NCBI GenBank assembly: GCA_001767525.1
Contig: MELF01000039.1
Location: forward strand, 55,825 to 119,824
Direction: 5' to 3'
Origin: Acidobacteria bacterium RIFCSPLOWO2_12_FULL_68_19
GTDB taxonomy: Bacteria; Acidobacteriota; Vicinamibacteria; Vicinamibacterales; UBA2999
Length of the DNA: 64,000 bases
Shown here: positions 1-64,000 of the stretch, piece by piece
Position numbering within the stretch: position 1 is the first letter of the stretch
Layout: each line of letters starts with the position of its first letter
Translations under genes and position numbers: made by a program
The notes under the pieces: generated by a model
Seen by the model: only the letters and a program-made list of their open reading frames with translations
The model's database searches: none
Told to the model about the DNA's origin: nothing

Positions 1-1
1 G

Positions 2-136
2 TACGCCGCGCTCCGCGAGCTCGACGCGGCGCAACTGGACCTGATCGTCGCCCAGGGCCCGGAGACAGACGAGGGGCTCTGGCGCGCGGTCCACGACCGC
101 CTTCGCCGCGCCGCGACACGGGTGGTCGGGAGTTGA
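2..136 (+). CDS. C-terminal fragment, possibly Sua5/YwlC-type threonylcarbamoyl-AMP synthase (5' truncated by window)
   Basis: Open frame from base 2: YAALRELDAAQLDLIVAQGPETDEGLWRAVHDRLRRAATRVVGS*; resembles Sua5 C-termini. Confidence 0.5.
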   Translation, partial: YAALRELDAAQLDLIVAQGPETDEGLWRAVHDRLRRAATRVVGS

Positions 137-199
137 TCCGGATCATTCACGAACGCGTGGTGGCGAAGAGACCCTTTCGCTCCGCTGCTCCGGCCTGCC

Positions 200-1285
200 T
201 CAGCCGCCCCCTCGCCTGACCGGCATCCAGCCGTCGGCAAAACGCGCCCGGAGCACGAGGGTGACGACGGCCCCGTAGCTGCGGACGCCCTCCTCGACGC
301 GGTTGGCCCTCAGATACCGGTCGTACAGCCTCCATCCGGCCTGCTGCAGCCACGGCCACTCACTCCGGCGGATGCGCGCGACCACTGCGTCCAGATCCCG
401 GCGCGGACCTGGCTCCAGTGCGGCGGCGAGTCGCGCGCGCTCCGGCTCGTTCACCTCACTGCTGACTTGCCAGAAGAGCGCCAACCAGCCGCTGTACTGC
501 GCCCCGGGACCCGCACGCATGCACGCGAGCCAGCCGACGAAGCTCGCCTCGGCTTCGTCGGCATATCCGGCCAGGTGTGCCCACTCGTGCGCCGCGACGA
601 ACGGCCGCTCGAACGGGAGGAGATCCGGATTGGCCAACGCCTCGAGCCCAAACGGATTGACCATACCGTCGATGCTCGCCCACCGGAAGTAGGGTCCGAA
701 GACGGTTCGTTTCAGGCGCCCTGGAACAGCGGGCGGGGCGTCGCTCAGGCCCCGCAGCACCGCCGTGAACGCCTGTCGAAGCGCCGCATCCTGCCACGGC
801 GGCTCGCGCCAGGCGGAACCATGCGCCGCCTCGTGCAGCGCGTTCAACCGCGCGGCCGCGTCGAGGCCGAGCTGCACCACCGCCTCCGGCAGTGGCGCGC
901 CTGGCTCGACGAGCAGACGCTCGGTCATCGGCACCCGGCGGTAGTTGAATCCCCAGAGCAGCAGGAACATCAGGTAGACGAGCGCGGCGCCCACCGCGAC
1001 CCGCGCGAGCGCTCGAAGCATCGGCGCCGCCCGGCGCATCCGCCACGCCTGACGCGCCCCGCCAACGAGGACACCCACGAGCGCAACGGCTGCGACCCCG
1101 GTCAGCAGGTCGAACAGCGCGAACGGAACCGCGTTCGTGAGCGGCGTCAGCAGTTGTTGGACTCGCGGATAGAGTCCGGTGGAGAACCACTCCTCGGTGG
1201 CTTCGGGCGCCGCGGGCGCCACACCGAGGACGATGGCCAACAAAACGATCGAGACGGGGAGAGCGGTCCGGAGCGCCACGCGCAC
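200..1285 (-). CDS. DUF3810-like membrane protein with metallopeptidase-like HEWAH motif
   Basis: N-terminal TM segments, AAHEWAHLAGYADEAEASF motif. Confidence 0.8.
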   Translation of the reverse strand: MRVALRTALPVSIVLLAIVLGVAPAAPEATEEWFSTGLYPRVQQLLTPLTNAVPFALFDLLTGVAAVALVGVLVGGARQAWRMRRAAPMLRALARVAVGAALVYLMFLLLWGFNYRRVPMTERLLVEPGAPLPEAVVQLGLDAAARLNALHEAAHGSAWREPPWQDAALRQAFTAVLRGLSDAPPAVPGRLKRTVFGPYFRWASIDGMVNPFGLEALANPDLLPFERPFVAAHEWAHLAGYADEAEASFVGWLACMRAGPGAQYSGWLALFWQVSSEVNEPERARLAAALEPGPRRDLDAVVARIRRSEWPWLQQAGWRLYDRYLRANRVEEGVRSYGAVVTLVLRARFADGWMPVRRGGG

Positions 1286-1360
1286 GAACGTGATTCTATT
1301 GGCTAACGCCGTCCGAGCCGCCCGCAGTCTGCCCGGTGCATGCCGGCTCGCCGATATCGC

Positions 1361-2884
1361 TCAGGCGCCGGACGAGCAGGCGCCCTCGAGCACGTCCTTG
1401 AGCAGGACTTCCCCCTGGAGGCCGGTGCGGACGTCCTCCCGCACGGCCTGCCCCGGCTTCTTGACGATGAACGGGATGTGCAGCGGGTCGCGCTCGCGTC
1501 CACCGAATCGGTATCCGTGATCCGCCAGCACGACGAGCGTCGTCCGGTCGTACACGCCGGCGCGCTCCAGGACGGCAACGAGATCTCCTACGATGCGGTC
1601 CACGTACTCCACCTGGCGGACGTACGCCGCATCGGGCGATGTCTGGAGTGGATCGAACGGGGGATCGTACCCTTCCGCGTCGAACACGAACGGGAGGTGC
1701 GGCACGCTGAAGTGGACGAACCGGAATACCGGCGGCCGCTCCGTCGTCGGCCGGCGGGCGAATGCGACCAGCTCATTGACGAGTTCCCGCTGATGCGCAG
1801 CAAACGGCGGATTCTTCAGCAGACCGAACGGGAGCTGACGCGGCCAGAGAACAAACGTTGTCCGCAGAGGATCGAAGAGGGAGAACGCTTCCGGCGCCGA
1901 GACGTTGTAGAAGCTGCGCGAACGGCACGTATCGGCCAGCTCCGCCAGCATGTCGCAATAGGCGAGATAGTAGCCGGCCATCTCCGTCCGGAACCCCAGG
2001 CGGCGCGCCGTGCCGAAGAGGCCGTCCGGCGTGGCAGCCCGAAACGGGGTGAGCGAGCCGTCGTCCTGGCGCTCCAGTAACCCGCCGTCGTCCACTTCGA
2101 TCTCACGCACGCGTCGGGCCGCGAGAAACGACGGCAGCGCGTCTCGCGTTTCGCGCCCCGGCGCGCCGACCGACAGGTAGTGCGTCGCCCGGGAGCCGAG
2201 CCGGCCAAGCGCCGGCAACTCGCGCCGGATACGCTCAGCGTCGTCGTACACGTAGGAGAAGGACAACTCGTCGAAGAGCAACGCCAGCACCGGTGCACAC
2301 GTCCGCTCGAGGGCGGCGGTGACGGCCGGCTCCCGATCAATCCGCACCACGACGTCCGCCCGCGCGACGGATGCACCGAGATTCGCGAGCACGACGAGCG
2401 ACACCGGCGAGACGAGCACGAGCAGCCGGCGGAACCACCGGCCGAACACCGCCGGCCAGAGGAGGAGCGTCATCGCGGCCGCGACGGCCACCAGAACCGA
2501 CGCGCCGAGATCGAGCGCGCGATTTTCGCCAATCGCGATGAGCGCTTCCTGGTACGGGAGCTGCCGCGACAGGCCGGCGGCAAACGACGCCAGCGGCAGG
2601 ATACTGATGAGCACCAGCGTGGCGGTGGCAAGCCGCGTGGAACGCGGCCAGACGGCGAACACGATCCCCGCACAGGCGGTCGCCAGCACCGCCAGCACGG
2701 CCGCCGTCTCGGCCAGATCGGCGGTCTGCCACTGGAGGTAATAGATGTCGAAGGTGACTGCCGCGGCGAGCGGATAAAAGAAGAGCGCGGCGAGCGCGAG
2801 GCCCAGCCACGCAGAGACGACGACCCGCCGCGTAAGGGTCAGACCCCGGTGACGAGTCGGCTCAAGCCTTCGAAGCGGCCTCAA
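1361..2884 (-). CDS. Membrane-anchored sulfatase / alkaline-phosphatase superfamily protein (start may be GTG near 2824)
   Basis: N-terminal TM helices, then sulfatase-like domain (LALLFDELSFSYVYDD, RFVHFSVPHLPFVFD, TTLVVLADHGYRFG). Confidence 0.8.
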   Translation of the reverse strand: MRPLRRLEPTRHRGLTLTRRVVVSAWLGLALAALFFYPLAAAVTFDIYYLQWQTADLAETAAVLAVLATACAGIVFAVWPRSTRLATATLVLISILPLASFAAGLSRQLPYQEALIAIGENRALDLGASVLVAVAAAMTLLLWPAVFGRWFRRLLVLVSPVSLVVLANLGASVARADVVVRIDREPAVTAALERTCAPVLALLFDELSFSYVYDDAERIRRELPALGRLGSRATHYLSVGAPGRETRDALPSFLAARRVREIEVDDGGLLERQDDGSLTPFRAATPDGLFGTARRLGFRTEMAGYYLAYCDMLAELADTCRSRSFYNVSAPEAFSLFDPLRTTFVLWPRQLPFGLLKNPPFAAHQRELVNELVAFARRPTTERPPVFRFVHFSVPHLPFVFDAEGYDPPFDPLQTSPDAAYVRQVEYVDRIVGDLVAVLERAGVYDRTTLVVLADHGYRFGGRERDPLHIPFIVKKPGQAVREDVRTGLQGEVLLKDVLEGACSSGA

Positions 2885-2920
2885 GAACCTTGAGTGGACT
2901 CGTCACCGGGGTCTGACCCC
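2836..2920. repeat. Long inverted repeat of the GGGTCAGACCCC family at the small-protein/sulfatase junction
   Basis: gggtcagaccccggtgacgagtc (2836-2858) vs gactcgtcaccggggtctgaccc (2897-2919), 23-bp perfect arms; further ctcaag/cttgag pairing inside. Confidence 0.9.
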
Positions 2921-3120
2921 CGACCATCGCCGCCGCGACCGCCCAGCCGCTTCACGAAGTGCACGATCGACCCGCGCACGCGGCGGAACACCAGCCCGAG
3001 CCCCAGGACAATTGTCAAAGCGGTCTGGTAGAGCAGGCTCCCCGTGCCCGGATCGACGTAGGCGAAGGCGGCACGCTCGCCCAGCAGGACCATCGCAACC
3101 GTGAGGATGGGGATCAGCAC
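2881..3120 (-). CDS. Small membrane protein with YVDPGTGSLLYQ motif
   Basis: 79 aa, signal/TM, DPGTGS motif; directly upstream of the sulfatase on the same strand. Confidence 0.7.
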   Translation of the reverse strand: MLIPILTVAMVLLGERAAFAYVDPGTGSLLYQTALTIVLGLGLVFRRVRGSIVHFVKRLGGRGGDGRGSDPGDESTQGS

Positions 3121-3151
3121 GCCACACTAATGTACACCGAAACCGGCGACT

Positions 3152-3517
3152 TCAGGGCTCGAACGGCCTCCCCTGCCTCGCAAGCCATGCCTCCAGGCGG
3201 GCGGTGCAGTCGCAGTCGCAGCACGCCCACGTCTCGCGCCCCGACTCGTCTCGGCACGTGGTGCGCGCATGCGCATCCTTGACCGTCACCAGATCGAAGT
3301 ACTCCTCCCAGTAGGGACGCTCTTCGGCCAGCGGCGTCGGACAGAAGCACACCTCCACCCACTTCACGCGCCCGTCGGCCAGCTCTCTGGCGTGCGCCAT
3401 GTCGCGCAGATACTCGTCGCCGGCAATCGATCCCATGCCGAGCGACTGCGTCCAGACGGCCTGCGCCAGCGCCTCACGGCGCCCCGGCCGTACACGCGCG
3501 GTCACCAGATATCGCAC
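3152..3517 (-). CDS. Conserved hypothetical Cys-rich protein (likely GTG start 3517)
   Basis: VRYLVTARVRPGRREAL...EVCFCPTPLAEERPYWEEYFDLV...WACCDCDCTARLE; the longer ORF overlaps the upstream gene. Confidence 0.65.
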   Translation of the reverse strand: MRYLVTARVRPGRREALAQAVWTQSLGMGSIAGDEYLRDMAHARELADGRVKWVEVCFCPTPLAEERPYWEEYFDLVTVKDAHARTTCRDESGRETWACCDCDCTARLEAWLARQGRPFEP

Positions 3518-3536
3518 AGCCTGCGCGACAGTCCGC

Positions 3537-4880
3537 CTAGAAACGGCCCGGCCGCGCGAGCGGCGCCATCGGCGCGGGCTTCTTCGCATCCGAGGACGAC
3601 GACCGAGCCGCCAGGCTGGCCAGAGATCCGCCCGCCGTCGGCAGCGTGACGTTGATAATGCGGTTCGGTCGGGCGCCGCTCGTCGGATAGCTGTTGCCGA
3701 CACCGCTGAAATCCCAGACGCCGATCATCGCCTCCTGGATGCGGTTGGAAATCACCAGATTGGCGTCGCCCGACAGGAAGACCCCGACGCCGTCACTGCT
3801 CGTGATGATGTTCTTGTTGACGGTGTTGCCGCCGCCCACGATCACGATCCCGTGGAAGACATGCGTGGCGGCGACAAGGTTCGACACCACTTCGGTGCCG
3901 TGCGTGCCCGGCCCGATGATCCCGCCTCCGATGTAGACGCCGACCTGCGTGTTCCCGATCGTGTTGCTGGAAATCTGCAGACCGTCACCCGCATCGAAGA
4001 CGATCACGCCGAAGGAGGCGCCGGTATCGCATCCGCCACCCGGCTCGTACGGATGCGTGCATGGCGAATAGATCAACTCCAGGATGCGATTCTCGGTGAT
4101 TGTCCCCGTCGCCCCGAAACCGATCTGGACGCCGTTCTGGACGGCCACGTTGTTCGGTGGGTCGCCCTGCACGACCGAGTTCTTCACCGTGATCGTCGTC
4201 CCGGTCTCGTTGCCGACGATCCCGTTCTTCTGGAACCCTCGAACGCTGACGCCGTCGACGACCAGATTGGACTGCCCGCCTCCCCCGCTCTGGGCGAAGA
4301 CGCCGATGCCCGCCTGGCATCCTTCCAGCCCTGGGGCCAGTCGGATATTGCGCACCGTGGAATCGGAGAGCGTGCCCGAGGCATTCCGGTAGAACACGCC
4401 GACGAGATTCGGCACGGCGCCACAACCGCTCCCGCCCAGGCCCGCGTCACTGCCGTCGACGACCAGATTGGTCAATGTCGCGCTCGTGTCGGTCACGACG
4501 ACAAGGGCCGCAATCGGCGCCCCGCTGTAGAGGCTCGTCGTGTTGGCGACGACCGCGGCTGGTCCGATGATCGCCTCGGTCTGGGCGAACCCCCTGATCG
4601 TCAGCGCCTTGTTGACGACGACCTGCTCGTCGTAGGGCCCAGTCCCTGGACACACCACGATCGTGTCGCCGTTCGCGGCCGCCGCAATCGCCGCACCGAT
4701 CGCGCTGAATGCCGACTGTGCGGCGCCACAGCTCGTGGCGCTTGCCTGACCGTCCTGGTCGACGACCAGCGTCGCCGCCTCCAGCGGTACGGCCAGCCAA
4801 CTCAAAATGATGACGACGAGCCCCATCTGACAAGAGGGATATCTGAGCACCATGACGCCTCCATAGGGTGGAGCAGACAA
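3537..4880 (-). CDS. Secreted right-handed parallel beta-helix repeat protein
   Basis: Signal peptide; repeated NTI/GIVVxGGGNTV/NKNIITSS-type NosD-like repeats. Confidence 0.8.
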   Translation of the reverse strand: MSAPPYGGVMVLRYPSCQMGLVVIILSWLAVPLEAATLVVDQDGQASATSCGAAQSAFSAIGAAIAAAANGDTIVVCPGTGPYDEQVVVNKALTIRGFAQTEAIIGPAAVVANTTSLYSGAPIAALVVVTDTSATLTNLVVDGSDAGLGGSGCGAVPNLVGVFYRNASGTLSDSTVRNIRLAPGLEGCQAGIGVFAQSGGGGQSNLVVDGVSVRGFQKNGIVGNETGTTITVKNSVVQGDPPNNVAVQNGVQIGFGATGTITENRILELIYSPCTHPYEPGGGCDTGASFGVIVFDAGDGLQISSNTIGNTQVGVYIGGGIIGPGTHGTEVVSNLVAATHVFHGIVIVGGGNTVNKNIITSSDGVGVFLSGDANLVISNRIQEAMIGVWDFSGVGNSYPTSGARPNRIINVTLPTAGGSLASLAARSSSSDAKKPAPMAPLARPGRF

Positions 4881-4922
4881 TCGGGTGAGCTTAGCACGCC
4901 AGCTCGTCCAGCAGGGAAGGCG

Positions 4923-6143
4923 CTAGCGACGGGCGACGTTCCGATAGATCGTCCCGCCCTTCATCACGAACAGCACGCGGCGGAGGGCAGTGATGTCAAC
5001 GAGCGGGTCGCCGTCGACGGCAATCAGGTCGGCTTCCATGCCGGGCGCGATCGTTCCAATGCGATCCCCCAGCCCCAGCGCCTCGGCGCCGAGCGAGGTG
5101 ACTCCGGCTATTGCATCCGTCGGACGCTGCCCGCCCTCGCGAACGCGCGCGACCACTTCGTCGGCGTTGCGCCCGTGCGCGCCGGCGCCCGCGTCGGTCC
5201 CCATGACGATCTTGAGCTTCGGTTGCTGGAGGGCCTGCCTGAACGCCGCCAGATTGACCGGGACGGCGGCCTCCATGAACGCGAACCCCTTCTCGTCGAA
5301 GTTGCCAATCCCGAGATACCGCGGCTTGTTCCGGAGGTACTGCTGTATCACGACGCCAATGTTCGGCTCGAAGTACACGCCGCGCTCCGCCATGAGGGCG
5401 AACTCGGCTCTCGTGGCGTAGAAGCCGTGGGTGACGGCAAAGCAGCCTCCGCGAGCGGCCGCGGCCACCGCGCTCGCCGCATGGGCATGCACCCACGAGC
5501 GCTTGCCGAGCGCCCTGGCTTCGCCGCACACCGCCGCCACCTGCTCGTCGCTCATCGTCTGGCCGCCGCCTTCACGGATGCTCCTCGACGCAAACAGCTT
5601 GACGAGGTCGGCGCCGTCGGCGACCAGCTTCCGGACGCGCTGGCGCAGCTCGCCGGCCTCCAGCGCCGGGTCGGTCAACGGCTCGAGCGACGTGAGAAGG
5701 CGCGGGCCTGGAGCCCCGCGCTCGACGGCGGCGCGCAGTTCCCGATCGAGCGGCGCGCCGATGCTCTGTACCGTCGTGAATCCCGCGAGCAGCGTGTCGT
5801 AGCCGTTCTGCAGCGCGTGAAGCGTGCGCTCTGCCTCGCTCTCGCCGTCGTTCGACGCACGGCCGTCCCGGCCGTAGTGGGCGACGATATGGGCGTGTGT
5901 GTCGATCATGCCGGGCAACAGCGTGAGCCCGGCGAGGTCATAGGTGGCCGGTGCGCTCGAGCGGGGATCCACGCGCGTGATCCGCCCGCGCTCGACGGTG
6001 ACCGCAGCGTTCTGCAGCACGCCGCCGCGGCCATCAATGAGCCTGGCGGCGCGTATGACGATCGGTGCGTCCTGCGCGACGGAGGCTGCCGTCCCCGTGA
6101 GAACGGCGCACGCGGTCGAGAGCACGAGGCGCGTCAATCGCAT
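4923..6143 (-). CDS. Secreted amidohydrolase family protein
   Basis: Signal peptide MRLTRLVLSTACAVLTG; LLPGMIDTHAHI, GTDAGAGAHGRNADE, GTIAPGMEADLIAVDGDPL. Confidence 0.88.
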   Translation of the reverse strand: MRLTRLVLSTACAVLTGTAASVAQDAPIVIRAARLIDGRGGVLQNAAVTVERGRITRVDPRSSAPATYDLAGLTLLPGMIDTHAHIVAHYGRDGRASNDGESEAERTLHALQNGYDTLLAGFTTVQSIGAPLDRELRAAVERGAPGPRLLTSLEPLTDPALEAGELRQRVRKLVADGADLVKLFASRSIREGGGQTMSDEQVAAVCGEARALGKRSWVHAHAASAVAAAARGGCFAVTHGFYATRAEFALMAERGVYFEPNIGVVIQQYLRNKPRYLGIGNFDEKGFAFMEAAVPVNLAAFRQALQQPKLKIVMGTDAGAGAHGRNADEVVARVREGGQRPTDAIAGVTSLGAEALGLGDRIGTIAPGMEADLIAVDGDPLVDITALRRVLFVMKGGTIYRNVARR

Positions 6144-6152
6144 CGGTGTAAG

Positions 6153-6229
6153 TGGTCGGGACGGCGAGATTCGAACTCGCGACCCCCTGAACCCCATTCA
6201 GGTGCGCTACCAGGCTGCGCTACGTCCCG
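6153..6229 (-). tRNA. tRNA-Pro(GGG)
   Basis: Minus strand CGGGACGTAGCGCAGCCTGGTAGCGCACCTGAATGGGGTTCAGGGGGTCGCGAGTTCGAATCTCGCCGTCCCGACCA; 7-bp acceptor stem, loop ATGGGGT, encoded CCA. Confidence 0.95.
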
Positions 6230-6787
6230 TCAGGCGCTTGCGCGCTTCCGCTTGCCGCGTCCCTTCGGCTCCGTGTGGCGTCGTTTCGACGCCGCCACCC
6301 GCTTGGCCGTTCTTGCCGGCGCCGGGCGGCTCGACGCCGGCCGGCCCTGGCCTCGTCCGGCGGGCGCGCGGCGAGCCGGCTCGGATGCCCCGTTCTGCGG
6401 GAGTTCCGGCACCGGCATCGCACCTGCCCGCCTGGACAGCACCTCGAGGATCGACCGCAGTCCGCCGCGCACGATCTCGATCCGCGTCCGCGCATCGGCG
6501 CCCAGGGTGTCGAGCACCTCGTCCAGATCGGACTGCGTCTCGGCGGCCGGCCGAGGCAGGGCCGCCTCGAGCCGCCGGCGGGCGCCGGCGAGCGTCAGGC
6601 CTTCGCCGAACACCAGCTCCTTGATGCGCCGCACCCACTCGACGTCCGACTCGCGGTAGAGGCGCGGCGCGTCCTGCGCCTTCTGGACACCGATCCCGGG
6701 GAACTCCTTCTCCCAGGAGCGCAGCACGTATGGCTGGAGTCCGGTCGCCTCGCAGACGTCCGCCGCCTTGTACAGCTTCGGAGTCAC
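6230..6787 (-). CDS. MerR family transcriptional regulator with basic C-terminal tail
   Basis: KLYKAADVCEATGLQPYVLRSWEKEFPGI...RLYRESDVEWVRRIKELVFGEGLTLAGARRRL. Confidence 0.9.
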   Translation of the reverse strand: MTPKLYKAADVCEATGLQPYVLRSWEKEFPGIGVQKAQDAPRLYRESDVEWVRRIKELVFGEGLTLAGARRRLEAALPRPAAETQSDLDEVLDTLGADARTRIEIVRGGLRSILEVLSRRAGAMPVPELPQNGASEPARRAPAGRGQGRPASSRPAPARTAKRVAASKRRHTEPKGRGKRKRASA

Positions 6788-6832
6788 CGCCCAAGTATAG
6801 CAGTCTGGAAATCCGCGGTCCGGCGCCGGATG

Positions 6833-8236
6833 CTACGTACGGCGTGCCGGGCGCGACCTGCGCCGCGGGCTCCCACGGCGCCGGCGGACGTGCAGCCGGA
6901 TCGGCGTGCCGAGAAAGCCGAACCGGTCCCGAATCTGGTTCACCAGGAACCGCTCGTAGGAGAAATGGAACTCCGAGGCGCCGCTCGTGAAGAAGACGAA
7001 CGTCGGCGGCGCAACCCGGGCCTGCGTCGCATACAGCACCCGCACGTCCCGGCCGTCCCGGGTGGGCGGTGGGTGCGCCGCGGTCACCTTCTTGACGAAC
7101 GTGTTCAGCTCCGGCGTTGGAACGCGGGCCGTGCGCGACGCCGTCACGCGGTCGATCACCTCGAGCAGGCGCGGCGTCCGCTCGCCGGTCAGCGCAGAGA
7201 CGTGCAGGACTGGCGCATAGTCGAGGAACTTCATCTGCCGGCGCAGCTCCTCGTCGAACGCTTTCACGAATCCGGAACCGCGCCCCGTCACGAGGTCCCA
7301 CTTGTTGGCGGCAATAATGATGCCTCTTCCCGCCTTGTCCGCCTCGCCGGCAATGGCGGCATCCTGATCGGTCGCGCCGACGCTCGCATCCACCACCAGC
7401 ACGACAATGTCGGCCGCCTCAATCGCCCGCCGCGCCATGGTCACGCTGACCGCCTCGACCTGTCCGGCCCGGGCAACTCGTCCGGGACGCCGGATGCCGG
7501 CGGTATCGACGATTCGGAACTGCCGTCGATGCCAGCGGAGGACGGCGTCCACCGCATCCCGGGTGGTACCGGGCGCCTCGTTCACGATCATCCGCTCCTC
7601 CCGCAACAGGCGGTTGACCAGTGACGATTTGCCTGCGTTTGGCCGCCCGACGACCGCCACGTTGACTTCGGCAGCGGCGGAGGGCGCGCCGGCCGCCACC
7701 GGCGCGGGCCGCAGCCGATCCAGTATCGCGTCGAGCAGGTCGCCGGTCCCCTCGCCGTGCTCGGCTGACACCTCGAACATCGGATCGAAGCCGAGCTCGG
7801 CGAACTCCAGCAGGCCGCCTTTCGCCCGGCGGTCGTCGGTCTTGTTGACGGCCAGCACCGCGGGCACGCTGGCGGTCCGCACGACGTGCGCGACCTCGCG
7901 GTCGGCGGGGACGAGTCCCTCCCGTCCGTCCACGACGAAGACCAGCACGTCGGCGCCGGCCAGGGCGCGCCGCCCGCGCGCGACAACCAGCTCGTGGAGC
8001 GGATCCGCGCTCGCGCCGAACAAGCCGCCCGTATCGACGAGCTCGAATGACACGCCGCGCCACTCCGCCGGATGGGCAATCACATCGCGCGTCGTACCCG
8101 GCAGAGGGGCCACGATCGCCCGCCTCGTGCCGATCAGCCGGTTGAACAGCGTCGATTTGCCAACGTTTGGCCGGCCGACGAGAACGACCGCCGGCAAGCG
8201 CCGGCCACGGGCGGGACCCGGCTCACGAGGAGTCAT
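6833..8236 (-). CDS. der: Ribosome biogenesis GTPase Der (EngA)
   Basis: Two GTPase domains: VVLVGRPNVGKSTLFNRL and VAVVGRPNAGKSSLVNRLL; C-terminal KH-like domain. Confidence 0.95.
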   Translation of the reverse strand: MTPREPGPARGRRLPAVVLVGRPNVGKSTLFNRLIGTRRAIVAPLPGTTRDVIAHPAEWRGVSFELVDTGGLFGASADPLHELVVARGRRALAGADVLVFVVDGREGLVPADREVAHVVRTASVPAVLAVNKTDDRRAKGGLLEFAELGFDPMFEVSAEHGEGTGDLLDAILDRLRPAPVAAGAPSAAAEVNVAVVGRPNAGKSSLVNRLLREERMIVNEAPGTTRDAVDAVLRWHRRQFRIVDTAGIRRPGRVARAGQVEAVSVTMARRAIEAADIVVLVVDASVGATDQDAAIAGEADKAGRGIIIAANKWDLVTGRGSGFVKAFDEELRRQMKFLDYAPVLHVSALTGERTPRLLEVIDRVTASRTARVPTPELNTFVKKVTAAHPPPTRDGRDVRVLYATQARVAPPTFVFFTSGASEFHFSYERFLVNQIRDRFGFLGTPIRLHVRRRRGSPRRRSRPARRT

Positions 8237-8265
8237 TTGACAGCGTAAGTGATTCTCTCTATAGT
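8237..8265 (+). promoter_or_regulatory. Sigma70-type promoter for the HU-family gene
   Basis: TTGACA (8237-8242), 17-bp spacer, TATAGT (8260-8265). Confidence 0.8.
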
Positions 8266-8300
8266 AGTTACAGTTCTTGCCCCGAGGGGTCCCCAGCGCA

Positions 8301-8569
8301 TGATCAAGGTCGACATCGTCAACGAGGTTTCCAGGACCGCTGATATCACCAAGGTCAAGGCTGAGGTGGCGGTCGATGCGGTCTTCGACGCGATGCGGCT
8401 GTCGATGCAGCGGGGCGACCGGATCGAACTGCGCGGTTTCGGGGTCTTTCAGGTGAAGCCCCGTAAGCGCGGCATCGGCCGGAACCCACGGACCGGCAAG
8501 GAAGTGCGCATCCCGCCAGGCCGGACCATCCGTTTCAAGCCTGGCAAAGACCTCCAGAATATCGCGTAA
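8301..8569 (+). CDS. HU/IHF family DNA-binding protein
   Basis: MIKVDIVNEVSRTADITKVKAEVAVDAVFDAM...RGFGVFQVKPRKRGIGRNPRTGKEVRIPPGRTIRFKPGKDL. Confidence 0.95.
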
Positions 8570-8578
8570 CCGGCCCGC

Positions 8579-9562
8579 ATGGGCTCTTCTGCGTCCCACG
8601 ACCCGGAAAACGGGTTCCCCTCGTCGTCACCCCTCGAGCCGGGGTACGCGGCGCCGCACGAGACCTCTCGGCCGTCGCGCCCCTGGCGCCACATCATCTT
8701 GTTCCTGATGACCGTCGCGTCGACGATGCTCGTCGGCGCCGACCATTTCGCCAGCTTCCACGTCGACTTCGGAGCTCGCACGCTGGACCTGTCGCGCTGG
8801 GAGATCATCGTGAACGGGCTCTGGTACAGCGCCTCGATGCTGGCGATCCTCGGGGCGCACGAGTTCGGCCACTATTACGCGTGCAGGTACTACGGCGTCG
8901 ATGCCTCGCTCCCGTACTTCCTGCCAGCGCCACTGCCGCTCACCGGGACGCTCGGGGCCTTCATCCGTATCCGGCAGATCATCCCGGTCAAGCGCCAGTT
9001 GTTCGACATCGGCATCGCCGGCCCGATTGCCGGCTTCGTGGTGGCGGTGCCGGTGCTGCTCATCGGCATGAGCCTCTCGCGGGTCTCGGCGCTGCCGAGC
9101 GACACGCGCGGGTTCGTGGAGCTCGGCGAGCCGCTGCTGTTCAAGGCGGCGGCCTGGCTGTTCTGGGGCTCGCCCCCAGACGGGTACTCGATCAACATGC
9201 ACCCGATGGCATTTGCCGCATGGTTCGGCCTGCTGGCGACGGCGCTGAATCTCTTCCCCATCGGCCAGCTCGACGGGGGGCACATTGCCTACGCGGTGCT
9301 CGGGCGCAGGAGCACGATCGTGACGTTCGGCACGGTCGGCGTGCTGGTCGGACTCACGTTCGTGTCGAGCTCGTGGGCCGTGTGGACGGTACTGACCGTC
9401 GTGATGCTGCTCGCGTTCGGGCCCAGGCATCCGCGCACGATCGACGAGCACGTTCCGCTCGACCGGGGGCGAATGTGGCTGGCCGGCTTCGCGTTCGTGA
9501 TGTTCGTCCTCTGCTTCACGCCGGCCCCGCTCGAACCGCTCGACATCGTGTCGCGGCCGTAA
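8579..9562 (+). CDS. Site-2 protease family (M50) membrane metalloprotease
   Basis: GAHEFGHYYACRYYGV and LNLFPIGQLDGGHIAYA motifs, multiple TMs. Confidence 0.92.
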   Translation: MGSSASHDPENGFPSSSPLEPGYAAPHETSRPSRPWRHIILFLMTVASTMLVGADHFASFHVDFGARTLDLSRWEIIVNGLWYSASMLAILGAHEFGHYYACRYYGVDASLPYFLPAPLPLTGTLGAFIRIRQIIPVKRQLFDIGIAGPIAGFVVAVPVLLIGMSLSRVSALPSDTRGFVELGEPLLFKAAAWLFWGSPPDGYSINMHPMAFAAWFGLLATALNLFPIGQLDGGHIAYAVLGRRSTIVTFGTVGVLVGLTFVSSSWAVWTVLTVVMLLAFGPRHPRTIDEHVPLDRGRMWLAGFAFVMFVLCFTPAPLEPLDIVSRP

Positions 9563-9566
9563 GTCC

Positions 9567-11849
9567 TCACAGTACGTTCAGCGGATCTACGTCGATGGTC
9601 ACGCGACGTTCGAGCCGCGGGTGCGCGGCCAGCGCATCCCGCAGAGCGCAGCGCATCGCCGCACGGCGGGTCCCCTTCAGGAAGAACTGCACGCGGTGCT
9701 CGCCCCGCAGCCGGCCAAGCGGCGCCGGCGCCGGACCCAGGACGATGAACGGCACATCTCTGGCGGGCGCATCGAGCTCACGCACGAGCGTTGCGGCGGC
9801 GCCGGCGGCGTCGGCGAACGTCCGCCCGCGAACGACCGCGTTGATGAGGGCCACAACCGGCGGGTAGCGCATGCTTCGGCGGTAGGCCAGTTCGCGCTCG
9901 AAGAACGTCGCATAGTCCTGGCGGCAGGCGACCTGGATGCTGTAGTGCTCCGGATAGAGCGTCTGGACAATCGCCTCGCCGGCGCGCTCGCCCCGTCCGG
10001 CCCGTCCCGCCACCTGCGTAAGCAGCTGGAACGTCCGTTCGGCGGCGCGGAAGTCCGCCAGACCGAGGCCGATATCGGCCGAAATCACGCCGACGAGCGT
10101 TACGCGCGGAAAGTCGTGTCCCTTCGCGATCATCTGCGTGCCGACGAGGATGTCGACCTCCCCGGCGGCGAACTTCGACAGCACCGTCGTGAGCGCACCC
10201 CTTCGCCTCACCGAATCGCGATCGACCCGGCGCACGCGCGCCTCCGGGAACAGCTCGATCAGGTGCTGCTCCACCTTTGCGGTGCCGACGCCCGCCTGCT
10301 CGAGGTATGGAGCGGCGCACTTCCGGCACGCCCGGGGCACGTCGTTCGAGTAGTTGCAGTAATGACAGCGGGCCTTCCACCGTCTCGACTCTTCGACACG
10401 TTCGGCATCGTGTCGAGCACGGCCGAGAGGCGGCGCCCCTCGGGACAAGCCGCTCGCCCTGTGCACGGTGAGCGAGACGCTGCAGTTCGGGCACTCGAAC
10501 GTGTCGCCGCACTGCCGGCAGAAGACCGCCGTCGAATAGCCGCGGCGATTGAGCAGCACGACCACCTGCTCGCGGCGGGAGAGTCGATCTCGGATCGCCG
10601 CGACCAGGGCACGGCTGACGATCACCTCGGGGCCCTGTTCGGCGTATTCCTCGCGCATGTTCACCAGGCGCACGCCGGCGAGGGACCGGTCCAGCACCCG
10701 GCGCTCGAGCGTCACCCGCGTGTACTTCCCGGCGGCCGCGTTCTGGTAGCTCTCGAGCGAGGGCGTGGCCGAACCGAGGACCACGAGCGCCCCTTCGGCC
10801 CTGGCGCGGACGATGGCGACGTCGCGGCCATGGTACCGGGGCGTCTCGTCCTGTTTGTAGGAGCTGTCCTGTTCCTCGTCCACGATGATGAGCCCGGTTC
10901 GTGCCAGCGGCGCGAATACCGCCGAGCGCGTGCCGACGACGACATCGACATCGCCGCGACGGATCCGCTGCCACTGGTCGTGCCGCTCGCCTCCGGAGAG
11001 CGCGCTGTGCTGAATCGCCACCCGCTCGCCGAACGCCGACCGCAGGAGCGCCGCGACCGACGGCGTGAGCGCGATTTCGGGCACGAGCAGCAGCACCTGC
11101 CGCCCCAGCCGGCAGACCTGCTCGGCCAGCCGCAGGTACACCTCCGTCTTGCCGCTGCCGGTCACGCCGTGCAGCAGCGCAACCTGGAACGTCCCAGTCT
11201 CGGCGAGCCGGGACAGCGTCGCCAGGGCCGCGTCCTGCTCACCCGTGAGCGCCCGGTCTGTGTCCCGGACAACGTCCGCCAGAGCTGCGCGCCCGAAAGG
11301 GTCGCGTTCGTCGCGCTCGGCGCGCATCGCCACCAGCCCGCGGACCGCCAGTCGGCGGAGCACGTCGGCGCCGACGCCGCGGTCCCGAAGGACCGACGCG
11401 GGCAGTCCGGCCGGCGCTGCCGCCAGCATCCCAAGCGCCTCGCGCTGCTGTGGGGTCAGACCCCGGCTTCCGGGGTCTGACCCCAGGTGCGGCGTCGCGG
11501 CGACGATCCGCCGTGTCTTGTAGCCGGACACCCGGCGGGACGTCGGCGGCAGGGCGACGCCAATCGCGTCGCCGATGCCCGCCATGTAGTACTCCGCCAC
11601 CCACTTGCACAGCTCGACGATCGCGGCCGGCAGGAACGGTTCGTGATCGAGGACCTCCTTCACGTCGCGCGTTTCGGTGTCGGGTCCTGCCGTCGGGTCG
11701 TGACCGATCACGCAGCCGACCAGGGTGCGTGTGCCGACCGGCACGCGCACCCGGGCGCCCACCGGCGGCAGATCCGGAAAACGATGCGGGACGTTGTAGG
11801 TCAGTGCATCCAGCCGGGGAACCGGGACGGCGACGGAGATGAGGCGCAC
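9567..11849 (-). CDS. priA: Primosomal protein N' (PriA), with two apparent in-frame insertions
   Basis: LLHGVTGSGKTEVYLRL, VDEEQDSSYKQDETPRYHGRD, zinc-binding CRQCGDTFECPNC...CHYCNYSNDVPRACRKC, GTQMIAKGHDFPRVTLVGV. Confidence 0.95.
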   Translation of the reverse strand: MRLISVAVPVPRLDALTYNVPHRFPDLPPVGARVRVPVGTRTLVGCVIGHDPTAGPDTETRDVKEVLDHEPFLPAAIVELCKWVAEYYMAGIGDAIGVALPPTSRRVSGYKTRRIVAATPHLGSDPGSRGLTPQQREALGMLAAAPAGLPASVLRDRGVGADVLRRLAVRGLVAMRAERDERDPFGRAALADVVRDTDRALTGEQDAALATLSRLAETGTFQVALLHGVTGSGKTEVYLRLAEQVCRLGRQVLLLVPEIALTPSVAALLRSAFGERVAIQHSALSGGERHDQWQRIRRGDVDVVVGTRSAVFAPLARTGLIIVDEEQDSSYKQDETPRYHGRDVAIVRARAEGALVVLGSATPSLESYQNAAAGKYTRVTLERRVLDRSLAGVRLVNMREEYAEQGPEVIVSRALVAAIRDRLSRREQVVVLLNRRGYSTAVFCRQCGDTFECPNCSVSLTVHRASGLSRGAPPLGRARHDAERVEESRRWKARCHYCNYSNDVPRACRKCAAPYLEQAGVGTAKVEQHLIELFPEARVRRVDRDSVRRRGALTTVLSKFAAGEVDILVGTQMIAKGHDFPRVTLVGVISADIGLGLADFRAAERTFQLLTQVAGRAGRGERAGEAIVQTLYPEHYSIQVACRQDYATFFERELAYRRSMRYPPVVALINAVVRGRTFADAAGAAATLVRELDAPARDVPFIVLGPAPAPLGRLRGEHRVQFFLKGTRRAAMRCALRDALAAHPRLERRVTIDVDPLNVL
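10371..10455 (-). repeat. Candidate in-frame repeat insertion inside the PriA zinc domain, containing an inverted repeat (10392-10417)
   Basis: About 30 extra residues (ASGLSRGAPPLGRARHDAERVEESRRWK) between TVHR and ARCHYC; TTCGACACG-N8-CGTGTCGAG arms. Confidence 0.55.
11451..11485. repeat. REP-like hairpin of the GGGGTCAGACCCC family, inside the priA coding sequence
   Basis: TGGGGTCAGACCCCGG-CTT-CCGGGGTCTGACCCCA: 16-bp perfect arms, 3-nt loop. Confidence 0.85.
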
Positions 11850-12015
11850 CGTGGAAGGCCTCTGTCTAGCGGGTGGGTCCGATCCCGCGATGTGTCGATG
11901 CGATCCGTGCGCGCCCGCGACGGTGCACCTCGGGCCTGTCCAACCCGGCGGCGGACCACAGAGCATCGCGGACGACGGGCGCCTTCACAGATCTTCTGAC
12001 CAAACGGTACACGAG

Positions 12016-12037
12016 TACACCTCTGTTACACCTCTGT
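12016..12037. repeat. 11-bp tandem duplication
   Basis: TACACCTCTGT x2, followed by GTGTGTCCGTGTC. Confidence 0.7.
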
Positions 12038-12118
12038 GTGTCCGTGTCGCTGTGGCTCGTGAGCAGGGGAAGGAGTGGGCCGGGACGACGCTGACCCGCT
12101 GAACGGTAACGGCGGACG

Positions 12119-12832
12119 CTACTCCCCCTTCAGTATCTCCCTGACTCGCTTCATGTCGCCCCAGACCTCGCGCTTGGCCGACGGGGTGCGCAGCAAGTAC
12201 GCGGGATGATACGTCGGCATGAGGATGGCGTCGCGGTATCTGAACTCACGGCCGCGAAGCCGCGTGATCGGGTCCGTCGTCCGGAGCAGCGACTGGGCCG
12301 CGAACTTGCCGAGCGCGACGATCACCGTGGGCCTGATCGTGTCGATCTGACGAAACAGGAACCTCTCGCACTGCTCCACTTCGTCCGACTCGGGATTGCG
12401 GTTGTTCGGCGGGCGGCACTTGATCACATTGGCGATGTAGACGTCCTGGCGGCGCAGTCCGATCGCCTCGATGATCTTCGTCAGGAGCTGCCCCGCGCGC
12501 CCGACAAACGGCTCCCCCTGGAGGTCTTCGTCGGCGCCAGGCGCTTCGCCCACGAACATCAACCGAGCATCGGGATTGCCGACGCCGAAGACGATCTGCC
12601 GACGTCCGAGGCCATGCAGCTTGCAGCGGGTACAGTTCCCGAGGTCCGCGCGAATCGCCTCCAGCGTCTCGGCCGGCGGCGGGAGGTCCTGGGGTGGCGG
12701 CGCCGGCGCCGGCGCGGCTGACGGGGGAGGTTCGGCCGCTGGCCGGTCCCGCCAGTCGGGCTCCAGCCGTACGCCGGCGACACCCAGTTCGCCGAAGAAC
12801 TCCAGGTGGGCGCTGAGGTCCTCGGACGCCAT
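12119..12832 (-). CDS. Type-4 (Fe-S) uracil-DNA glycosylase
   Basis: [53 protein letters not shown] ... [11 protein letters not shown]. Confidence 0.93.
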
Positions 12833-14062
12833 CTACGCGCGCACCGGCGAAGCCGCGCGGGTGCGCAGCAACTGCTCGACGCGGTCCAGAATCGCCGCCG
12901 CCACGCGCTCTTTCGACTGCACGGGAAGCTCCTGTTCTCCCTCCGCATCGATGAGGGTGACGGCGTTGGTCTCGACCTCGAAGCCGGCGTCGGGCCGCGC
13001 GACGTCGTTGGCGACCATCAGGTCGACCCCCTTGCGGGTCCGCTTCTCGCGCGCCTTGGCCGCGGCATCGCCGGTCTCGGCCGCAAAACCGACGAGCAGC
13101 GGCGTGCCCGAGGCCGCGCGCGACGCCGTCCCGCTGAGATCGCCCAGGATGTCGCGCGTGCGCTCGAGCCTCAGCGTCAGCGGCGCGTCGGCCTTCGGCG
13201 CCTTGTGCGCGGCCGGCGACGAAGGCGTGTAATCGGCCACGGCCGCCGCCATGATCACCACCTCCGCCCGGCTGGCGGCCACCATCACCGCGGCGTGCAT
13301 CTCCGCGGCGCTGCGGACCCGCACGATCTCGTCGGCCCCGGGAGGCTCCAGGCCCGTCGGGCCGGCCACGAGCGTCACCCGCGCGCCCCGCCGCCGCGCC
13401 TCGGCGGCCAGCGCAAATCCCATCCGGCCGCTCGATCGGTTGCCGACGTAGCGCACCGCATCGATGTCCTCATAGGTCGGCCCCGCGGTGACCACCACAT
13501 GGCGTCCACGCAGAATCGAATCGACCGGGGTGAGCATCGCGAGCGCCGCCGCGACGATGTCGGACGATTCGGCGAGCCGTCCCTTCCCGATCCATCCGCA
13601 CGCCAGGTACCCCTCGCCGGGCTCGACCAATCGCACGCCGCGCGCGGCCAGCGTGCGAAGGTTCCGCTGCACCGCGTCGTGCGCGAGCATGTTGGAGTTC
13701 ATCGCGGGCGCCACGAGCACCGGCGCGCGCGTGGCCAGGTACAGGGAGCTCAGGAAGTCGTCGGCGAGGCCGGCGGCGAACTTGCCGATCACGTTGGCCG
13801 TGCACGGTGCGACGAGCAGCAGCGCGATCTGGTCGGCGATGGCGATGTGCTCGATCTCCGCGTTCATCCCTGGCTTCCACTGCGAGGTGACCACTCTCCG
13901 CCGGGTGATCGCCTCGAAGGTCACCGGGCCGACAAACCGCGCCGCCGACCGCGTCATCACCGCGACGACGTCGTGGCCGTGGCGCTGCAGGCCCCGGCAC
14001 ACGTCCACGGCCTTGTAAGCGCCGATGCCGCCGGTCACACCGAGCGCGATGAGTGCCATCAC
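12833..14062 (-). CDS. coaBC: Bifunctional phosphopantothenoylcysteine decarboxylase/phosphopantothenate-cysteine ligase
   Basis: [56 protein letters not shown]. Confidence 0.95.
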
Positions 14063-14068
14063 TCGCCC

Positions 14069-14239
14069 CTATTCCCGTTCCTCCAGCTTCTCCACTTTCC
14101 GTCGCAGCACTTCCCGCTGGGCGATGGTGACCTTCTTCTCGCCGGCTTCACGCGGCTCGGCGCCCGCCAGCAGTTGACGGGCCCGGAGACTCGCCGTGAC
14201 GACGAACTCGAACCGGTTCTCCTTCGGTGCTCGTTCCAT
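14069..14239 (-). CDS. rpoZ: RNA polymerase omega subunit
   Basis: 56 aa: MERAPKENRFEFVVTASLRARQLLAGAEPREAGEKKVTIAQREVL...; located between gmk and coaBC. Confidence 0.85.
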   Translation of the reverse strand: MERAPKENRFEFVVTASLRARQLLAGAEPREAGEKKVTIAQREVLRRKVEKLEERE

Positions 14240-14247
14240 GATTGCGC

Positions 14248-14925
14248 TCACGCCTTTCCCGAGGTCCTGGCCCCCGGAGGCGGGGCCTTGAAGGTCTCTA
14301 TGATCTCTTCGGCGTGGCGCCGCATGACCTTCACCCGGGCGCGTTCCGCCTGTACGATGGCCGCCATCCGCCCGACCGCCGGTTCCAGATCGTCGTTGAC
14401 CACCAGGTACTCGTACTGCGAGAACTCGTCGACCTCGCCGCACGCCACCTCGAGGCGCCTCCGGATCTGATCCTCCGAGTCCTTGCTGCGGCCGCGCAGG
14501 CGCTGCTCGAGGGTCGCCGCCGACGGAGGGAGCACGAAGATGCCGACCGTCTCGATGCCGCGGCTGCGGACCTGGCGCGCTCCCTGGACGTCGATGACCA
14601 GCACGACGTCGTGCCCGGCCGCCAGGAGCGCGTCGGTGTCGGCAGCCGCCGTCCCGTAGCAGTGGCCGAAGACGCTCGCCCACTCGAGGAACGCCCCGTC
14701 GCGCACCATCGCGTCGAAGCGCTCGCGGCTGATGAAATTATAGTCGACGCCGTTCTGCTCACCTGCCCGGGCCGGCCGCGACGTGTAGGAGCGCGACATC
14801 TTCAGGTTCGGCACCACCTGCACCAGCCGCTCGACCAGCGTGGTCTTTCCCGTGCCCGACGGCGCCGACACGATGAAGAGCAGTCCGCGCCTGCCCCGGG
14901 CGGCGTCGAACGGCCTACTCGACAT
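14248..14925 (-). CDS. gmk: Guanylate kinase
   Basis: GLLFIVSAPSGTGKTTLVERLVQVVPNLKMSRSYTSRPARAGEQNGVDYNFI. Confidence 0.96.
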   Translation of the reverse strand: MSSRPFDAARGRRGLLFIVSAPSGTGKTTLVERLVQVVPNLKMSRSYTSRPARAGEQNGVDYNFISRERFDAMVRDGAFLEWASVFGHCYGTAAADTDALLAAGHDVVLVIDVQGARQVRSRGIETVGIFVLPPSAATLEQRLRGRSKDSEDQIRRRLEVACGEVDEFSQYEYLVVNDDLEPAVGRMAAIVQAERARVKVMRRHAEEIIETFKAPPPGARTSGKA

Positions 14926-15808
14926 TCTGCACCTGCTCGCGCATCTTCTCGAGTTCCGCCTTCGTGGCGATGATCAGCTCGCAGACGCGCAGCCCGTCCG
15001 CCTTGGCGCCGATCGTGTTCACCTCGCGGTTCATTTCCTGCAGCAGGAAGTCGAGCTTGCGGCCGCACGCCTCGTCGCCCGCCTCGAGCGCCTCCCAGTG
15101 CGCGAGGTGGCCGCGGAACCGCGTGAGCTCCTCGCTGATGTCGGACCGCCCTGCCGCGCGGACGATCTCCTGGGCAATCATCGCCTGATCGACCGGCAGT
15201 TCGAAGCTGATTTCGCGGATCCGTTCCTGCAGCCGCCGCTCCAGCGCGCCGCGCCCTTCATCGGAGGCCGCCGCCAGCCGCTCGACGAGCGTCGCGAGGG
15301 TGAGCCGGCGCGCCTCGAGATCGGCGCGAAGGTGCGTCCCTTCGCGCGCCCGCATCGCATCGAGGTCGGCGAGCGCCTGTTCCACCGCCGCCTCCACGCT
15401 CGCCGCGAGCCGTGCCTCCAGGGCGGGATCGGCCTCCGCCACCCGGTCCCGGATCGTGATCGCCTGCGGCAGCCGCAGCAGGTCGCCCGGGGCGAGCGTC
15501 CCGGAGATCAGTCCGCGCTGCCGCGCCTCGTCCAGCGCCGCCGACAGCGCGCGCGCGAACTCCATGTTCAGCTCGACCGTCGGCGCCGCAGCCGTCCGCA
15601 ACTGCACCGTGATCGCCAGCTCCACCCGGCCCCGCGCCAGCCGCTTCTGGAGCAGCGTCCGGACGCGCGGTTCCAGGTCCGCCAGCGATGGGGGAAGCCG
15701 GAGCTGCACATCGAGGAAGCGGTGGTTGACCGCGCGAAGCGTGACAGAAATCGTGGCGCGTTCGTCCTCGTGGGTCAGCGACGCGAAGCCGGTCATCGAC
15801 TTGATCAT
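14915..15808 (-). CDS. YicC family protein
   Basis: MIKSMTGFASLTHEDERATISVTLRAVNHRFLDVQLRLP...FLLQEMNREVNTIGAKA. Confidence 0.95.
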   Translation of the reverse strand: MIKSMTGFASLTHEDERATISVTLRAVNHRFLDVQLRLPPSLADLEPRVRTLLQKRLARGRVELAITVQLRTAAAPTVELNMEFARALSAALDEARQRGLISGTLAPGDLLRLPQAITIRDRVAEADPALEARLAASVEAAVEQALADLDAMRAREGTHLRADLEARRLTLATLVERLAAASDEGRGALERRLQERIREISFELPVDQAMIAQEIVRAAGRSDISEELTRFRGHLAHWEALEAGDEACGRKLDFLLQEMNREVNTIGAKADGLRVCELIIATKAELEKMREQVQNVE

Positions 15809-17547
15809 CAGATTTCGACTTCCGAGGCTTCTTCCTGCAACTGCAGCTCGTAGAGCTTCGCATACGCGCCGCCGCGTGCCATCAGCTCGTCGTGCGTCCC
15901 CGATTCGACGATACGGCCGCGCTCGAGCACGACGATCGCATCGGCACGACGCACCGTCGACAACCGGTGGGCGATGACGAAGCTCGTCCGGTTTCGCATC
16001 AGGTTCGAGAGCGCCTCCTGCACCAGCATCTCCGACTCGGTGTCGAGCGACGAGGTCGCCTCGTCGAGAATCAGGATCGGCGAGTCGCGGAGGATCGCCC
16101 GGGCGATGGCGATGCGCTGCCGCTGCCCGCCCGAGAGCCGCTGCCCCCGCTCGCCGATCATGGCATCGTAGCTCCCCTCGAGTCCGACGATGAACTCGTG
16201 CGCGTGCGCCGCGCGGGCCGCCTCTTCGATCTCGTGCCGCGTCGCCTCCGGCCGCCCGTAGGCGATGTTGGCCGCAATCGTCTCGTCGAACAGCACGGTC
16301 TCCTGAGTGACGATGCCAATCTGCGAGCGCAGCGACGCCAGCGTGACGTCCCGGAGGTCGCGTCCGTCGATGAGAATCGCCCCCGCGGTCACGTCGTAGA
16401 AGCGCGGGATCAGGTTGACGAGCGTCGTCTTGCCGGCGCCGCTCCTGCCGACAATCGCCAGCATCTGTCCCTGGTGGACGACGAAGCTCACGCCGTCGAG
16501 GGTCGAGGACCCGTCGCCGCCGTACGAGAACCCGACGTCCCGGAACTCGATCCGCCGGCCGAACGGCGCGAGCGCCACGGCGCCGGGCCGATCCTCCACT
16601 TCGTTGTGCGAATCGAGAATCTCGAAGATGCGCTCGCCGGCAGCCATCGCCTGCTGCAGGTCGGCGTTGACGCGGCTCAGCTTCTTCGCCGGCGCGTACA
16701 TCATGAAGAGCGCCGCCACGAAGGCGGTGAACTCGCCCGGTGACAGCCGCCCCGCTCCAATCTCCTGCGTGCCATAGACGAGGGCGCCGACGAACGCGAC
16801 GCCGCCGATGAATTCCATCACCGGCGGCAGCACCGAGACGACGCCGGTCACCTTCATGTTGGTGCGGTACAGATGCTGCGCCGCGCGCTCGAACTTCGCC
16901 GTCTCCCGCCCCTCGGCCCCGAACGCCTTCACGATGCGGTGGGCGGTGATCGCCTCGGCGCTCACGTGCGACATCTGCTCGAGCGCCTCCTGGCTGCGGC
17001 GCGCGGTCCGCCGGATGCGCTGCCCCAGCCGCACGAGGGGGTACACCACGAGGGGGGCGCCCGTCAGGCAGACGAGCGCCAGCCGGGCGTCGTAATAGAA
17101 CAGCAGGACGGCAAAGCCGACGAGCGCCAGCGATTCGCGAGTGAGGTCGCCAATCGTCTCCGACACCGCGCGCTGGACTTGCCCCACGTCGTTGGCGATC
17201 CGCGACATCAGGCGGCCGGTCGTCTGGAACGAGAAGAAGGCGGCCGACTGGCCGAGAATGTGCCGGAACAGGACGTTGCGCAGGTCGCGGACGACGCGCT
17301 GGCCGACGTCGGTCATCAGGTAGCCGGAGAGGTACGCGCCGGCGCCCTTGAGCAGGTAGATCCCGAGAATCGCCGCGGCGATGGGCGCCAGGCGCTGCCG
17401 GCTTGGCAGCACCTCGTCGAAGATCGGCTGGATGAGCGCCGCCACCCCGGCCGACGCGGCGCCGTACAGCACCATCGCCGCCAGCGCGCCCGCCAGCCTC
17501 GCGCGGTGCGGCCGCGCGTACTCGAGCAGCCGGAAGAAGACGCTCAC
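15808..17547 (-). CDS. MsbA-like ABC exporter (permease-ATPase), GTG start 17547
   Basis: VSVFFRLLEYARPHRARL...; Walker A GRSGAGKTTLVNLIPRFYD; LSGGQRQRIAIARAILRDSPILILDEATSSLD. Confidence 0.93.
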   Translation of the reverse strand: MSVFFRLLEYARPHRARLAGALAAMVLYGAASAGVAALIQPIFDEVLPSRQRLAPIAAAILGIYLLKGAGAYLSGYLMTDVGQRVVRDLRNVLFRHILGQSAAFFSFQTTGRLMSRIANDVGQVQRAVSETIGDLTRESLALVGFAVLLFYYDARLALVCLTGAPLVVYPLVRLGQRIRRTARRSQEALEQMSHVSAEAITAHRIVKAFGAEGRETAKFERAAQHLYRTNMKVTGVVSVLPPVMEFIGGVAFVGALVYGTQEIGAGRLSPGEFTAFVAALFMMYAPAKKLSRVNADLQQAMAAGERIFEILDSHNEVEDRPGAVALAPFGRRIEFRDVGFSYGGDGSSTLDGVSFVVHQGQMLAIVGRSGAGKTTLVNLIPRFYDVTAGAILIDGRDLRDVTLASLRSQIGIVTQETVLFDETIAANIAYGRPEATRHEIEEAARAAHAHEFIVGLEGSYDAMIGERGQRLSGGQRQRIAIARAILRDSPILILDEATSSLDTESEMLVQEALSNLMRNRTSFVIAHRLSTVRRADAIVVLERGRIVESGTHDELMARGGAYAKLYELQLQEEASEVEI

Positions 17548-18254
17548 TCCGTGAACCGGTACTTCAGCAGCACCCACAGGGCGACAACCCCGTCGCGCCA
17601 TCCGATCTTCTTGCCCTCCTCGTAGCCGCGGCCGTCGTAGGTGATCGGCACCTCGTAGACGCGGTATCCCCGCTTGAAGATCTTCGCCGTCAGCTCGGGC
17701 TCGATGCCGAACCCGTTGGACCGCAGCGCGATCGAGCGAAGCACCTCGACCCTCATCACCTTGTAACAGGTCTCCATGTCGGTGAGCATGGTGTTGTAGA
17801 GGACGTTGGTCACGAGCGTCAGCAGCCGGTTGCCGAGGTAGTGTGAGAAGAGGAACACCCGATGCCGGCCGAGGAACCGCGAGCCATAGACGACGTCGGC
17901 CCGGCCCTGACAGATGAGATCGATGAGCATCGGGAACTCTTCCGGCGAGTATTCGAGATCCCCATCCTGAACGATCACCAGGTCGCCGCGTACCTCCTCG
18001 AAGCCGCGCCTCAGCGCCGCGCCCTTGCCCTGGTTCCGCGGCTGGAGCGCCAACGTGAAGCCGAGCTCCCCCTGAAGACGCTCGAGCCTCTCTCGCGTCC
18101 CGTCGGTCGAGGCGTCGTCGACCACGACCAGCTGGATGCGCAGCGGCACCGCCAGCACACGCCGGACGATCTCCTCGATGGTGCCGGCCTCGTTGAAGAC
18201 GGGCATCACGACCGACAGCAGGGGATCGCCGAGGATGCCCCGCAGCCGCGACAT
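17544..18254 (-). CDS. Family 2 glycosyltransferase (dolichyl/polyprenyl-P-sugar synthase-like)
   Basis: LSVVMPVFNEAGTIEEIVRRVL...LVVVDDASTDGTRERL...VIVQDGDLEYSPEEFP. Confidence 0.93.
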   Translation of the reverse strand: MSRLRGILGDPLLSVVMPVFNEAGTIEEIVRRVLAVPLRIQLVVVDDASTDGTRERLERLQGELGFTLALQPRNQGKGAALRRGFEEVRGDLVIVQDGDLEYSPEEFPMLIDLICQGRADVVYGSRFLGRHRVFLFSHYLGNRLLTLVTNVLYNTMLTDMETCYKVMRVEVLRSIALRSNGFGIEPELTAKIFKRGYRVYEVPITYDGRGYEEGKKIGWRDGVVALWVLLKYRFTE

Positions 18255-19255
18255 CAGCGCCCGCTCCGCCGGGCGGCCATGGCGAACCCGCGAGGGTGCG
18301 CCTCATGCCACCGCCACGCGTCGGCGACGATCGTCTCGAGGCCGGGACGCGCCGGGACCCACCCGAGATTCTCGCGGATACGCGCCGAGGACGCAAAGAG
18401 CGCCGCGGGATCGCCGGGGCGGCGCAGCGCCGTCTTCGTCGGCACACGACGCCCGACCACTCGCTCCACCGCGGCGAGCACGTCGCGCACCGAGGAGGGG
18501 CGCTCGGTCCCGACGTTGTAGGTCGTCGAGGCCGCGCCGTCCTGCAGATGACCCACCGCCCGCACGTGGGCGTCGGCGAGGTCCGTCACGTGCACGTAAT
18601 CGCGCAGGCACGTCCCGTCCCTCGTCGGATAGTCCTCGCCGAAGATCTCGAACGGCGCTCCACCCTGCGCCGCCGCGAGCGCCCTGGGGATCACATGGAA
18701 CTCCGGTGAGTGGTCTTCGCCGAGCTCACCGTCGGGGTCGGCCCCGGCGGCGTTGAAATACCGGAGGCTGACCGACCGGATCCCGTACGCCCGTTCGAAG
18801 TGCGGCAGCGCCTGCTCCACCGCGAGTTTCGTCTGTCCGTAGGCGTTGACCGGTGCGGTCGGGTGCGTCTCCGGGAGGGGGAGCTCGACCGGTTCGCCGT
18901 ACACGGCGCAGCTCGACGAGAACACGAACTGGCGGCACGCCTCCGCGGCCATCGCCTCGAGGATCGCCAGCGCGCCGACCAGATTGTTCCGGTAGTACCC
19001 GACGGGATCGCGGACCGAGGCGGCCACATCGAGCCAGGCGGCGAAATGCATCACGGCGTCGGCGCCGCTCTCGCGAATCGCACGCCGCACCGCGCCGACG
19101 TCGCGCACGTCCCCCTCGACGAGCTGTGCGCCGAGCGCCGCCTCACGGTGCCCGGCCGAGAGGTTGTCGAAGACGACCACACGGTATCCGGCCCGGCCGA
19201 GCGCCTTGGCGCTGTGGCTGCCGATGTAGCCGGCACCGCCGGTCACCAGAATCAC
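18254..19255 (-). CDS. galE: UDP-glucose 4-epimerase (GTG start 19255 likely; ORF extends to 19276)
   Basis: VTGGAGYIGSHSAKAL; SSSCAVYGEP; YGQTKLAVEQ; SLRYFNAAGADPDGELGEDH. Confidence 0.94.
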   Translation of the reverse strand: MILVTGGAGYIGSHSAKALGRAGYRVVVFDNLSAGHREAALGAQLVEGDVRDVGAVRRAIRESGADAVMHFAAWLDVAASVRDPVGYYRNNLVGALAILEAMAAEACRQFVFSSSCAVYGEPVELPLPETHPTAPVNAYGQTKLAVEQALPHFERAYGIRSVSLRYFNAAGADPDGELGEDHSPEFHVIPRALAAAQGGAPFEIFGEDYPTRDGTCLRDYVHVTDLADAHVRAVGHLQDGAASTTYNVGTERPSSVRDVLAAVERVVGRRVPTKTALRRPGDPAALFASSARIRENLGWVPARPGLETIVADAWRWHEAHPRGFAMAARRSGR

Positions 19256-19256
19256 G

Positions 19257-20561
19257 CTACGATGCGGCGCGCCCAATAGAGTAGTACGTGAATCCGTTCT
19301 GCTTCATCTGCTGCGGCGTGTAGATGTTGCGTCCGTCGAAGACCACCGGCGTACGCATCAGCTTGCGCATCCGCGCGAAATCCGGCCGCCGAAACTCGTT
19401 CCACTCCGTCGCGATGGCGAGGCAGTCGGCCCCTCTGAGCGCCTCGTAGTTTCCCGACGCAAACGTCACCCGGCTGCCGAAGATGCCCTTGGCCACACGG
19501 ACCGCCTCGGGATCGTAGGCCTGCACCTTCGCGCCGGCGGCGAGCAGCCCGTCGATGAGCGCCAACGCCGGCGCCTCCCGCATGTCGTCGGTCCGCGGTT
19601 TGAACGACAGGCCCCAGACGGCCACCGTCTTCCCCTTCAGGGTGCCGAAGTGCGCGCGCATCTTCGCGAGCAGCCGCGTCTTCTGGTGCGCGTTCACCGA
19701 TTCCACGGCACGGAGGATCTTGAACTCATAGTCCTTCTGCGCGGCGAAGTGAATCAGCGCCTGGACGTCCTTTGGAAAGCAGCTGCCGCCGTATCCGATG
19801 CCTGGAAAGAGGAACGACGAGCCGATCCGACGGTCCGCCGCAATCGCCTGCCGCACGTAATCGACATCGGCGCCCACCAGCTCGCACAGGTTGGCCACCT
19901 CGTTCATGAACGAGATCCGCGAGGCGAGCATGGCGTTGGCCGCGTACTTCGCCAGCTCGGCGCTGGCGCAGTCCATCACCATCACCGGCGCACCGGTGCG
20001 CGTGAACGGCGCGTAGACCTCGCGCATCAACTCCTCCGCTCGCGGATCCTCGGCGCCGATGACGACGCGGTCCGGCTTCATGAAGTCGTCGACGGCCGCG
20101 CCCTGCTTGAGGAATTCCGGGTTGCTCACGACGCTGAACGGATGCGTCGTCTCGCGGCGGACCACTTCCCGTACGCGCTCGCTCGTGCCCACCGGCACGG
20201 TGCTCTTGTTGACGATGACCTTGTACCCGTTCATCGCGCGGGCGATGTCCCGCGCCACCGCGAGTACGTGCTGCAGGTCGGCCGAGCCGTCTTCGCCCGC
20301 CGGCGTGCCGACGGCGATGAAGATGATGGTCGAATCGCGGACCGCTTTCGGCAGCGTTGCCGTGAAGGTCAGCCGCCCCTCGTGCCGGCCGCGCCGCACC
20401 AACTCCTCGAGACCGGGCTCGTAGAACGGCATCTTTCCCCGGCGCAGCGCCCTGATCTTCGCCTCGTCCTTGTCCACGCACACCACGTCATTGCCGCTCT
20501 CCGCCAGACAGGCGCCCGCGACGAGCCCGACGTACCCCGTGCCGACAACCGCGATTTTCAT
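19257..20561 (-). CDS. ugd: UDP-glucose 6-dehydrogenase family
   Basis: MKIAVVGTGYVGLVAGACLAESGNDVVCVDKD; FLFPGIGYGGSCFPKDVQAL. Confidence 0.95.
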   Translation of the reverse strand: MKIAVVGTGYVGLVAGACLAESGNDVVCVDKDEAKIRALRRGKMPFYEPGLEELVRRGRHEGRLTFTATLPKAVRDSTIIFIAVGTPAGEDGSADLQHVLAVARDIARAMNGYKVIVNKSTVPVGTSERVREVVRRETTHPFSVVSNPEFLKQGAAVDDFMKPDRVVIGAEDPRAEELMREVYAPFTRTGAPVMVMDCASAELAKYAANAMLASRISFMNEVANLCELVGADVDYVRQAIAADRRIGSSFLFPGIGYGGSCFPKDVQALIHFAAQKDYEFKILRAVESVNAHQKTRLLAKMRAHFGTLKGKTVAVWGLSFKPRTDDMREAPALALIDGLLAAGAKVQAYDPEAVRVAKGIFGSRVTFASGNYEALRGADCLAIATEWNEFRRPDFARMRKLMRTPVVFDGRNIYTPQQMKQNGFTYYSIGRAAS

Positions 20562-20606
20562 CCGCCTCCATGTACTCGAAACTGCTGAGGCTATCATACC
20601 GGTAGC

Positions 20607-21638
20607 GTGCGCATCGCCATCGACGGCCGGGAGCTCCACGGGCAGCCGACCGGCGTCGGACGGTTCCTCGAGGGCGTCATGACGGCGTGGAACGACCTTC
20701 CCGCCGCCCGATCGCACGAGTTCATCCTGCTGGCGCCGGACGCCCGGCGCGGATCGTCGGCGTGGGAGCAGCTCACCTTGCCCCGCCTCGTTCGGGACGC
20801 CCGCGCCGAAGTCGTCTTCGCGCCGGGGTACACAGGCCCGCTGCGGTGCCCCGTGCCGATGGTGGTCGCGATCTACGACGTCTCGTTTGTGGCGCATCCG
20901 GAATGGTTCCCCTGGCGGGAGGGGATGCGGCGGCGGCTGCTGACACGCCTCTCGGCCAGCCGCGCCGCGCGCGTGGTGACGACCTCCGAGTTCTCCCGCG
21001 ACGAAATCGGCCGGCGCCTCGGCATTCCGCACGCGAAGATCGAGGTCATCTATCCCGGCGTCGATCGGATGCAGGCGCTGCGGGCCGACGTCCGCCGGGA
21101 GCCAGCCGTCCTCTACGTCGGCTCCCTCTTCGCGCGGCGCCACGTGCCCGAGCTCGTCGAGGCATTCGGCCGGCTCGCGCGGCGGCGCCCGGACGCGCGC
21201 CTCGAGATCGTCGGCGACAACCGGACCACCCCGCGTGTCGACATCGACCGCCTCGTCGATCGCACCGGCGTCGCCGACAGGATCGCGGTCCGCTCGTGGG
21301 TCCCGGACGGCGTGCTGGCGCAGCTCTACGGCACCGCGCGCGTCTTCGTGTTCTTGTCCGAATACGAAGGCTTCGGGCTCACGCCGCTCGAAGCGCTGGG
21401 GGCGGGTGTCCCGAGCGTCGTCCTCGACACGCCGGTGGCGCGCGAGGTGTACGCCGACGCGGCGCTCTACGTCGCGCAGCCCGATCCCGCGCTCGTGGCG
21501 GAGGCCATCGAGCGGCTCCTCGACGATGACGGCGAGCGGGCCCGCATCCTCGACGCGGCCGGGCGGGTGCTGGGGCGATACTCCTGGCGCGACTGCGCGA
21601 CGAAGATCCTCGATCTCCTCGTGTCCTCAGCGTCATGA
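20607..21638 (+). CDS. Family 1/4 glycosyltransferase (GTG start)
   Basis: MRIAIDGRELHGQPTGVGRFLEG...SEYEGFGLTPLEALGAGVPSVV. Confidence 0.93.
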   Translation: MRIAIDGRELHGQPTGVGRFLEGVMTAWNDLPAARSHEFILLAPDARRGSSAWEQLTLPRLVRDARAEVVFAPGYTGPLRCPVPMVVAIYDVSFVAHPEWFPWREGMRRRLLTRLSASRAARVVTTSEFSRDEIGRRLGIPHAKIEVIYPGVDRMQALRADVRREPAVLYVGSLFARRHVPELVEAFGRLARRRPDARLEIVGDNRTTPRVDIDRLVDRTGVADRIAVRSWVPDGVLAQLYGTARVFVFLSEYEGFGLTPLEALGAGVPSVVLDTPVAREVYADAALYVAQPDPALVAEAIERLLDDDGERARILDAAGRVLGRYSWRDCATKILDLLVSSAS

Positions 21639-22483
21639 GTCGCCTCTCGATCATCGTCGTGACGTACAACTCGGTCGGCGCGGTCGAGCGCTGTCTCGAA
21701 GCGCTCGCCCGAGACCCGCCGTCGGCCGGCCACGACGTCGTACTCGTCGACAACGCGTCGACCGACGGGACCGCGTTGAAGGCGCGCCGCGACTGGCCGG
21801 ATATCCGGGTTGTCGATGCGGGCGCGAACCTCGGTTTCGCACGCGCCTGCAACGTCGGCATCCGCCGGTCGTCGGGAGAACTCGTGCTGCTGCTGAATCC
21901 GGATGCCCGCGTCATGCCAGGCGCGCTCGACGCCATGACGCGCGTCCTCGACGCGCGACCCGACGCCGCGGTGGTCGGCCCTCGTCTGCTCGACGAGCAC
22001 GGGCGCCCGGAGCTGTCCTTCGGGTCGATGATCGGCCCGTGGGCGGAACTCCGCCAGAAGGCGCTGGTCGTCGGCAGTCAGCGCGGTGTGCCGTTCGCGC
22101 GCGCCCGCGTCGGGCGCCTGACCGCCCGGCCGCGTGAAGTCGACTGGGTCAGCGGCGCGTGCCTGCTCGTCCGTCGGGCCGACGCGGATGCCGTGGGGCT
22201 CCTGGACGAGCGCTATTTCCTCTACGCGGAGGACGTCGACTTCTGCGCCGCCATTCGTGCCCGCGGGCGGAGGGTGCTCTTCACGCCGGAGGCCGAGGTG
22301 ATTCATCTGCGCGGACGGTCGGCAGCGTCGAGGCCAGCTGCCGCTGAGGAGGCGTACCGGCGCAGCCAGATGGCCTTCTACGCGAAGCACCATCCCCGGT
22401 GGGCGTGGTGGCTGCGCGCCTATCTGAAGTTCCGGGGTCGCCTGCCCGATATGCCGATCGATCCCCCAGGGTCGATTCGATGA
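21635..22483 (+). CDS. Family 2 glycosyltransferase (rhamnosyltransferase-like)
   Basis: LSIIVVTYNSVGAVERCLEAL...VLVDNASTDGTALKARRDWP...VDWVSGACLLVRRADADAVGLLDERYFLYAEDVD. Confidence 0.94.
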   Translation: MSRLSIIVVTYNSVGAVERCLEALARDPPSAGHDVVLVDNASTDGTALKARRDWPDIRVVDAGANLGFARACNVGIRRSSGELVLLLNPDARVMPGALDAMTRVLDARPDAAVVGPRLLDEHGRPELSFGSMIGPWAELRQKALVVGSQRGVPFARARVGRLTARPREVDWVSGACLLVRRADADAVGLLDERYFLYAEDVDFCAAIRARGRRVLFTPEAEVIHLRGRSAASRPAAAEEAYRRSQMAFYAKHHPRWAWWLRAYLKFRGRLPDMPIDPPGSIR

Positions 22484-23862
22484 GCGTGTCCGAGAGTTTC
22501 GTGTGGGAGTGCCCGGAGTGCGGCCGCCGCGTGCCGCGGCGCGTCGCGCAGTGCCGCTGCGGCGTCGGGCGGACCGAGCCTGGCACCGCGGACGGCCTGT
22601 CGCGGCAGGCAGGCAGGTTGTCGCGCGCCCGCGGCGGGGCGCTCGTCGCCAGCGGGCTCGTGCTCGGCGCGGCGCTCGTGCTCGCGTTGTGGTTCGTCCG
22701 CGACTCCCCCGACGCCGCCGACAGCGCGGGACCGCCGGGTGTGCTCTCCGACGCCGCGGCACCGTTCGCCCCGCCGGTGGTGCAGGCCGATCTGCCTCGG
22801 AACGCGCCGCTCGCGGCCACGCCAGCGGTCGCCGCTGGGGCCGAGCGCCCGGTCGTCGCCACGGGCGCCGAGGCGCCGGCTCCTCCACCCGTGACGCTCG
22901 AGGACGTCGTCGCGCAAAGCCTTCCTGCGGTCGTGTCGATCCGGGCGGGAACGTCCCGCGGCAGCGGGTTCTTCATCAGACCGAATCTCGTCCTCACCAA
23001 CGCGCACGTGGTCGACCGGCAGCTGGCGGTCGAGCTCCAGGCCGGCGGTCTCACCTACGCGGCGCGCGTGGCGGGCCTCTCCACCGGGACCGATCTTGCG
23101 CTGCTCGAAGTCCTCAACCCCAGTCCGCTGCAGGCCACGCTTCGGCTCGGCTCGTTCAAGGACGTCCGGGCCGGACAGGAAGTCGTCGCGATCGGCTCCG
23201 CGTTCGGGGTGCTCGCCAACACCGTCACGCGTGGGATCGTGAGCGCCGTCCGCAGCACGGGCGACGTCACGCTGATTCAGACGGATGCGGCCATCAACCC
23301 CGGCAACAGCGGGGGGCCGCTGGTGGACCGCCGTGGGGTGGCCATCGGCGTCAACTCGATGCGGGTGACCGAGCGCGGCGGCCAGGGCCTGGCGTTCGCG
23401 GTGGCCGTCGATCATGCCGCCGGTCTGCTCGGCGGCCGCACGGCTAGGGCGACGTCGACGCCGCTGCAGGGACTGAATCGCGTGATGGAAGGGGCCTCCG
23501 ATGCCGCCGCGATCCGAGAACAGGGGACGCAGGCCTACAGCGCGGCGCTCGAAGCGGCGGCGCGCCAAGCCGGCGAGCTCGACGCCTTGTGGACCCGGTA
23601 TGCCCCCGCCTGCGTCGCCCGCGCCTCGACGACCGGCGACCGCCCATGGTTCGCGGTGTTCGGGCCCGAGGACGTCCGGCTCGGCACCTCACCGGCGTAC
23701 AACTGCGAGGAGTGGCTCCGCGTCGTGCGTACGAACGCGGCCACGGTTCGACAAGAGCTGACGCAGGCGGCCGAAGCGGCGCGCCGGCAGGGCGTGTATC
23801 CCGGGGTGATGCGCGGCCTCCGGCGTCAGCACCGGCTCGACTGGCCCGGGTGGGAGCGGTAG
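22480..23862 (+). CDS. Zinc-ribbon + TM + trypsin-like serine protease
   Basis: CPECGRRVPRRVAQCRCG; TM ASGLVLGAALVLALWFV; triad motifs LTNAHVVD / TDLALLEV / NPGNSGGPLV. Confidence 0.88.
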   Translation: MSVSESFVWECPECGRRVPRRVAQCRCGVGRTEPGTADGLSRQAGRLSRARGGALVASGLVLGAALVLALWFVRDSPDAADSAGPPGVLSDAAAPFAPPVVQADLPRNAPLAATPAVAAGAERPVVATGAEAPAPPPVTLEDVVAQSLPAVVSIRAGTSRGSGFFIRPNLVLTNAHVVDRQLAVELQAGGLTYAARVAGLSTGTDLALLEVLNPSPLQATLRLGSFKDVRAGQEVVAIGSAFGVLANTVTRGIVSAVRSTGDVTLIQTDAAINPGNSGGPLVDRRGVAIGVNSMRVTERGGQGLAFAVAVDHAAGLLGGRTARATSTPLQGLNRVMEGASDAAAIREQGTQAYSAALEAAARQAGELDALWTRYAPACVARASTTGDRPWFAVFGPEDVRLGTSPAYNCEEWLRVVRTNAATVRQELTQAAEAARRQGVYPGVMRGLRRQHRLDWPGWER

Positions 23863-23868
23863 CCCCTG

Positions 23869-23874
23869 TATGAT
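23869..23874 (+). promoter_or_regulatory. Candidate leaderless -10 box
   Basis: TATGAT then 6 nt then ATG (23881). Confidence 0.5.
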
Positions 23875-23880
23875 GAGTTC

Positions 23881-24996
23881 ATGCGCGTGGCGATCGATGC
23901 GCGAAAGCTGCACGACTTCGGCATCGGCACCTACACCCGCAACCTCCTGCGGCACCTGGCCCGCATCGACCGCGACAGCGAGTACGTCCTACTCTGCCAC
24001 GAAGCCGACCTCGCCATCGACCGGCAGCTAGGGCCGAACTTCCGGACGGTACTCGAGCGGTCGCCGAACTACTCCATCCGGGAACAGTTCCACGTGCCCT
24101 GGGTGTTGCGGCGCGAACGCCCCGATGTCTTTCACGCGCCGCACTACGTGCTGCCGCCGGCGACGCAATGTCGCTCGGTCGTGACGATCCACGACTGCAT
24201 CCACCTGATGTTCCCGCAGTATCTGCCGAACCGGGCCGCGTACGTCTACGCTCGCGCGTCGATGTGGAGCGCGGTGCGGCGGTCGCACCGCATCCTGACG
24301 GTCTCCGAGGCGTCCAAGCGCGACATCATCCACTTCTTCAACGTGCCGCCGGAGAAGATCGTGGTCGTCTACAACGCCATCGACGAACGATTCGGCATGG
24401 CGCCGTCCGAGGAGGAGGTCGCGCGCGTCCGCGAGCGCTTTCAGCTCCACCACGAATTCGTCCTGTACGTCGGGAACATCAAGCCTCACAAGAACCTCGT
24501 CCGGCTGATCGAGGCGTTCGACATGCTGCGGCATCGCGGCTTCGAGGAGGTGAAGCTCCTCATCATTGGCGACGAGATCTCGAAGCTGCCGGCGCTGCGG
24601 CGCGCCGTGCATCGCTACAAGCTCCACAAGCACGTCCGGTTCCTCGGCTACCAGCCGGACGAGACGCTGGCCATCCTGTACAGGCTGGCGGCCGTGTTCG
24701 TCTTTCCGTCGCTGTACGAGGGGTTCGGGCTGCCGCCGCTCGAAGCGATGGCGTCGGGGACGCCGGTCGTGACCTCGAACGTGTCGTCGCTCCCGGAGGT
24801 GACCGGCGACGCCGCCCTTCTCGTGGACCCATACGATGTCGAATCGATCGCCGACGGCATGCAGCGGGTGCTGGGCAGTCCGGCGCTCAGCGCCGAGCTG
24901 CGCGGACGGGGTATCGCGCGCGCCCGCGAATTCTCCTGGGAGCGCTCGGTCGTCCGAACGCGCGCGCTCTACGCCGAAGTATGCGCACCGCGCTGA
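23881..24996 (+). CDS. Family 1/4 glycosyltransferase
   Basis: MRVAIDARKLHDFGIGTYTRNLLRHL...LYEGFGLPPLEAMASGTPVVTSNVSSLPEVTGDAALLVDPYD. Confidence 0.95.
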   Translation: MRVAIDARKLHDFGIGTYTRNLLRHLARIDRDSEYVLLCHEADLAIDRQLGPNFRTVLERSPNYSIREQFHVPWVLRRERPDVFHAPHYVLPPATQCRSVVTIHDCIHLMFPQYLPNRAAYVYARASMWSAVRRSHRILTVSEASKRDIIHFFNVPPEKIVVVYNAIDERFGMAPSEEEVARVRERFQLHHEFVLYVGNIKPHKNLVRLIEAFDMLRHRGFEEVKLLIIGDEISKLPALRRAVHRYKLHKHVRFLGYQPDETLAILYRLAAVFVFPSLYEGFGLPPLEAMASGTPVVTSNVSSLPEVTGDAALLVDPYDVESIADGMQRVLGSPALSAELRGRGIARAREFSWERSVVRTRALYAEVCAPR

Positions 24997-26093
24997 TTCA
25001 CGACTGGCTGACCGGCATGCGTGGGGGCGAGCGGGTGCTCGAGGCGCTCTGCGAACTCTATCCCGACGCCGACGTGTTCACGCTCTACCACCGGCTTGGA
25101 TCGGTGTCGTCCACCATCGAGCGCCATCGGATCACGCGTTCCTTCATCCAGCGCCTCCCCGGCGCCGACGCGCACTACCGGCAGTACCTCCCACTCTTCC
25201 CGCTGGCGATCGAGCGGTTCAATCTGGCCCCGTACGATCTCGTGATCAGCTCGAGCCACTGCGCCGCCAAGGCGGTCGTGCCGCCGGGAGGCGCGCGGCA
25301 CCTCTGCTACTGCCACTCGCCGATGCGGTATGCCTGGGATCAGTTCGACGCGTATTTCGGCCCGTCGAGGGTCGGCTACGTGGCGAGCCGCTGGTTCTAC
25401 CGTCCCGTCCTCGCGCGGCTGGCGCGCTGGGACGCGGCGACCTCTTCGCGGGTGGATCGGTTCATCGCCAATTCCGCACACGTTGCGGCGCGGATCAACC
25501 GATACTATAATCGCGTGGCCACGGTCGTATACCCTCCGGTCGACACGGTCTTCTTCCACCCCGCCGACGTCTCGCCAGGCAGCCATTTCCTGGTCGTGTC
25601 GGCGCTCGTGCCGTACAAGCGAATCGACCTGGCGATCGAGGCGTGCGCCCGCGCCGGCGCCCGTCTGCGGATCGTGGGGGACGGGCCGGATCGGCGGCGG
25701 CTCGAAGCGCGCGCAGGTCCGCTCGTGGAGTTCCTCGGCCGGCTGAGCGACGAGGCGGTGCGGGAGGAGTATCGGCGTGCCCTCGCCGTCCTGTTGCCGG
25801 GAGAAGAAGACTTCGGTATCGTGCCGATCGAGGCCCACGCGTGCGGCCGGCCCGTGGTGGCGCTCGCCCGAGGCGGCGCCCTCGAGACGGTGATCGACGG
25901 CGAGAACGGCGTGCTCGTCGCCGAGCCGGAGGCCGGCGCCCTCGCCGCGGCGCTCGAGCGGGCCTCGCGCCTGCGCTTCGACCCGGCGCGCATCCGCGCC
26001 GGCGCCGCCCGGTTCGCCCGGGAGCGGCACGTCGAACGGCTGCGCGGGGTCATCGAAGAAACAGTGGCGGCGCCGGCCGGAACACGATGGTAA
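24981..26093 (+). CDS. Family 1/4 glycosyltransferase
   Basis: MRTALIHDWLTGMRGGERVLEALCELYPDADVFTLYH...HLCYCHSPMRYAWDQ; coordinates trimmed from the ORF beginning at 24168. Confidence 0.94.
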   Translation: MRTALIHDWLTGMRGGERVLEALCELYPDADVFTLYHRLGSVSSTIERHRITRSFIQRLPGADAHYRQYLPLFPLAIERFNLAPYDLVISSSHCAAKAVVPPGGARHLCYCHSPMRYAWDQFDAYFGPSRVGYVASRWFYRPVLARLARWDAATSSRVDRFIANSAHVAARINRYYNRVATVVYPPVDTVFFHPADVSPGSHFLVVSALVPYKRIDLAIEACARAGARLRIVGDGPDRRRLEARAGPLVEFLGRLSDEAVREEYRRALAVLLPGEEDFGIVPIEAHACGRPVVALARGGALETVIDGENGVLVAEPEAGALAAALERASRLRFDPARIRAGAARFARERHVERLRGVIEETVAAPAGTRW

Positions 26094-27529
26094 GACGCTA
26101 CAACCGTCTGCTCGTCGCCTTCTACGTCACCTCGGACGCCGTTCTGGCGATGTGGGCGTTCGTGCTGGCGTATGGGATTCGCTTCGAGAGCGGCCTGGTT
26201 CCCGTCCGGTACGGCTATCCTCCGTTCGAACAGTACCTGAACGTCCTCCCGTTCATCGCGGTGCTCACGCCGCTGGCATTCCAGCTCCAGGGGGTCTACC
26301 GCCTGCGCCGGGGCCGTTCGCGCGTGGATGACTTCTTCGCGGTTCTCGTCGGCAGCATCGTCGCGGTGGTCCTTGGCGTGATCTGCACCTTGTACGTGCA
26401 GGCGTACTACGCGTCGGAAGAGACCCGGGTGCGCGGCGCCTATCAGGTCTCGCAGGTCGTCTGGGCGCTCTTCCTCGCTCTCAACGTCTTCTTCACCTAC
26501 AGCTCGCGCGAGGCGGTCCGGGAACTGCTCGAGCGCCGGTGGCGCGCCGGCATCGGCTTGAAGCGGATCCTGATCGCCGGCGCCGGCGATCTCGGTCGCA
26601 TGGTCGCCGATCGGATCCTGCAGCACCGCGAGCTCGGATACCAGGTGGTGGGGTTCGTCGACGACCGCGCCGGCGGCGACCACATCGGGTACCGCGGCCT
26701 GCCGCTCCTCGGCACGCTCCGCGAGACCGGCGAGATCGCCCAGCGCGAGCGCGTCGATCACCTGTACGTCGCGTTGCCCCTGGAAGAGCACTCCAAGCTC
26801 CTGGATCTCGTCGAAGTCACGAGCCGCGAGTGCCTCGACGTCAAGGTGGTGCCGGACCTGCTGCAGTTCATCGCGCTCCGGGCCCGCCTGGAGGACCTCG
26901 ACGGGCTGCCGATCATCAACATCAACGACGTCCCGCTGCAGGGCGTGAATGCGTGGATCAAGCGAACGATCGACGTCACGCTGTCGGTCGTGGCCCTCCT
27001 CGTCCTTGCGGTCCCCTTCGCCATCATCGCAGCGCTCGTCCGGCTGACCTCGCCCGGCGCGGTGTTCTACCGGCAGGAGCGGATGGGACTCGACGGCAAG
27101 GCGTTCACGGTCTACAAGTTCCGGTCGATGCACCTGGGCGCCGAGGACGGCACCGGCCCGATCTGGGCGCGCGACGACGACCCTCGAACCACACGGGTCG
27201 GCCGGTGGCTGCGCCGGCTCGACCTGGATGAGCTGCCGCAGTTCTGGAACGTGCTCAGGGGCGACATGTCGATCGTCGGTCCGCGACCCGAGCGTCCCTA
27301 CTTCGTCGAGCAGTTCAAGCACCGCATCCCGCAGTACATGCTCCGCCACAAGGTCAAAGCGGGCATCACCGGCTGGGCGCAGGTCAACGGCTGGCGCGGC
27401 AACACGTCCCTCGAGAAACGCATCGAATACGACTTGTACTACATCGAGAATTGGTCCGTGGCGCTCGACCTGAAGATCATGTGGCTCACGCTCGTGCGAG
27501 GACTCTTCCAGCGCGGCGTTGCATACTGA
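26087..27529 (+). CDS. Undecaprenyl-phosphate sugar phosphotransferase (WbaP/EpsE-type)
   Basis: N-terminal TMs, CoA-binding-like domain, FYRQERMGLDGKAFTVYKFRSMHLGAED...LPQFWNVLRGDMSIVGPRPERPYFVEQF. Confidence 0.96.
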   Translation: MVRRYNRLLVAFYVTSDAVLAMWAFVLAYGIRFESGLVPVRYGYPPFEQYLNVLPFIAVLTPLAFQLQGVYRLRRGRSRVDDFFAVLVGSIVAVVLGVICTLYVQAYYASEETRVRGAYQVSQVVWALFLALNVFFTYSSREAVRELLERRWRAGIGLKRILIAGAGDLGRMVADRILQHRELGYQVVGFVDDRAGGDHIGYRGLPLLGTLRETGEIAQRERVDHLYVALPLEEHSKLLDLVEVTSRECLDVKVVPDLLQFIALRARLEDLDGLPIININDVPLQGVNAWIKRTIDVTLSVVALLVLAVPFAIIAALVRLTSPGAVFYRQERMGLDGKAFTVYKFRSMHLGAEDGTGPIWARDDDPRTTRVGRWLRRLDLDELPQFWNVLRGDMSIVGPRPERPYFVEQFKHRIPQYMLRHKVKAGITGWAQVNGWRGNTSLEKRIEYDLYYIENWSVALDLKIMWLTLVRGLFQRGVAY

Positions 27530-27553
27530 CGCATCCTCCCTGCCTCCTGACTC

Positions 27554-28486
27554 ATGCGAATCGTCATTACCGGCGCCGCCGGCTTCATCGGGTCCCATCT
27601 CGCCGATGCCCTTCTCGAACGCGACCACGTGGTCGTCGGGATCGACAACCTCATCACCGGGGATCTGGCCAACATCCGGCACCTGCACGAGGGCGCGTTC
27701 CAGCTCATCGAGCACGACGTCACCCGCCACATCCGCGTGGACGGCGCCGTGGACGCCGTCTTCCATTGGGCGAGCCCGGCGAGTCCGATCGACTATCTCA
27801 AGCTGCCGATTCAGACGCTCAAGGTAGGCTCTCTCGGCACGCACAACGCGCTCGGCCTCGCGCTCGCCAAACGCGCTCGCTTCGTGCTGGCGTCCACATC
27901 CGAGGTGTACGGCGACCCGCTCGAGCACCCGCAGAAGGAGACCTACTGGGGGAACGTCAACCCGATCGGTCCGCGGGGCGTCTACGACGAGGCGAAGCGC
28001 TTCGCCGAAGCGATCACGCTCGCCTATCACCGCCACCACGGCCTCGACACGCGGATCGTCCGCATCTTCAACACCTACGGGCCGCGGATGCGCCTCCGCG
28101 ACGGCCGGGCGGTTCCCGCCTTCATGACCCAGGCGCTCCGCCACGAGGACGTCACCGTCTTCGGGGACGGCACGCAGACGCGCAGCTTCTGCTACGTCTC
28201 CGATCTGGTCGACGGCGTCCTCAGACTGATGGACGCGGACACGCGGGAGCCGGTGAACATCGGCAATCCCTATGAAGTGACGATCGAGCAGATCGCCCGA
28301 ACGATCATCCGCCTCGTCGGCTCGCACAGCCGCATCGTGTATCAGCCGCTTCCCGTCGACGACCCGAAGCAGCGCCGTCCCGACATCACACGCGCGCGGG
28401 CGCTGCTCGGCTGGGAGCCACAGGTCGGGCTCGAGGAAGGGCTGCTGAAGACCGTCGAGTATTTCAAGCGAAAGCTGGCGATCTAG
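27554..28486 (+). CDS. NAD-dependent epimerase/dehydratase, UDP-glucuronate decarboxylase (UDP-xylose synthase)-like
   Basis: [21 protein letters not shown]...[31 protein letters not shown]...[36 protein letters not shown]. Confidence 0.93.
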
Positions 28487-28516
28487 CCGGGCCTGGCGGC
28501 GAGGGGCGCTGTCCCG

Positions 28517-29077
28517 TTACTCCGCCGGCTCGTTGATCAGCCGCCGCAGCCTGATGAAGTAGTCGATTCCAGAGATGAGCGTCAGCGCGAGCGAGGCCCA
28601 GAGGAAGATATCGACGACGAGCGCCTGTTCGCGGCGGTAGTTGTAGTACATGATCACCACGCTGGTCACGATGTAGGTCGCGGTGGCGAGCTTGCCCCAT
28701 ATCGAGGGCCTGAAGGTCCGCGGCCCGATCGCCAGGCTGACGATCGCCACGACACCGACGATCGCCGTGTCGCGGCTGATCACGAACACGGTCAGCCACA
28801 GTGGGACGTGGTTGGTCAACGGAACGGCCGGCAGTGTCAGCACCACGAACGTGGTGACCAGGAGGAGCTTGTCGGCCATCGGGTCGAGCCACGCCCCGAG
28901 CGCCGTGCGCTGCCCGGTCCGCCGCGCGATGAGGCCATCGAGCGCGTCGGTCGTCCCGGCGGCCAGAAACGTCACGAGCGCCCAGCCGAGATAGCCGTAG
29001 ACGACCAGCAGCACGAAGGCCGGGATCAGCATGATCCGCAAGATCGTGAGCTGGTTGGCCAGCGTGAGACGGCCCAC
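28517..29077 (-). CDS. pgsA: CDP-diacylglycerol-glycerol-3-phosphate 3-phosphatidyltransferase
   Basis: TLANQLTILRIMLIPAFVLLVV...TDALDGLIARRTGQRTALGAWLDPMADKLLLV. Confidence 0.95.
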   Translation of the reverse strand: MGRLTLANQLTILRIMLIPAFVLLVVYGYLGWALVTFLAAGTTDALDGLIARRTGQRTALGAWLDPMADKLLLVTTFVVLTLPAVPLTNHVPLWLTVFVISRDTAIVGVVAIVSLAIGPRTFRPSIWGKLATATYIVTSVVIMYYNYRREQALVVDIFLWASLALTLISGIDYFIRLRRLINEPAE

Positions 29078-29083
29078 GGCGGA

Positions 29084-30433
29084 CTAGGGTGCGGCGAGCG
29101 CCCGGACCCGGCCGACCACGTCTGCCGCCTCGCGGCCTGACACGGGGCGTGCGGTCTCGAACCGGTCGCCATCGACGAGTGACATGACGCCCGACGCGAC
29201 CGCCGCCGCGGCCGCCGGATAGCTCAAGTGCCCCGGCGGCATGTCGGCGATACGCGGCTTCGCGCTCAGAGAGGGCCGCAGCTCCGGGCGGCGGACCGCC
29301 AGCAACGCCACGAGACGGCTGACGGCGCCCGCCAGGTCGGCCCGCGTGACCGGCCCGTCGGGCTGGAACGTGTGGTTCGCAAACGGCTCCATCACGCCCG
29401 CCCGCGCCACCTGCGTGATCCAGGACGCCGCCCAGTGGCCGCCGACGTCGGTCATCACGACCTCCTGCGCCGGCGCTTCCCGAATCGTTTCTTCGAGCCG
29501 CACGCCAAGCAGCGCGGCGAGCTCGCCCCGGGCGATCCTCGCGGCCGCCTCGATTGCGCGGAACTGGGCCGGGAGCCGCGCCTCACGGACGCGTGCGGCC
29601 ACCTCGGCAATCCGCGCCCCGAGCTCCGCGGCTGGCTCAACGGAGAAGGCACGGCGATACGCCGCTTCGGCGCCCGAAAAGTCGCGCTGCATTTCGAGCA
29701 GCTCGCCAATCTGCACGAGCGACGAGGCATCGGTCGGGTCCAGCTCGGCCGCCCGGCGGAAATGCGAGAGGGCGGCGCTCGCCTCGCCCCGGCGCCGCGC
29801 CGTCTGGCCGCGCTCGCGATAGAGGAAGGCGCTCTCTGGCGACGCACCGAGCGCCTGCGCGTAGGCGCGGTCGGCCTCGTCCAGACGGCCCGCAGCGGCG
29901 GCCGCCCGCGCCGCCTCGATGACCTCCTGCAGACCACGGAAGCGCAGCACGTCCACGCGCCGGCGAACGTCGGCCAGCGCAGGCTCGACGGCGAGGGCCG
30001 CCTCGAGCGCCTTCAGGGCCTCGGCCTCACGCTGCATCGCGAGCAGCGTCTGACCTCGGCCGACCAGCGCCGGCACATAGGCCGGCGCCGCCTGGACAAC
30101 CGCGTCGAAGGCGGCGAGCGCCTCGGTCAGCGCCTGCCGCGCCAGGGCGACATAGCCGCTCCCGGCCCGAGCGGGATAGAGTCCCGGGCTGCCCTTCAAC
30201 GCGGCGACGAACTCGCGTTCGGCGCCGGCGAGATCGTCATTCTGCAGGAAGCGCCATCCCTCATCGACGCGCAGGGCCTGACGGGTCGAGGCCAATTCAC
30301 GCGGCACCGCCGGGTAGATGAAATCGGGGTACGTGAGCACGGTCGGCAGGGGCGGAGCCGTTCTGGTGGCGCACGCCGCCGCCAGCATCGTCACGGCGAC
30401 CGCCAGTGTCAGACGCCTACCGCCCATCAACAC
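29084..30433 (-). CDS. TPR-repeat lipoprotein with C-terminal SLH-like domains
   Basis: Lipobox-like VTMLAAACATRT; TPRs; DVGGHWAASWITQVARAGVMEPFANHTFQPDGPVTRADLAGAVSRL. Confidence 0.8.
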   Translation of the reverse strand: MLMGGRRLTLAVAVTMLAAACATRTAPPLPTVLTYPDFIYPAVPRELASTRQALRVDEGWRFLQNDDLAGAEREFVAALKGSPGLYPARAGSGYVALARQALTEALAAFDAVVQAAPAYVPALVGRGQTLLAMQREAEALKALEAALAVEPALADVRRRVDVLRFRGLQEVIEAARAAAAAGRLDEADRAYAQALGASPESAFLYRERGQTARRRGEASAALSHFRRAAELDPTDASSLVQIGELLEMQRDFSGAEAAYRRAFSVEPAAELGARIAEVAARVREARLPAQFRAIEAAARIARGELAALLGVRLEETIREAPAQEVVMTDVGGHWAASWITQVARAGVMEPFANHTFQPDGPVTRADLAGAVSRLVALLAVRRPELRPSLSAKPRIADMPPGHLSYPAAAAAVASGVMSLVDGDRFETARPVSGREAADVVGRVRALAAP

Positions 30434-31742
30434 CTTCCTCCGCCGGCGTCGGGGTCGTCAGTCGCGCGATGTAGCGCCGGGGGACGTCCGCCTCGATCAC
30501 GACGCGACCGTTCGCGGCGACGTGGCTCACGACGCGCGCCACCCGGTAGAGCCGCGCGATCTGATCGCGATCGAACGCGTTGTCGCCGTCGAAGGCGATC
30601 GTGATTCGCCGGGTGTCGAGCGCCAGCCTGGACGCCACCATCTGGACGAGCTCGTCGACCCCTTCGCCGGTCCTGGCCGCGACGAGCGCCGCCGCCGGGT
30701 CGCGGTCGGTAATCCGCCGACGTTCGTCCGCCGGAATCGTGTCCACCTTGTTGTAGACGTCGAGCACGGGCACCTCCGCCGCGCCCACTTCCTCCAGCAC
30801 CCGCCGTACCGCAGCGATGTGACGATCGCGCTCGGACGCGCTCGCGTCGATCACGTGCAACGCCAGATCCGCCTCCGCCACCTCTTCGAGTGTGGCACGA
30901 AACGCCGCGACCAGCGCATGCGGCAGCCGATCGATGAAGCCGACGGTGTCCGAGACGAGCAGCTCCCGGCGATCGGGCAGCCGGGCCTGGCGCAGCAGCG
31001 GGTCGAGCGTCACAAACAGCGCGTCGGAGGCCGCCGCGTGCTCGCCGGTCAGCCGATTGAAGAGCGTCGTCTTGCCGGCGTTGGTGTAGCCGACGAGCAC
31101 CACTGTCGGCACCGATCGCTTCTGACGCCGCTCCCGCAGCTGCGCGCGGCGCTGCCGGACGTGGTCGATCTCGCGCTGAATCGCCTGGATACGCGTGCGG
31201 ATGCGGCGGCGGTCGGTCTCGAGCTTCGTCTCGCCGGGCCCCCGGGTGCCGATCCCGCCGCCCAGACGGGACAGGGCCGTGCCAGCCCCCACGAGCCGCG
31301 GCAGCAGGTACCGGAGTTGCGCCAGCTCGACTTGCCATCTTCCCTCACGCGTGCGCGCGCGACGGGCGAAGATGTCGAGGATCAGCTGCGTCCGGTCGAG
31401 GACCTTGCGGTCGAGCCGCTCTTCGAGCTGCCGCAATTGCGCCGGCGTCAGCTCATTGTCGAAGATCACCACATCGACGCCCGCTTCGGCGCAGGCCGCG
31501 GCGAGCGCCGTCACCTTGCCGCTGCCGATGAAGGTGGCCGGGTCCGGTTTCGGGCGCTCCTGCAGGACTCGCAGCACGACGCGCGCGCCGGCGGCCTCTG
31601 CGAGGCCGGCCAGCTCGTCGAGGAGATGACCCGGGTCGATCCGCTCGGGCGGAGCCCCGCTGCGGCGGGCGGCGCCCGTCACCAGTCCGACGAGCGCGGC
31701 GCGTTCAGTCTTCGGCGGCGCGATGGTGTGGCGATCCGGCAC
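30417..31742 (-). CDS. hflX: GTPase HflX
   Basis: FDNELTPAQLRQLEERLDRKVLDRTQLILDIFARRARTREGRWQVELAQL; VVLVGYTNAGKTTLFNRLTG. Confidence 0.96.
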   Translation of the reverse strand: MPDRHTIAPPKTERAALVGLVTGAARRSGAPPERIDPGHLLDELAGLAEAAGARVVLRVLQERPKPDPATFIGSGKVTALAAACAEAGVDVVIFDNELTPAQLRQLEERLDRKVLDRTQLILDIFARRARTREGRWQVELAQLRYLLPRLVGAGTALSRLGGGIGTRGPGETKLETDRRRIRTRIQAIQREIDHVRQRRAQLRERRQKRSVPTVVLVGYTNAGKTTLFNRLTGEHAAASDALFVTLDPLLRQARLPDRRELLVSDTVGFIDRLPHALVAAFRATLEEVAEADLALHVIDASASERDRHIAAVRRVLEEVGAAEVPVLDVYNKVDTIPADERRRITDRDPAAALVAARTGEGVDELVQMVASRLALDTRRITIAFDGDNAFDRDQIARLYRVARVVSHVAANGRVVIEADVPRRYIARLTTPTPAEEGVDGR

Positions 31743-31780
31743 GGCAACACGCGGTCCATTACGATACCATCCGACGCCTC

Positions 31781-31918
31781 ATGCCTCCCCGGCGGCCACG
31801 GCCGCAGAAGCGCGCGCTGCCCCGCACACCGCTCCCCCGCCAAACGGGTGGCGTCCACCAGGACAAGACGAAGCGGCCGTGGAGGCGACGGAAGCACAAG
31901 GGGAAGATCGAGGAGTGA
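31781..31918 (+). CDS. Small highly basic protein (45 aa), not in the supplied ORF track
   Basis: MPPRRPRPQKRALPRTPLPRQTGGVHQDKTKRPWRRRKHKGKIEE*; intact ATG..TGA in the gap between divergent hflX and the convergent MFS gene. Confidence 0.6.
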   Translation: MPPRRPRPQKRALPRTPLPRQTGGVHQDKTKRPWRRRKHKGKIEE

Positions 31919-31935
31919 AAGCCTACCCGTCGGGC

Positions 31936-33150
31936 TCAGCTCTCTTCGACCGCCGGTGCCGGTTCCACCGGCGGGTTCCGCTCCACCATCACACGCCGAA
32001 CCACCACGGCCAGGACGCCCAGGACGACAATGGCCGCCACGAACACACCCCGAATGCTGTGGGCGGCGAGCAGGCCCGCGAGCACCGGGCTGATCGCCAC
32101 CCCGGTCAGGGATGCGCTCGTCAGGAACCCGAACCCGGTGGCGTGCACCTCGGTCGGCAGCACCGCGCCGCCAGCGGTGTACGCCGTGGTGATCGCGGTG
32201 CCCAGGCACAGCCCGACAACAACCAGCGACGCGACGAGCAGCCACAGCGCGGCGGACACGGTGAAGACGCTCAGCGCGGCGGCTCCGGCGAGCACCGCCC
32301 ACGCGATGACGACGCGTGGGGAATGCCGTTTCAGCAACCGGCTCGAGAGCTGATTGCCGAGCGCCGTCGTGAATGCGAGGACGGAGAAGAGGACGCCCGC
32401 CACCACCGGCACCTCCTCCGCCGCGTAGCCGAGTGCGTCCATGTGGAGCGGAAGGACGGGCCCGAAGCTCCGGTCGACGAGCTGGAGGCCGAACAGCACG
32501 ACCATCACGAGCAGGAAGTTCTCGAAGGCGAGAATCGACGCGAACGGGGTGCGTTCCCGCGGCTCGTCGGTCCGCGGCTGGCGAGGCGGTTCCGCGTACA
32601 TCACCGTGATCATCACGAACGCCACGAAGTAGAACCCCGCCGCCACGTAGAACGAGTTCCGCAGGCCGAAGACGGGCGCCAGCATACCGCCGATGATCGG
32701 TCCGATGGCGGGCCCCATGCGCTGAGCCGTCTGCACCGTGCCGATGGCGAACGCCATCTTGTCGCGCGGCGCGGACAGCGCCGCCATCGACAGCGTCAGC
32801 GGCCCATAGCCGGCGAAGAACCCTTGAACGGCCCGCAGCGCAAACAGGTGCCAGGCCTTCGTCACGTACGCCATCGCCGTCATGACGACGATGAAGCTGA
32901 TGAGGGAGCGCTGCACGAGCAGCTTGTTGCCGAATCGGTCGCCGACGCGTCCCCAGAGGGGCGCCGTGAGCGCGGCGATCGCCGGCGAGACGCCGAGCGT
33001 CATGCCGGTCCAGAGCGCGATGTCGCCGACGTCGGTGACGCCCAGCTGTCGGATGTACAGCGGCAGGAACGGCATCACCAGGGTGAAACCGGTGAAGCCG
33101 ACGAAGGCGGCGGCGGTAATCGCCGTCTGATTACGCTTCCAGGAATGCAC
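31936..33150 (-). CDS. MFS transporter
   Basis: 12-TM-like hydrophobicity; GRVGDRFGNKLLVQRS; MFS motif A-like region. Confidence 0.93.
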   Translation of the reverse strand: MHSWKRNQTAITAAAFVGFTGFTLVMPFLPLYIRQLGVTDVGDIALWTGMTLGVSPAIAALTAPLWGRVGDRFGNKLLVQRSLISFIVVMTAMAYVTKAWHLFALRAVQGFFAGYGPLTLSMAALSAPRDKMAFAIGTVQTAQRMGPAIGPIIGGMLAPVFGLRNSFYVAAGFYFVAFVMITVMYAEPPRQPRTDEPRERTPFASILAFENFLLVMVVLFGLQLVDRSFGPVLPLHMDALGYAAEEVPVVAGVLFSVLAFTTALGNQLSSRLLKRHSPRVVIAWAVLAGAAALSVFTVSAALWLLVASLVVVGLCLGTAITTAYTAGGAVLPTEVHATGFGFLTSASLTGVAISPVLAGLLAAHSIRGVFVAAIVVLGVLAVVVRRVMVERNPPVEPAPAVEES

Positions 33151-33157
33151 CCAGAGC

Positions 33158-34207
33158 CTAGAACCGGATCTTGATGTTCTTGGACGTGTCGACCTGGATG
33201 CTGTCGATGAACCGGATCATGTGCGGGTGCGTCTGCATCACGAGCGACATCGTCCTCGTGCCGTTTCCGAAGAAGCGCACGCCGCGCATCAGCGTGCCGT
33301 CGGTGACTCCGGTGGCGGCAAAGATGATGCGCTCACCCGAGGCGAGATCCTTCGCCCGGTAGACCTTCTTCAAGTCCGCGATCCCCATGGCCCGGCACCG
33401 CTCCTCGTCCTCCGGCTTGCTGACGACGAGCCGCGCGAGGATCTCCCCGTTCAGGCAGCGCATGGCGGCGGCCGTGAGCACCCCCTCGGGCGCGCCCCCG
33501 ATCCCCATCACCGCGTGCACGCCGCTGCCAACGACGGCGGCGGCAATCCCCGCCGACAGATCGCCGTCGCCGATCAGCCGGATGCGGGCGCCGGTGGCGC
33601 GGATGTCGTCGATGAGCTGCGTGTGCCGCGGCCGATCGAGGACGATGACGACGAGGTCTTCGACCCGCCGGCCGAGCGCCTGCGCGATGGCGCGCAGGTT
33701 GAAACGAACGGGAGCGTCGAGGTCGACCACATCCTTCGAACTGGGGCCGACGACCAGCTTCTCCATATAGAGGTCGGGCGCGTGCAGCAGGCCGCCGCGC
33801 TCCGAGGCCGCCAGCACCGCGATCGCGTTGGACGCCCCGGTGGCGCAGAGGTTCGTCCCCTCGAGGGGGTCAACGGCGATGTCCACGTGCGGACACACGC
33901 GGCCGTTCGACGCCTTGCAGGCCGCGCCGACCTTTTCGCCGATGTAGAGCATCGGCGCCTCGTCGCGCTCCCCTTCGCCAATCACGATCGTGCCGTCGAT
34001 CGGCACCGAGTCGAGCTCGTGGCGCATCGCTTCCACCGCCACCTGGTCCGACTTGTGCCGATCGCCCTGCCCCATCGTCTGCGCGCAGGCGATCGCCGCC
34101 TGTTCGACGACGCGCAGGAAATCGAGCGACAGATCGGAATCCATGAAGCGGACATGGTTCGCCTCGGTCTGTATCACGTCGGAATCGGCCGCTCGCATGA
34201 CCGTCAT
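33158..34207 (-). CDS. glpX: Class II fructose-1,6-bisphosphatase
   Basis: [23 protein letters not shown]...[24 protein letters not shown]; trimmed from the ORF extending to 35359. Confidence 0.95.
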
Positions 34208-35415
34208 TGCGCCCTCCCCTCCCAGGCCGGCAGCGCGCAGCGCGTCGGCCGATCGGTCCGGTAGCCCAGCAGGTAGTCCGCCTGCATGATCTTGTGAATC
34301 TCCCGCGTTCCTTCGTAGATGACCGCGCCCTTCGAGTTGCGGTAGAAGCGCCCGACGGGATACTCGTCGGAGTAGCCGTTGGCGCCGTGAACCTGCACGG
34401 CGTCGCTGGCGGCCCGCTCCGAGGCCACGGTCGCGAACCACTTCGCCAGGCCGGTCTCCTTCGTATTCCGCCGGCCGACGTTCTTCAGCCACCCGGCATG
34501 CAGCCAGAGGAGGCGCGCCGCCTGGTAGTCCGACTCCATCTGCGCGATCATCTCCTTGACCAGTTGATGCCGCCCGATCTCCACGTCGAACGCCTGGCGT
34601 GTCGTGGCGTACCGAACGCTGGCGTCGCGGCAGGCGCGGATGAGCCCGGTGGCGCCGGCGGCCACCGTGTAGCGCCCCTGGTCGAGCGCGAACATCGCAA
34701 TCTTGAATCCTTCGCCCTCCCGGCCGACGAGGTTCTCCCGCGGCACCTCGACCTCGTCCATCTTGAAGAAGCCGGTGTTGCCCGCCAGGATGCCCCATTT
34801 CTCCTTCAGCGTGCCGCTCGAAAACCCCTTGAACGCGCGCTCGACGATGAACGCGCTGATGCCCGAGGCGTCGCGCTGCTTCTTCTTGTCGAGGTCGGTC
34901 CAGGCGAAGACGAGGAAGGTGTCGGCCACATCGGCGAGCGAGATCCACATCTTTTCGCCGGTGATCGTGTACCGGTCGCCACGTCTGACCGCCACCGACT
35001 GAATGCCCCGCGCGTCGCTCCCGGCCGCCGGCTCGGTCAGCCCGTAGCTGGCGATCTTGGCTCCCTGCGCCTGCGGCACGAGATAGCGCTGCTTCTGGTC
35101 GTCGGTACCCCACGCAAGGAGCGTGAGCGAGTTCAGCCCCGCGTGGACCGACAGGATGACGCGGAGCGAGGTATCGACGTACTCGAGCTCCTCGCACGCC
35201 ACACCGAGCGCGACATAGTCCATGCCGGCGCCGCCGTAGTCCCCGGGGATGGAGATGCCGAGCAGGCCGAGGGACGCCATCTGAGGGAGGATGCCAGGAT
35301 CGAAACGGTGCGCGCGATCCAGATCGTGGATACGCGGCGCCACCTCCCTGCCGGCCCATTCACGGATTGACTGCTCGAGCAGCCGATGGTCTTCGGTCAG
35401 GTCAAAGTTGACCAT
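34204..35415 (-). CDS. Acyl-CoA dehydrogenase
   Basis: [27 protein letters not shown]...[14 protein letters not shown]...[35 protein letters not shown]. Confidence 0.95.
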
Positions 35416-35464
35416 CCCGGACAACGTACCACAGGGTGCGGCACCGGGTCCAAACGGGTCCGGC

Positions 35465-36259
35465 CTACGCGCGCCGGGCAATGGTGATCCGGGCGCCCCG
35501 GGCGAGCGACAGCCGCTCGGCGGCGCTGGCGCCGTTCACCGCGATCTCCAGCTGCTCGGAACTGCCAAACAGGGCGCACAGCGACCCAGGCGCCGCGTCG
35601 GCATAGGTGGCCACCACCTTGTCGACCGCCTGCGTTCCCGCCACGATTTCGATCCTGCCGCTGCCCGCAAACCGCTCGAACGTCGGTCGGTCGACGTTGG
35701 TCACGAGGTTGCCGAACCGGTCGACGCGCAGCACCTCCGCCACCACGTCCGTCTCCCCGACCACCGGCGCCGGCACCGTCAGGACCTGCCACGCTGCCAG
35801 CGCCCGGCCGAGGCCGCTCAGGTCGATGCCCCTGGCGAGCCACGCCGCGGCCGGCGCGAACCGATCGCGTCCCTCGAACGTCCGGCTGACGGTCGGGCGG
35901 GCGTATCGCCGCTCGGTCAGCTCCACCACCCGTTTGGCCGGCGTCTCCTGGAAGACGAGCGTCAGCACGCCGTTGTCGGGTGCGACGAACCGGTACGCCC
36001 CCGCCTCGGCGGCCAGCGGCCGGCGCGCCGAGCCGACACCGGGATCGACCACCACGAGGAACACGGTGCCCGGAGGAAAGTACTTGTAGGACGCGGCGAG
36101 TTCCAGCGCACCCGCCAGGATGTCGTGCGGCGGTATCTCGTGGGTGATGTCGACGCAGGTCGCCTCCGGACAAATTCCGAGCGCGACGCCCTTCATGGTG
36201 CCGGCGTAATGATCCTTGCTCCCAAAGTCGGTCAGCAGGGCAATGACAGGACGCGCCAT
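35465..36259 (-). CDS. S-adenosyl-L-methionine hydrolase/hydroxide adenosyltransferase (DUF62 family)
   Basis: MARPVIALLTDFGSKDHYAGTMKGVALGICPEATCVDITHEIPPHDI...VVDPGVGSARRPLA. Confidence 0.94.
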   Translation of the reverse strand: MARPVIALLTDFGSKDHYAGTMKGVALGICPEATCVDITHEIPPHDILAGALELAASYKYFPPGTVFLVVVDPGVGSARRPLAAEAGAYRFVAPDNGVLTLVFQETPAKRVVELTERRYARPTVSRTFEGRDRFAPAAAWLARGIDLSGLGRALAAWQVLTVPAPVVGETDVVAEVLRVDRFGNLVTNVDRPTFERFAGSGRIEIVAGTQAVDKVVATYADAAPGSLCALFGSSEQLEIAVNGASAAERLSLARGARITIARRA

Positions 36260-36364
36260 CGGAGTCGAATCGGCGTATGGACGAATCTACGTATTGGGAT
36301 TTAACCGCAAACGCGCCGGTTCGTAAACTCGCCACGCCCTCGGGTGGCGTCGCTGCTCGGAGGC

Positions 36365-37036
36365 CTACCCGGCGGTCGGCCCGGGCGCAACGCGGGAGGA
36401 GAGGGGCGGCTTCCGGAACAGCACTTCGCGCAGGTTGGTCTTCAGCAGGAAGTTCTCGGTGATGCGCAGCGGCTCGAACAGCCGCTGGATGTCGCGATTG
36501 AGGAGCGGCCGCTGCTTCGGCCGGCTCCCGGCATACGGCCGGTACTCCAGGTGCGCCCGGTCGACGACCACGTGCTTCGTATAGGTCGGCCGGACGCCTG
36601 CCCTCGGATCGGCCGTGCTGAAGAACGCCAGCAGCACGCCGTCGGGCCGCAGCACGCGTTTCAGTTGCCGGGCCAGCCGCTCCATCCCGGCGCGATCGAG
36701 ATAGTCGAAGATGTCCCAGCAGAGGATCCCGTCGATGGCCTCGGACTGCTGGGGAAAGCGCGTGTCGAAGAAGGCCGGCAGCTCCTCGAGCTTCCCCTCC
36801 GTCACGTAGCGGTCGATGTCCTTCGAGAGGTCCTCGACGAGGATCTTGCACCCGACCTCCTCGCCGAAGAACGTCACGTTGGTGCCGACGACCGGACCGA
36901 GGTCGAGCAGGACCGGCTGCGGCCGGCCGGCCAGACCCGCGAGAAAGCGTTCCAGAACCTTCGTGGGATGAACGGGCCCGTCGCCGTTCCGGTCCTCCTT
37001 ACGACGACGGGCGAACAGATCGGAAAGAGAAACCAC
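36365..37036 (-). CDS. Class I SAM-dependent methyltransferase
   Basis: VLLDLGPVVGTNVTFFGEEVGCKILVEDL...FDAILCWDIFDYL-like motif. Confidence 0.78.
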   Translation of the reverse strand: MVSLSDLFARRRKEDRNGDGPVHPTKVLERFLAGLAGRPQPVLLDLGPVVGTNVTFFGEEVGCKILVEDLSKDIDRYVTEGKLEELPAFFDTRFPQQSEAIDGILCWDIFDYLDRAGMERLARQLKRVLRPDGVLLAFFSTADPRAGVRPTYTKHVVVDRAHLEYRPYAGSRPKQRPLLNRDIQRLFEPLRITENFLLKTNLREVLFRKPPLSSRVAPGPTAG

Positions 37037-37064
37037 CGACCACACCCATCCCGACTGCGGCGGT

Positions 37065-37604
37065 TCAGCGCGCGGCGGGCTGCGCCACCTGCGCCGCGGG
37101 GGTCTGCGCCTGCGCGGGCGCCGCGGACGCGGATCGTGGCTGGACGGCCGGCTGCGGCGCGCCCTTGCGCTGCATGTCGACACTCCCGCGGAAATGCGCG
37201 CCGTCGGCGATCGCCACCCGCGGCGAGATGATGTCGCCGTCGACCGAGCCGCCGTCGCGAATCTCCACCTTTTCCGTTGCGCTGATGTTGCCGTGGACCT
37301 CGCCCTGCACGATCAGCGCCTTGGCAAATACCTGCGCCTTGATCTTGCCGTTCGGACCGATGGTCAGCACGTTCTCCTTCAGCTCGATCTTGCCCTCGAC
37401 CTGCCCTTCGATGGTGAGGTCTTCGCTGCCGCTCAGCTCGCCCTTGATGACGACCGATTTCCCAATATTCACGACTTCCCTCCCGTGCTGCCGCGGCTCG
37501 GGCTGCGAAGCCGACGGGCTGCCGCCAAGCTGACTCTGGACGGCCGATCCGGTCGAGGTCCCCGGGCCGCTCGTCGGTTTCACTGCTTCGTCACGTTTCC
37601 ACAT
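37065..37604 (-). CDS. Polymer-forming cytoskeletal protein (bactofilin)
   Basis: VNIGKSVVIKGELSGSEDLTIEGQVEGKIELKENVLTIGPNGKIKAQVFAKALIVQGEVHGNISATEKVEIRDGGSVDGDIISPRVAIADGAHFRGSVDM. Confidence 0.95.
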   Translation of the reverse strand: MWKRDEAVKPTSGPGTSTGSAVQSQLGGSPSASQPEPRQHGREVVNIGKSVVIKGELSGSEDLTIEGQVEGKIELKENVLTIGPNGKIKAQVFAKALIVQGEVHGNISATEKVEIRDGGSVDGDIISPRVAIADGAHFRGSVDMQRKGAPQPAVQPRSASAAPAQAQTPAAQVAQPAAR

Positions 37605-37750
37605 GTCGCGTTCCTCCACCCCGAAGGGCCTGAATAGGGGCTTCACGATCCGATGTCGTGACTCAGGGGTCCGCCTCGGCCGGAGCCCACAGAGTATATC
37701 GGCGCGAAGAAATCAAAGTCTAGCCGTTTTATTGCTGTGACTTAGCCCGA

Positions 37751-38944
37751 ATGCTACGATGCCTGGAGAGGCAGCTCGTGCAGCGCGTCTACCTGGATCA
37801 TAACGCGACAACTCCCCTGCACCCGGCCGTGGCCGAGGCGATGTTGCGGGTGCTGAGGGACGAGTACGGCAACCCGTCGAGCGTGCACCACTTCGGCCAG
37901 CGCGCCAAGGCCATTCTCGACGACGCGCGCAGCGCGGTCGCGGCGCTCCTCGGCGCCGATCCCGCCGATGTCGTGTTCACGAGCGGCGGCACCGAGAGCG
38001 ACAACCTCGCGGTCCGGGGCGCCGCCGAGGCGCTCGAGCGGTCCGGCAGACGCCACCTGATCGCCAGCGCGATCGAGCACGAGGCGGTGCTCAACACGCT
38101 GAAGGCGCTCGCGCGTCGAGGCTGGACGACCACGCTCCTCCCGGTGGACGAGACGGGGATCGTGTCGCCCGACGTCATGCGGGCAGCGCTCACCGACGAC
38201 ACAGCGCTCGTCTCGGTGATGCACGCCAACAACGAGATCGGCACCGTGCAGCCGATTGCCGAACTGGCCCGGCTGGCGCACGCGCGCGGCGCGGTGTTCC
38301 ACACCGACGCCGTCCAGTCGGCGGGCAAGATCCCGACCGACGTCAAGACGCTCGGCGTCGATCTGCTCTCGATCTCCGCCCACAAGTTCTACGGACCGAA
38401 GGGCGTGGGGGCGCTCTGGATCCGCCGGGGAGTGCGCCTGCTGCCCGTTCTGACCGGCGGCAAGCAGGAGCGGAACCGCCGCGCTGGCACCGAGAACGTC
38501 GCGGGCATCGTCGGCATGGGCGCGGCGGCCGTGGTTGCCGGATCGACGTTGGCCGAGGAGGCGGCGCGCCTGGCCGCGCTGCGCGCCCGGCTGGAGGACG
38601 GCACTCTTCGCGCCGTCCCCGGGACCGCGAGAAACGGCGCCCAGAAGCCGCGCGTCGCGAACACGACCAACATCAGCTTCGACCGGGTCGAGGCCGAGTC
38701 GCTCCTGATTGCGCTGGATCTCGAGGGCATTGCCGTCTCCACCGGCTCGGCCTGCTCGTCGGGGACGCTGGAGCCGTCGCATGTGCTCAAGGCGATGGGG
38801 TTCCCTCCGCACCGCACCCAGAACTCCATCCGCTTCAGCCTTGGCGCGGCAAGTACCGAAGCGGACATCGATCGGGTGATCCGGGTCCTTCCCGGGATCG
38901 TCGAGAAGCTTCGTACGCTGACGCGGACACCCGCGCGGGCCTGA
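37751..38944 (+). CDS. Cysteine desulfurase family (NifS/IscS-like)
   Basis: VYLDHNATTPLHPAVAEAM...GGTESDNLAVRGA...SISAHKFYGPKGVGALWIRRG...STGSACSSGTLEPSHVLKAMG. Confidence 0.96.
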   Translation: MLRCLERQLVQRVYLDHNATTPLHPAVAEAMLRVLRDEYGNPSSVHHFGQRAKAILDDARSAVAALLGADPADVVFTSGGTESDNLAVRGAAEALERSGRRHLIASAIEHEAVLNTLKALARRGWTTTLLPVDETGIVSPDVMRAALTDDTALVSVMHANNEIGTVQPIAELARLAHARGAVFHTDAVQSAGKIPTDVKTLGVDLLSISAHKFYGPKGVGALWIRRGVRLLPVLTGGKQERNRRAGTENVAGIVGMGAAAVVAGSTLAEEAARLAALRARLEDGTLRAVPGTARNGAQKPRVANTTNISFDRVEAESLLIALDLEGIAVSTGSACSSGTLEPSHVLKAMGFPPHRTQNSIRFSLGAASTEADIDRVIRVLPGIVEKLRTLTRTPARA

Positions 38945-38945
38945 A

Positions 38946-39008
38946 TGGGCTCTGGGCGTCGGCCTTTGGGCTTTGGGCGGCGGGCGTCGGGCTCTGGGCG
39001 TTGGACCT
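38946..39008. repeat. Degenerate GGGCTCTGGGCGT-type simple repeat
   Basis: GGGCTCTGGGCGT occurs twice within imperfect (TTT/TCT)GGGC repeats. Confidence 0.7.
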
Positions 39009-39047
39009 CGGCCACAGCCAGACGCCCGAGCTTTCCCGCCGCATGAT

Positions 39048-40127
39048 ATGCGCATAGTGGTCGCCATGTCGGGCGGCGTCGATTCGTCGGTCGCCGCCGC
39101 GCTGCTGGCCGAACAGGGCCACGAGGTCATCGGTCTGTCGATGCAGTTGTACCCCTCGACGAGCTCGGGGCAGGCAACCGACGGCGACCGCTCGTTCGGC
39201 AACTGCTGCACCCTCGACGACTTGCACGACGCGCGCCGGGTGGCCAACGCGCTCGGCATTCCGCACTACATCGTGAACTTCGAGCGCCGCTTCCAGGAGA
39301 CGGTCATCTCGAACTTCGTGCGGGAATACGCGGCCGGGCGTACACCGCTGCCGTGCGCCCACTGCAACAGCGATCTGAAGTTCGCCGCGCTCCTCGACCG
39401 GGCGCGCGGGCTTGGCGCCGAGCAGGTGGCCACCGGCCACTACGCGCGCGTCGATCGGAACCCGAATGGGCGGTGGCTGCTCAAGCGCAGCGCCGATCCG
39501 GACAAGGATCAGTCGTACTTCCTCTTCGCGCTGACGCAGGAGCAGCTGGCGTGCGCGAACTTTCCCGTCGGGGGACTGTCGAAGCCCCAGGTGCGCGCCC
39601 AGGCGCGCCGACTCGACCTTCAGGTGGCGGACAAGCCCGACAGCCAGGAGATCTGCTTCCTGCCGCACGGTGAGTACGCCGCGTTTGTGGCACAGGCGGC
39701 CCCGGAGGTGGCCGAGCGCGGCGCGATCGTCGACCAGCGGGGCCGCGTGCTCGGCACCCACGACGGCATCCACCGGTTCACCATCGGCCAGCGGAAGGGA
39801 CTCGGTCTCTCGGCGCCCGGGCCGCTCTACGTCCTCCGGATTGACGCGCCGGCGGGCACGGTCACGGTCGGTCCGCGGTCGGCGCTCGAGCAGACGACCC
39901 TGACGGCGTCCGGCGTCAACTGGATTTCGACGGCGCCGCCGGACTCATGGCTGGCCGTCGCGGCGCAGATCCGGCACCGGCACCGGGCGGGACCCGGATA
40001 CGTGCGCGCGCTCGAGGGAGCCCGCGCCGAGTTCGTCTTCACGCATCCACAGCCCGCCGTCACTCCCGGCCAGGCGGTCGCCTTCTACGACGGGGACCTG
40101 GTCGTCGGGGGCGGCTGGATCGAGTAG
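39048..40127 (+). CDS. mnmA: tRNA-specific 2-thiouridylase MnmA, with short in-frame repeat insertion
   Basis: MRIVVAMSGGVDSSVAAALLAEQGHEVIGLSMQLY...FGNCCTLDDLHDARRVANALGIPHY...CNSDLKF. Confidence 0.95.
   Translation: MRIVVAMSGGVDSSVAAALLAEQGHEVIGLSMQLYPSTSSGQATDGDRSFGNCCTLDDLHDARRVANALGIPHYIVNFERRFQETVISNFVREYAAGRTPLPCAHCNSDLKFAALLDRARGLGAEQVATGHYARVDRNPNGRWLLKRSADPDKDQSYFLFALTQEQLACANFPVGGLSKPQVRAQARRLDLQVADKPDSQEICFLPHGEYAAFVAQAAPEVAERGAIVDQRGRVLGTHDGIHRFTIGQRKGLGLSAPGPLYVLRIDAPAGTVTVGPRSALEQTTLTASGVNWISTAPPDSWLAVAAQIRHRHRAGPGYVRALEGARAEFVFTHPQPAVTPGQAVAFYDGDLVVGGGWIE
39148..39180 (+). repeat. Candidate interspersed repeat fragment inside mnmA (PSTSSGQA / reverse CPELVEG)
   Basis: cccctcgacgagctcggggcaggcaacc. 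Confidence 0.6.
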
Positions 40128-40154
40128 AGGCGGGACGTCCGCCACGCCCGCTCG

Positions 40155-40637
40155 TCAGCGCGCGCGCGGTCCGAGCCGCTTCAGCAGTTGAATCTGACCC
40201 GCGTGATAAAGGTCGTGGGCCGCGACCCCTGACAGCAGCGCGAACCCGCTGACGGTGCTGCCAGGCGGCGTACGTCTGAGATCGGCGGCGGACAGCTTCG
40301 CGACCGCACCGCGCAGCGACCGGTGCATGCGATCGAGCAGCGCCACCTCGTCGCGCCAAGCGTGCTCGTCTGCCTCGGCGCCGCGGGCAAACCAGTTCGA
40401 TCCCTTCAGGGAAAACGAGCCGCGCCGCGCGCCGGTCAACCTGCGCAGCGCGGCGTACTTCCAGTAGGCCGTGTGCACGACCAGCTCCCAGATGTTGTGG
40501 CCCCGCGGAGACGGACGCCACGCCGCCTGCCGCGCCGTCAGGCCGCGGATCGACCCGCGCAGATTGGTGCCGTGCCACGAGCGCCGGTCGTAGGCGGCGT
40601 CGATGACGGCGAGCAACTGCCGGATCTCACCAGACAT
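40155..40637 (-). CDS. DinB family protein
   Basis: LLAVIDAAYDRRSWHGTNLRGSIRGLTARQAAWRPSPRGHNIWELVVHTAYWKYAALRRL...GVAAHDLYHAGQIQLLKRL. Confidence 0.9.
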   Translation of the reverse strand: MSGEIRQLLAVIDAAYDRRSWHGTNLRGSIRGLTARQAAWRPSPRGHNIWELVVHTAYWKYAALRRLTGARRGSFSLKGSNWFARGAEADEHAWRDEVALLDRMHRSLRGAVAKLSAADLRRTPPGSTVSGFALLSGVAAHDLYHAGQIQLLKRLGPRAR

Positions 40638-40642
40638 GCCGG

Positions 40643-41626
40643 TCAGCGCGGCGGGTGCGCCTCGACCGACCGGGGCGCCCCGGTCGCCTCGGCGTGCTCC
40701 GGCATCCCTTCCAGATACCGCTCGGCGTCGATGGCGGCCATGCAGCCGGATCCGGCGGCCGTGACCGCCTGCCGATAGACGTGGTCCTGGACGTCGCCGG
40801 CAGCGAAGACGCCAGGCACGCTCGTACGGGTGCCGTGGCGGGTCACGATGTAGCCGCTGCCATCGAGTTCGAGCTGCCCCGTGAAGACCGCGGTGTTCGG
40901 CGTGTGGCCGATGGCAATGAACACGCCGTCGAGCGGCACGTCCCGAAGCTGCCCCGTCTTCACGTTGCGGACGATGATGCCCGTGACCTCGCCACGGCCG
41001 ACGTCCTTGATCTCGACGACCTCGGAGTCCCAGACGAACTCGATCTTCGGGTTCGCGAATGCCTTGTCCCGCATGATCTTCGATGCACGCAGGGCGTCGC
41101 GGCGGTGGACGACGGTGACCCTCGAGGCGAACTTCGTCAGGAAGATCGCCTCCTCGATCGCGGAATCGCCGCCTCCGATGACCGCGATCGGCTTGCCCCG
41201 GAAGAAGTACCCGTCACAGGTGGCGCAGGTCGAGACGCCGTGGCCCGACAACTTGCGATCGGAGCCGATGTCGAGCCACCGCGCCGACGCCCCGGTCGCG
41301 ACAATGAGTGCATCGGTCGTGACCCGGCGCGTCGAGTCGAGCACGAGCGAGAGCGCCCGCTGACCAAGATCGACGGAGGTGACGTTCCCCTCGACGACGT
41401 CGGTTCCGAAGCGCAGCGCCTGCGCGCGCATCTCGACCATCAGATCCGGGCCCAGGATCCCGTCGCGGTACCCAGGCCAGTTCTCGACCATGGTGGTCAG
41501 CATGAGCTGACCGCCCGCGTCGAGGCCTTCGATGAGCAGCGGCTTCAGGTTCGCCCGCGCCGCGTAGAGCGCCGCCGTCAGCCCGGCGGGCCCCGACCCG
41601 ATGATGACCACGCGTTGGTCGGCCAC
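40643..41626 (-). CDS. trxB: Thioredoxin-disulfide reductase
   Basis: VVIIGSGPAGLTAALYAARANLKPLLIEG...CATCDGYFFRGKPIAVIGGGDSAIEEAIFL. Confidence 0.97.
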   Translation of the reverse strand: MADQRVVIIGSGPAGLTAALYAARANLKPLLIEGLDAGGQLMLTTMVENWPGYRDGILGPDLMVEMRAQALRFGTDVVEGNVTSVDLGQRALSLVLDSTRRVTTDALIVATGASARWLDIGSDRKLSGHGVSTCATCDGYFFRGKPIAVIGGGDSAIEEAIFLTKFASRVTVVHRRDALRASKIMRDKAFANPKIEFVWDSEVVEIKDVGRGEVTGIIVRNVKTGQLRDVPLDGVFIAIGHTPNTAVFTGQLELDGSGYIVTRHGTRTSVPGVFAAGDVQDHVYRQAVTAAGSGCMAAIDAERYLEGMPEHAEATGAPRSVEAHPPR

Positions 41627-41638
41627 GTCGCAGTGTCC

Positions 41639-41962
41639 TCAGAGGTGTTTGTCGATGAGGCGCGCGATCTCTTCCTTCGGCGCGAGGCCGACCAGCGTCT
41701 CGGCGAGCTGGCCGTTCTTGAAGAGCAGCAGCGTCGGGATGCCGCGAATCATGAACCGTCCGGGGATACTCGGGTTCTCGTCCACGTTCAGCTTGCCAAC
41801 CGTGGCGCGTCCCTCGTACTCCCCGGCGAGCTGCTCGACAATTGGCGCGATCCGCCGGCACGGACCGCACCACTCCGCCCAGAAATCGACCAGCGTGACG
41901 CCGTTCCTGATTTCCTGATCGAACGTACTGTCGGTGAGGGTCTTCAGTTTGTCCGAGGCCAT
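41639..41962 (-). CDS. trxA: Thioredoxin
   Basis: VTLVDFWAEWCGPCRRIAPIVEQLA. Confidence 0.97.
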   Translation of the reverse strand: MASDKLKTLTDSTFDQEIRNGVTLVDFWAEWCGPCRRIAPIVEQLAGEYEGRATVGKLNVDENPSIPGRFMIRGIPTLLLFKNGQLAETLVGLAPKEEIARLIDKHL

Positions 41963-41985
41963 GTCCTTCTCTCTTTTCAGGTGAC

Positions 41986-43425
41986 TTACTTATTGTAAGC
42001 TCTTTCGTAGAGCGCTGCATACTGCCGGGCCGACGACTCCCACGAAAAGTCCTGGGCCATGCCGGCCGCCTGAATCCGCCGCCAGACCGGCCGGTGTCGA
42101 TACGCGTCGAGCGCCCGGCGGAGAGCCGCCAGCAGCGCCGGCGGAGAGCAGTCGCCGAAGGTGAAGCCCGTCCCTTCGCCGGTGGCCGGGTCGACGTTCC
42201 GGACTGTATCGCACAAGCCTCCGGTGGCGCACACGACCGGGACGGTTCCGTAGCGCAGGCTGTACATCTGATTGAGGCCGCAGGGCTCGAAGCGCGAGGG
42301 CATCAGGAACACGTCGGCGCCGGCCTCGATGCGGTGGGCCATCGCCTCGTCAAAGCCGATCCTGACGGCAATCCGCTGCGGATGACGCGCCGCCAGGTTC
42401 CGCCACACATCCTCATATCGCCGTTCGCCGCTGCCGAGCAGGACAAACGACGCATCGAGTCGCGGCAGCTCGTCGCCGAGATCCGCCAGCAGGTCGAACC
42501 CCTTCTGGTCGACCAGCCGCGAGATCATCCCCACGAGCGGTCGGCGACGGCCCTCGTCATCGGCCGGCAATCCGACCAGCTCCAGCACCAGCCGCTTGGC
42601 TGCATCCTTCCCGTCGAGTCTCGACGCGTCGTACGGCACGGGCAGGTGACGGTCCCGCGCCGGATCCCATTCATCGTAATCGATCCCGTTCAGGATGCCG
42701 CTCAGATGGGCCGAGCGGCTCCGCAGGATGCCGTCGAATCCGAAGCCGAACTCGGGCGTTTGGATCTCCCGGGCGTATTGCGGCGAGACGGTCGTGATGC
42801 GGCTGCCGAACACGATGCCAGCCTTCAGGAAGCTGATGCGTCCCCAAAACTCGATCGCGTCCACGTGCAGCAGCTCCCATTCGAGACCGAGCCGCGGCAA
42901 CCAGCTCGTCTCGAACAGTCCTTGATAGGCCAGGTTGTGAATCGTGAAGATCGCCGGCACGCCCCGGAACGCTGCGGCACCCGCCATCGTGTGCCGCAGC
43001 AGCAGAGGCACGAGTCCCGTCTGCCAGTCATGTGCGTGTACGACCGCATAGCGCTCCCCCGCCGCAGCCGCCCATTCGACCGCCGCCCGCGCCAGAAAGG
43101 CGAACCGCGCCGCATTGTCCGCATAGTCCTCGTTGCCGACGCCGTACAGGCACTCCCGGTCGAAGTACGCGGGGTGATCGACGAACAGAGTCCGCACGCC
43201 GGCCGAGGTGACCGCGTAGATATCGGCGTCGGTGACGCTCGTGCCGAGGGGAACCGCTACGCGGGCGACCCGGTCGCCTGCCGTGATCCCGCGGTACCGC
43301 GGGATGACAACGTCGACCGCGTGCCCGAGCCGCACCAGCGCGCGCGGCAGCGCAGAGACGACGTCGGCGAGCCCGCCGGTCTTCGCGAAGGGCATCGCTT
43401 CGGACGCGACCATCAGGATCCGCAC
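41986..43425 (-). CDS. glgA: Glycogen synthase
   Basis: MRILMVASEAMPFAKTGGLADVVSALPRAL...HAHDWQTGLVPLLL...SRFEPCGLNQMYSLRYGTVPVV. Confidence 0.96.
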   Translation of the reverse strand: MRILMVASEAMPFAKTGGLADVVSALPRALVRLGHAVDVVIPRYRGITAGDRVARVAVPLGTSVTDADIYAVTSAGVRTLFVDHPAYFDRECLYGVGNEDYADNAARFAFLARAAVEWAAAAGERYAVVHAHDWQTGLVPLLLRHTMAGAAAFRGVPAIFTIHNLAYQGLFETSWLPRLGLEWELLHVDAIEFWGRISFLKAGIVFGSRITTVSPQYAREIQTPEFGFGFDGILRSRSAHLSGILNGIDYDEWDPARDRHLPVPYDASRLDGKDAAKRLVLELVGLPADDEGRRRPLVGMISRLVDQKGFDLLADLGDELPRLDASFVLLGSGERRYEDVWRNLAARHPQRIAVRIGFDEAMAHRIEAGADVFLMPSRFEPCGLNQMYSLRYGTVPVVCATGGLCDTVRNVDPATGEGTGFTFGDCSPPALLAALRRALDAYRHRPVWRRIQAAGMAQDFSWESSARQYAALYERAYNK

Positions 43426-43431
43426 GGCCCA

Positions 43432-43460
43432 ACCTTATCAGGCCCAGGCCTTGATATGAT
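43432..43460. promoter_or_regulatory. Candidate back-to-back divergent -10 elements for glgA (-) and the FdhE-like gene (+)
   Basis: Minus TAAGGT at 43437-43432 (6 nt to GTG 43425); plus TATGAT at 43455-43460 (7 nt to GTG 43468); 17 bp between them. Confidence 0.5.
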
Positions 43461-44373
43461 CGCCCCAGTGGCCGATTCAGCCGTTCGTCACCCACGCGCC
43501 GGCCGCTCGGAATCCAGGGAATCGGTCGAGCTGCGCGCGCTCAAGGCGCGGCAACCCGAACTGGCGGACGCCGTTGACATGCATCTCGAGCTGCTCGAGA
43601 TCCAGCGACGCGTTCAGCCGCGGATCCCCTTTCCCTGCTTCGACTTCAACGCCCGCGTGCTCACCGACCACCAGACCGAGGCGCGCCCGCTGCTTCGCTT
43701 CGAGGACATTCCAATCGAGCTGACGGATCTGCGCCTCGTCGTGCGGCAGACCGCCGAGGTCCTGCGCCGTTTCGACGCGCTGGACGAGGCGAACTTCCAG
43801 AAGGTGCAGACGCTCGGGCGCGATACAGCCCTTCTCTCGATGATGGGCGATTGGTACCGGTCGAGCGCCGAAAAGCCCCTGACCGCCCCGGCGGCGGCCT
43901 CCTCGCGCGCCCTGCGAGCGCCGGGCGCCGCGACTGCGATCCAGGCCGGGACGGAGACGTTCGAGCAGGTGTTCACGCTGGCACTGCGGCCGTTCCTCTC
44001 GCGCTGCGCCGACGCGGTGCAGCGGCGTCCGGAACTCGCCATCTGGCAGCACCCGTACTGTCTGCTGTGCGGCGGCGAACCCGACCTGGCGGTCATCACG
44101 CCGGCGGCCGAGCGTCATCTGATCTGCGGTCGGTGCGGACTCCAGTGGAAGTTCGAGCCGCTCACCTGCCCGTTCTGCCGCAACGGTGACCGCTCGCGCA
44201 TCACCTCCTTTGCGACGCCGGACGGCCAGTACCGTGTCTACGCGTGCGACGTATGCACGCGGTACCTGAAGGCGTACGACGGGCGTCGCGCCAGGCGCCC
44301 CGTCATGCCGGTGGTGGATGGTCTCGCGACGCTGCCGCTCGACGCGGCAGCGATGCAACGGGGATACACGTAA
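43456..44373 (+). CDS. FdhE-like formate dehydrogenase accessory protein (start 43456 ATG or 43468 GTG)
   Basis: Four CxxC motifs: YCLLCGGEP, ICGRCGLQW, TCPFCRNGD, ACDVCTRYLKAYD. Confidence 0.82.
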   Translation: MIAPVADSAVRHPRAGRSESRESVELRALKARQPELADAVDMHLELLEIQRRVQPRIPFPCFDFNARVLTDHQTEARPLLRFEDIPIELTDLRLVVRQTAEVLRRFDALDEANFQKVQTLGRDTALLSMMGDWYRSSAEKPLTAPAAASSRALRAPGAATAIQAGTETFEQVFTLALRPFLSRCADAVQRRPELAIWQHPYCLLCGGEPDLAVITPAAERHLICGRCGLQWKFEPLTCPFCRNGDRSRITSFATPDGQYRVYACDVCTRYLKAYDGRRARRPVMPVVDGLATLPLDAAAMQRGYT

Positions 44374-44439
44374 CGCGAGACGTCACCCTCACGAAGGACG
44401 TGGGGCGGGACGCCTCGGTTCATCGCGTCTCGAGCAGTA

Positions 44440-45663
44440 CTAGTTTCCCGCAGCTTCCAGCGGCGTGCCGAACAGATCGTTGGTGCGGCTCGCCAGCCAG
44501 TTAAACAGATGGCGGGTCTCCCAGAACCGCCCGGCGTTCGACTTCGCGCCGAGCACGACGACGGCGATCTGCGGGCCGCCCTGGGGGAGGCGGAGCAGCG
44601 TAGCCAGACAGTACCCCGCCTTGCGGATGAATCCAGTCTTCCCACCGAGGACGTCGACATCGCCCTTCATCACGAGCTGGTTCGTGCTGTGCACCGTGAT
44701 GCGGCGCCGTCCCACCGTGACGGTATGCTCGGCCTTCTGCATGATGGCCGCGATCCGATGATCGCTTGCCACGTAGGCAATCAGCCGGGCCATCTCATAG
44801 GCGGTCGAGACGTTGGCCGACAGGAGCCCGGACGGGTCGGCATAGTAGGTACTCGTCAGCCCGAGCTCGGCGGCCTTCTGGTTCATCCGGGCGACGAACC
44901 CCGCCGAGCCGTGCGGCGAGACGCGCGCCAGCGCCCGCGCGGCGGCATTGTCGGAGGCAATGAGCAGCAGGTGCAACAGGTCGTCGACCGTGACCTTGTA
45001 ACCGGCGCGCAGGTACGTCGTCGACGCGCGATAGGAGTCGGCGCGCTGGATGACGACTTCGCGTGAGAGATCCGGGTTGTCCTCGAGAAAGACCGCGGCG
45101 GTCATCACCTTCGTGATGCTGGCGATCGACCGCTGATCCTGCGCGTTCTCCTCCCACAGCACCTGTCCCGTTTCCGGGTTGTAGATGATGGCAGCCTCGG
45201 CGCGCAGGTCGGGCACGACGACGCCAGCCTCGTCGAGCTTGTACCGTGGCTCCTGCGCCTCGCGCAGGGCGCGCGCCTGGGCGGCCGCGCGGGCTGCCCG
45301 CCGCGACGCCGGCCGCGGCGCCGCGGCGCTGCGGCCGGCGTAAACGGTCAGCCGCTGGCCTGCGCGAATACCGTCGCCCTGAAGCCCGTTCCACTCTCGC
45401 ACCAACGCGACGGCCACGCCATACCGCCGGGCGATAGCCGACAGCGTTTCTCCGGGCCGAACGACGTGAGTGACTCGGGATGGGCGGCTGGCGGACACCG
45501 CCGACGAGACCGCCGGATCAGGCAGCGTCAGCGCCGGCTGCGACTCGCTCGGGCCGCGCGGCGGCGTGGTCTGGCCTCGCGCGACACTCGGCAGCAGGAC
45601 AGCCAGCAGAGCGCCAAGCGCACAGTGGAGGCGAAGGTTCCAGCGGAGCCAAGCTCGGATCAC
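44440..45663 (-). CDS. LysM + D-alanyl-D-alanine carboxypeptidase (S11)
   Basis: THVVRPGETLSAIARRYGVAVALVREWNGL (LysM); DQRSIASITKVMTAAV; LLIASDNAAARAL; LGGKTGFIRKAGYC. Confidence 0.94.
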   Translation of the reverse strand: MIRAWLRWNLRLHCALGALLAVLLPSVARGQTTPPRGPSESQPALTLPDPAVSSAVSASRPSRVTHVVRPGETLSAIARRYGVAVALVREWNGLQGDGIRAGQRLTVYAGRSAAAPRPASRRAARAAAQARALREAQEPRYKLDEAGVVVPDLRAEAAIIYNPETGQVLWEENAQDQRSIASITKVMTAAVFLEDNPDLSREVVIQRADSYRASTTYLRAGYKVTVDDLLHLLLIASDNAAARALARVSPHGSAGFVARMNQKAAELGLTSTYYADPSGLLSANVSTAYEMARLIAYVASDHRIAAIMQKAEHTVTVGRRRITVHSTNQLVMKGDVDVLGGKTGFIRKAGYCLATLLRLPQGGPQIAVVVLGAKSNAGRFWETRHLFNWLASRTNDLFGTPLEAAGN

Positions 45664-45706
45664 GGGGCAACCCTATGTGAAATAAACCCTTACGAGATGT
45701 GTCGGC

Positions 45707-45734
45707 ATTGTAGCAAAGAATCTGTAACGTTCAA
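45707..45734 (-). promoter_or_regulatory. Candidate sigma70 promoter for the LysM-S11 gene
   Basis: Minus strand TTGAAC - 16 bp - TACAAT, about 40 nt leader to GTG 45663. Confidence 0.6.
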
Positions 45735-45829
45735 GGCTTTTTGACAGGACCCGGGGGCCCCCGGTTACCCTCAACGTACGCACGTGCGCGACGTCACCCG
45801 TCCCTCGCTGCCCGGCAAGACCAAGAAGA

Positions 45830-46414
45830 GTGCCAGCGGAGGTGTCTGAACCGCTTCATGCGGAGGCGACCGCATTGCGCGCCGCCGAGTACGCGGCGCT
45901 GCGGCGCACTATTGCGGCACGCGGCACCGCGAGAATCGTGATCGCGCCGGTGGCGTGCGCCCTCTGGGCCACGCTCACCGTGGTTCTGGTGCTGTTTGGC
46001 GACGTGCCGCTCGCCCTGCTGCTCTCGCTGGCGGTGCTCGTGGGCGGATTCGAGGCGGTCCACGCGCTGCATGTGGGCGCGGAGCGGATCGGGCGCTATC
46101 TCCAGGTGCAGTACGAGGGGCGGGAGGACGGTCCGCAGTGGGAAACCACCTCGATGGCGGTCGGGCCGGCGCTGCCGGGCGGCGGTGTCGATCCGCTCTT
46201 CTCCGTAGTGTTTGCGGGCGCCGCCGCAGTCAACCTGCTGGCAACGCTCCTCATCCTCGCTGAACCGACGGTTCCGGAGTTCGTCGCCCTGGGCGCTCTC
46301 CACGCCGCCTTCCTCTTTCGCATCGTCCGGGCGCGGGTGGCTGCGGCGCGCCAGCGCGCCGTGGAACTCGAGAGCTTCAAGGCGCTCCTACTGCGCCAGC
46401 GCGATCGCGGCTAG
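45830..46414 (+). CDS. Hypothetical membrane protein
   Basis: 194 aa with several hydrophobic segments; convergent 27-bp overlap with the M20 peptidase. Confidence 0.65.
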   Translation: MPAEVSEPLHAEATALRAAEYAALRRTIAARGTARIVIAPVACALWATLTVVLVLFGDVPLALLLSLAVLVGGFEAVHALHVGAERIGRYLQVQYEGREDGPQWETTSMAVGPALPGGGVDPLFSVVFAGAAAVNLLATLLILAEPTVPEFVALGALHAAFLFRIVRARVAAARQRAVELESFKALLLRQRDRG

Positions 46415-47638
46415 CAGCGCCCGCAGCGTCCCCTGCCACGAGTTCGTGGTATCGAACGTCTCCTCGAGCGAGTGCGCGCCAGTCCCCTGGCCGCCCGCGT
46501 CGATGGTAATGGCCGGGATGTGCAAGCTCATTGGGAGGTTTGCGTCCGTAGACCCTTCGGTCAACTCCGGCGTGAGTCCGAGCGCCCTCGTCACCGACAG
46601 GGCGGCGGCTACGATCGGGGCGTCCGCCGGCAGGCCCCCGGCCGGCCGGTCACCGACGAGCGTTCGCGCGACCGACAGCTGCCCCCGGTTGTCCCAGCGG
46701 GCGTTCTCAGCCGCGAGCGCGTTGTCGACCGCCTCCTGAAAACGCCCTTCGAGCGCGTGGAGCGCTGCCGGATCCGGCGAACGCATGTCCACCTCCAACC
46801 ACGCCTCGGCGGCAATCGCGTTGACCGACGTGCCTCCGCCGATACGGCCGACGTTGAACGTAGTCTTCGGGTCCGACGAGGATCGGACGTCCGCAAAGCC
46901 GGCAATCGCACGGCCGAGCGCGTGGATCGGGTTGGCGATGCCGAACGCGCCATAGCTGTGGCCGCCGGACCCGGCGAAGGTGACGCGGTAACGGAGGCTC
47001 CCAACCGCCAGATGCGTGATCCCGAGCCCGGCGCCGTCCACAGAGACGAACCGATCGACGCGGTCCTTGAGGGTGTCGCGAAAAAGCGCCTTGACGCCCC
47101 GGAGATCCCCTAGGCCCTCCTCTCCCACCGTGCCGACGAAGGTGATGGTGCCGGGAGTCCGAACCCGAGCCCGGTTCATCGCGCGGACGACCGCGAGCAC
47201 CACCGCCAACCCGCGGCAGTCGTCGCCGATACCCGGCCCCCGCAGCAGCGATCCGAGCCGCGTGACGGTCACGCTGGTTCCTTCGGGAAATACTGTGTCG
47301 AGGTGGGCACTGAAGACCAAATGCGGGTGTGCCGCGCGTCCAGGCCGCTCGCCGAGCACATTGCCTTCGCGGTCGGTCCGCACGTTCCGAAGGCCCAAGG
47401 CGCGGAACGCCGCCGCGTAGGCCTCGGCCCGAGCGGCTTCCTTGAAAGGAGGCGCCGGAATCTCGCATAGCCGGGTCTGATCGGCGATGGTGCGGGGCTC
47501 ATCGGCGCGCGCCGCATCGAGCGCCGCCCTCACCGACCAGTCTCGCATCAACTGTGCGCCGACATCCGCGTCCATCTGCGCGGCGACGGCCGCGCCGAGC
47601 CCAAGAACGGCAGCCATCGCCGGGAACGACGGTCGCAT
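46388..47638 (-). CDS. M20 family metallopeptidase (peptidase T-like)
   Basis: HLVFSAHLDTVFPEGT; GIGDDCRGLAVVLAVVRAM; TFVGTVGEEGLGDLRG; PAITIDAGGQGTGAHSLEE. Confidence 0.93.
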   Translation of the reverse strand: MRPSFPAMAAVLGLGAAVAAQMDADVGAQLMRDWSVRAALDAARADEPRTIADQTRLCEIPAPPFKEAARAEAYAAAFRALGLRNVRTDREGNVLGERPGRAAHPHLVFSAHLDTVFPEGTSVTVTRLGSLLRGPGIGDDCRGLAVVLAVVRAMNRARVRTPGTITFVGTVGEEGLGDLRGVKALFRDTLKDRVDRFVSVDGAGLGITHLAVGSLRYRVTFAGSGGHSYGAFGIANPIHALGRAIAGFADVRSSSDPKTTFNVGRIGGGTSVNAIAAEAWLEVDMRSPDPAALHALEGRFQEAVDNALAAENARWDNRGQLSVARTLVGDRPAGGLPADAPIVAAALSVTRALGLTPELTEGSTDANLPMSLHIPAITIDAGGQGTGAHSLEETFDTTNSWQGTLRALLAAIALAQ

Positions 47639-47869
47639 AGACGAGACTACTCCAATCCGTTGAAAGTCGATCCATGCTGTCGGTCCGGCGCCACAGTGCT
47701 GGTGCATGTGAGCCACACCAGGAGCGAGAACCCTTGCAGGTACCGAACCTACTTCCCCGGGGATTCCGAAGGAATTGGAACACAGATCAGCACGATCCGC
47801 CTTTCTCGCAGCATGAAGCTCGACGGCACAGAACTTGCTGGCCGGCATCCCCGAGAGGGACTTAACTCA

Positions 47870-48076
47870 ATGAGTCTGGTGCGGCTCCTGGGATTTCGGA
47901 CGCTGACATGCGGCTGCGTGATCGGCCGTTACCGTGAGGTCGCGACCAGCCGCGAGCTTACGTACGTTGAAGAAAAGGGGACTGGCTGCGACCTGCACAG
48001 CCACCGACGCAATCACACCATCCCGGCCGAGGGCGTCGCGGGACCTGCTGTCCCGCTCACGGCCAAGGCCTCCTGA
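47870..48076 (+). CDS. Small Cys/His-rich protein (68 aa)
   Basis: MSLVRLLGFRTLTCGCVIGRYREVATSRELTYVEEKGTGCDLHSHRRNHTIPAEG...; GAGAGGG upstream of ATG. Confidence 0.55.
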   Translation: MSLVRLLGFRTLTCGCVIGRYREVATSRELTYVEEKGTGCDLHSHRRNHTIPAEGVAGPAVPLTAKAS

Positions 48077-48084
48077 GCAGCAAG

Positions 48085-48111
48085 GCGGTTGTACCCGCGC
48101 GGTACAATCGC
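48085..48111. promoter_or_regulatory. Inverted repeat/hairpin overlapping the promoter-start region of the DNA methyltransferase
   Basis: GCGGTTGTACC-CGCGC-GGTACAATCGC, 10/11 bp arms, abutting GTG starts at 48113/48116. Confidence 0.65.
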
Positions 48112-48112
48112 C

Positions 48113-49033
48113 GTGGTGCCCCGTCTACCCGACCCGGAAGTCTCGATCAGAGCGCGCGGCGCGACCTACCGGTTCTTCCTCGGCGACTGCCTGGAGGTCC
48201 TGGACCGTCTTGCGCCCGGCGCCGTCGACGTCATCGTCACCTCGCCTCCCTACAACCTGGGCGTCCAGTACCGCAGCTATGACGACTCGATCCCACGGGA
48301 GGAGTACCTACGCTGGACCGGCGAGTGGGTGCGGCGGGCGGCGGCGGCGCTCCGGCCGAACGGCTCGCTGTTCCTGAACGTCGGCGCGAAGCCGACCGAC
48401 CCGTGGACGGCGCTCGACGTCGCCCAGGCCGCGCGGCAGCACCTCCGGCTGCAGAACACGATCCACTGGATCAAGTCGATTGCGATCGAGCGCGCCCTCG
48501 CCGGCAGTCGTGCGCAACTCGACCAAGACCTGGCCGTTGGACACTACAAGCCGATCAACAGTCGCCGCTTCCTTCACGACTGCCACGAGTTCGTGTTCCA
48601 CTTCACCCCGCGCGGCGCCACGCCGGTCGACCGGCGGGCGATCGGCGTGCGCTACCAGGATCCCTCTAACGTCGGCCGCTGGCGCACGGCCGCCTCCGGC
48701 GTGCGCTGTCGCGGGAACACGTGGTTCATTCCCTACGAGACGATCCAGAACCGCGAGAAGGACCGCCCCCACCCCGCCACGTTTCCGCCGCGGCTTCCGG
48801 AGATGTGTCTTCGGCTCCACGGCCTTGCGGGTATCCGCCTCGTGGCGGACCCGTTTCTCGGCCTCGGCTCGACCGCCGTCGCCTGTGCACAGCTTGGCCT
48901 GAACTTCGTCGGCGTGGAACTGGACAAGCGGTACCTGAACGAGGCGGTCGAGCGCACCCAGAAGGCGCTCAACGGATTCGCCGAGCGTTCCGCCGCCTCA
49001 CGCAACGAGAAAACACCGAAACATCGCGGGTAG
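48113..49033 (+). CDS. Site-specific DNA methyltransferase (beta-class N4-C/N6-A type)
   Basis: DVIVTSPPYNLGVQYRSYDD precedes VADPFLGLGSTAVACAQLGLNFVGVELDKRYL. Confidence 0.92.
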   Translation: MVPRLPDPEVSIRARGATYRFFLGDCLEVLDRLAPGAVDVIVTSPPYNLGVQYRSYDDSIPREEYLRWTGEWVRRAAAALRPNGSLFLNVGAKPTDPWTALDVAQAARQHLRLQNTIHWIKSIAIERALAGSRAQLDQDLAVGHYKPINSRRFLHDCHEFVFHFTPRGATPVDRRAIGVRYQDPSNVGRWRTAASGVRCRGNTWFIPYETIQNREKDRPHPATFPPRLPEMCLRLHGLAGIRLVADPFLGLGSTAVACAQLGLNFVGVELDKRYLNEAVERTQKALNGFAERSAASRNEKTPKHRG

Positions 49034-49094
49034 CCTCCGATCTCCTTATCGCTCGCCTTGAACCCATGCGCTCCGCATATGTATGCTGGGGGGC

Positions 49095-50015
49095 ATGGAC
49101 CTCCGACAACTCGAGATCATCCGGGCGATCGCAGAGACCGGTTCGTTCACCGGCGCCGGCGATAAGCTGCACGTCTCGCAGTCGGCGATCAGCCGGCAGG
49201 TGCTGCTGCTCGAGGCGGAGCTCGGCGAGTCGGTGTTTCACCGCATCGGCCGCCGAATCCGGATCACTCCGGCCGGCGAGTCGCTCCTGCAACTGAGCCA
49301 CCGCGTCTTTCAGGATCTGGAGGATACGGTCGCGGCCATCGGCGACACCCGCGAGGCGCTGCGCGGCACGATGCGCCTGGTCGGCAGCATGACCGTGTGC
49401 CTCTACGTCTTCCCAACACTGCTCGCGGAGGTCCGGCGCCGGCATCCCCAGCTCGACCTCAAGATCGCGGTCGGCAGCGGCGAACGCTCGACCGCGCTGC
49501 TGCGTTCGGGCGCTGCGGATCTCGGTCTGGTGACGGTACCCGGCGAGATCAGCGACCTCGTCTCCGTGCCAGTGCTCAGGGAGGAACTGCTCCTCGTCAC
49601 CTACCCGGCCCATCCGCTCGCCAGGAGGCGGGCGGTCCGGCCGGCCGACCTGACGCGGCAGCCATTCATCCTCTTCGAGACCGGCTCGATCACCCGCAGG
49701 CTCGTCGAGGAGTTCTTCACGCGGGAGCGGATCGAGCCTGAGATCGTGATGGAGACCGAGAACGTGGAGATTATCAAAGCGATGGTGCGGCACGGGCTCG
49801 GGATCAGCATCATCCCGTGGCAGGCGGCGGCCGCAGACGTACGGACGAAGCAGTTGTCCTGCAGCCGCATCGCCGATCATGCGCTCTATCGGGACACGGG
49901 ATGGCTCTACCCCAAGATGCGCCGGATCCCGCGGTCGGTCTCGGAGGTGATGCGCGTCTTCGAGGAGATCCGCCCCCAGTTCGACGCCGTCGTCCGCGCC
50001 CCGGAGAGCTACTGA
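49095..50015 (+). CDS. LysR family transcriptional regulator
   Basis: MDLRQLEIIRAIAETGSFTGAGDKLHVSQSAISRQVLLLEAELGESVFHRIGRRIRITPAG. Confidence 0.95.
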   Translation: MDLRQLEIIRAIAETGSFTGAGDKLHVSQSAISRQVLLLEAELGESVFHRIGRRIRITPAGESLLQLSHRVFQDLEDTVAAIGDTREALRGTMRLVGSMTVCLYVFPTLLAEVRRRHPQLDLKIAVGSGERSTALLRSGAADLGLVTVPGEISDLVSVPVLREELLLVTYPAHPLARRRAVRPADLTRQPFILFETGSITRRLVEEFFTRERIEPEIVMETENVEIIKAMVRHGLGISIIPWQAAAADVRTKQLSCSRIADHALYRDTGWLYPKMRRIPRSVSEVMRVFEEIRPQFDAVVRAPESY

Positions 50016-51244
50016 GTCGTGGGCGGCCGCGGCAGCGTGTACGATGTGCGCGACCAGACCTGCGAGCCCTCGCGCTTGGTCTTCACCTCGATACGCCGGG
50101 TTCGCTTGAGCGGGTCCGGGTTGTTCGAGTAGTACCCGAGCACGTAGTAATCGCTCGTCTCCGCGTCGATCCGCTTGAGCGCGCGGTCGAAGTCGTTCTG
50201 GTTGACGACGGCTATGCCGCCGGTCTGCTCGGCGAGCACGCGCAGGCTGTCCTGCGTCTCCCGGACGTGCTCTTGCCACTCCTGGGTCTCTACCTGCTGA
50301 TCCAGGTCGGGGCCGGCGACCAGGCCCCGCGGGTCGATCGTGTAGAAGGTGGCGTTGGCGCGGTTGGCGGCGCGCGTCAGCTCCGCCAGCTCACGGACGA
50401 GATCCGCCTCGGCGAACTGCTGTCCCTGCATCCGAGGGTTCGTGAACGGATCGAGATCCGCGTCCTCCACGCCGGACCCGAACATTTCCGCCTGGTACTT
50501 GAGGCGCGACGTCACGAACGGATTGAAGTCGTAGCCGCTGCTGATGTAGATGACCGCCTTCCGCCGGTTCCGCAACTGCTCGAGGTTCTTCATCAACTGA
50601 TACGCCGTCGAGAACGCGACGTGCGCCCGGTAGCGCAGCTCCGCGGGTCCCTGGGACGTCTGCACCGTCTTGATGATGTCTTCGGGGCGCAGGCCCCCGC
50701 CGGTGACGCGGCTGACCGCCGCTTCGAGCACCTGGCGATCGTAGGTGAGCTGCTCCGAGATCGACGAGGTGCCCGTCGAAACGATGCCGAACATGTCGCC
50801 CTCGTGGACCAGGTTGCGCAGCATGCGCTGCATCAGATCGCGGGTCCGCGGTGTCAGCCGGAAATCGAGGTGCAGGTCGTCGATGAAGATCAGGAAGACG
50901 CGCCCCGCGGCGTCGTTGGTCGGTCGCGCCGCCGGCAGGATGATCCCTTCCTGCACCGGCGCGGGCGGCGGCGCCTGCACGTTGAACACGCGACCGCCGT
51001 GCGTCAGCACGAGCGACACCAGATCTTGTTTGACGCCGTCCTCGTACACCTCGAACTCATCGACCTTCAAGTCGGACACAAACTGCGCGGTCCGCGAGTC
51101 GCGGACGATCACGTCGGTCGTGACCAGATCGACCGAGACGCGGAAGGTCGGCTGCTGGGAGTTCTGCTGCTCGGCCGAGGGCGCTCCCGTGGTCACGGCG
51201 AGCGCAAGTACCACCGTCGCCAGACACTTAGCGGGCTTTCGCAT
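50009..51244 (-). CDS. Secreted VWA domain protein (VWFA-related Acidobacterial domain type)
   Basis: MRKPAKCLATVVLALAVTTGAPS; FRVSVDLVTTDVIVRDSRTAQFVSDLKVDEFEVYEDGVKQ; VFLIFIDDLHLD. Confidence 0.9.
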   Translation of the reverse strand: MRKPAKCLATVVLALAVTTGAPSAEQQNSQQPTFRVSVDLVTTDVIVRDSRTAQFVSDLKVDEFEVYEDGVKQDLVSLVLTHGGRVFNVQAPPPAPVQEGIILPAARPTNDAAGRVFLIFIDDLHLDFRLTPRTRDLMQRMLRNLVHEGDMFGIVSTGTSSISEQLTYDRQVLEAAVSRVTGGGLRPEDIIKTVQTSQGPAELRYRAHVAFSTAYQLMKNLEQLRNRRKAVIYISSGYDFNPFVTSRLKYQAEMFGSGVEDADLDPFTNPRMQGQQFAEADLVRELAELTRAANRANATFYTIDPRGLVAGPDLDQQVETQEWQEHVRETQDSLRVLAEQTGGIAVVNQNDFDRALKRIDAETSDYYVLGYYSNNPDPLKRTRRIEVKTKREGSQVWSRTSYTLPRPPTTQ

Positions 51245-51250
51245 AGGCGG

Positions 51251-51256
51251 ATTATA
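51251..51256 (-). promoter_or_regulatory. Candidate leaderless -10 box of the VWA gene
   Basis: Minus strand TATAAT, 6 nt, ATG (51244). Confidence 0.6.
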
Positions 51257-51263
51257 GCAGCCT

Positions 51264-51341
51264 GCCAACCTCCAACTCCCAATCTCCAAGCTCCCGCTAC
51301 CGGCTACCCGCTACCGGCTACCGGCTAGCGCCTACCGACTA
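51264..51341. repeat. Degenerate simple repeat (CTCCAA / GCTACCGGCTAC units)
   Basis: ccaacctccaactcccaatctccaagctcccgctaccggctacccgctaccggctaccggctagcgcctaccgac. Confidence 0.8.
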
Positions 51342-51351
51342 AGATAGCCCC

Positions 51352-51813
51352 ATGCGTATCGCCCTGGCGGCCGACCATGCCGGATTCGAGATGAAACGCG
51401 ACCTGGCCGTGTCACTCCGGGACGACGGCCACGACGTGCTCGACCTCGGGACTCACTCGACGGCCGCCGTCGATTACCCCGACTGCGCCGCGTCGGTGGC
51501 GGCGGCGCTCGGCGACGGCCGCGCCGAGCGCGGCATCATCGTCTGCGGCAGCGGCGCCGGCGCGTCGATTGCCGCGAACAAGTTCGCCGGAATCCGCGCC
51601 GCCGTGTGCCACGACACCTACACGGCGAAGCAGGCGGTCGAGCACGACGACATGAACGTGCTCTGCCTCGGCGCACGCGTCGTCGGTCCGGCGCTGGCGC
51701 GCGACCTCGCGGCCGCCTTCCTCGGCGCCAGGTTCTCCAGCGAGGAGCGCCACCGGCGACGACTGGCCAAGATTCTCGCGATCGAGGCACAGTTCCTGCG
51801 CCCCGGGCGGTAG
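51352..51813 (+). CDS. rpiB: Ribose-5-phosphate isomerase B
   Basis: MRIALAADHAGFEMKRDLAVSLRDDGHDVLDLGTHST...VDYPDCAASVA...GIIVCGSGAGASIAANKFAGIRAA. Confidence 0.96.
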   Translation: MRIALAADHAGFEMKRDLAVSLRDDGHDVLDLGTHSTAAVDYPDCAASVAAALGDGRAERGIIVCGSGAGASIAANKFAGIRAAVCHDTYTAKQAVEHDDMNVLCLGARVVGPALARDLAAAFLGARFSSEERHRRRLAKILAIEAQFLRPGR

Positions 51814-51830
51814 CGGCTCGCCCTCCCGAC

Positions 51831-52601
51831 ATGCCGCTCGTGGCAGTCCGCGCGGATGAGGACGCGGTCGCGGCGTTCGCGGCCGAGCGCGTCACTGCGC
51901 TCGTCGAGCAGGCGCTGGCCGCTCGCGGCGCGGCGCTCGTTTGCCTGACCGGCGGACGCACGCCGCAGCGTCTCTACGAGATGCTCGCCGACGGCGACCG
52001 TCCGTGGCGGACGCGTATCGACTGGGAACGGGTGCATCTGTTCTGGGGCGACGAACGGCACGTGCCCCCCGACCATCCCGACAGCAACTTCGGCATGGCG
52101 GCCCGCGCCCTCGTCGGGCGCGCGCCGATTCCTCCCGCCCAGGTGCACCGGGTCCGCGCTGAACTTCCGGATGCGACGGCGGCCGCCGTCGACTACCGGG
52201 CGGCAATCGAAGCCGGCTTCGCCGCGGCTGGCCGCGCCGGTGCCCTCTTCGACGCGATGCTGCTCGGCCTGGGCGAAGACGCGCACGTCGCGTCCCTCTT
52301 TCCCGGGGACCCTCTCTTGACTGGCAGGCTCGACGATCGCGACGCGCGTGTCGCCGCCGTTCGGGTCGCCCGTCTGGGTGCGTGGCGCATCACGCTCACG
52401 CCACGTGCGCTCCTCGACGCGCGCGCCATCGTCGTGATCGTGGCCGGCGCTGGCAAAGCCGAGGCCGTGCGTGCCGCGCTCGATCTGCCGGATGACGTGC
52501 TGCGGTGGCCGGCGCACCTGCTCCGCGCCGCCGACGACCGCGTGGAGTGGATCATGGATGCCGCTGCTGCCGCTCGGCGGCCCGCCGCGCCGCACGAGTG
52601 A
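51831..52601 (+). CDS. pgl: 6-phosphogluconolactonase
   Basis: LVCLTGGRTPQRLYEMLA; WERVHLFWGDERHVPPDHPDSNFGMA; LGLGEDAHVASLFPG. Confidence 0.96.
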   Translation: MPLVAVRADEDAVAAFAAERVTALVEQALAARGAALVCLTGGRTPQRLYEMLADGDRPWRTRIDWERVHLFWGDERHVPPDHPDSNFGMAARALVGRAPIPPAQVHRVRAELPDATAAAVDYRAAIEAGFAAAGRAGALFDAMLLGLGEDAHVASLFPGDPLLTGRLDDRDARVAAVRVARLGAWRITLTPRALLDARAIVVIVAGAGKAEAVRAALDLPDDVLRWPAHLLRAADDRVEWIMDAAAAARRPAAPHE

Positions 52602-53166
52602 TCATGGTGGTGGACACCACAATCGCGACGAGCCCCGTCACGAGGAGCACGTAGTACTCGGGACCTCGCGGCGGCGACACGCCCGCGGCCAGCGCCGCGA
52701 CGTCGCCGACGACCTTGCCGTAGTACGTGTACATGACGATCGCCGGAATCATCCCAACGAGCGCCGTCAGGAAGTCCACGTACCGCACACCGCTCAGCGC
52801 CAGCGCGTAATTGAGCGGCGTATACGGGACGAGCGGCGACAGGCGCAACAGGAACATCATCCACAGCCCGTTGTCCACGATGGCGGCGCGCGCCGCGGCC
52901 ACGTGCCGGTTCCCCGTGATGCGCCCCATCCATCGCGAGCGCGAAAACGGCGACACCAGCCCGTACACGGCCGAGGCGCCGAGCGACGCCGCGACGAACA
53001 CGATCACGCTGCCGCGCCACACCCCGAACATCGCGCCCGCCGCCACGGTGAGGAAGAAGGCCGGCGCGAGCGTGAGCGCGGCGACGATGTAGATCAGGAC
53101 GAACAGGACGGGCGCCCACGGCCCGAGGTCCGTCAGCCTGAGCACCGCCGGCGCGAGCCAGTCCAT
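52552..53166 (-). CDS. TVP38/TMEM64 (VTT domain) family membrane protein
   Basis: APVLFVLIYIVAALTLAPAFFLTVAAGAMFGVWRGSVIVFVAASLGASAVY...RLSPLVPYTPLNYALALSGVRYVDF. Confidence 0.88.
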   Translation of the reverse strand: MDWLAPAVLRLTDLGPWAPVLFVLIYIVAALTLAPAFFLTVAAGAMFGVWRGSVIVFVAASLGASAVYGLVSPFSRSRWMGRITGNRHVAAARAAIVDNGLWMMFLLRLSPLVPYTPLNYALALSGVRYVDFLTALVGMIPAIVMYTYYGKVVGDVAALAAGVSPPRGPEYYVLLVTGLVAIVVSTTMITRAARRAAERQQRHP

Positions 53167-53846
53167 CAACCGGAGGTCGCGGGCGGTTCGGCCGATGGCG
53201 CGGCCGCGCGGTTCGACGCCCGCCGCGACCGCCGGCGCCGCCGCGAGAAGACCCGCGAAAGTCGTTCGAGCGCCTCGGCCGCGTGCTCGAGCCCCGCCGC
53301 GATCTGATCCGCGTCGGTCCACGCGGCCGGATTCAACCGTTCGGCGAGCGCCGTGAGCGCCTCCAGGCGAACGGGATCGGTCGTCCGGAGCGGAATCCGT
53401 CCGCGAATGAGAGGGTACCACTGCCCCAGAAAGGCGATTTGCTCATCCGGCGTCGCTCCCTCGACCGCGGAGGGAATCGGCGGGTGCGAAGGCCGCGCTG
53501 CCGGTGCGACGTCAGGTGTCGCGCCGTCGGCGGCTGCGGGGCCGGGCTGCGGCGCCGCGGCGGCGGCGTCCTCCGCGCGGCGCTTGCGACGCCGCGGCTC
53601 GGGCGCGCTCTCAACGAACTGCCGATTGGCGACGACCGACTTCCAGTCGAACGCGATGCCGGGATGCCGTGCCTCGATGTCGTCCAGCACGTCTGGCGCG
53701 AGCGCCTCCCGCCCCACGCGCACGCCGCCGGGCGTGCGAAACACGTAGAGAATGCGCGACCGCTGGCGGTTCCCTTCGGGGTACCAGTGCATCAGGTACG
53801 TGGTCTCATACCCACGCTTGTCGCGGATCACGCGCAGGAAGGGCAC
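53166..53846 (-). CDS. Conserved hypothetical protein
   Basis: MPFLRVIRDKRGYETTYLMHWYPEGNRQRSRILYVFRTPGGVRVGREALAPDVLDDIEARHPGIAFDWKSV...; overlaps VTT gene start (ATGA). Confidence 0.75.
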   Translation of the reverse strand: MPFLRVIRDKRGYETTYLMHWYPEGNRQRSRILYVFRTPGGVRVGREALAPDVLDDIEARHPGIAFDWKSVVANRQFVESAPEPRRRKRRAEDAAAAAPQPGPAAADGATPDVAPAARPSHPPIPSAVEGATPDEQIAFLGQWYPLIRGRIPLRTTDPVRLEALTALAERLNPAAWTDADQIAAGLEHAAEALERLSRVFSRRRRRSRRASNRAAAPSAEPPATSG

Positions 53847-53849
53847 GGG

Positions 53850-54470
53850 CTACTTGCGCTTCTGCCGGGAGCGGCGTGACGTGCTCTTGCGTGCGGCGCC
53901 TTTCTTGGGCCCCGTGCCGCGCGACGCCGCCACGGTTCGCCGCCGTGGCCTCCCGGCGTGGGAGCGGCCCGCCGCGGCCGGACGCCGGGCCGACCTCGTC
54001 CGGGCGCGTCCCGAAGCGGCCCGTCTCTTGTCCTCGGACGTGCGCGAAGACCGCTGCACGAGCGTGAAGCGCATCTGATCGCCGACCGCGTGAAAGGCCC
54101 ACAGCTCGGCCACCGGGATCTGAAGATCTCCGCACAAACGCTTCGCGACGTCGATGCTGGCGGCTGGCACGTACAGGTGAAACGGAACGCGCTGCCGGGC
54201 GAATGCCGCCCACTGCGACATCGCCTCGAGGTTGTTGACTGACTCCGCCGTTTCCACCTCCACGACACCGCGCAGTTTCCGCCCGCGTTCCTGAGCCTGA
54301 AGAACGAGGTCCGGGTACCAGGGCAACTGCCCCACCGTGATAGGAGCGATCTGCTCGCTTCCAGGGTTGATGGCGACCTCGAATTTTCTCCTGTATTTCG
54401 CCTGCAGCAGGCGAACGACCCGATCGTGCTCGAGTTGCTCTCGAACGGGTCGGAGCAGGATTGGGCTCAA
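53850..54470 (-). CDS. Hypothetical protein: possible PD-(D/E)XK-like domain plus H1-like basic tail
   Basis: WYPDLVLQAQERGRKLRGVVEVETAESVNNLEAMSQW...; C-terminus ~60 aa of R/K/A/S. Confidence 0.75.
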   Translation of the reverse strand: MSPILLRPVREQLEHDRVVRLLQAKYRRKFEVAINPGSEQIAPITVGQLPWYPDLVLQAQERGRKLRGVVEVETAESVNNLEAMSQWAAFARQRVPFHLYVPAASIDVAKRLCGDLQIPVAELWAFHAVGDQMRFTLVQRSSRTSEDKRRAASGRARTRSARRPAAAGRSHAGRPRRRTVAASRGTGPKKGAARKSTSRRSRQKRK

Positions 54471-54528
54471 CGAAACCTCCCGAGTCGGCGCAAACCGGCT
54501 GAATATAGCATGAGACGGGCGTACCGCC

Positions 54529-54557
54529 TTGACGACTGATCACGTCGGTCCCACAAT
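54529..54557 (+). promoter_or_regulatory. Candidate promoter of response regulator
   Basis: TTGACG - 17 bp - CACAAT, 5 nt before GTG 54563. Confidence 0.5.
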
Positions 54558-54562
54558 GGGCC

Positions 54563-54952
54563 GTGCCCTCCGGAAACGGCACTACCCCTTCTCGTGTGCT
54601 CATCGTCGACGACGACGTGAGCGTGACGGACACATTTTCGCGAATGCTTCGCCTCGAAGGATTCGAGGTGTGGGCGGCGCTCTCGGCCGATGAGGGACTG
54701 AGCCTCGCGCAGGCGCATCGGCCGCACGCCATCATCCTCGACCTGCGGATGCCGCTCACGAGCGGCCTCCAGTTCCTGCGCGCCATCCGGGCGATTCCCG
54801 GTCTCACCAATACGCCGGTCGCGATTGTGACGGGCGACTACTACCTCGACGAGACGCAGGCCTCCGAGATTCAGGAGCTTGGCGCCGAGCTCCGCTACAA
54901 GCCGCTCTGGCTGGAAGAGCTGGTCACGCTCGCGCGCGAGCTGCTCGGCTGA
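54563..54952 (+). CDS. Single-domain response regulator (receiver only)
   Basis: VLIVDDDVSVTDTFSRMLRLEGFEVWAALSADEGLSLAQAHRPHAIILDLRMPLTSGLQFLRAIR. Confidence 0.94.
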   Translation: MPSGNGTTPSRVLIVDDDVSVTDTFSRMLRLEGFEVWAALSADEGLSLAQAHRPHAIILDLRMPLTSGLQFLRAIRAIPGLTNTPVAIVTGDYYLDETQASEIQELGAELRYKPLWLEELVTLARELLG

Positions 54953-54957
54953 CGCGC

Positions 54958-55992
54958 GTGGCGAACCTCCGCTTTCTCGAGGCATGCCGGCGCCAACCGG
55001 TGGACGCGACGCCCGTCTGGTTCATGCGCCAGGCCGGGCGCTACATGGCCGAGTACCGGGCCTTGCGCGAGGAACACTCGCTGCTCGAGATTTGCCGGAC
55101 GCCCGAGCTGGCCGCTGAAGTCACGCTCCAGCCCATCCGCCGCATCGAGGTCGATGCGGCGATCCTCTTCTCCGACCTGCTGCTGCCGCTCGAGCCGATG
55201 GGACTCCCCTTCGACTTCGTCAAGGGCGAGGGCCCGCAGCTCGAGCGGCCGATCGGCTCGCCGGCCGACATCGACCGCCTGCGAACCTTCGAGCCGCGGG
55301 CGGCGCTCGCGCCCGTGCTCGACGCGATCAAGCTGGTGCAGCGGGAGCTGGCGGGACGCGTTCCGCTCATCGGCTTCGTGGGCGCGCCGTTCACCCTGGC
55401 GTCGTACGCCATCGAAGGCGGCCATTCGAGCAATTTCGCCCGGACCAAGGCGTTGATGTACGGTCATCCGGAGGCGTGGCACCGCCTCTCGGAGCGCCTG
55501 GCGGCGGCCGCCGCCGAGTACCTCGTGGCGCAGATCGAAGCCGGCGTCGATGCGGTCCAGATCTTCGACTCGTGGGTCGGCGTGCTGAGCCAGGCCGACT
55601 ACCGCGAGTTCGCGCTGCCGCACACGCGGCGCATCTTCGACGCGGTCGGCCGCCGGGTGCCCACCATCCACTTCGGCACCGGCACCGCCGTCATCCTGGG
55701 CGAGCTGCGGGAGGCGGGCGGCGACGTCATTGGCGTCGACTGGCGGATCCCGATTGACGTGGCGTGGGAGCGTATCGGTCTCGATCGCGGAGTTCAGGGA
55801 AATCTCGACCCGACGGTGCTGCTCGGTCCGACCGAGCGGATGTTCAGCCAGGTCGACGACATCCTGGCGCGCGTCGGCGGGCGCCCCGGACACGTCTTCA
55901 ACCTCGGGCACGGCATCCTGCCGATGACGCCGGTCGAGCACGTCCAGATGCTCGCGCAGTACGTCCACAGCGCATCGCGGCGGGCGAGATGA
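54958..55992 (+). CDS. hemE: Uroporphyrinogen decarboxylase
   Basis: FLEACRRQPVDATPVWFMRQAGRYMAEYRALREEHSLLEICRTPELAAEVTLQPI...AAILFSDLLLPLEPMG. Confidence 0.97.
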   Translation: MANLRFLEACRRQPVDATPVWFMRQAGRYMAEYRALREEHSLLEICRTPELAAEVTLQPIRRIEVDAAILFSDLLLPLEPMGLPFDFVKGEGPQLERPIGSPADIDRLRTFEPRAALAPVLDAIKLVQRELAGRVPLIGFVGAPFTLASYAIEGGHSSNFARTKALMYGHPEAWHRLSERLAAAAAEYLVAQIEAGVDAVQIFDSWVGVLSQADYREFALPHTRRIFDAVGRRVPTIHFGTGTAVILGELREAGGDVIGVDWRIPIDVAWERIGLDRGVQGNLDPTVLLGPTERMFSQVDDILARVGGRPGHVFNLGHGILPMTPVEHVQMLAQYVHSASRRAR

Positions 55993-55999
55993 ACCCGCC

Positions 56000-57370
56000 A
56001 TGACCGACAGGCTCAAGGATGTGGTCGTCGTCGGCGGCGGGATTGCGGGGCTCGCCGCCGCCTACGAACTGCGGCGGCGCGGCATCGACGTCGAACTCCT
56101 CGAGGCGGCGCCGCGGACGGGCGGCGTCATCGTCACCGATCGGATCGATGGCTGGGTGATCGACGGCGGTCCCGACGCGCTGCTCGTCCAGAAGCCGGCC
56201 GCAATCGATCTCTGCCGGGAGCTCGGGCTTGCTGACCGGCTGGTGCCAACGCTGCTCCCACGCAGCGCCTACGTGCTCCGCGACGGCCGTCTTCGCCGGC
56301 TCGCGGAGGGTTCCCTCCTCGGCTTCCCCATCAGCGTCACGGCTCTGGCCGCCTCATCGCTCTTTACGTGGCCGGGCAGGCTCCGGATGGCGTGCGAGAT
56401 CGCGATCCCGCGAGCGGAGGTCGATGACGAGTCGATTGCCTCCTTCGTCCGGAGGCGATTCGGCGAGGAAGCGGCGGCCTATCTCGCCGAGCCGCTCCTC
56501 GCCGGCATTCATGCCGGCGACGCCGAGCGGCTGTCGATGCGGACGCTGTTTCCTCGGCTGCTCGACGCGGAGCAGCGCACCGGAAGCGTCTTGCGGTCGC
56601 TGCGCGCGCGGCGCGTGCGGCCCTCGCCGGGCGGCGCATTCCTGTCGCTCCCGGGCGGCATGAGCGAGCTCGTCGATGCGGTCTCCGCGGCGCTGGGCGC
56701 CGACTGCGTACGGTTGTCGACGCGCGCCACCGCAGTCGCCCGGGAGGACGTCCTCATCGTCGAGTGCCCGCCGGCCACGCTGCGCGCGCGCGCGGTGGTT
56801 CTCGCGGTGCCGGCGTGGGCGGCTGCGGAGCTGGTGCGCCGCTTCGACGCGACGCTGGCGGGACTCTGCGACCGGGTGCCCTACGCCTCGACCGCCACGG
56901 TGGCGCTCGGCTACCGGCGCGACCAGATCCGCCACCCGTTGGACGGGAGCGGATTCGTGGTGCCGCGGGTAGAACAGGTCCCGCTCCTTGCGGCGACCTG
57001 GGTGACCTCCAAATGGCCCGGACGGGCCCCGGCCGGTCACGCACTCCTCCGGGCGTTCTTCGGCGGCGGACGCGACCCTCACCGCGTCGAACGGCCGGAC
57101 GAGGAGCTCGTCGCCACCGCCCGGAACGTACTCGGCCAGGTACTCGAGATCACCGGCGACCCGGGTCTCACGCGGGTCTACCGCTTTCCGCGCCAGGCTC
57201 CGCAGTACGAGGTGGGCCACCTGCAGCGCGTTGCCGCCATCGAACAGCGGGCGGCATCGATTCCCGGGCTGTTCCTGGCGGGCAGCGGCTTCCGCGCGAC
57301 CGGGATTCCGGACTGCGTTGCCGATGGGCGCGCCGCTGGCGCGCGGGCGGCGGAGTACGTGGGAACGTAG
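56000..57370 (+). CDS. hemY: Protoporphyrinogen oxidase
   Basis: VVVVGGGIAGLAAAYELRRRGIDVELLEAAPRTGGVIVTDRIDGWVIDGGPDALLVQKP. Confidence 0.94.
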   Translation: MTDRLKDVVVVGGGIAGLAAAYELRRRGIDVELLEAAPRTGGVIVTDRIDGWVIDGGPDALLVQKPAAIDLCRELGLADRLVPTLLPRSAYVLRDGRLRRLAEGSLLGFPISVTALAASSLFTWPGRLRMACEIAIPRAEVDDESIASFVRRRFGEEAAAYLAEPLLAGIHAGDAERLSMRTLFPRLLDAEQRTGSVLRSLRARRVRPSPGGAFLSLPGGMSELVDAVSAALGADCVRLSTRATAVAREDVLIVECPPATLRARAVVLAVPAWAAAELVRRFDATLAGLCDRVPYASTATVALGYRRDQIRHPLDGSGFVVPRVEQVPLLAATWVTSKWPGRAPAGHALLRAFFGGGRDPHRVERPDEELVATARNVLGQVLEITGDPGLTRVYRFPRQAPQYEVGHLQRVAAIEQRAASIPGLFLAGSGFRATGIPDCVADGRAAGARAAEYVGT

Positions 57371-57453
57371 ACTCGCAGTATGGGCGCCAGACCTGCACGA
57401 CTCCCGTCGCGACACGTCGCTGAACGAGACAGCGGACATTCGTCGTTCCCCGT

Positions 57454-57597
57454 CGAGCCGGTTCCAGATGTTCCGGCGAGGACGAGCCAGAAACCTCCGA
57501 CCAGTGAACCGCGAACCCGCGAACCGACCGTGAACACGAACCGAGCACCACGCACCGAGAAGCGTGAACGACTGAGCCATGAATAGTGCGGGGTAGG
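57454..57597. repeat. Interspersed repeat copy 1 (upstream of arginase)
   Basis: cgagccggttccagatgttccggcgaggacgagcc...cgtgaacgactgagccatgaatagtgcggggtagg; about 89% hand-aligned identity to 58632-58775. Confidence 0.85.
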
Positions 57598-57602
57598 ACA
57601 CC

Positions 57603-58511
57603 ATGAAACCGGTTCACATCATCGGCGTGCCGCTCGACCTCGGCGCCGGCCGCCGCGGCGTCGACATGGGCCCTTCGGCCCTGCGGATCGCCGGCATGGG
57701 CGATCAGATCGCGGCGCTGGGGCGCACCGTCGTCGACAAGGGGGACCTGCCCGCCCCGATTCCCGAAACGCAGCGCCCGGCCGACACGCGCAAGAAGTAC
57801 GCGAAGGACATCGCACGAGTCTGCCACAAGCTCTTCGACCTGGCGCTCAAGTCGCTCGATGCAGGCGCCCTGCCGCTCGTCCTGGGCGGCGACCACAGCC
57901 TCGCCGCGGGATCGGTCGCCTCCAGCGCCGCCTGGGTACGGCGTACGTGCTCGCGGCCGCTCGGCCTCCTCTGGATCGACGCCCATGGCGACATGAACAC
58001 CCCCGACACGACGACGAGCGGGAACGTACACGGGATGCCGCTGGCGGCGCTGCTCGGCAACGAACCGGCCGAGCTCGCCTCGATCGGCTTCTCGCCGTCC
58101 GTGCTGCCGCAGCACACCGTGCTCGTCGGCATCCGCAACCTCGACGAGCGGGAGAAGGAGCGGATCCGCCAGTCCGGCGTCCACGTCTTCACGATGAAGG
58201 ACATCGATCGCGACGGCATCGCGTCGGTCGCCGAGCGGGCCCTCGCGCTCGCGGCCGACGGGACCGGCGGCATCCACGTCTCGTTCGACATGGACGTGTG
58301 CGACCCGTCGTTCGCACCGGGCGTCGGCACCCCCGTCAAGGGCGGGCTCGACTACCGCGAGGCGCACATGGTGATGGAAATGGTGGCCGATTCGCGCCGG
58401 CTCGTGGCACTCGACCTGGCGGAGATCAACCCGACGCTCGACCTGCGCAACACGACGGCCGAATTCGCCACGGAGCTGGCGCTATCGGCGTTCGGAAAGG
58501 GGATCCTCTAG
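57603..58511 (+). CDS. rocF: Arginase
   Basis: [89 protein letters not shown]. Confidence 0.97.
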
Positions 58512-58512
58512 C

Positions 58513-58775
58513 CTGGATTATTCACGAACGCGTCGTTCACACTGCTGGGTTCTCTCTTCTCCGTTCACACTGCTGGGTTCTCTCTTCTCCGTTCGTGTTC
58601 CGGTTCGGTTCTGCCGTTTGTCGGTCACCTTCGAGCCGGTTCGAGGTGTTCCGGCGAGGACGAGCCAGAGATCTCCGAACCTTGAACCGCGAACCCGCGA
58701 AGGGAATGTGAACACGAACCGAGCACCGAGCACCGAGAAGCGTGAACGACTGATTCATGAATAGTGCGGGCTAGG
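58513..58775. mobile_element. MITE-like element with terminal inverted repeats; contains repeat copy 2 (58632-58775)
   Basis: Left end ...ATTCACGAACGCGTCGTTCAC; right end reverse complement CCTAGCCCGCACTATTCATGAATCAGTCGTTCAC. Confidence 0.55.
58534..58589. repeat. 28-bp perfect tandem duplication
   Basis: cgttcacactgctgggttctctcttctc x2. Confidence 0.95.
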
Positions 58776-58811
58776 CTGGCAGGCGGCAACGGTTCCGGGT
58801 TCCAGGGCCAG

Positions 58812-60761
58812 TTACCGACTGGCGAGAATCCGTTCAATCTCGTCCATGATGCGGTTCATCGTCCGCATCGTCACCTCCAGCGGCTCGTCGGTGGTCATGT
58901 CGACCCCGGCCTCTTTCAGCAGGTCGATGGGATACTTCGACCCACCCGACCCGATGAAGGCCAGGTATCGCGCGGTGGTCGCGGCGTCGCCTGCAACCAC
59001 CCGCGCCGCCAGCGTCTCGGCCGCCGTGAAGGAGGTGGCGTACTGAAACACGTAGAAGTCGCTGTAGAAGTGGGGAATGTAGCTCCATTCGTTGGCCACG
59101 TAGTCGTCGACAAAGAGCACGCCCTCGCCGTGGCCGTAGTAGCGCTTGGTGATGTCCAGATAGAGCTTCGCCAGCGCCTCGCCGGTGATCGGCTCGCCGC
59201 GCCAGCCCATCTCGTGCATCCGGAGCTCGAACTCGGCGAACTGCGTCTGCCGGAACACCGTCGCCTTGATGTTCTCGAGATAGCTGCCGAGCAGGGAGAG
59301 CCGCGTCGGCGGGTCCGTGATCTCCCGCAGCATGGAGTCGATGAGCAGCGCCTCGTTGAAGGTGGAGGCGACCTCGGCGACGAAGGTCGGATAGTCGGCG
59401 AGCGGGTACGGCTGACGCGTGTTCGAGAAGTGGCTGTGCATCGTGTGCCCCAGCTCGTGCGCCAGCGTGCTCACGTCGTTGTACTGGCCCAGGTAGTTGA
59501 GCAGGATGTACGGATGCACGTCGTAGGCGGCGCCGTTCGAGTACGCGCCCGAGCGCTTGCCGTCGGCGGGGAACCAGTCGAGCCACCGCTCGGCGAACGC
59601 CCGCGCGAGCACCGACACGTAGCCGCTGCCGAGCGGCGCGCTGGCCTTCATCACGAGCTGCTGCGCCTCCTCCGGCGAGTAGCGCAGGTTCACCGACGCG
59701 ACCAGCGGCGCATACAGGTCGTAGTAGTGCAGGTCGTCGGTAATCCCCATCATCCGCTTGCGCAGCCGCAGGTAGCGGTGGAAGGTCGGCAGGTGCCGAT
59801 TGACGCCGTCGACGAGCCGCATGTACACCGGCACCGGAATATTCGGCCGGTCGAGCGCCGCGTCGAGCGTCGAGCCGTACTTGCGCGCCTTGGCGTAGAA
59901 CACCGCCTTCTGCAGGCTCGAGTTCATCGTCGTGCCGAAGGTGCGTCCAAACGCGCCGAGCGCGCCGAAGAACGCCGCCATCGCCGCCTGCCGATCCTGG
60001 CGATCGGGCCGCGTCCGGAGTTCCGCGTAACCGGCCTGATCGACCTTCGCCGGGCGGCCGTCGCGCAGCGTGATCGTCGGATAGGGGAAGTCGGCGTTCG
60101 CCAGGATGCCGTAGATGTTCGAGGCCGACGCGGCCAGCGGCTGCGCGTCCGCCAGCAGCTTCTCCTCCGCGCCGGTCAGCGTATGCGCCGCGCGGCGGAC
60201 GATGTCGCGCAGGTAGAAGGCATAGACCGCCAGACGCGGCTCCGAGGCGAGGAACCGCTCGATCGTCTCGCTGCCGAGGCGGAGAAGCTCCGGCTCCAGG
60301 TACGACGCCTGCGCGTTGAACTCGGCGTGCAGCTGCTGCATCGCCTGCTGCATCCCCTGTGGTTCGCCGAGGCGCGTGTCCTCGTCGGCCAGCAGGCTCG
60401 CGTAGACGTAGAGGCGCGCGATCTGCTTGTCGAGCCGCGTCCGTTCCTCCAGCGCATCGGCGAGCGTCTCGGCCGACGACCCGAGCTTCCCGGCGAACTC
60501 CCTCACCCGGGGCACCTCCGCCGCGACCCGAGTCCGGGCCGCCCGCCATGCGGCGACATCGGAATAGACGTCGGCGAGATTCCACGTGTATTTCGCGTCC
60601 ACCGTCGCACGGTGGCGTGCCTGCCCCACGAGCGCTCCTGTCATACCCACCACCGTCACGGCAACGAACCACAGGAGCACAGGGACACGGCGAAGACGAC
60701 ACCCAGGTCCGACCGCTCCGTCCCTGGGCCCCTGCGGCCCGGAGCAACACACCATTCGCAA
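58812..60761 (-). CDS. pepF: Oligoendopeptidase F (M3B), secreted/membrane-anchored
   Basis: YTWNLADVYSDVAAWRAARTRVAAEV; TLAHELGHTMHSHFSN; FQYATSFTAAETLAARVV; start probably downstream of 60761. Confidence 0.94.
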   Translation of the reverse strand: MRMVCCSGPQGPRDGAVGPGCRLRRVPVLLWFVAVTVVGMTGALVGQARHRATVDAKYTWNLADVYSDVAAWRAARTRVAAEVPRVREFAGKLGSSAETLADALEERTRLDKQIARLYVYASLLADEDTRLGEPQGMQQAMQQLHAEFNAQASYLEPELLRLGSETIERFLASEPRLAVYAFYLRDIVRRAAHTLTGAEEKLLADAQPLAASASNIYGILANADFPYPTITLRDGRPAKVDQAGYAELRTRPDRQDRQAAMAAFFGALGAFGRTFGTTMNSSLQKAVFYAKARKYGSTLDAALDRPNIPVPVYMRLVDGVNRHLPTFHRYLRLRKRMMGITDDLHYYDLYAPLVASVNLRYSPEEAQQLVMKASAPLGSGYVSVLARAFAERWLDWFPADGKRSGAYSNGAAYDVHPYILLNYLGQYNDVSTLAHELGHTMHSHFSNTRQPYPLADYPTFVAEVASTFNEALLIDSMLREITDPPTRLSLLGSYLENIKATVFRQTQFAEFELRMHEMGWRGEPITGEALAKLYLDITKRYYGHGEGVLFVDDYVANEWSYIPHFYSDFYVFQYATSFTAAETLAARVVAGDAATTARYLAFIGSGGSKYPIDLLKEAGVDMTTDEPLEVTMRTMNRIMDEIERILASR

Positions 60762-60785
60762 ACCCCTAGTTTATGATGCCTCCTG

Positions 60786-61811
60786 GTGCCGCGTCTGCCT
60801 CTCCGCCACGACTGGGCCGACCTCGACGATGAGCAGCTCCTCGACGTCCGCATGTCGGACCTGCCGCTCCAGATCGAAGGGACGCTGGCGGAGCGGCTTG
60901 CACGGATTCGGACGGAGCTCGACTCGCACGGCCTGCAGTGTCCGCTCCATTTCTACCTGTCGGACGAATGGTTCACGCCCGATGGCGCCACGGCGATCGC
61001 GATTCCCTTCTACCTCGCCCACCCGCGTCTCGCCCGACTCGAGGAAGCGCAGATGCTCGAGGTCGAAGGCGGAGAGCACGAGTCGTGCATGCGCATCCTG
61101 CGGCACGAGTCGGGGCACGCGATCGACAACGCATACCGCCTGCGCCTGCGCCGGCACCGGCGGCGCATCTTCGGGTCGCCGTCGAAGCCCTACCCCGAGT
61201 CCTATACGCCAAAGCCGTACAGCAAGAGCTACGTCCTCCACCTCGATGCCTGGTACGCCCAGAGCCACCCCGATGAGGACTTCGCGGAAACCTTTGCCGT
61301 CTGGCTGACGCCCACGAGCCAGTGGCAGCCGCGCTATGCCGAATGGCCCGCGCTCAAGAAGCTCGAGTACATGGACGAACTGATGGCGTCGGTCCGCGCC
61401 AGGCCGCCGAAGATCGACAACCCGGTCGAGGTGGAGCCGCTCCGCCGGCTGCGCAAGACGCTGCGGCGGCACTACCGCAACAAGCGGCGCTACTACGGCC
61501 TCGACTACCCGAATTTCTACGACCGCGATCTCCGCCGGCTCTTCTCCGACGCCCCGGAGTGTGCCGGGAACATCACCGCCGCGCAGTTCATCACCCGCAT
61601 CCGCCGGCCGACGCGGCGCCTCGTGTCGAGCTGGACCGGCATCTACCAGTACACGATCGATCAGGTGCTGGAGGACATGGTGGCGCGCTGCCGGGAGCTG
61701 AAGCTCCGCCTCGCGGTGCCCGAGGAGCAGGCGCGTCAGGACTTCGCCGTGCTGCTCACCGTGCAGGCGATGAACTACCTCCACAGCGGCGGGCACCGGG
61801 TGATTCTCTAG
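60786..61811 (+). CDS. Putative zinc-binding metallopeptidase
   Basis: ILRHESGHAIDNAYRLRLRRHRRRIFGSPSKPY ... HPDEDFAETFAVWLTPTSQW. Confidence 0.87.
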   Translation: MPRLPLRHDWADLDDEQLLDVRMSDLPLQIEGTLAERLARIRTELDSHGLQCPLHFYLSDEWFTPDGATAIAIPFYLAHPRLARLEEAQMLEVEGGEHESCMRILRHESGHAIDNAYRLRLRRHRRRIFGSPSKPYPESYTPKPYSKSYVLHLDAWYAQSHPDEDFAETFAVWLTPTSQWQPRYAEWPALKKLEYMDELMASVRARPPKIDNPVEVEPLRRLRKTLRRHYRNKRRYYGLDYPNFYDRDLRRLFSDAPECAGNITAAQFITRIRRPTRRLVSSWTGIYQYTIDQVLEDMVARCRELKLRLAVPEEQARQDFAVLLTVQAMNYLHSGGHRVIL

Positions 61812-62070
61812 TCGGTCATCGTCGCCGAGGCGGCGCCTGGACCGCGATGCGGCCCCACACGCGAATCGTGTACTCGTTGCCGGCCCGCATCGCAGTCCCA
61901 GGCGCGCGGAGCGCGCGCCAAGCAGATACGGCCAACCAGCCAGGGGCGAGGCGTCGCAGCCATCGGGATATCAAAGGCGAGCACGTGGCTGGTTTCAGAT
62001 GAGGATCGGGCGGACCGGGTGACGCTATAATCGTGGCCCTCGGACGTATGCACATGGTGGGAGGAGCAGC

Positions 62071-62931
62071 ATGACGGTGTCTTCGTGGGTCCGCCGCGCC
62101 CTGGCGGCAGTCGGTGTGATGACGCTGGCAGCGGTGACGGCCACGGTCCAGGCGCGTTCGCCACAGGCGTCGGCGGCTCAGGGGGCGTCGAAGCCGGCCG
62201 AGGAGGAGTTCGTCCCGCAAGTCGGCCAGGCCGGCAAGGACGTTGTCTGGGTGCCGACGCCGCCCGAGCTCGTCGAGGCGATGCTCGACATGGCGAAGGT
62301 CACGCCGCAGGACTACGTCATCGACCTCGGGTCTGGCGACGGGCGCAACGTGATTGCCGCCGCCAGGCGCGGCGCGCGGGCCCTCGGCGTCGAATACAAC
62401 CCGAAGATGGTGGCGCTCTCCACGCGGAACGCCGCCGCCGCCGGCCTCGCCGGTCGGGCCGCCTTCGTCGAGGGCGACATGTACGAGGCTGACATCTCCA
62501 AGGCAAGCGTGATGGCGCTCTTCCTGCTCCCGAGCAACATGCTCCAGCTCCGCCCGAAGTTCCTCGACCTGCGCCCCGGCAGCCGCATCGTGTCGAACAC
62601 GTTCGGCATCGAGGGGTGGACGCCCGACGAGACGCGCACCATCGAAGGCAACTGCAGCGCGTGGTGCACGGCGCTCCTGTGGATCGTCCCGGCGAAGGTC
62701 GGCGGCAAGTGGCGGCTCGGCGACGGCGAGCTGATGCTCGAACAGGAGTACCAGATGGTGAAGGGGGCGCTCGACGCCAAGCCGCTTGCCAACGGCCGGC
62801 TGCGGGGCGATCAGATTCGCTTCGTCGTCGGGACGACCGAGTACACCGGACGCGTGGACGGGAACCGGATCGAAGGGAACCTGCGCGGCGGCGGACCGGC
62901 CACGAACTGGACGGCGACGCGGGCGAACTGA
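62071..62931 (+). CDS. Class I SAM-dependent methyltransferase with apparent signal peptide
   Basis: MTVSSWVRRALAAVGVMTLAAVTATVQARSPQA; DYVIDLGSGDGRNVIAAARRGARALGVEYNP. Confidence 0.85.
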   Translation: MTVSSWVRRALAAVGVMTLAAVTATVQARSPQASAAQGASKPAEEEFVPQVGQAGKDVVWVPTPPELVEAMLDMAKVTPQDYVIDLGSGDGRNVIAAARRGARALGVEYNPKMVALSTRNAAAAGLAGRAAFVEGDMYEADISKASVMALFLLPSNMLQLRPKFLDLRPGSRIVSNTFGIEGWTPDETRTIEGNCSAWCTALLWIVPAKVGGKWRLGDGELMLEQEYQMVKGALDAKPLANGRLRGDQIRFVVGTTEYTGRVDGNRIEGNLRGGGPATNWTATRAN

Positions 62932-63150
62932 ACTCCCGCTACCGGCCATCCCTGGCGCGGCTCGTTCTCCCTGTGTCTGACCCTTATTGGCGCCGAGGAC
63001 GTCTTGTGCGATAAGGAGCTCATCCTGCGGTCAGCTCCCTTCGTCGAGCGCACCCTCGGCGTTGGGGGGAAGCGCTCAACTCGAGCACTCCCCCCGGGTC
63101 GAGGCCGCCAGAAATTACCTATAATTGGTGCTTCGCGGGAGGATCTTCTC

Positions 63151-63837
63151 ATGCGTCTCATGCTGCTCGCACCGGCGTCGCTCGTCATCTGCCTCGCGGT
63201 CCCCGCCTCGGCGCAGGAATGGATTGAGTACGGTAATCGCGAAGAGGGATTCACCGTGAACTTGCCCGGACAACCCCAGGTGCGGGAGATCACCTGGCCC
63301 TCGGAGTACGGAATGGTCTTTCCCGGACGCGTCTACTCGGCGCCACGCGGACGGGAACGCTATTCGGTGACCGTGATCGACTACCGGGACGCCGAAAAGC
63401 AGTACGCGGCGCTCAACCACCCGCCGTCGTTCCGCCAGGCGGTCTACTGGCAGATCGACATCATGGCCTCGATTCAGTACGCCGCGACCAAGCTCTTCCG
63501 GCAGAAGCCTGGCGCGAAGGTGACCTATGACGCGTGGCATTACATCGACCTGGTGGAAGGCCACCAGCTGCATCTGACCAACGCCGACGGGACCATCACG
63601 CACGCCGGTATCTACCTCCACGAGAACCGCCTGTACATCCTGGACGGCACCGTGCCGGCCGACGCACCGGAGCCCGGGCTCTTCATCCAGTCGCTGGGGT
63701 TCCTCGACGCACAGGGCGAACACGTCCGGTACCGCGAGATCTACTCGAATCGCCTTCCGCCGGTCACCATCGGGGGACGGGGCGGGAGGGGGCGCGGTGG
63801 CGCCCAGGCTCCGGCACAGGATCAGCCGCAACGGTGA
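63151..63837 (+). CDS. Secreted hypothetical protein
   Basis: Signal peptide MRLMLLAPASLVICLAVPASAQ; SD GGGAGG; TATAAT upstream at 63120. Confidence 0.78.
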   Translation: MRLMLLAPASLVICLAVPASAQEWIEYGNREEGFTVNLPGQPQVREITWPSEYGMVFPGRVYSAPRGRERYSVTVIDYRDAEKQYAALNHPPSFRQAVYWQIDIMASIQYAATKLFRQKPGAKVTYDAWHYIDLVEGHQLHLTNADGTITHAGIYLHENRLYILDGTVPADAPEPGLFIQSLGFLDAQGEHVRYREIYSNRLPPVTIGGRGGRGRGGAQAPAQDQPQR

Positions 63838-63867
63838 CGTGTCGGCCCCCATCCGGCCCAAGGCAAC

Positions 63868-63896
63868 CTAGAGGCGGGTGTTGGGGTCGCCTCTAG
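63868..63896 (+). terminator. Hairpin downstream of the secreted protein gene (possible terminator, no T-tract)
   Basis: CTAGAGGCG-N11-CGCCTCTAG, perfect 9-bp stem. Confidence 0.45.
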
Positions 63897-64000
63897 TGTC
63901 TGCGCGCGAGGCCGTGTCGAGCCATAAGTAAGTGTTACCGAGCGGCGCATCGTCGCGCCATTAATGGTGTTACCGAAGGTGCAGGGGTTTTGAGAGGCGG

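Follow-up and report, generated by a model that had tools for sequence, protein, structure and literature searches.

An in-frame palindromic hairpin in priA belongs to an interspersed repeat family that flanks a RAYT-like transposase gene in an Acidobacteria genome

We analyzed a 64,000-nucleotide stretch of DNA (positions 55,825 to 119,824 of contig MELF01000039.1, hereafter "the window") from Acidobacteria bacterium RIFCSPLOWO2_12_FULL_68_19 (G000 in our set of genomes). The window contains a 799-aa ORF on the minus strand (9567..11966) with matches to the PriA family. The true priA start is probably downstream of the ORF start, because the homologue matches begin at residues 16-40. Within priA, positions 11451-11485 (TGGGGTCAGACCCCGGCTTCCGGGGTCTGACCCCA) form a perfect 35-nt hairpin with a 16-bp stem and a CTT loop; the computed folding energy is -21.1 kcal/mol (z = -8.0 relative to shuffled sequences). 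The hairpin is translated in frame, on the minus strand, as GSDPGSRGLTP, and its 33-nt core (11452-11484) reads GGGGTCAGACCCC GGAAGCC GGGGTCTGACCCC on that strand. In the protein, the encoded residues follow the 3'BD domain (residues 44-140) and precede the helicase part (from residue ~244). The hairpin and its in-frame translation are just as an earlier sequence-only reading of the window had described them. Elsewhere in the window, at 58508-58774, there is an apparently intergenic, imperfect long inverted repeat with 59-nt arms (75% complementary) that carries a direct duplication, TTCACACTGCTGGGTTCTCTCTTCTCCGTTC.

The priA hairpin is one member of a repeat family. A long copy at 2835..2920 has 31-nt arms that are 94% complementary, with an exact outer 13-mer on the right and a single mismatch in the one on the left (AGGGTCAGACCCC); the recurrence of the arm that had been noted at 2836-2920 is thus real. 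This copy overlaps the predicted 5' end of a sulfatase-family ORF (1361..2884, minus strand), so that the N-terminus predicted for this ORF includes translated element sequence (MRPLRRLEPTRHRGLTLTRR...); translation may in fact start further downstream. Allowing up to one mismatch, the 13-mer has seven matches in the window, against 0.12 expected. Across the 4.21-Mb genome there are 36 exact copies of GGGGTCAGACCCC and 57 of the exact 11-mer, with none of the reversed pattern in either case, which bears out the proposal that the arm belongs to an interspersed family. Exact 13-mers paired at a gap of ≤60 nt occur eight times in this genome; in a sample comprising this genome and 148 others from the phylum, single cases were found in two of the others. 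The 13-mer on its own is present in 29 of the 59 family and order relatives searched.

Copies in this genome range from palindromes of 23-25 nt, in which two 11-13-mers are directly adjacent, to hairpins of 85-86 nt. Long copies in relatives are 66-67 nt, giving a range of 66-86 nt for long palindromes overall. The element is laid out as GGGGTCAGACCCC-GGTGATG-variable-GACTCAAGG-loop-inverted copy, and the 66-nt form folds over its whole length. Next to the hairpin, two relatives have 29-nt tandem modules (GGGGTCAGACCCC plus 16 nt), in which ~4 positions between conserved blocks differ from copy to copy (e.g., GATG-NNNN-GTACC): G015 (L171, L176-L179, L181 and L183) and G014 (L188, L189 and L193-L196). 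The flanks of one copy in our genome (G000:C33:32282; L024:1487-1599) form an inverted repeat of their own (TCGCCTGGTGGGTG / CACCCACCAGGCGA). In G001 (L287), the likeness to this repeat is confined to the right flank, and template switching at the hairpin is one conceivable cause. Other palindromes, GGCGGACCTGAAGGTCCGCC and GTACGTAGTGCCGGGCTTCAGCC among them, are found at the same gene junctions in relatives, and some contain GTAG (L268, L270, L279, L286 and L290).

The sequence-only reading had suggested that a RAYT/Y1 transposase be sought, and the genome holds exactly one Y1/HUH transposase gene, of the RAYT type. This gene (G000:C5:36465-37109, minus strand) encodes a 215-aa protein that passes the Pfam Y1_Tnp profile with 48 bits (cut-off 23) and scores 74.2 bits for NCBIfam REP_Tyr_transpos, just under the cut-off of 80. 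The protein has the NHVH and YIELNP motifs listed for TnpAREP subclass 2.1. Its sequence continues past the Y1_Tnp match; subclass 2.1 has a C-terminal helix-turn-helix extension, and Pfam gave no HTH family for this protein. A comparison of its sequence with PDB chains returned no match. On either side of the gene there is a 25-bp copy of the same palindrome. The last residues of the protein and its stop codon (GVRPRV*) fall within the downstream palindrome (L038:5463-6110).

The same arrangement recurs in other genomes. The motif flanks a RAYT-like gene on both sides in seven genomes (G000, G003, G014, G015, G008, G058 and G047). Within the trio of G003, G014 and G015, interspersed copies are closer to the transposase-gene ends of the genome they come from than to the ends in the two remaining genomes (13.5/20 vs 11.3/20 in permutations, p ~0.0002). 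The copies in our genome are slightly closer to the G015 ends (10.0/20) than to the short ends of their own transposase gene (9.6/20). Across relatives, copy number does not strictly track the presence of a transposase: among motif-rich relatives, Y1_Tnp was undetectable in G024, G038, G046 and G051, and G048 has a Y1_Tnp gene whose flanks lack the motif. The association between transposase and motif is therefore strong locally but not universal. Incomplete assembly, gene loss or another enzyme could account for the motif-rich genomes with no Y1_Tnp match.

An alignment of PriA with relatives shows that the insertion is lineage-restricted. Copies of the element are present in the priA linker of four genomes: the 33-nt core in our genome, 42 nt at L069 (the closest relative, compared at the locus level), and 66 nt in both G015 and G003. 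All four have a length divisible by three, read GSDP...RGLTP, and sit directly before the (R/K/Q)Q of a native LTP(R/K)Q. In other relatives, among which linker length differs at this site, the insert is absent or unrecognizable. The possibility had been raised that the inserted residues are simply conserved in relatives lacking the repeat; this holds for LTP(R/K)Q, which is native in some repeat-free relatives, but GSDPGSRG is not native. These sites make up a comparative series in which a single in-frame palindrome of priA, a central replication gene, has forms of 33, 42 and 66 nt and is intact, perhaps decayed, or absent.

PriA is not the only protein with such an insert. TrmFO of our genome carries an in-frame copy (GSDPGSDPGSDP) at L009:1501-1537 (G000:C17:107490-107526), and relatives have in-frame copies in QueG, UvrA, a Sir2 protein, a winged-helix regulator and a spermidine-synthase-like protein. 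The TrmFO loop preceding GDYLNCP is a repeated target of palindromes. At the corresponding loci in relatives (L277, L278 and L279), this loop contains unrelated in-frame palindromes in G015 (GGGGTCGGGAGTCATTACG...) and G013 (GGCGGACC..GGTCCGCC), and in G016 a decayed copy of the priA-type element, with a score of 19 that exceeds those of all 1000 mononucleotide shuffles.

The sequence-only reading had proposed that the palindrome tolerates or selects in-frame sites. A preference for such sites is unsupported. By a coarse codon-usage criterion that took only the window as training data, with gene context assessed for each locus, most copies in this genome are outside genes or at their ends. The frame follows from stop codons: the 66-nt copies in priA and queG have a single stop-free frame on each strand, and it is the frame used in the genes; the 33- and 42-nt priA copies have more than one. 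This is the pattern that survivorship predicts, since the only open frame of the 66-nt copies is the one observed. For the priA copy, whose linker is variable, selection that removes frameshifts and stop codons accounts for the frame. We looked for empty sites and target duplications at 12 sites in six relatives, and no clean or exact one was readable, because the flanks are too variable or gave no match.

We consider it likely that the priA hairpin, at 11451..11485, derives from a TIRtron, in which inverted repeats (GGGGTCAGACCCC...) enclose a RAYT-like gene. The hairpin would be a shortened, non-autonomous version of the TIRtron ends, and the RAYT-like transposase probably moves such copies. 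The transposase would probably recognize the folded single-stranded ends and copy or move them; if it works as TnpAREP and IS200/IS605 enzymes do, its substrate would be folded single-stranded DNA and its products short hairpin copies at new sites. The outcome of such mobilization would be REPIN-like palindromes of 23-86 nt, mainly intergenic. One copy would have reached the variable priA linker, beside the native LTP(R/K)Q codons, by insertion or recombination, and may have been kept because its length is divisible by three, its GSDP...GLTP frame is stop-free and the linker tolerates the residues. Later deletions within the palindrome, from 66 to 42 to 33 nt, would have kept the frame. More generally, copies that break genes would be lost to selection, leaving those that sit in tolerant linkers, have an open frame and are a multiple of three in length. 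Such filtering is what the frame analysis and the mainly intergenic positions of the copies imply. All three checks proposed with the sequence-only reading favor a mobile palindrome: the copy number, the PriA insertion and the RAYT gene flanked by the palindrome. Transposition itself is an inference.

Two other origins for the hairpin deserve consideration. The palindrome might be kept as an RNA or DNA structure within priA, such as an mRNA hairpin, a pause or a protein-binding site, as its high stability and the still-perfect 66-nt palindrome in the G015 priA copy would allow. We regard this as improbable, given that most relatives lack a palindrome at the site, that the carriers differ in insert size and interior, and that there are further copies in intergenic DNA and in unrelated genes; moreover, a recent copy or arm-to-arm conversion would also yield perfect palindromy. 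That the hairpin is not mobile DNA, and that the palindrome arose by chance or convergence or is simply linker sequence of low complexity, might be suspected from the GC-rich linker and from the partial coincidence of the right arm with native LTP codons. We rejected this on the window count relative to expectation and the genome counts relative to the reversed control; with the transposase flanks on both sides and the folding z-scores also against it, its probability is close to nil.

For a TIRtron-derived copy, the history at priA can be read in two ways, both of which fit. The priA linker may be a hotspot that elements entered separately in two lineages, a reading to which we give even weight; entry was perhaps aided by native CTGACCCC, which encodes LTP. 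In a PriA tree built with the linker and insert left out, the four carriers fall into two clades, {own, L069} and {G003, G015}, forced by starred branches, which requires at least two changes. GGGACTC, the interior of the G003 priA copy, recurs elsewhere among G003 copies, and in G015 the priA copy has the consensus of that genome. In G018 (L046), which lacks the repeat, the site is occupied by native CGCCTGACCCCCAGACAACG, and the TrmFO loop offers a precedent in that it holds unrelated palindromes in other genera. However, a single ancestral insertion followed by decay and loss also needs at least two changes, and the priA site of G023 has a possible weak relic, ATCACCCGGGCCCGACCCC (uncorrected p ~0.007, mononucleotide shuffle); a search for relics in the priA linkers of G005, G010, G013 and G016 gave no signal. 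On this history, the G023 relic and the genome-like interiors point in opposite directions. A broader and rather doubtful proposal is that TIRtron hairpins are recurrent donors of peptide inserts, with the variable linkers of a few housekeeping proteins (PriA and TrmFO) filled repeatedly and independently, in different genera, by in-frame members of several unrelated palindrome families. If so, these linkers would largely be living and decayed mobile DNA. The observations bear on the origin of new linker sequence in conserved proteins, a principle known before; what stands out here is that the same protein loops hold such inserts in several related genera.

A literature search for the exact 13-mer found no paper. 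Like REPINs and GTAG REPs with their RAYTs (PMC3116915, PMC2817692), the element consists of inverted pairs of short repeats that form a hairpin, is interspersed and chiefly intergenic, and is linked to a single-copy RAYT. Unlike GTAG REPs, which usually exceed 100 copies per genome, it is present as 36 exact 13-mers. There is no constant GTAG (or GTGG) tag at the hairpin foot beside the listed copies, the ends of which are GGGG...CCCC, and we reject identity with a canonical GTAG REP on this basis. The sequence-only reading had called the hairpin REP-like; its ends fit the GGGGWSAS of TIRtrons (PMC3733652). The element also resembles the Rickettsia palindromic elements (Ogata et al., as cited in PMC3733652), palindromes translated in frame, including in replication and repair genes; similarly, the PriA and TrmFO inserts are in the middle of conserved genes and missing from relatives. 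Its sequence differs from that of the Rickettsia elements, and a dedicated transposase is present here. In-frame insertion is not as unusual as had been supposed from the priA case: apart from the Rickettsia elements, PMC3733652 describes in-frame REPs in replication and repair genes, uvrA among them, and different REPs at about the same recB site in two Xanthomonas species. It also reports that CGTC repeats, matching RPE-4 and RPE-6, have no dedicated transposase.

The nearest described kind is the TIRtron/TIRYT. According to Di Nocera, De Gregorio and Rocco (2013, PMC3733652), these are RAYT-like genes between inverted repeats with GGGGWSAS; some of the terminal repeats form moderately abundant families, some are self-complementary, as dimers or clusters, and one group of TIRYT transposases comes from Acidobacteria. 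Here, too, a RAYT-like gene encoding NHVH and YIELNP motifs has inverted repeats on both sides, starting GGGGTCAG, which fits GGGGWSAS; the likeness is to this consensus as given there. Our repeats differ in also being in frame in PriA, TrmFO, QueG, UvrA and other proteins, and in the 29-nt tandem modules with a variable core in some genomes. Because the main TIRtron features tested were found and the GTAG tag is missing, we place the element with this kind. PMC6006769 assigns most TIRYT transposases to TnpAREP subclass 2.1 (RAYT group 1); it names no REPs associated with this subclass and calls for further analysis. The family described here ties a RAYT with the signatures of that subclass to an interspersed hairpin family.
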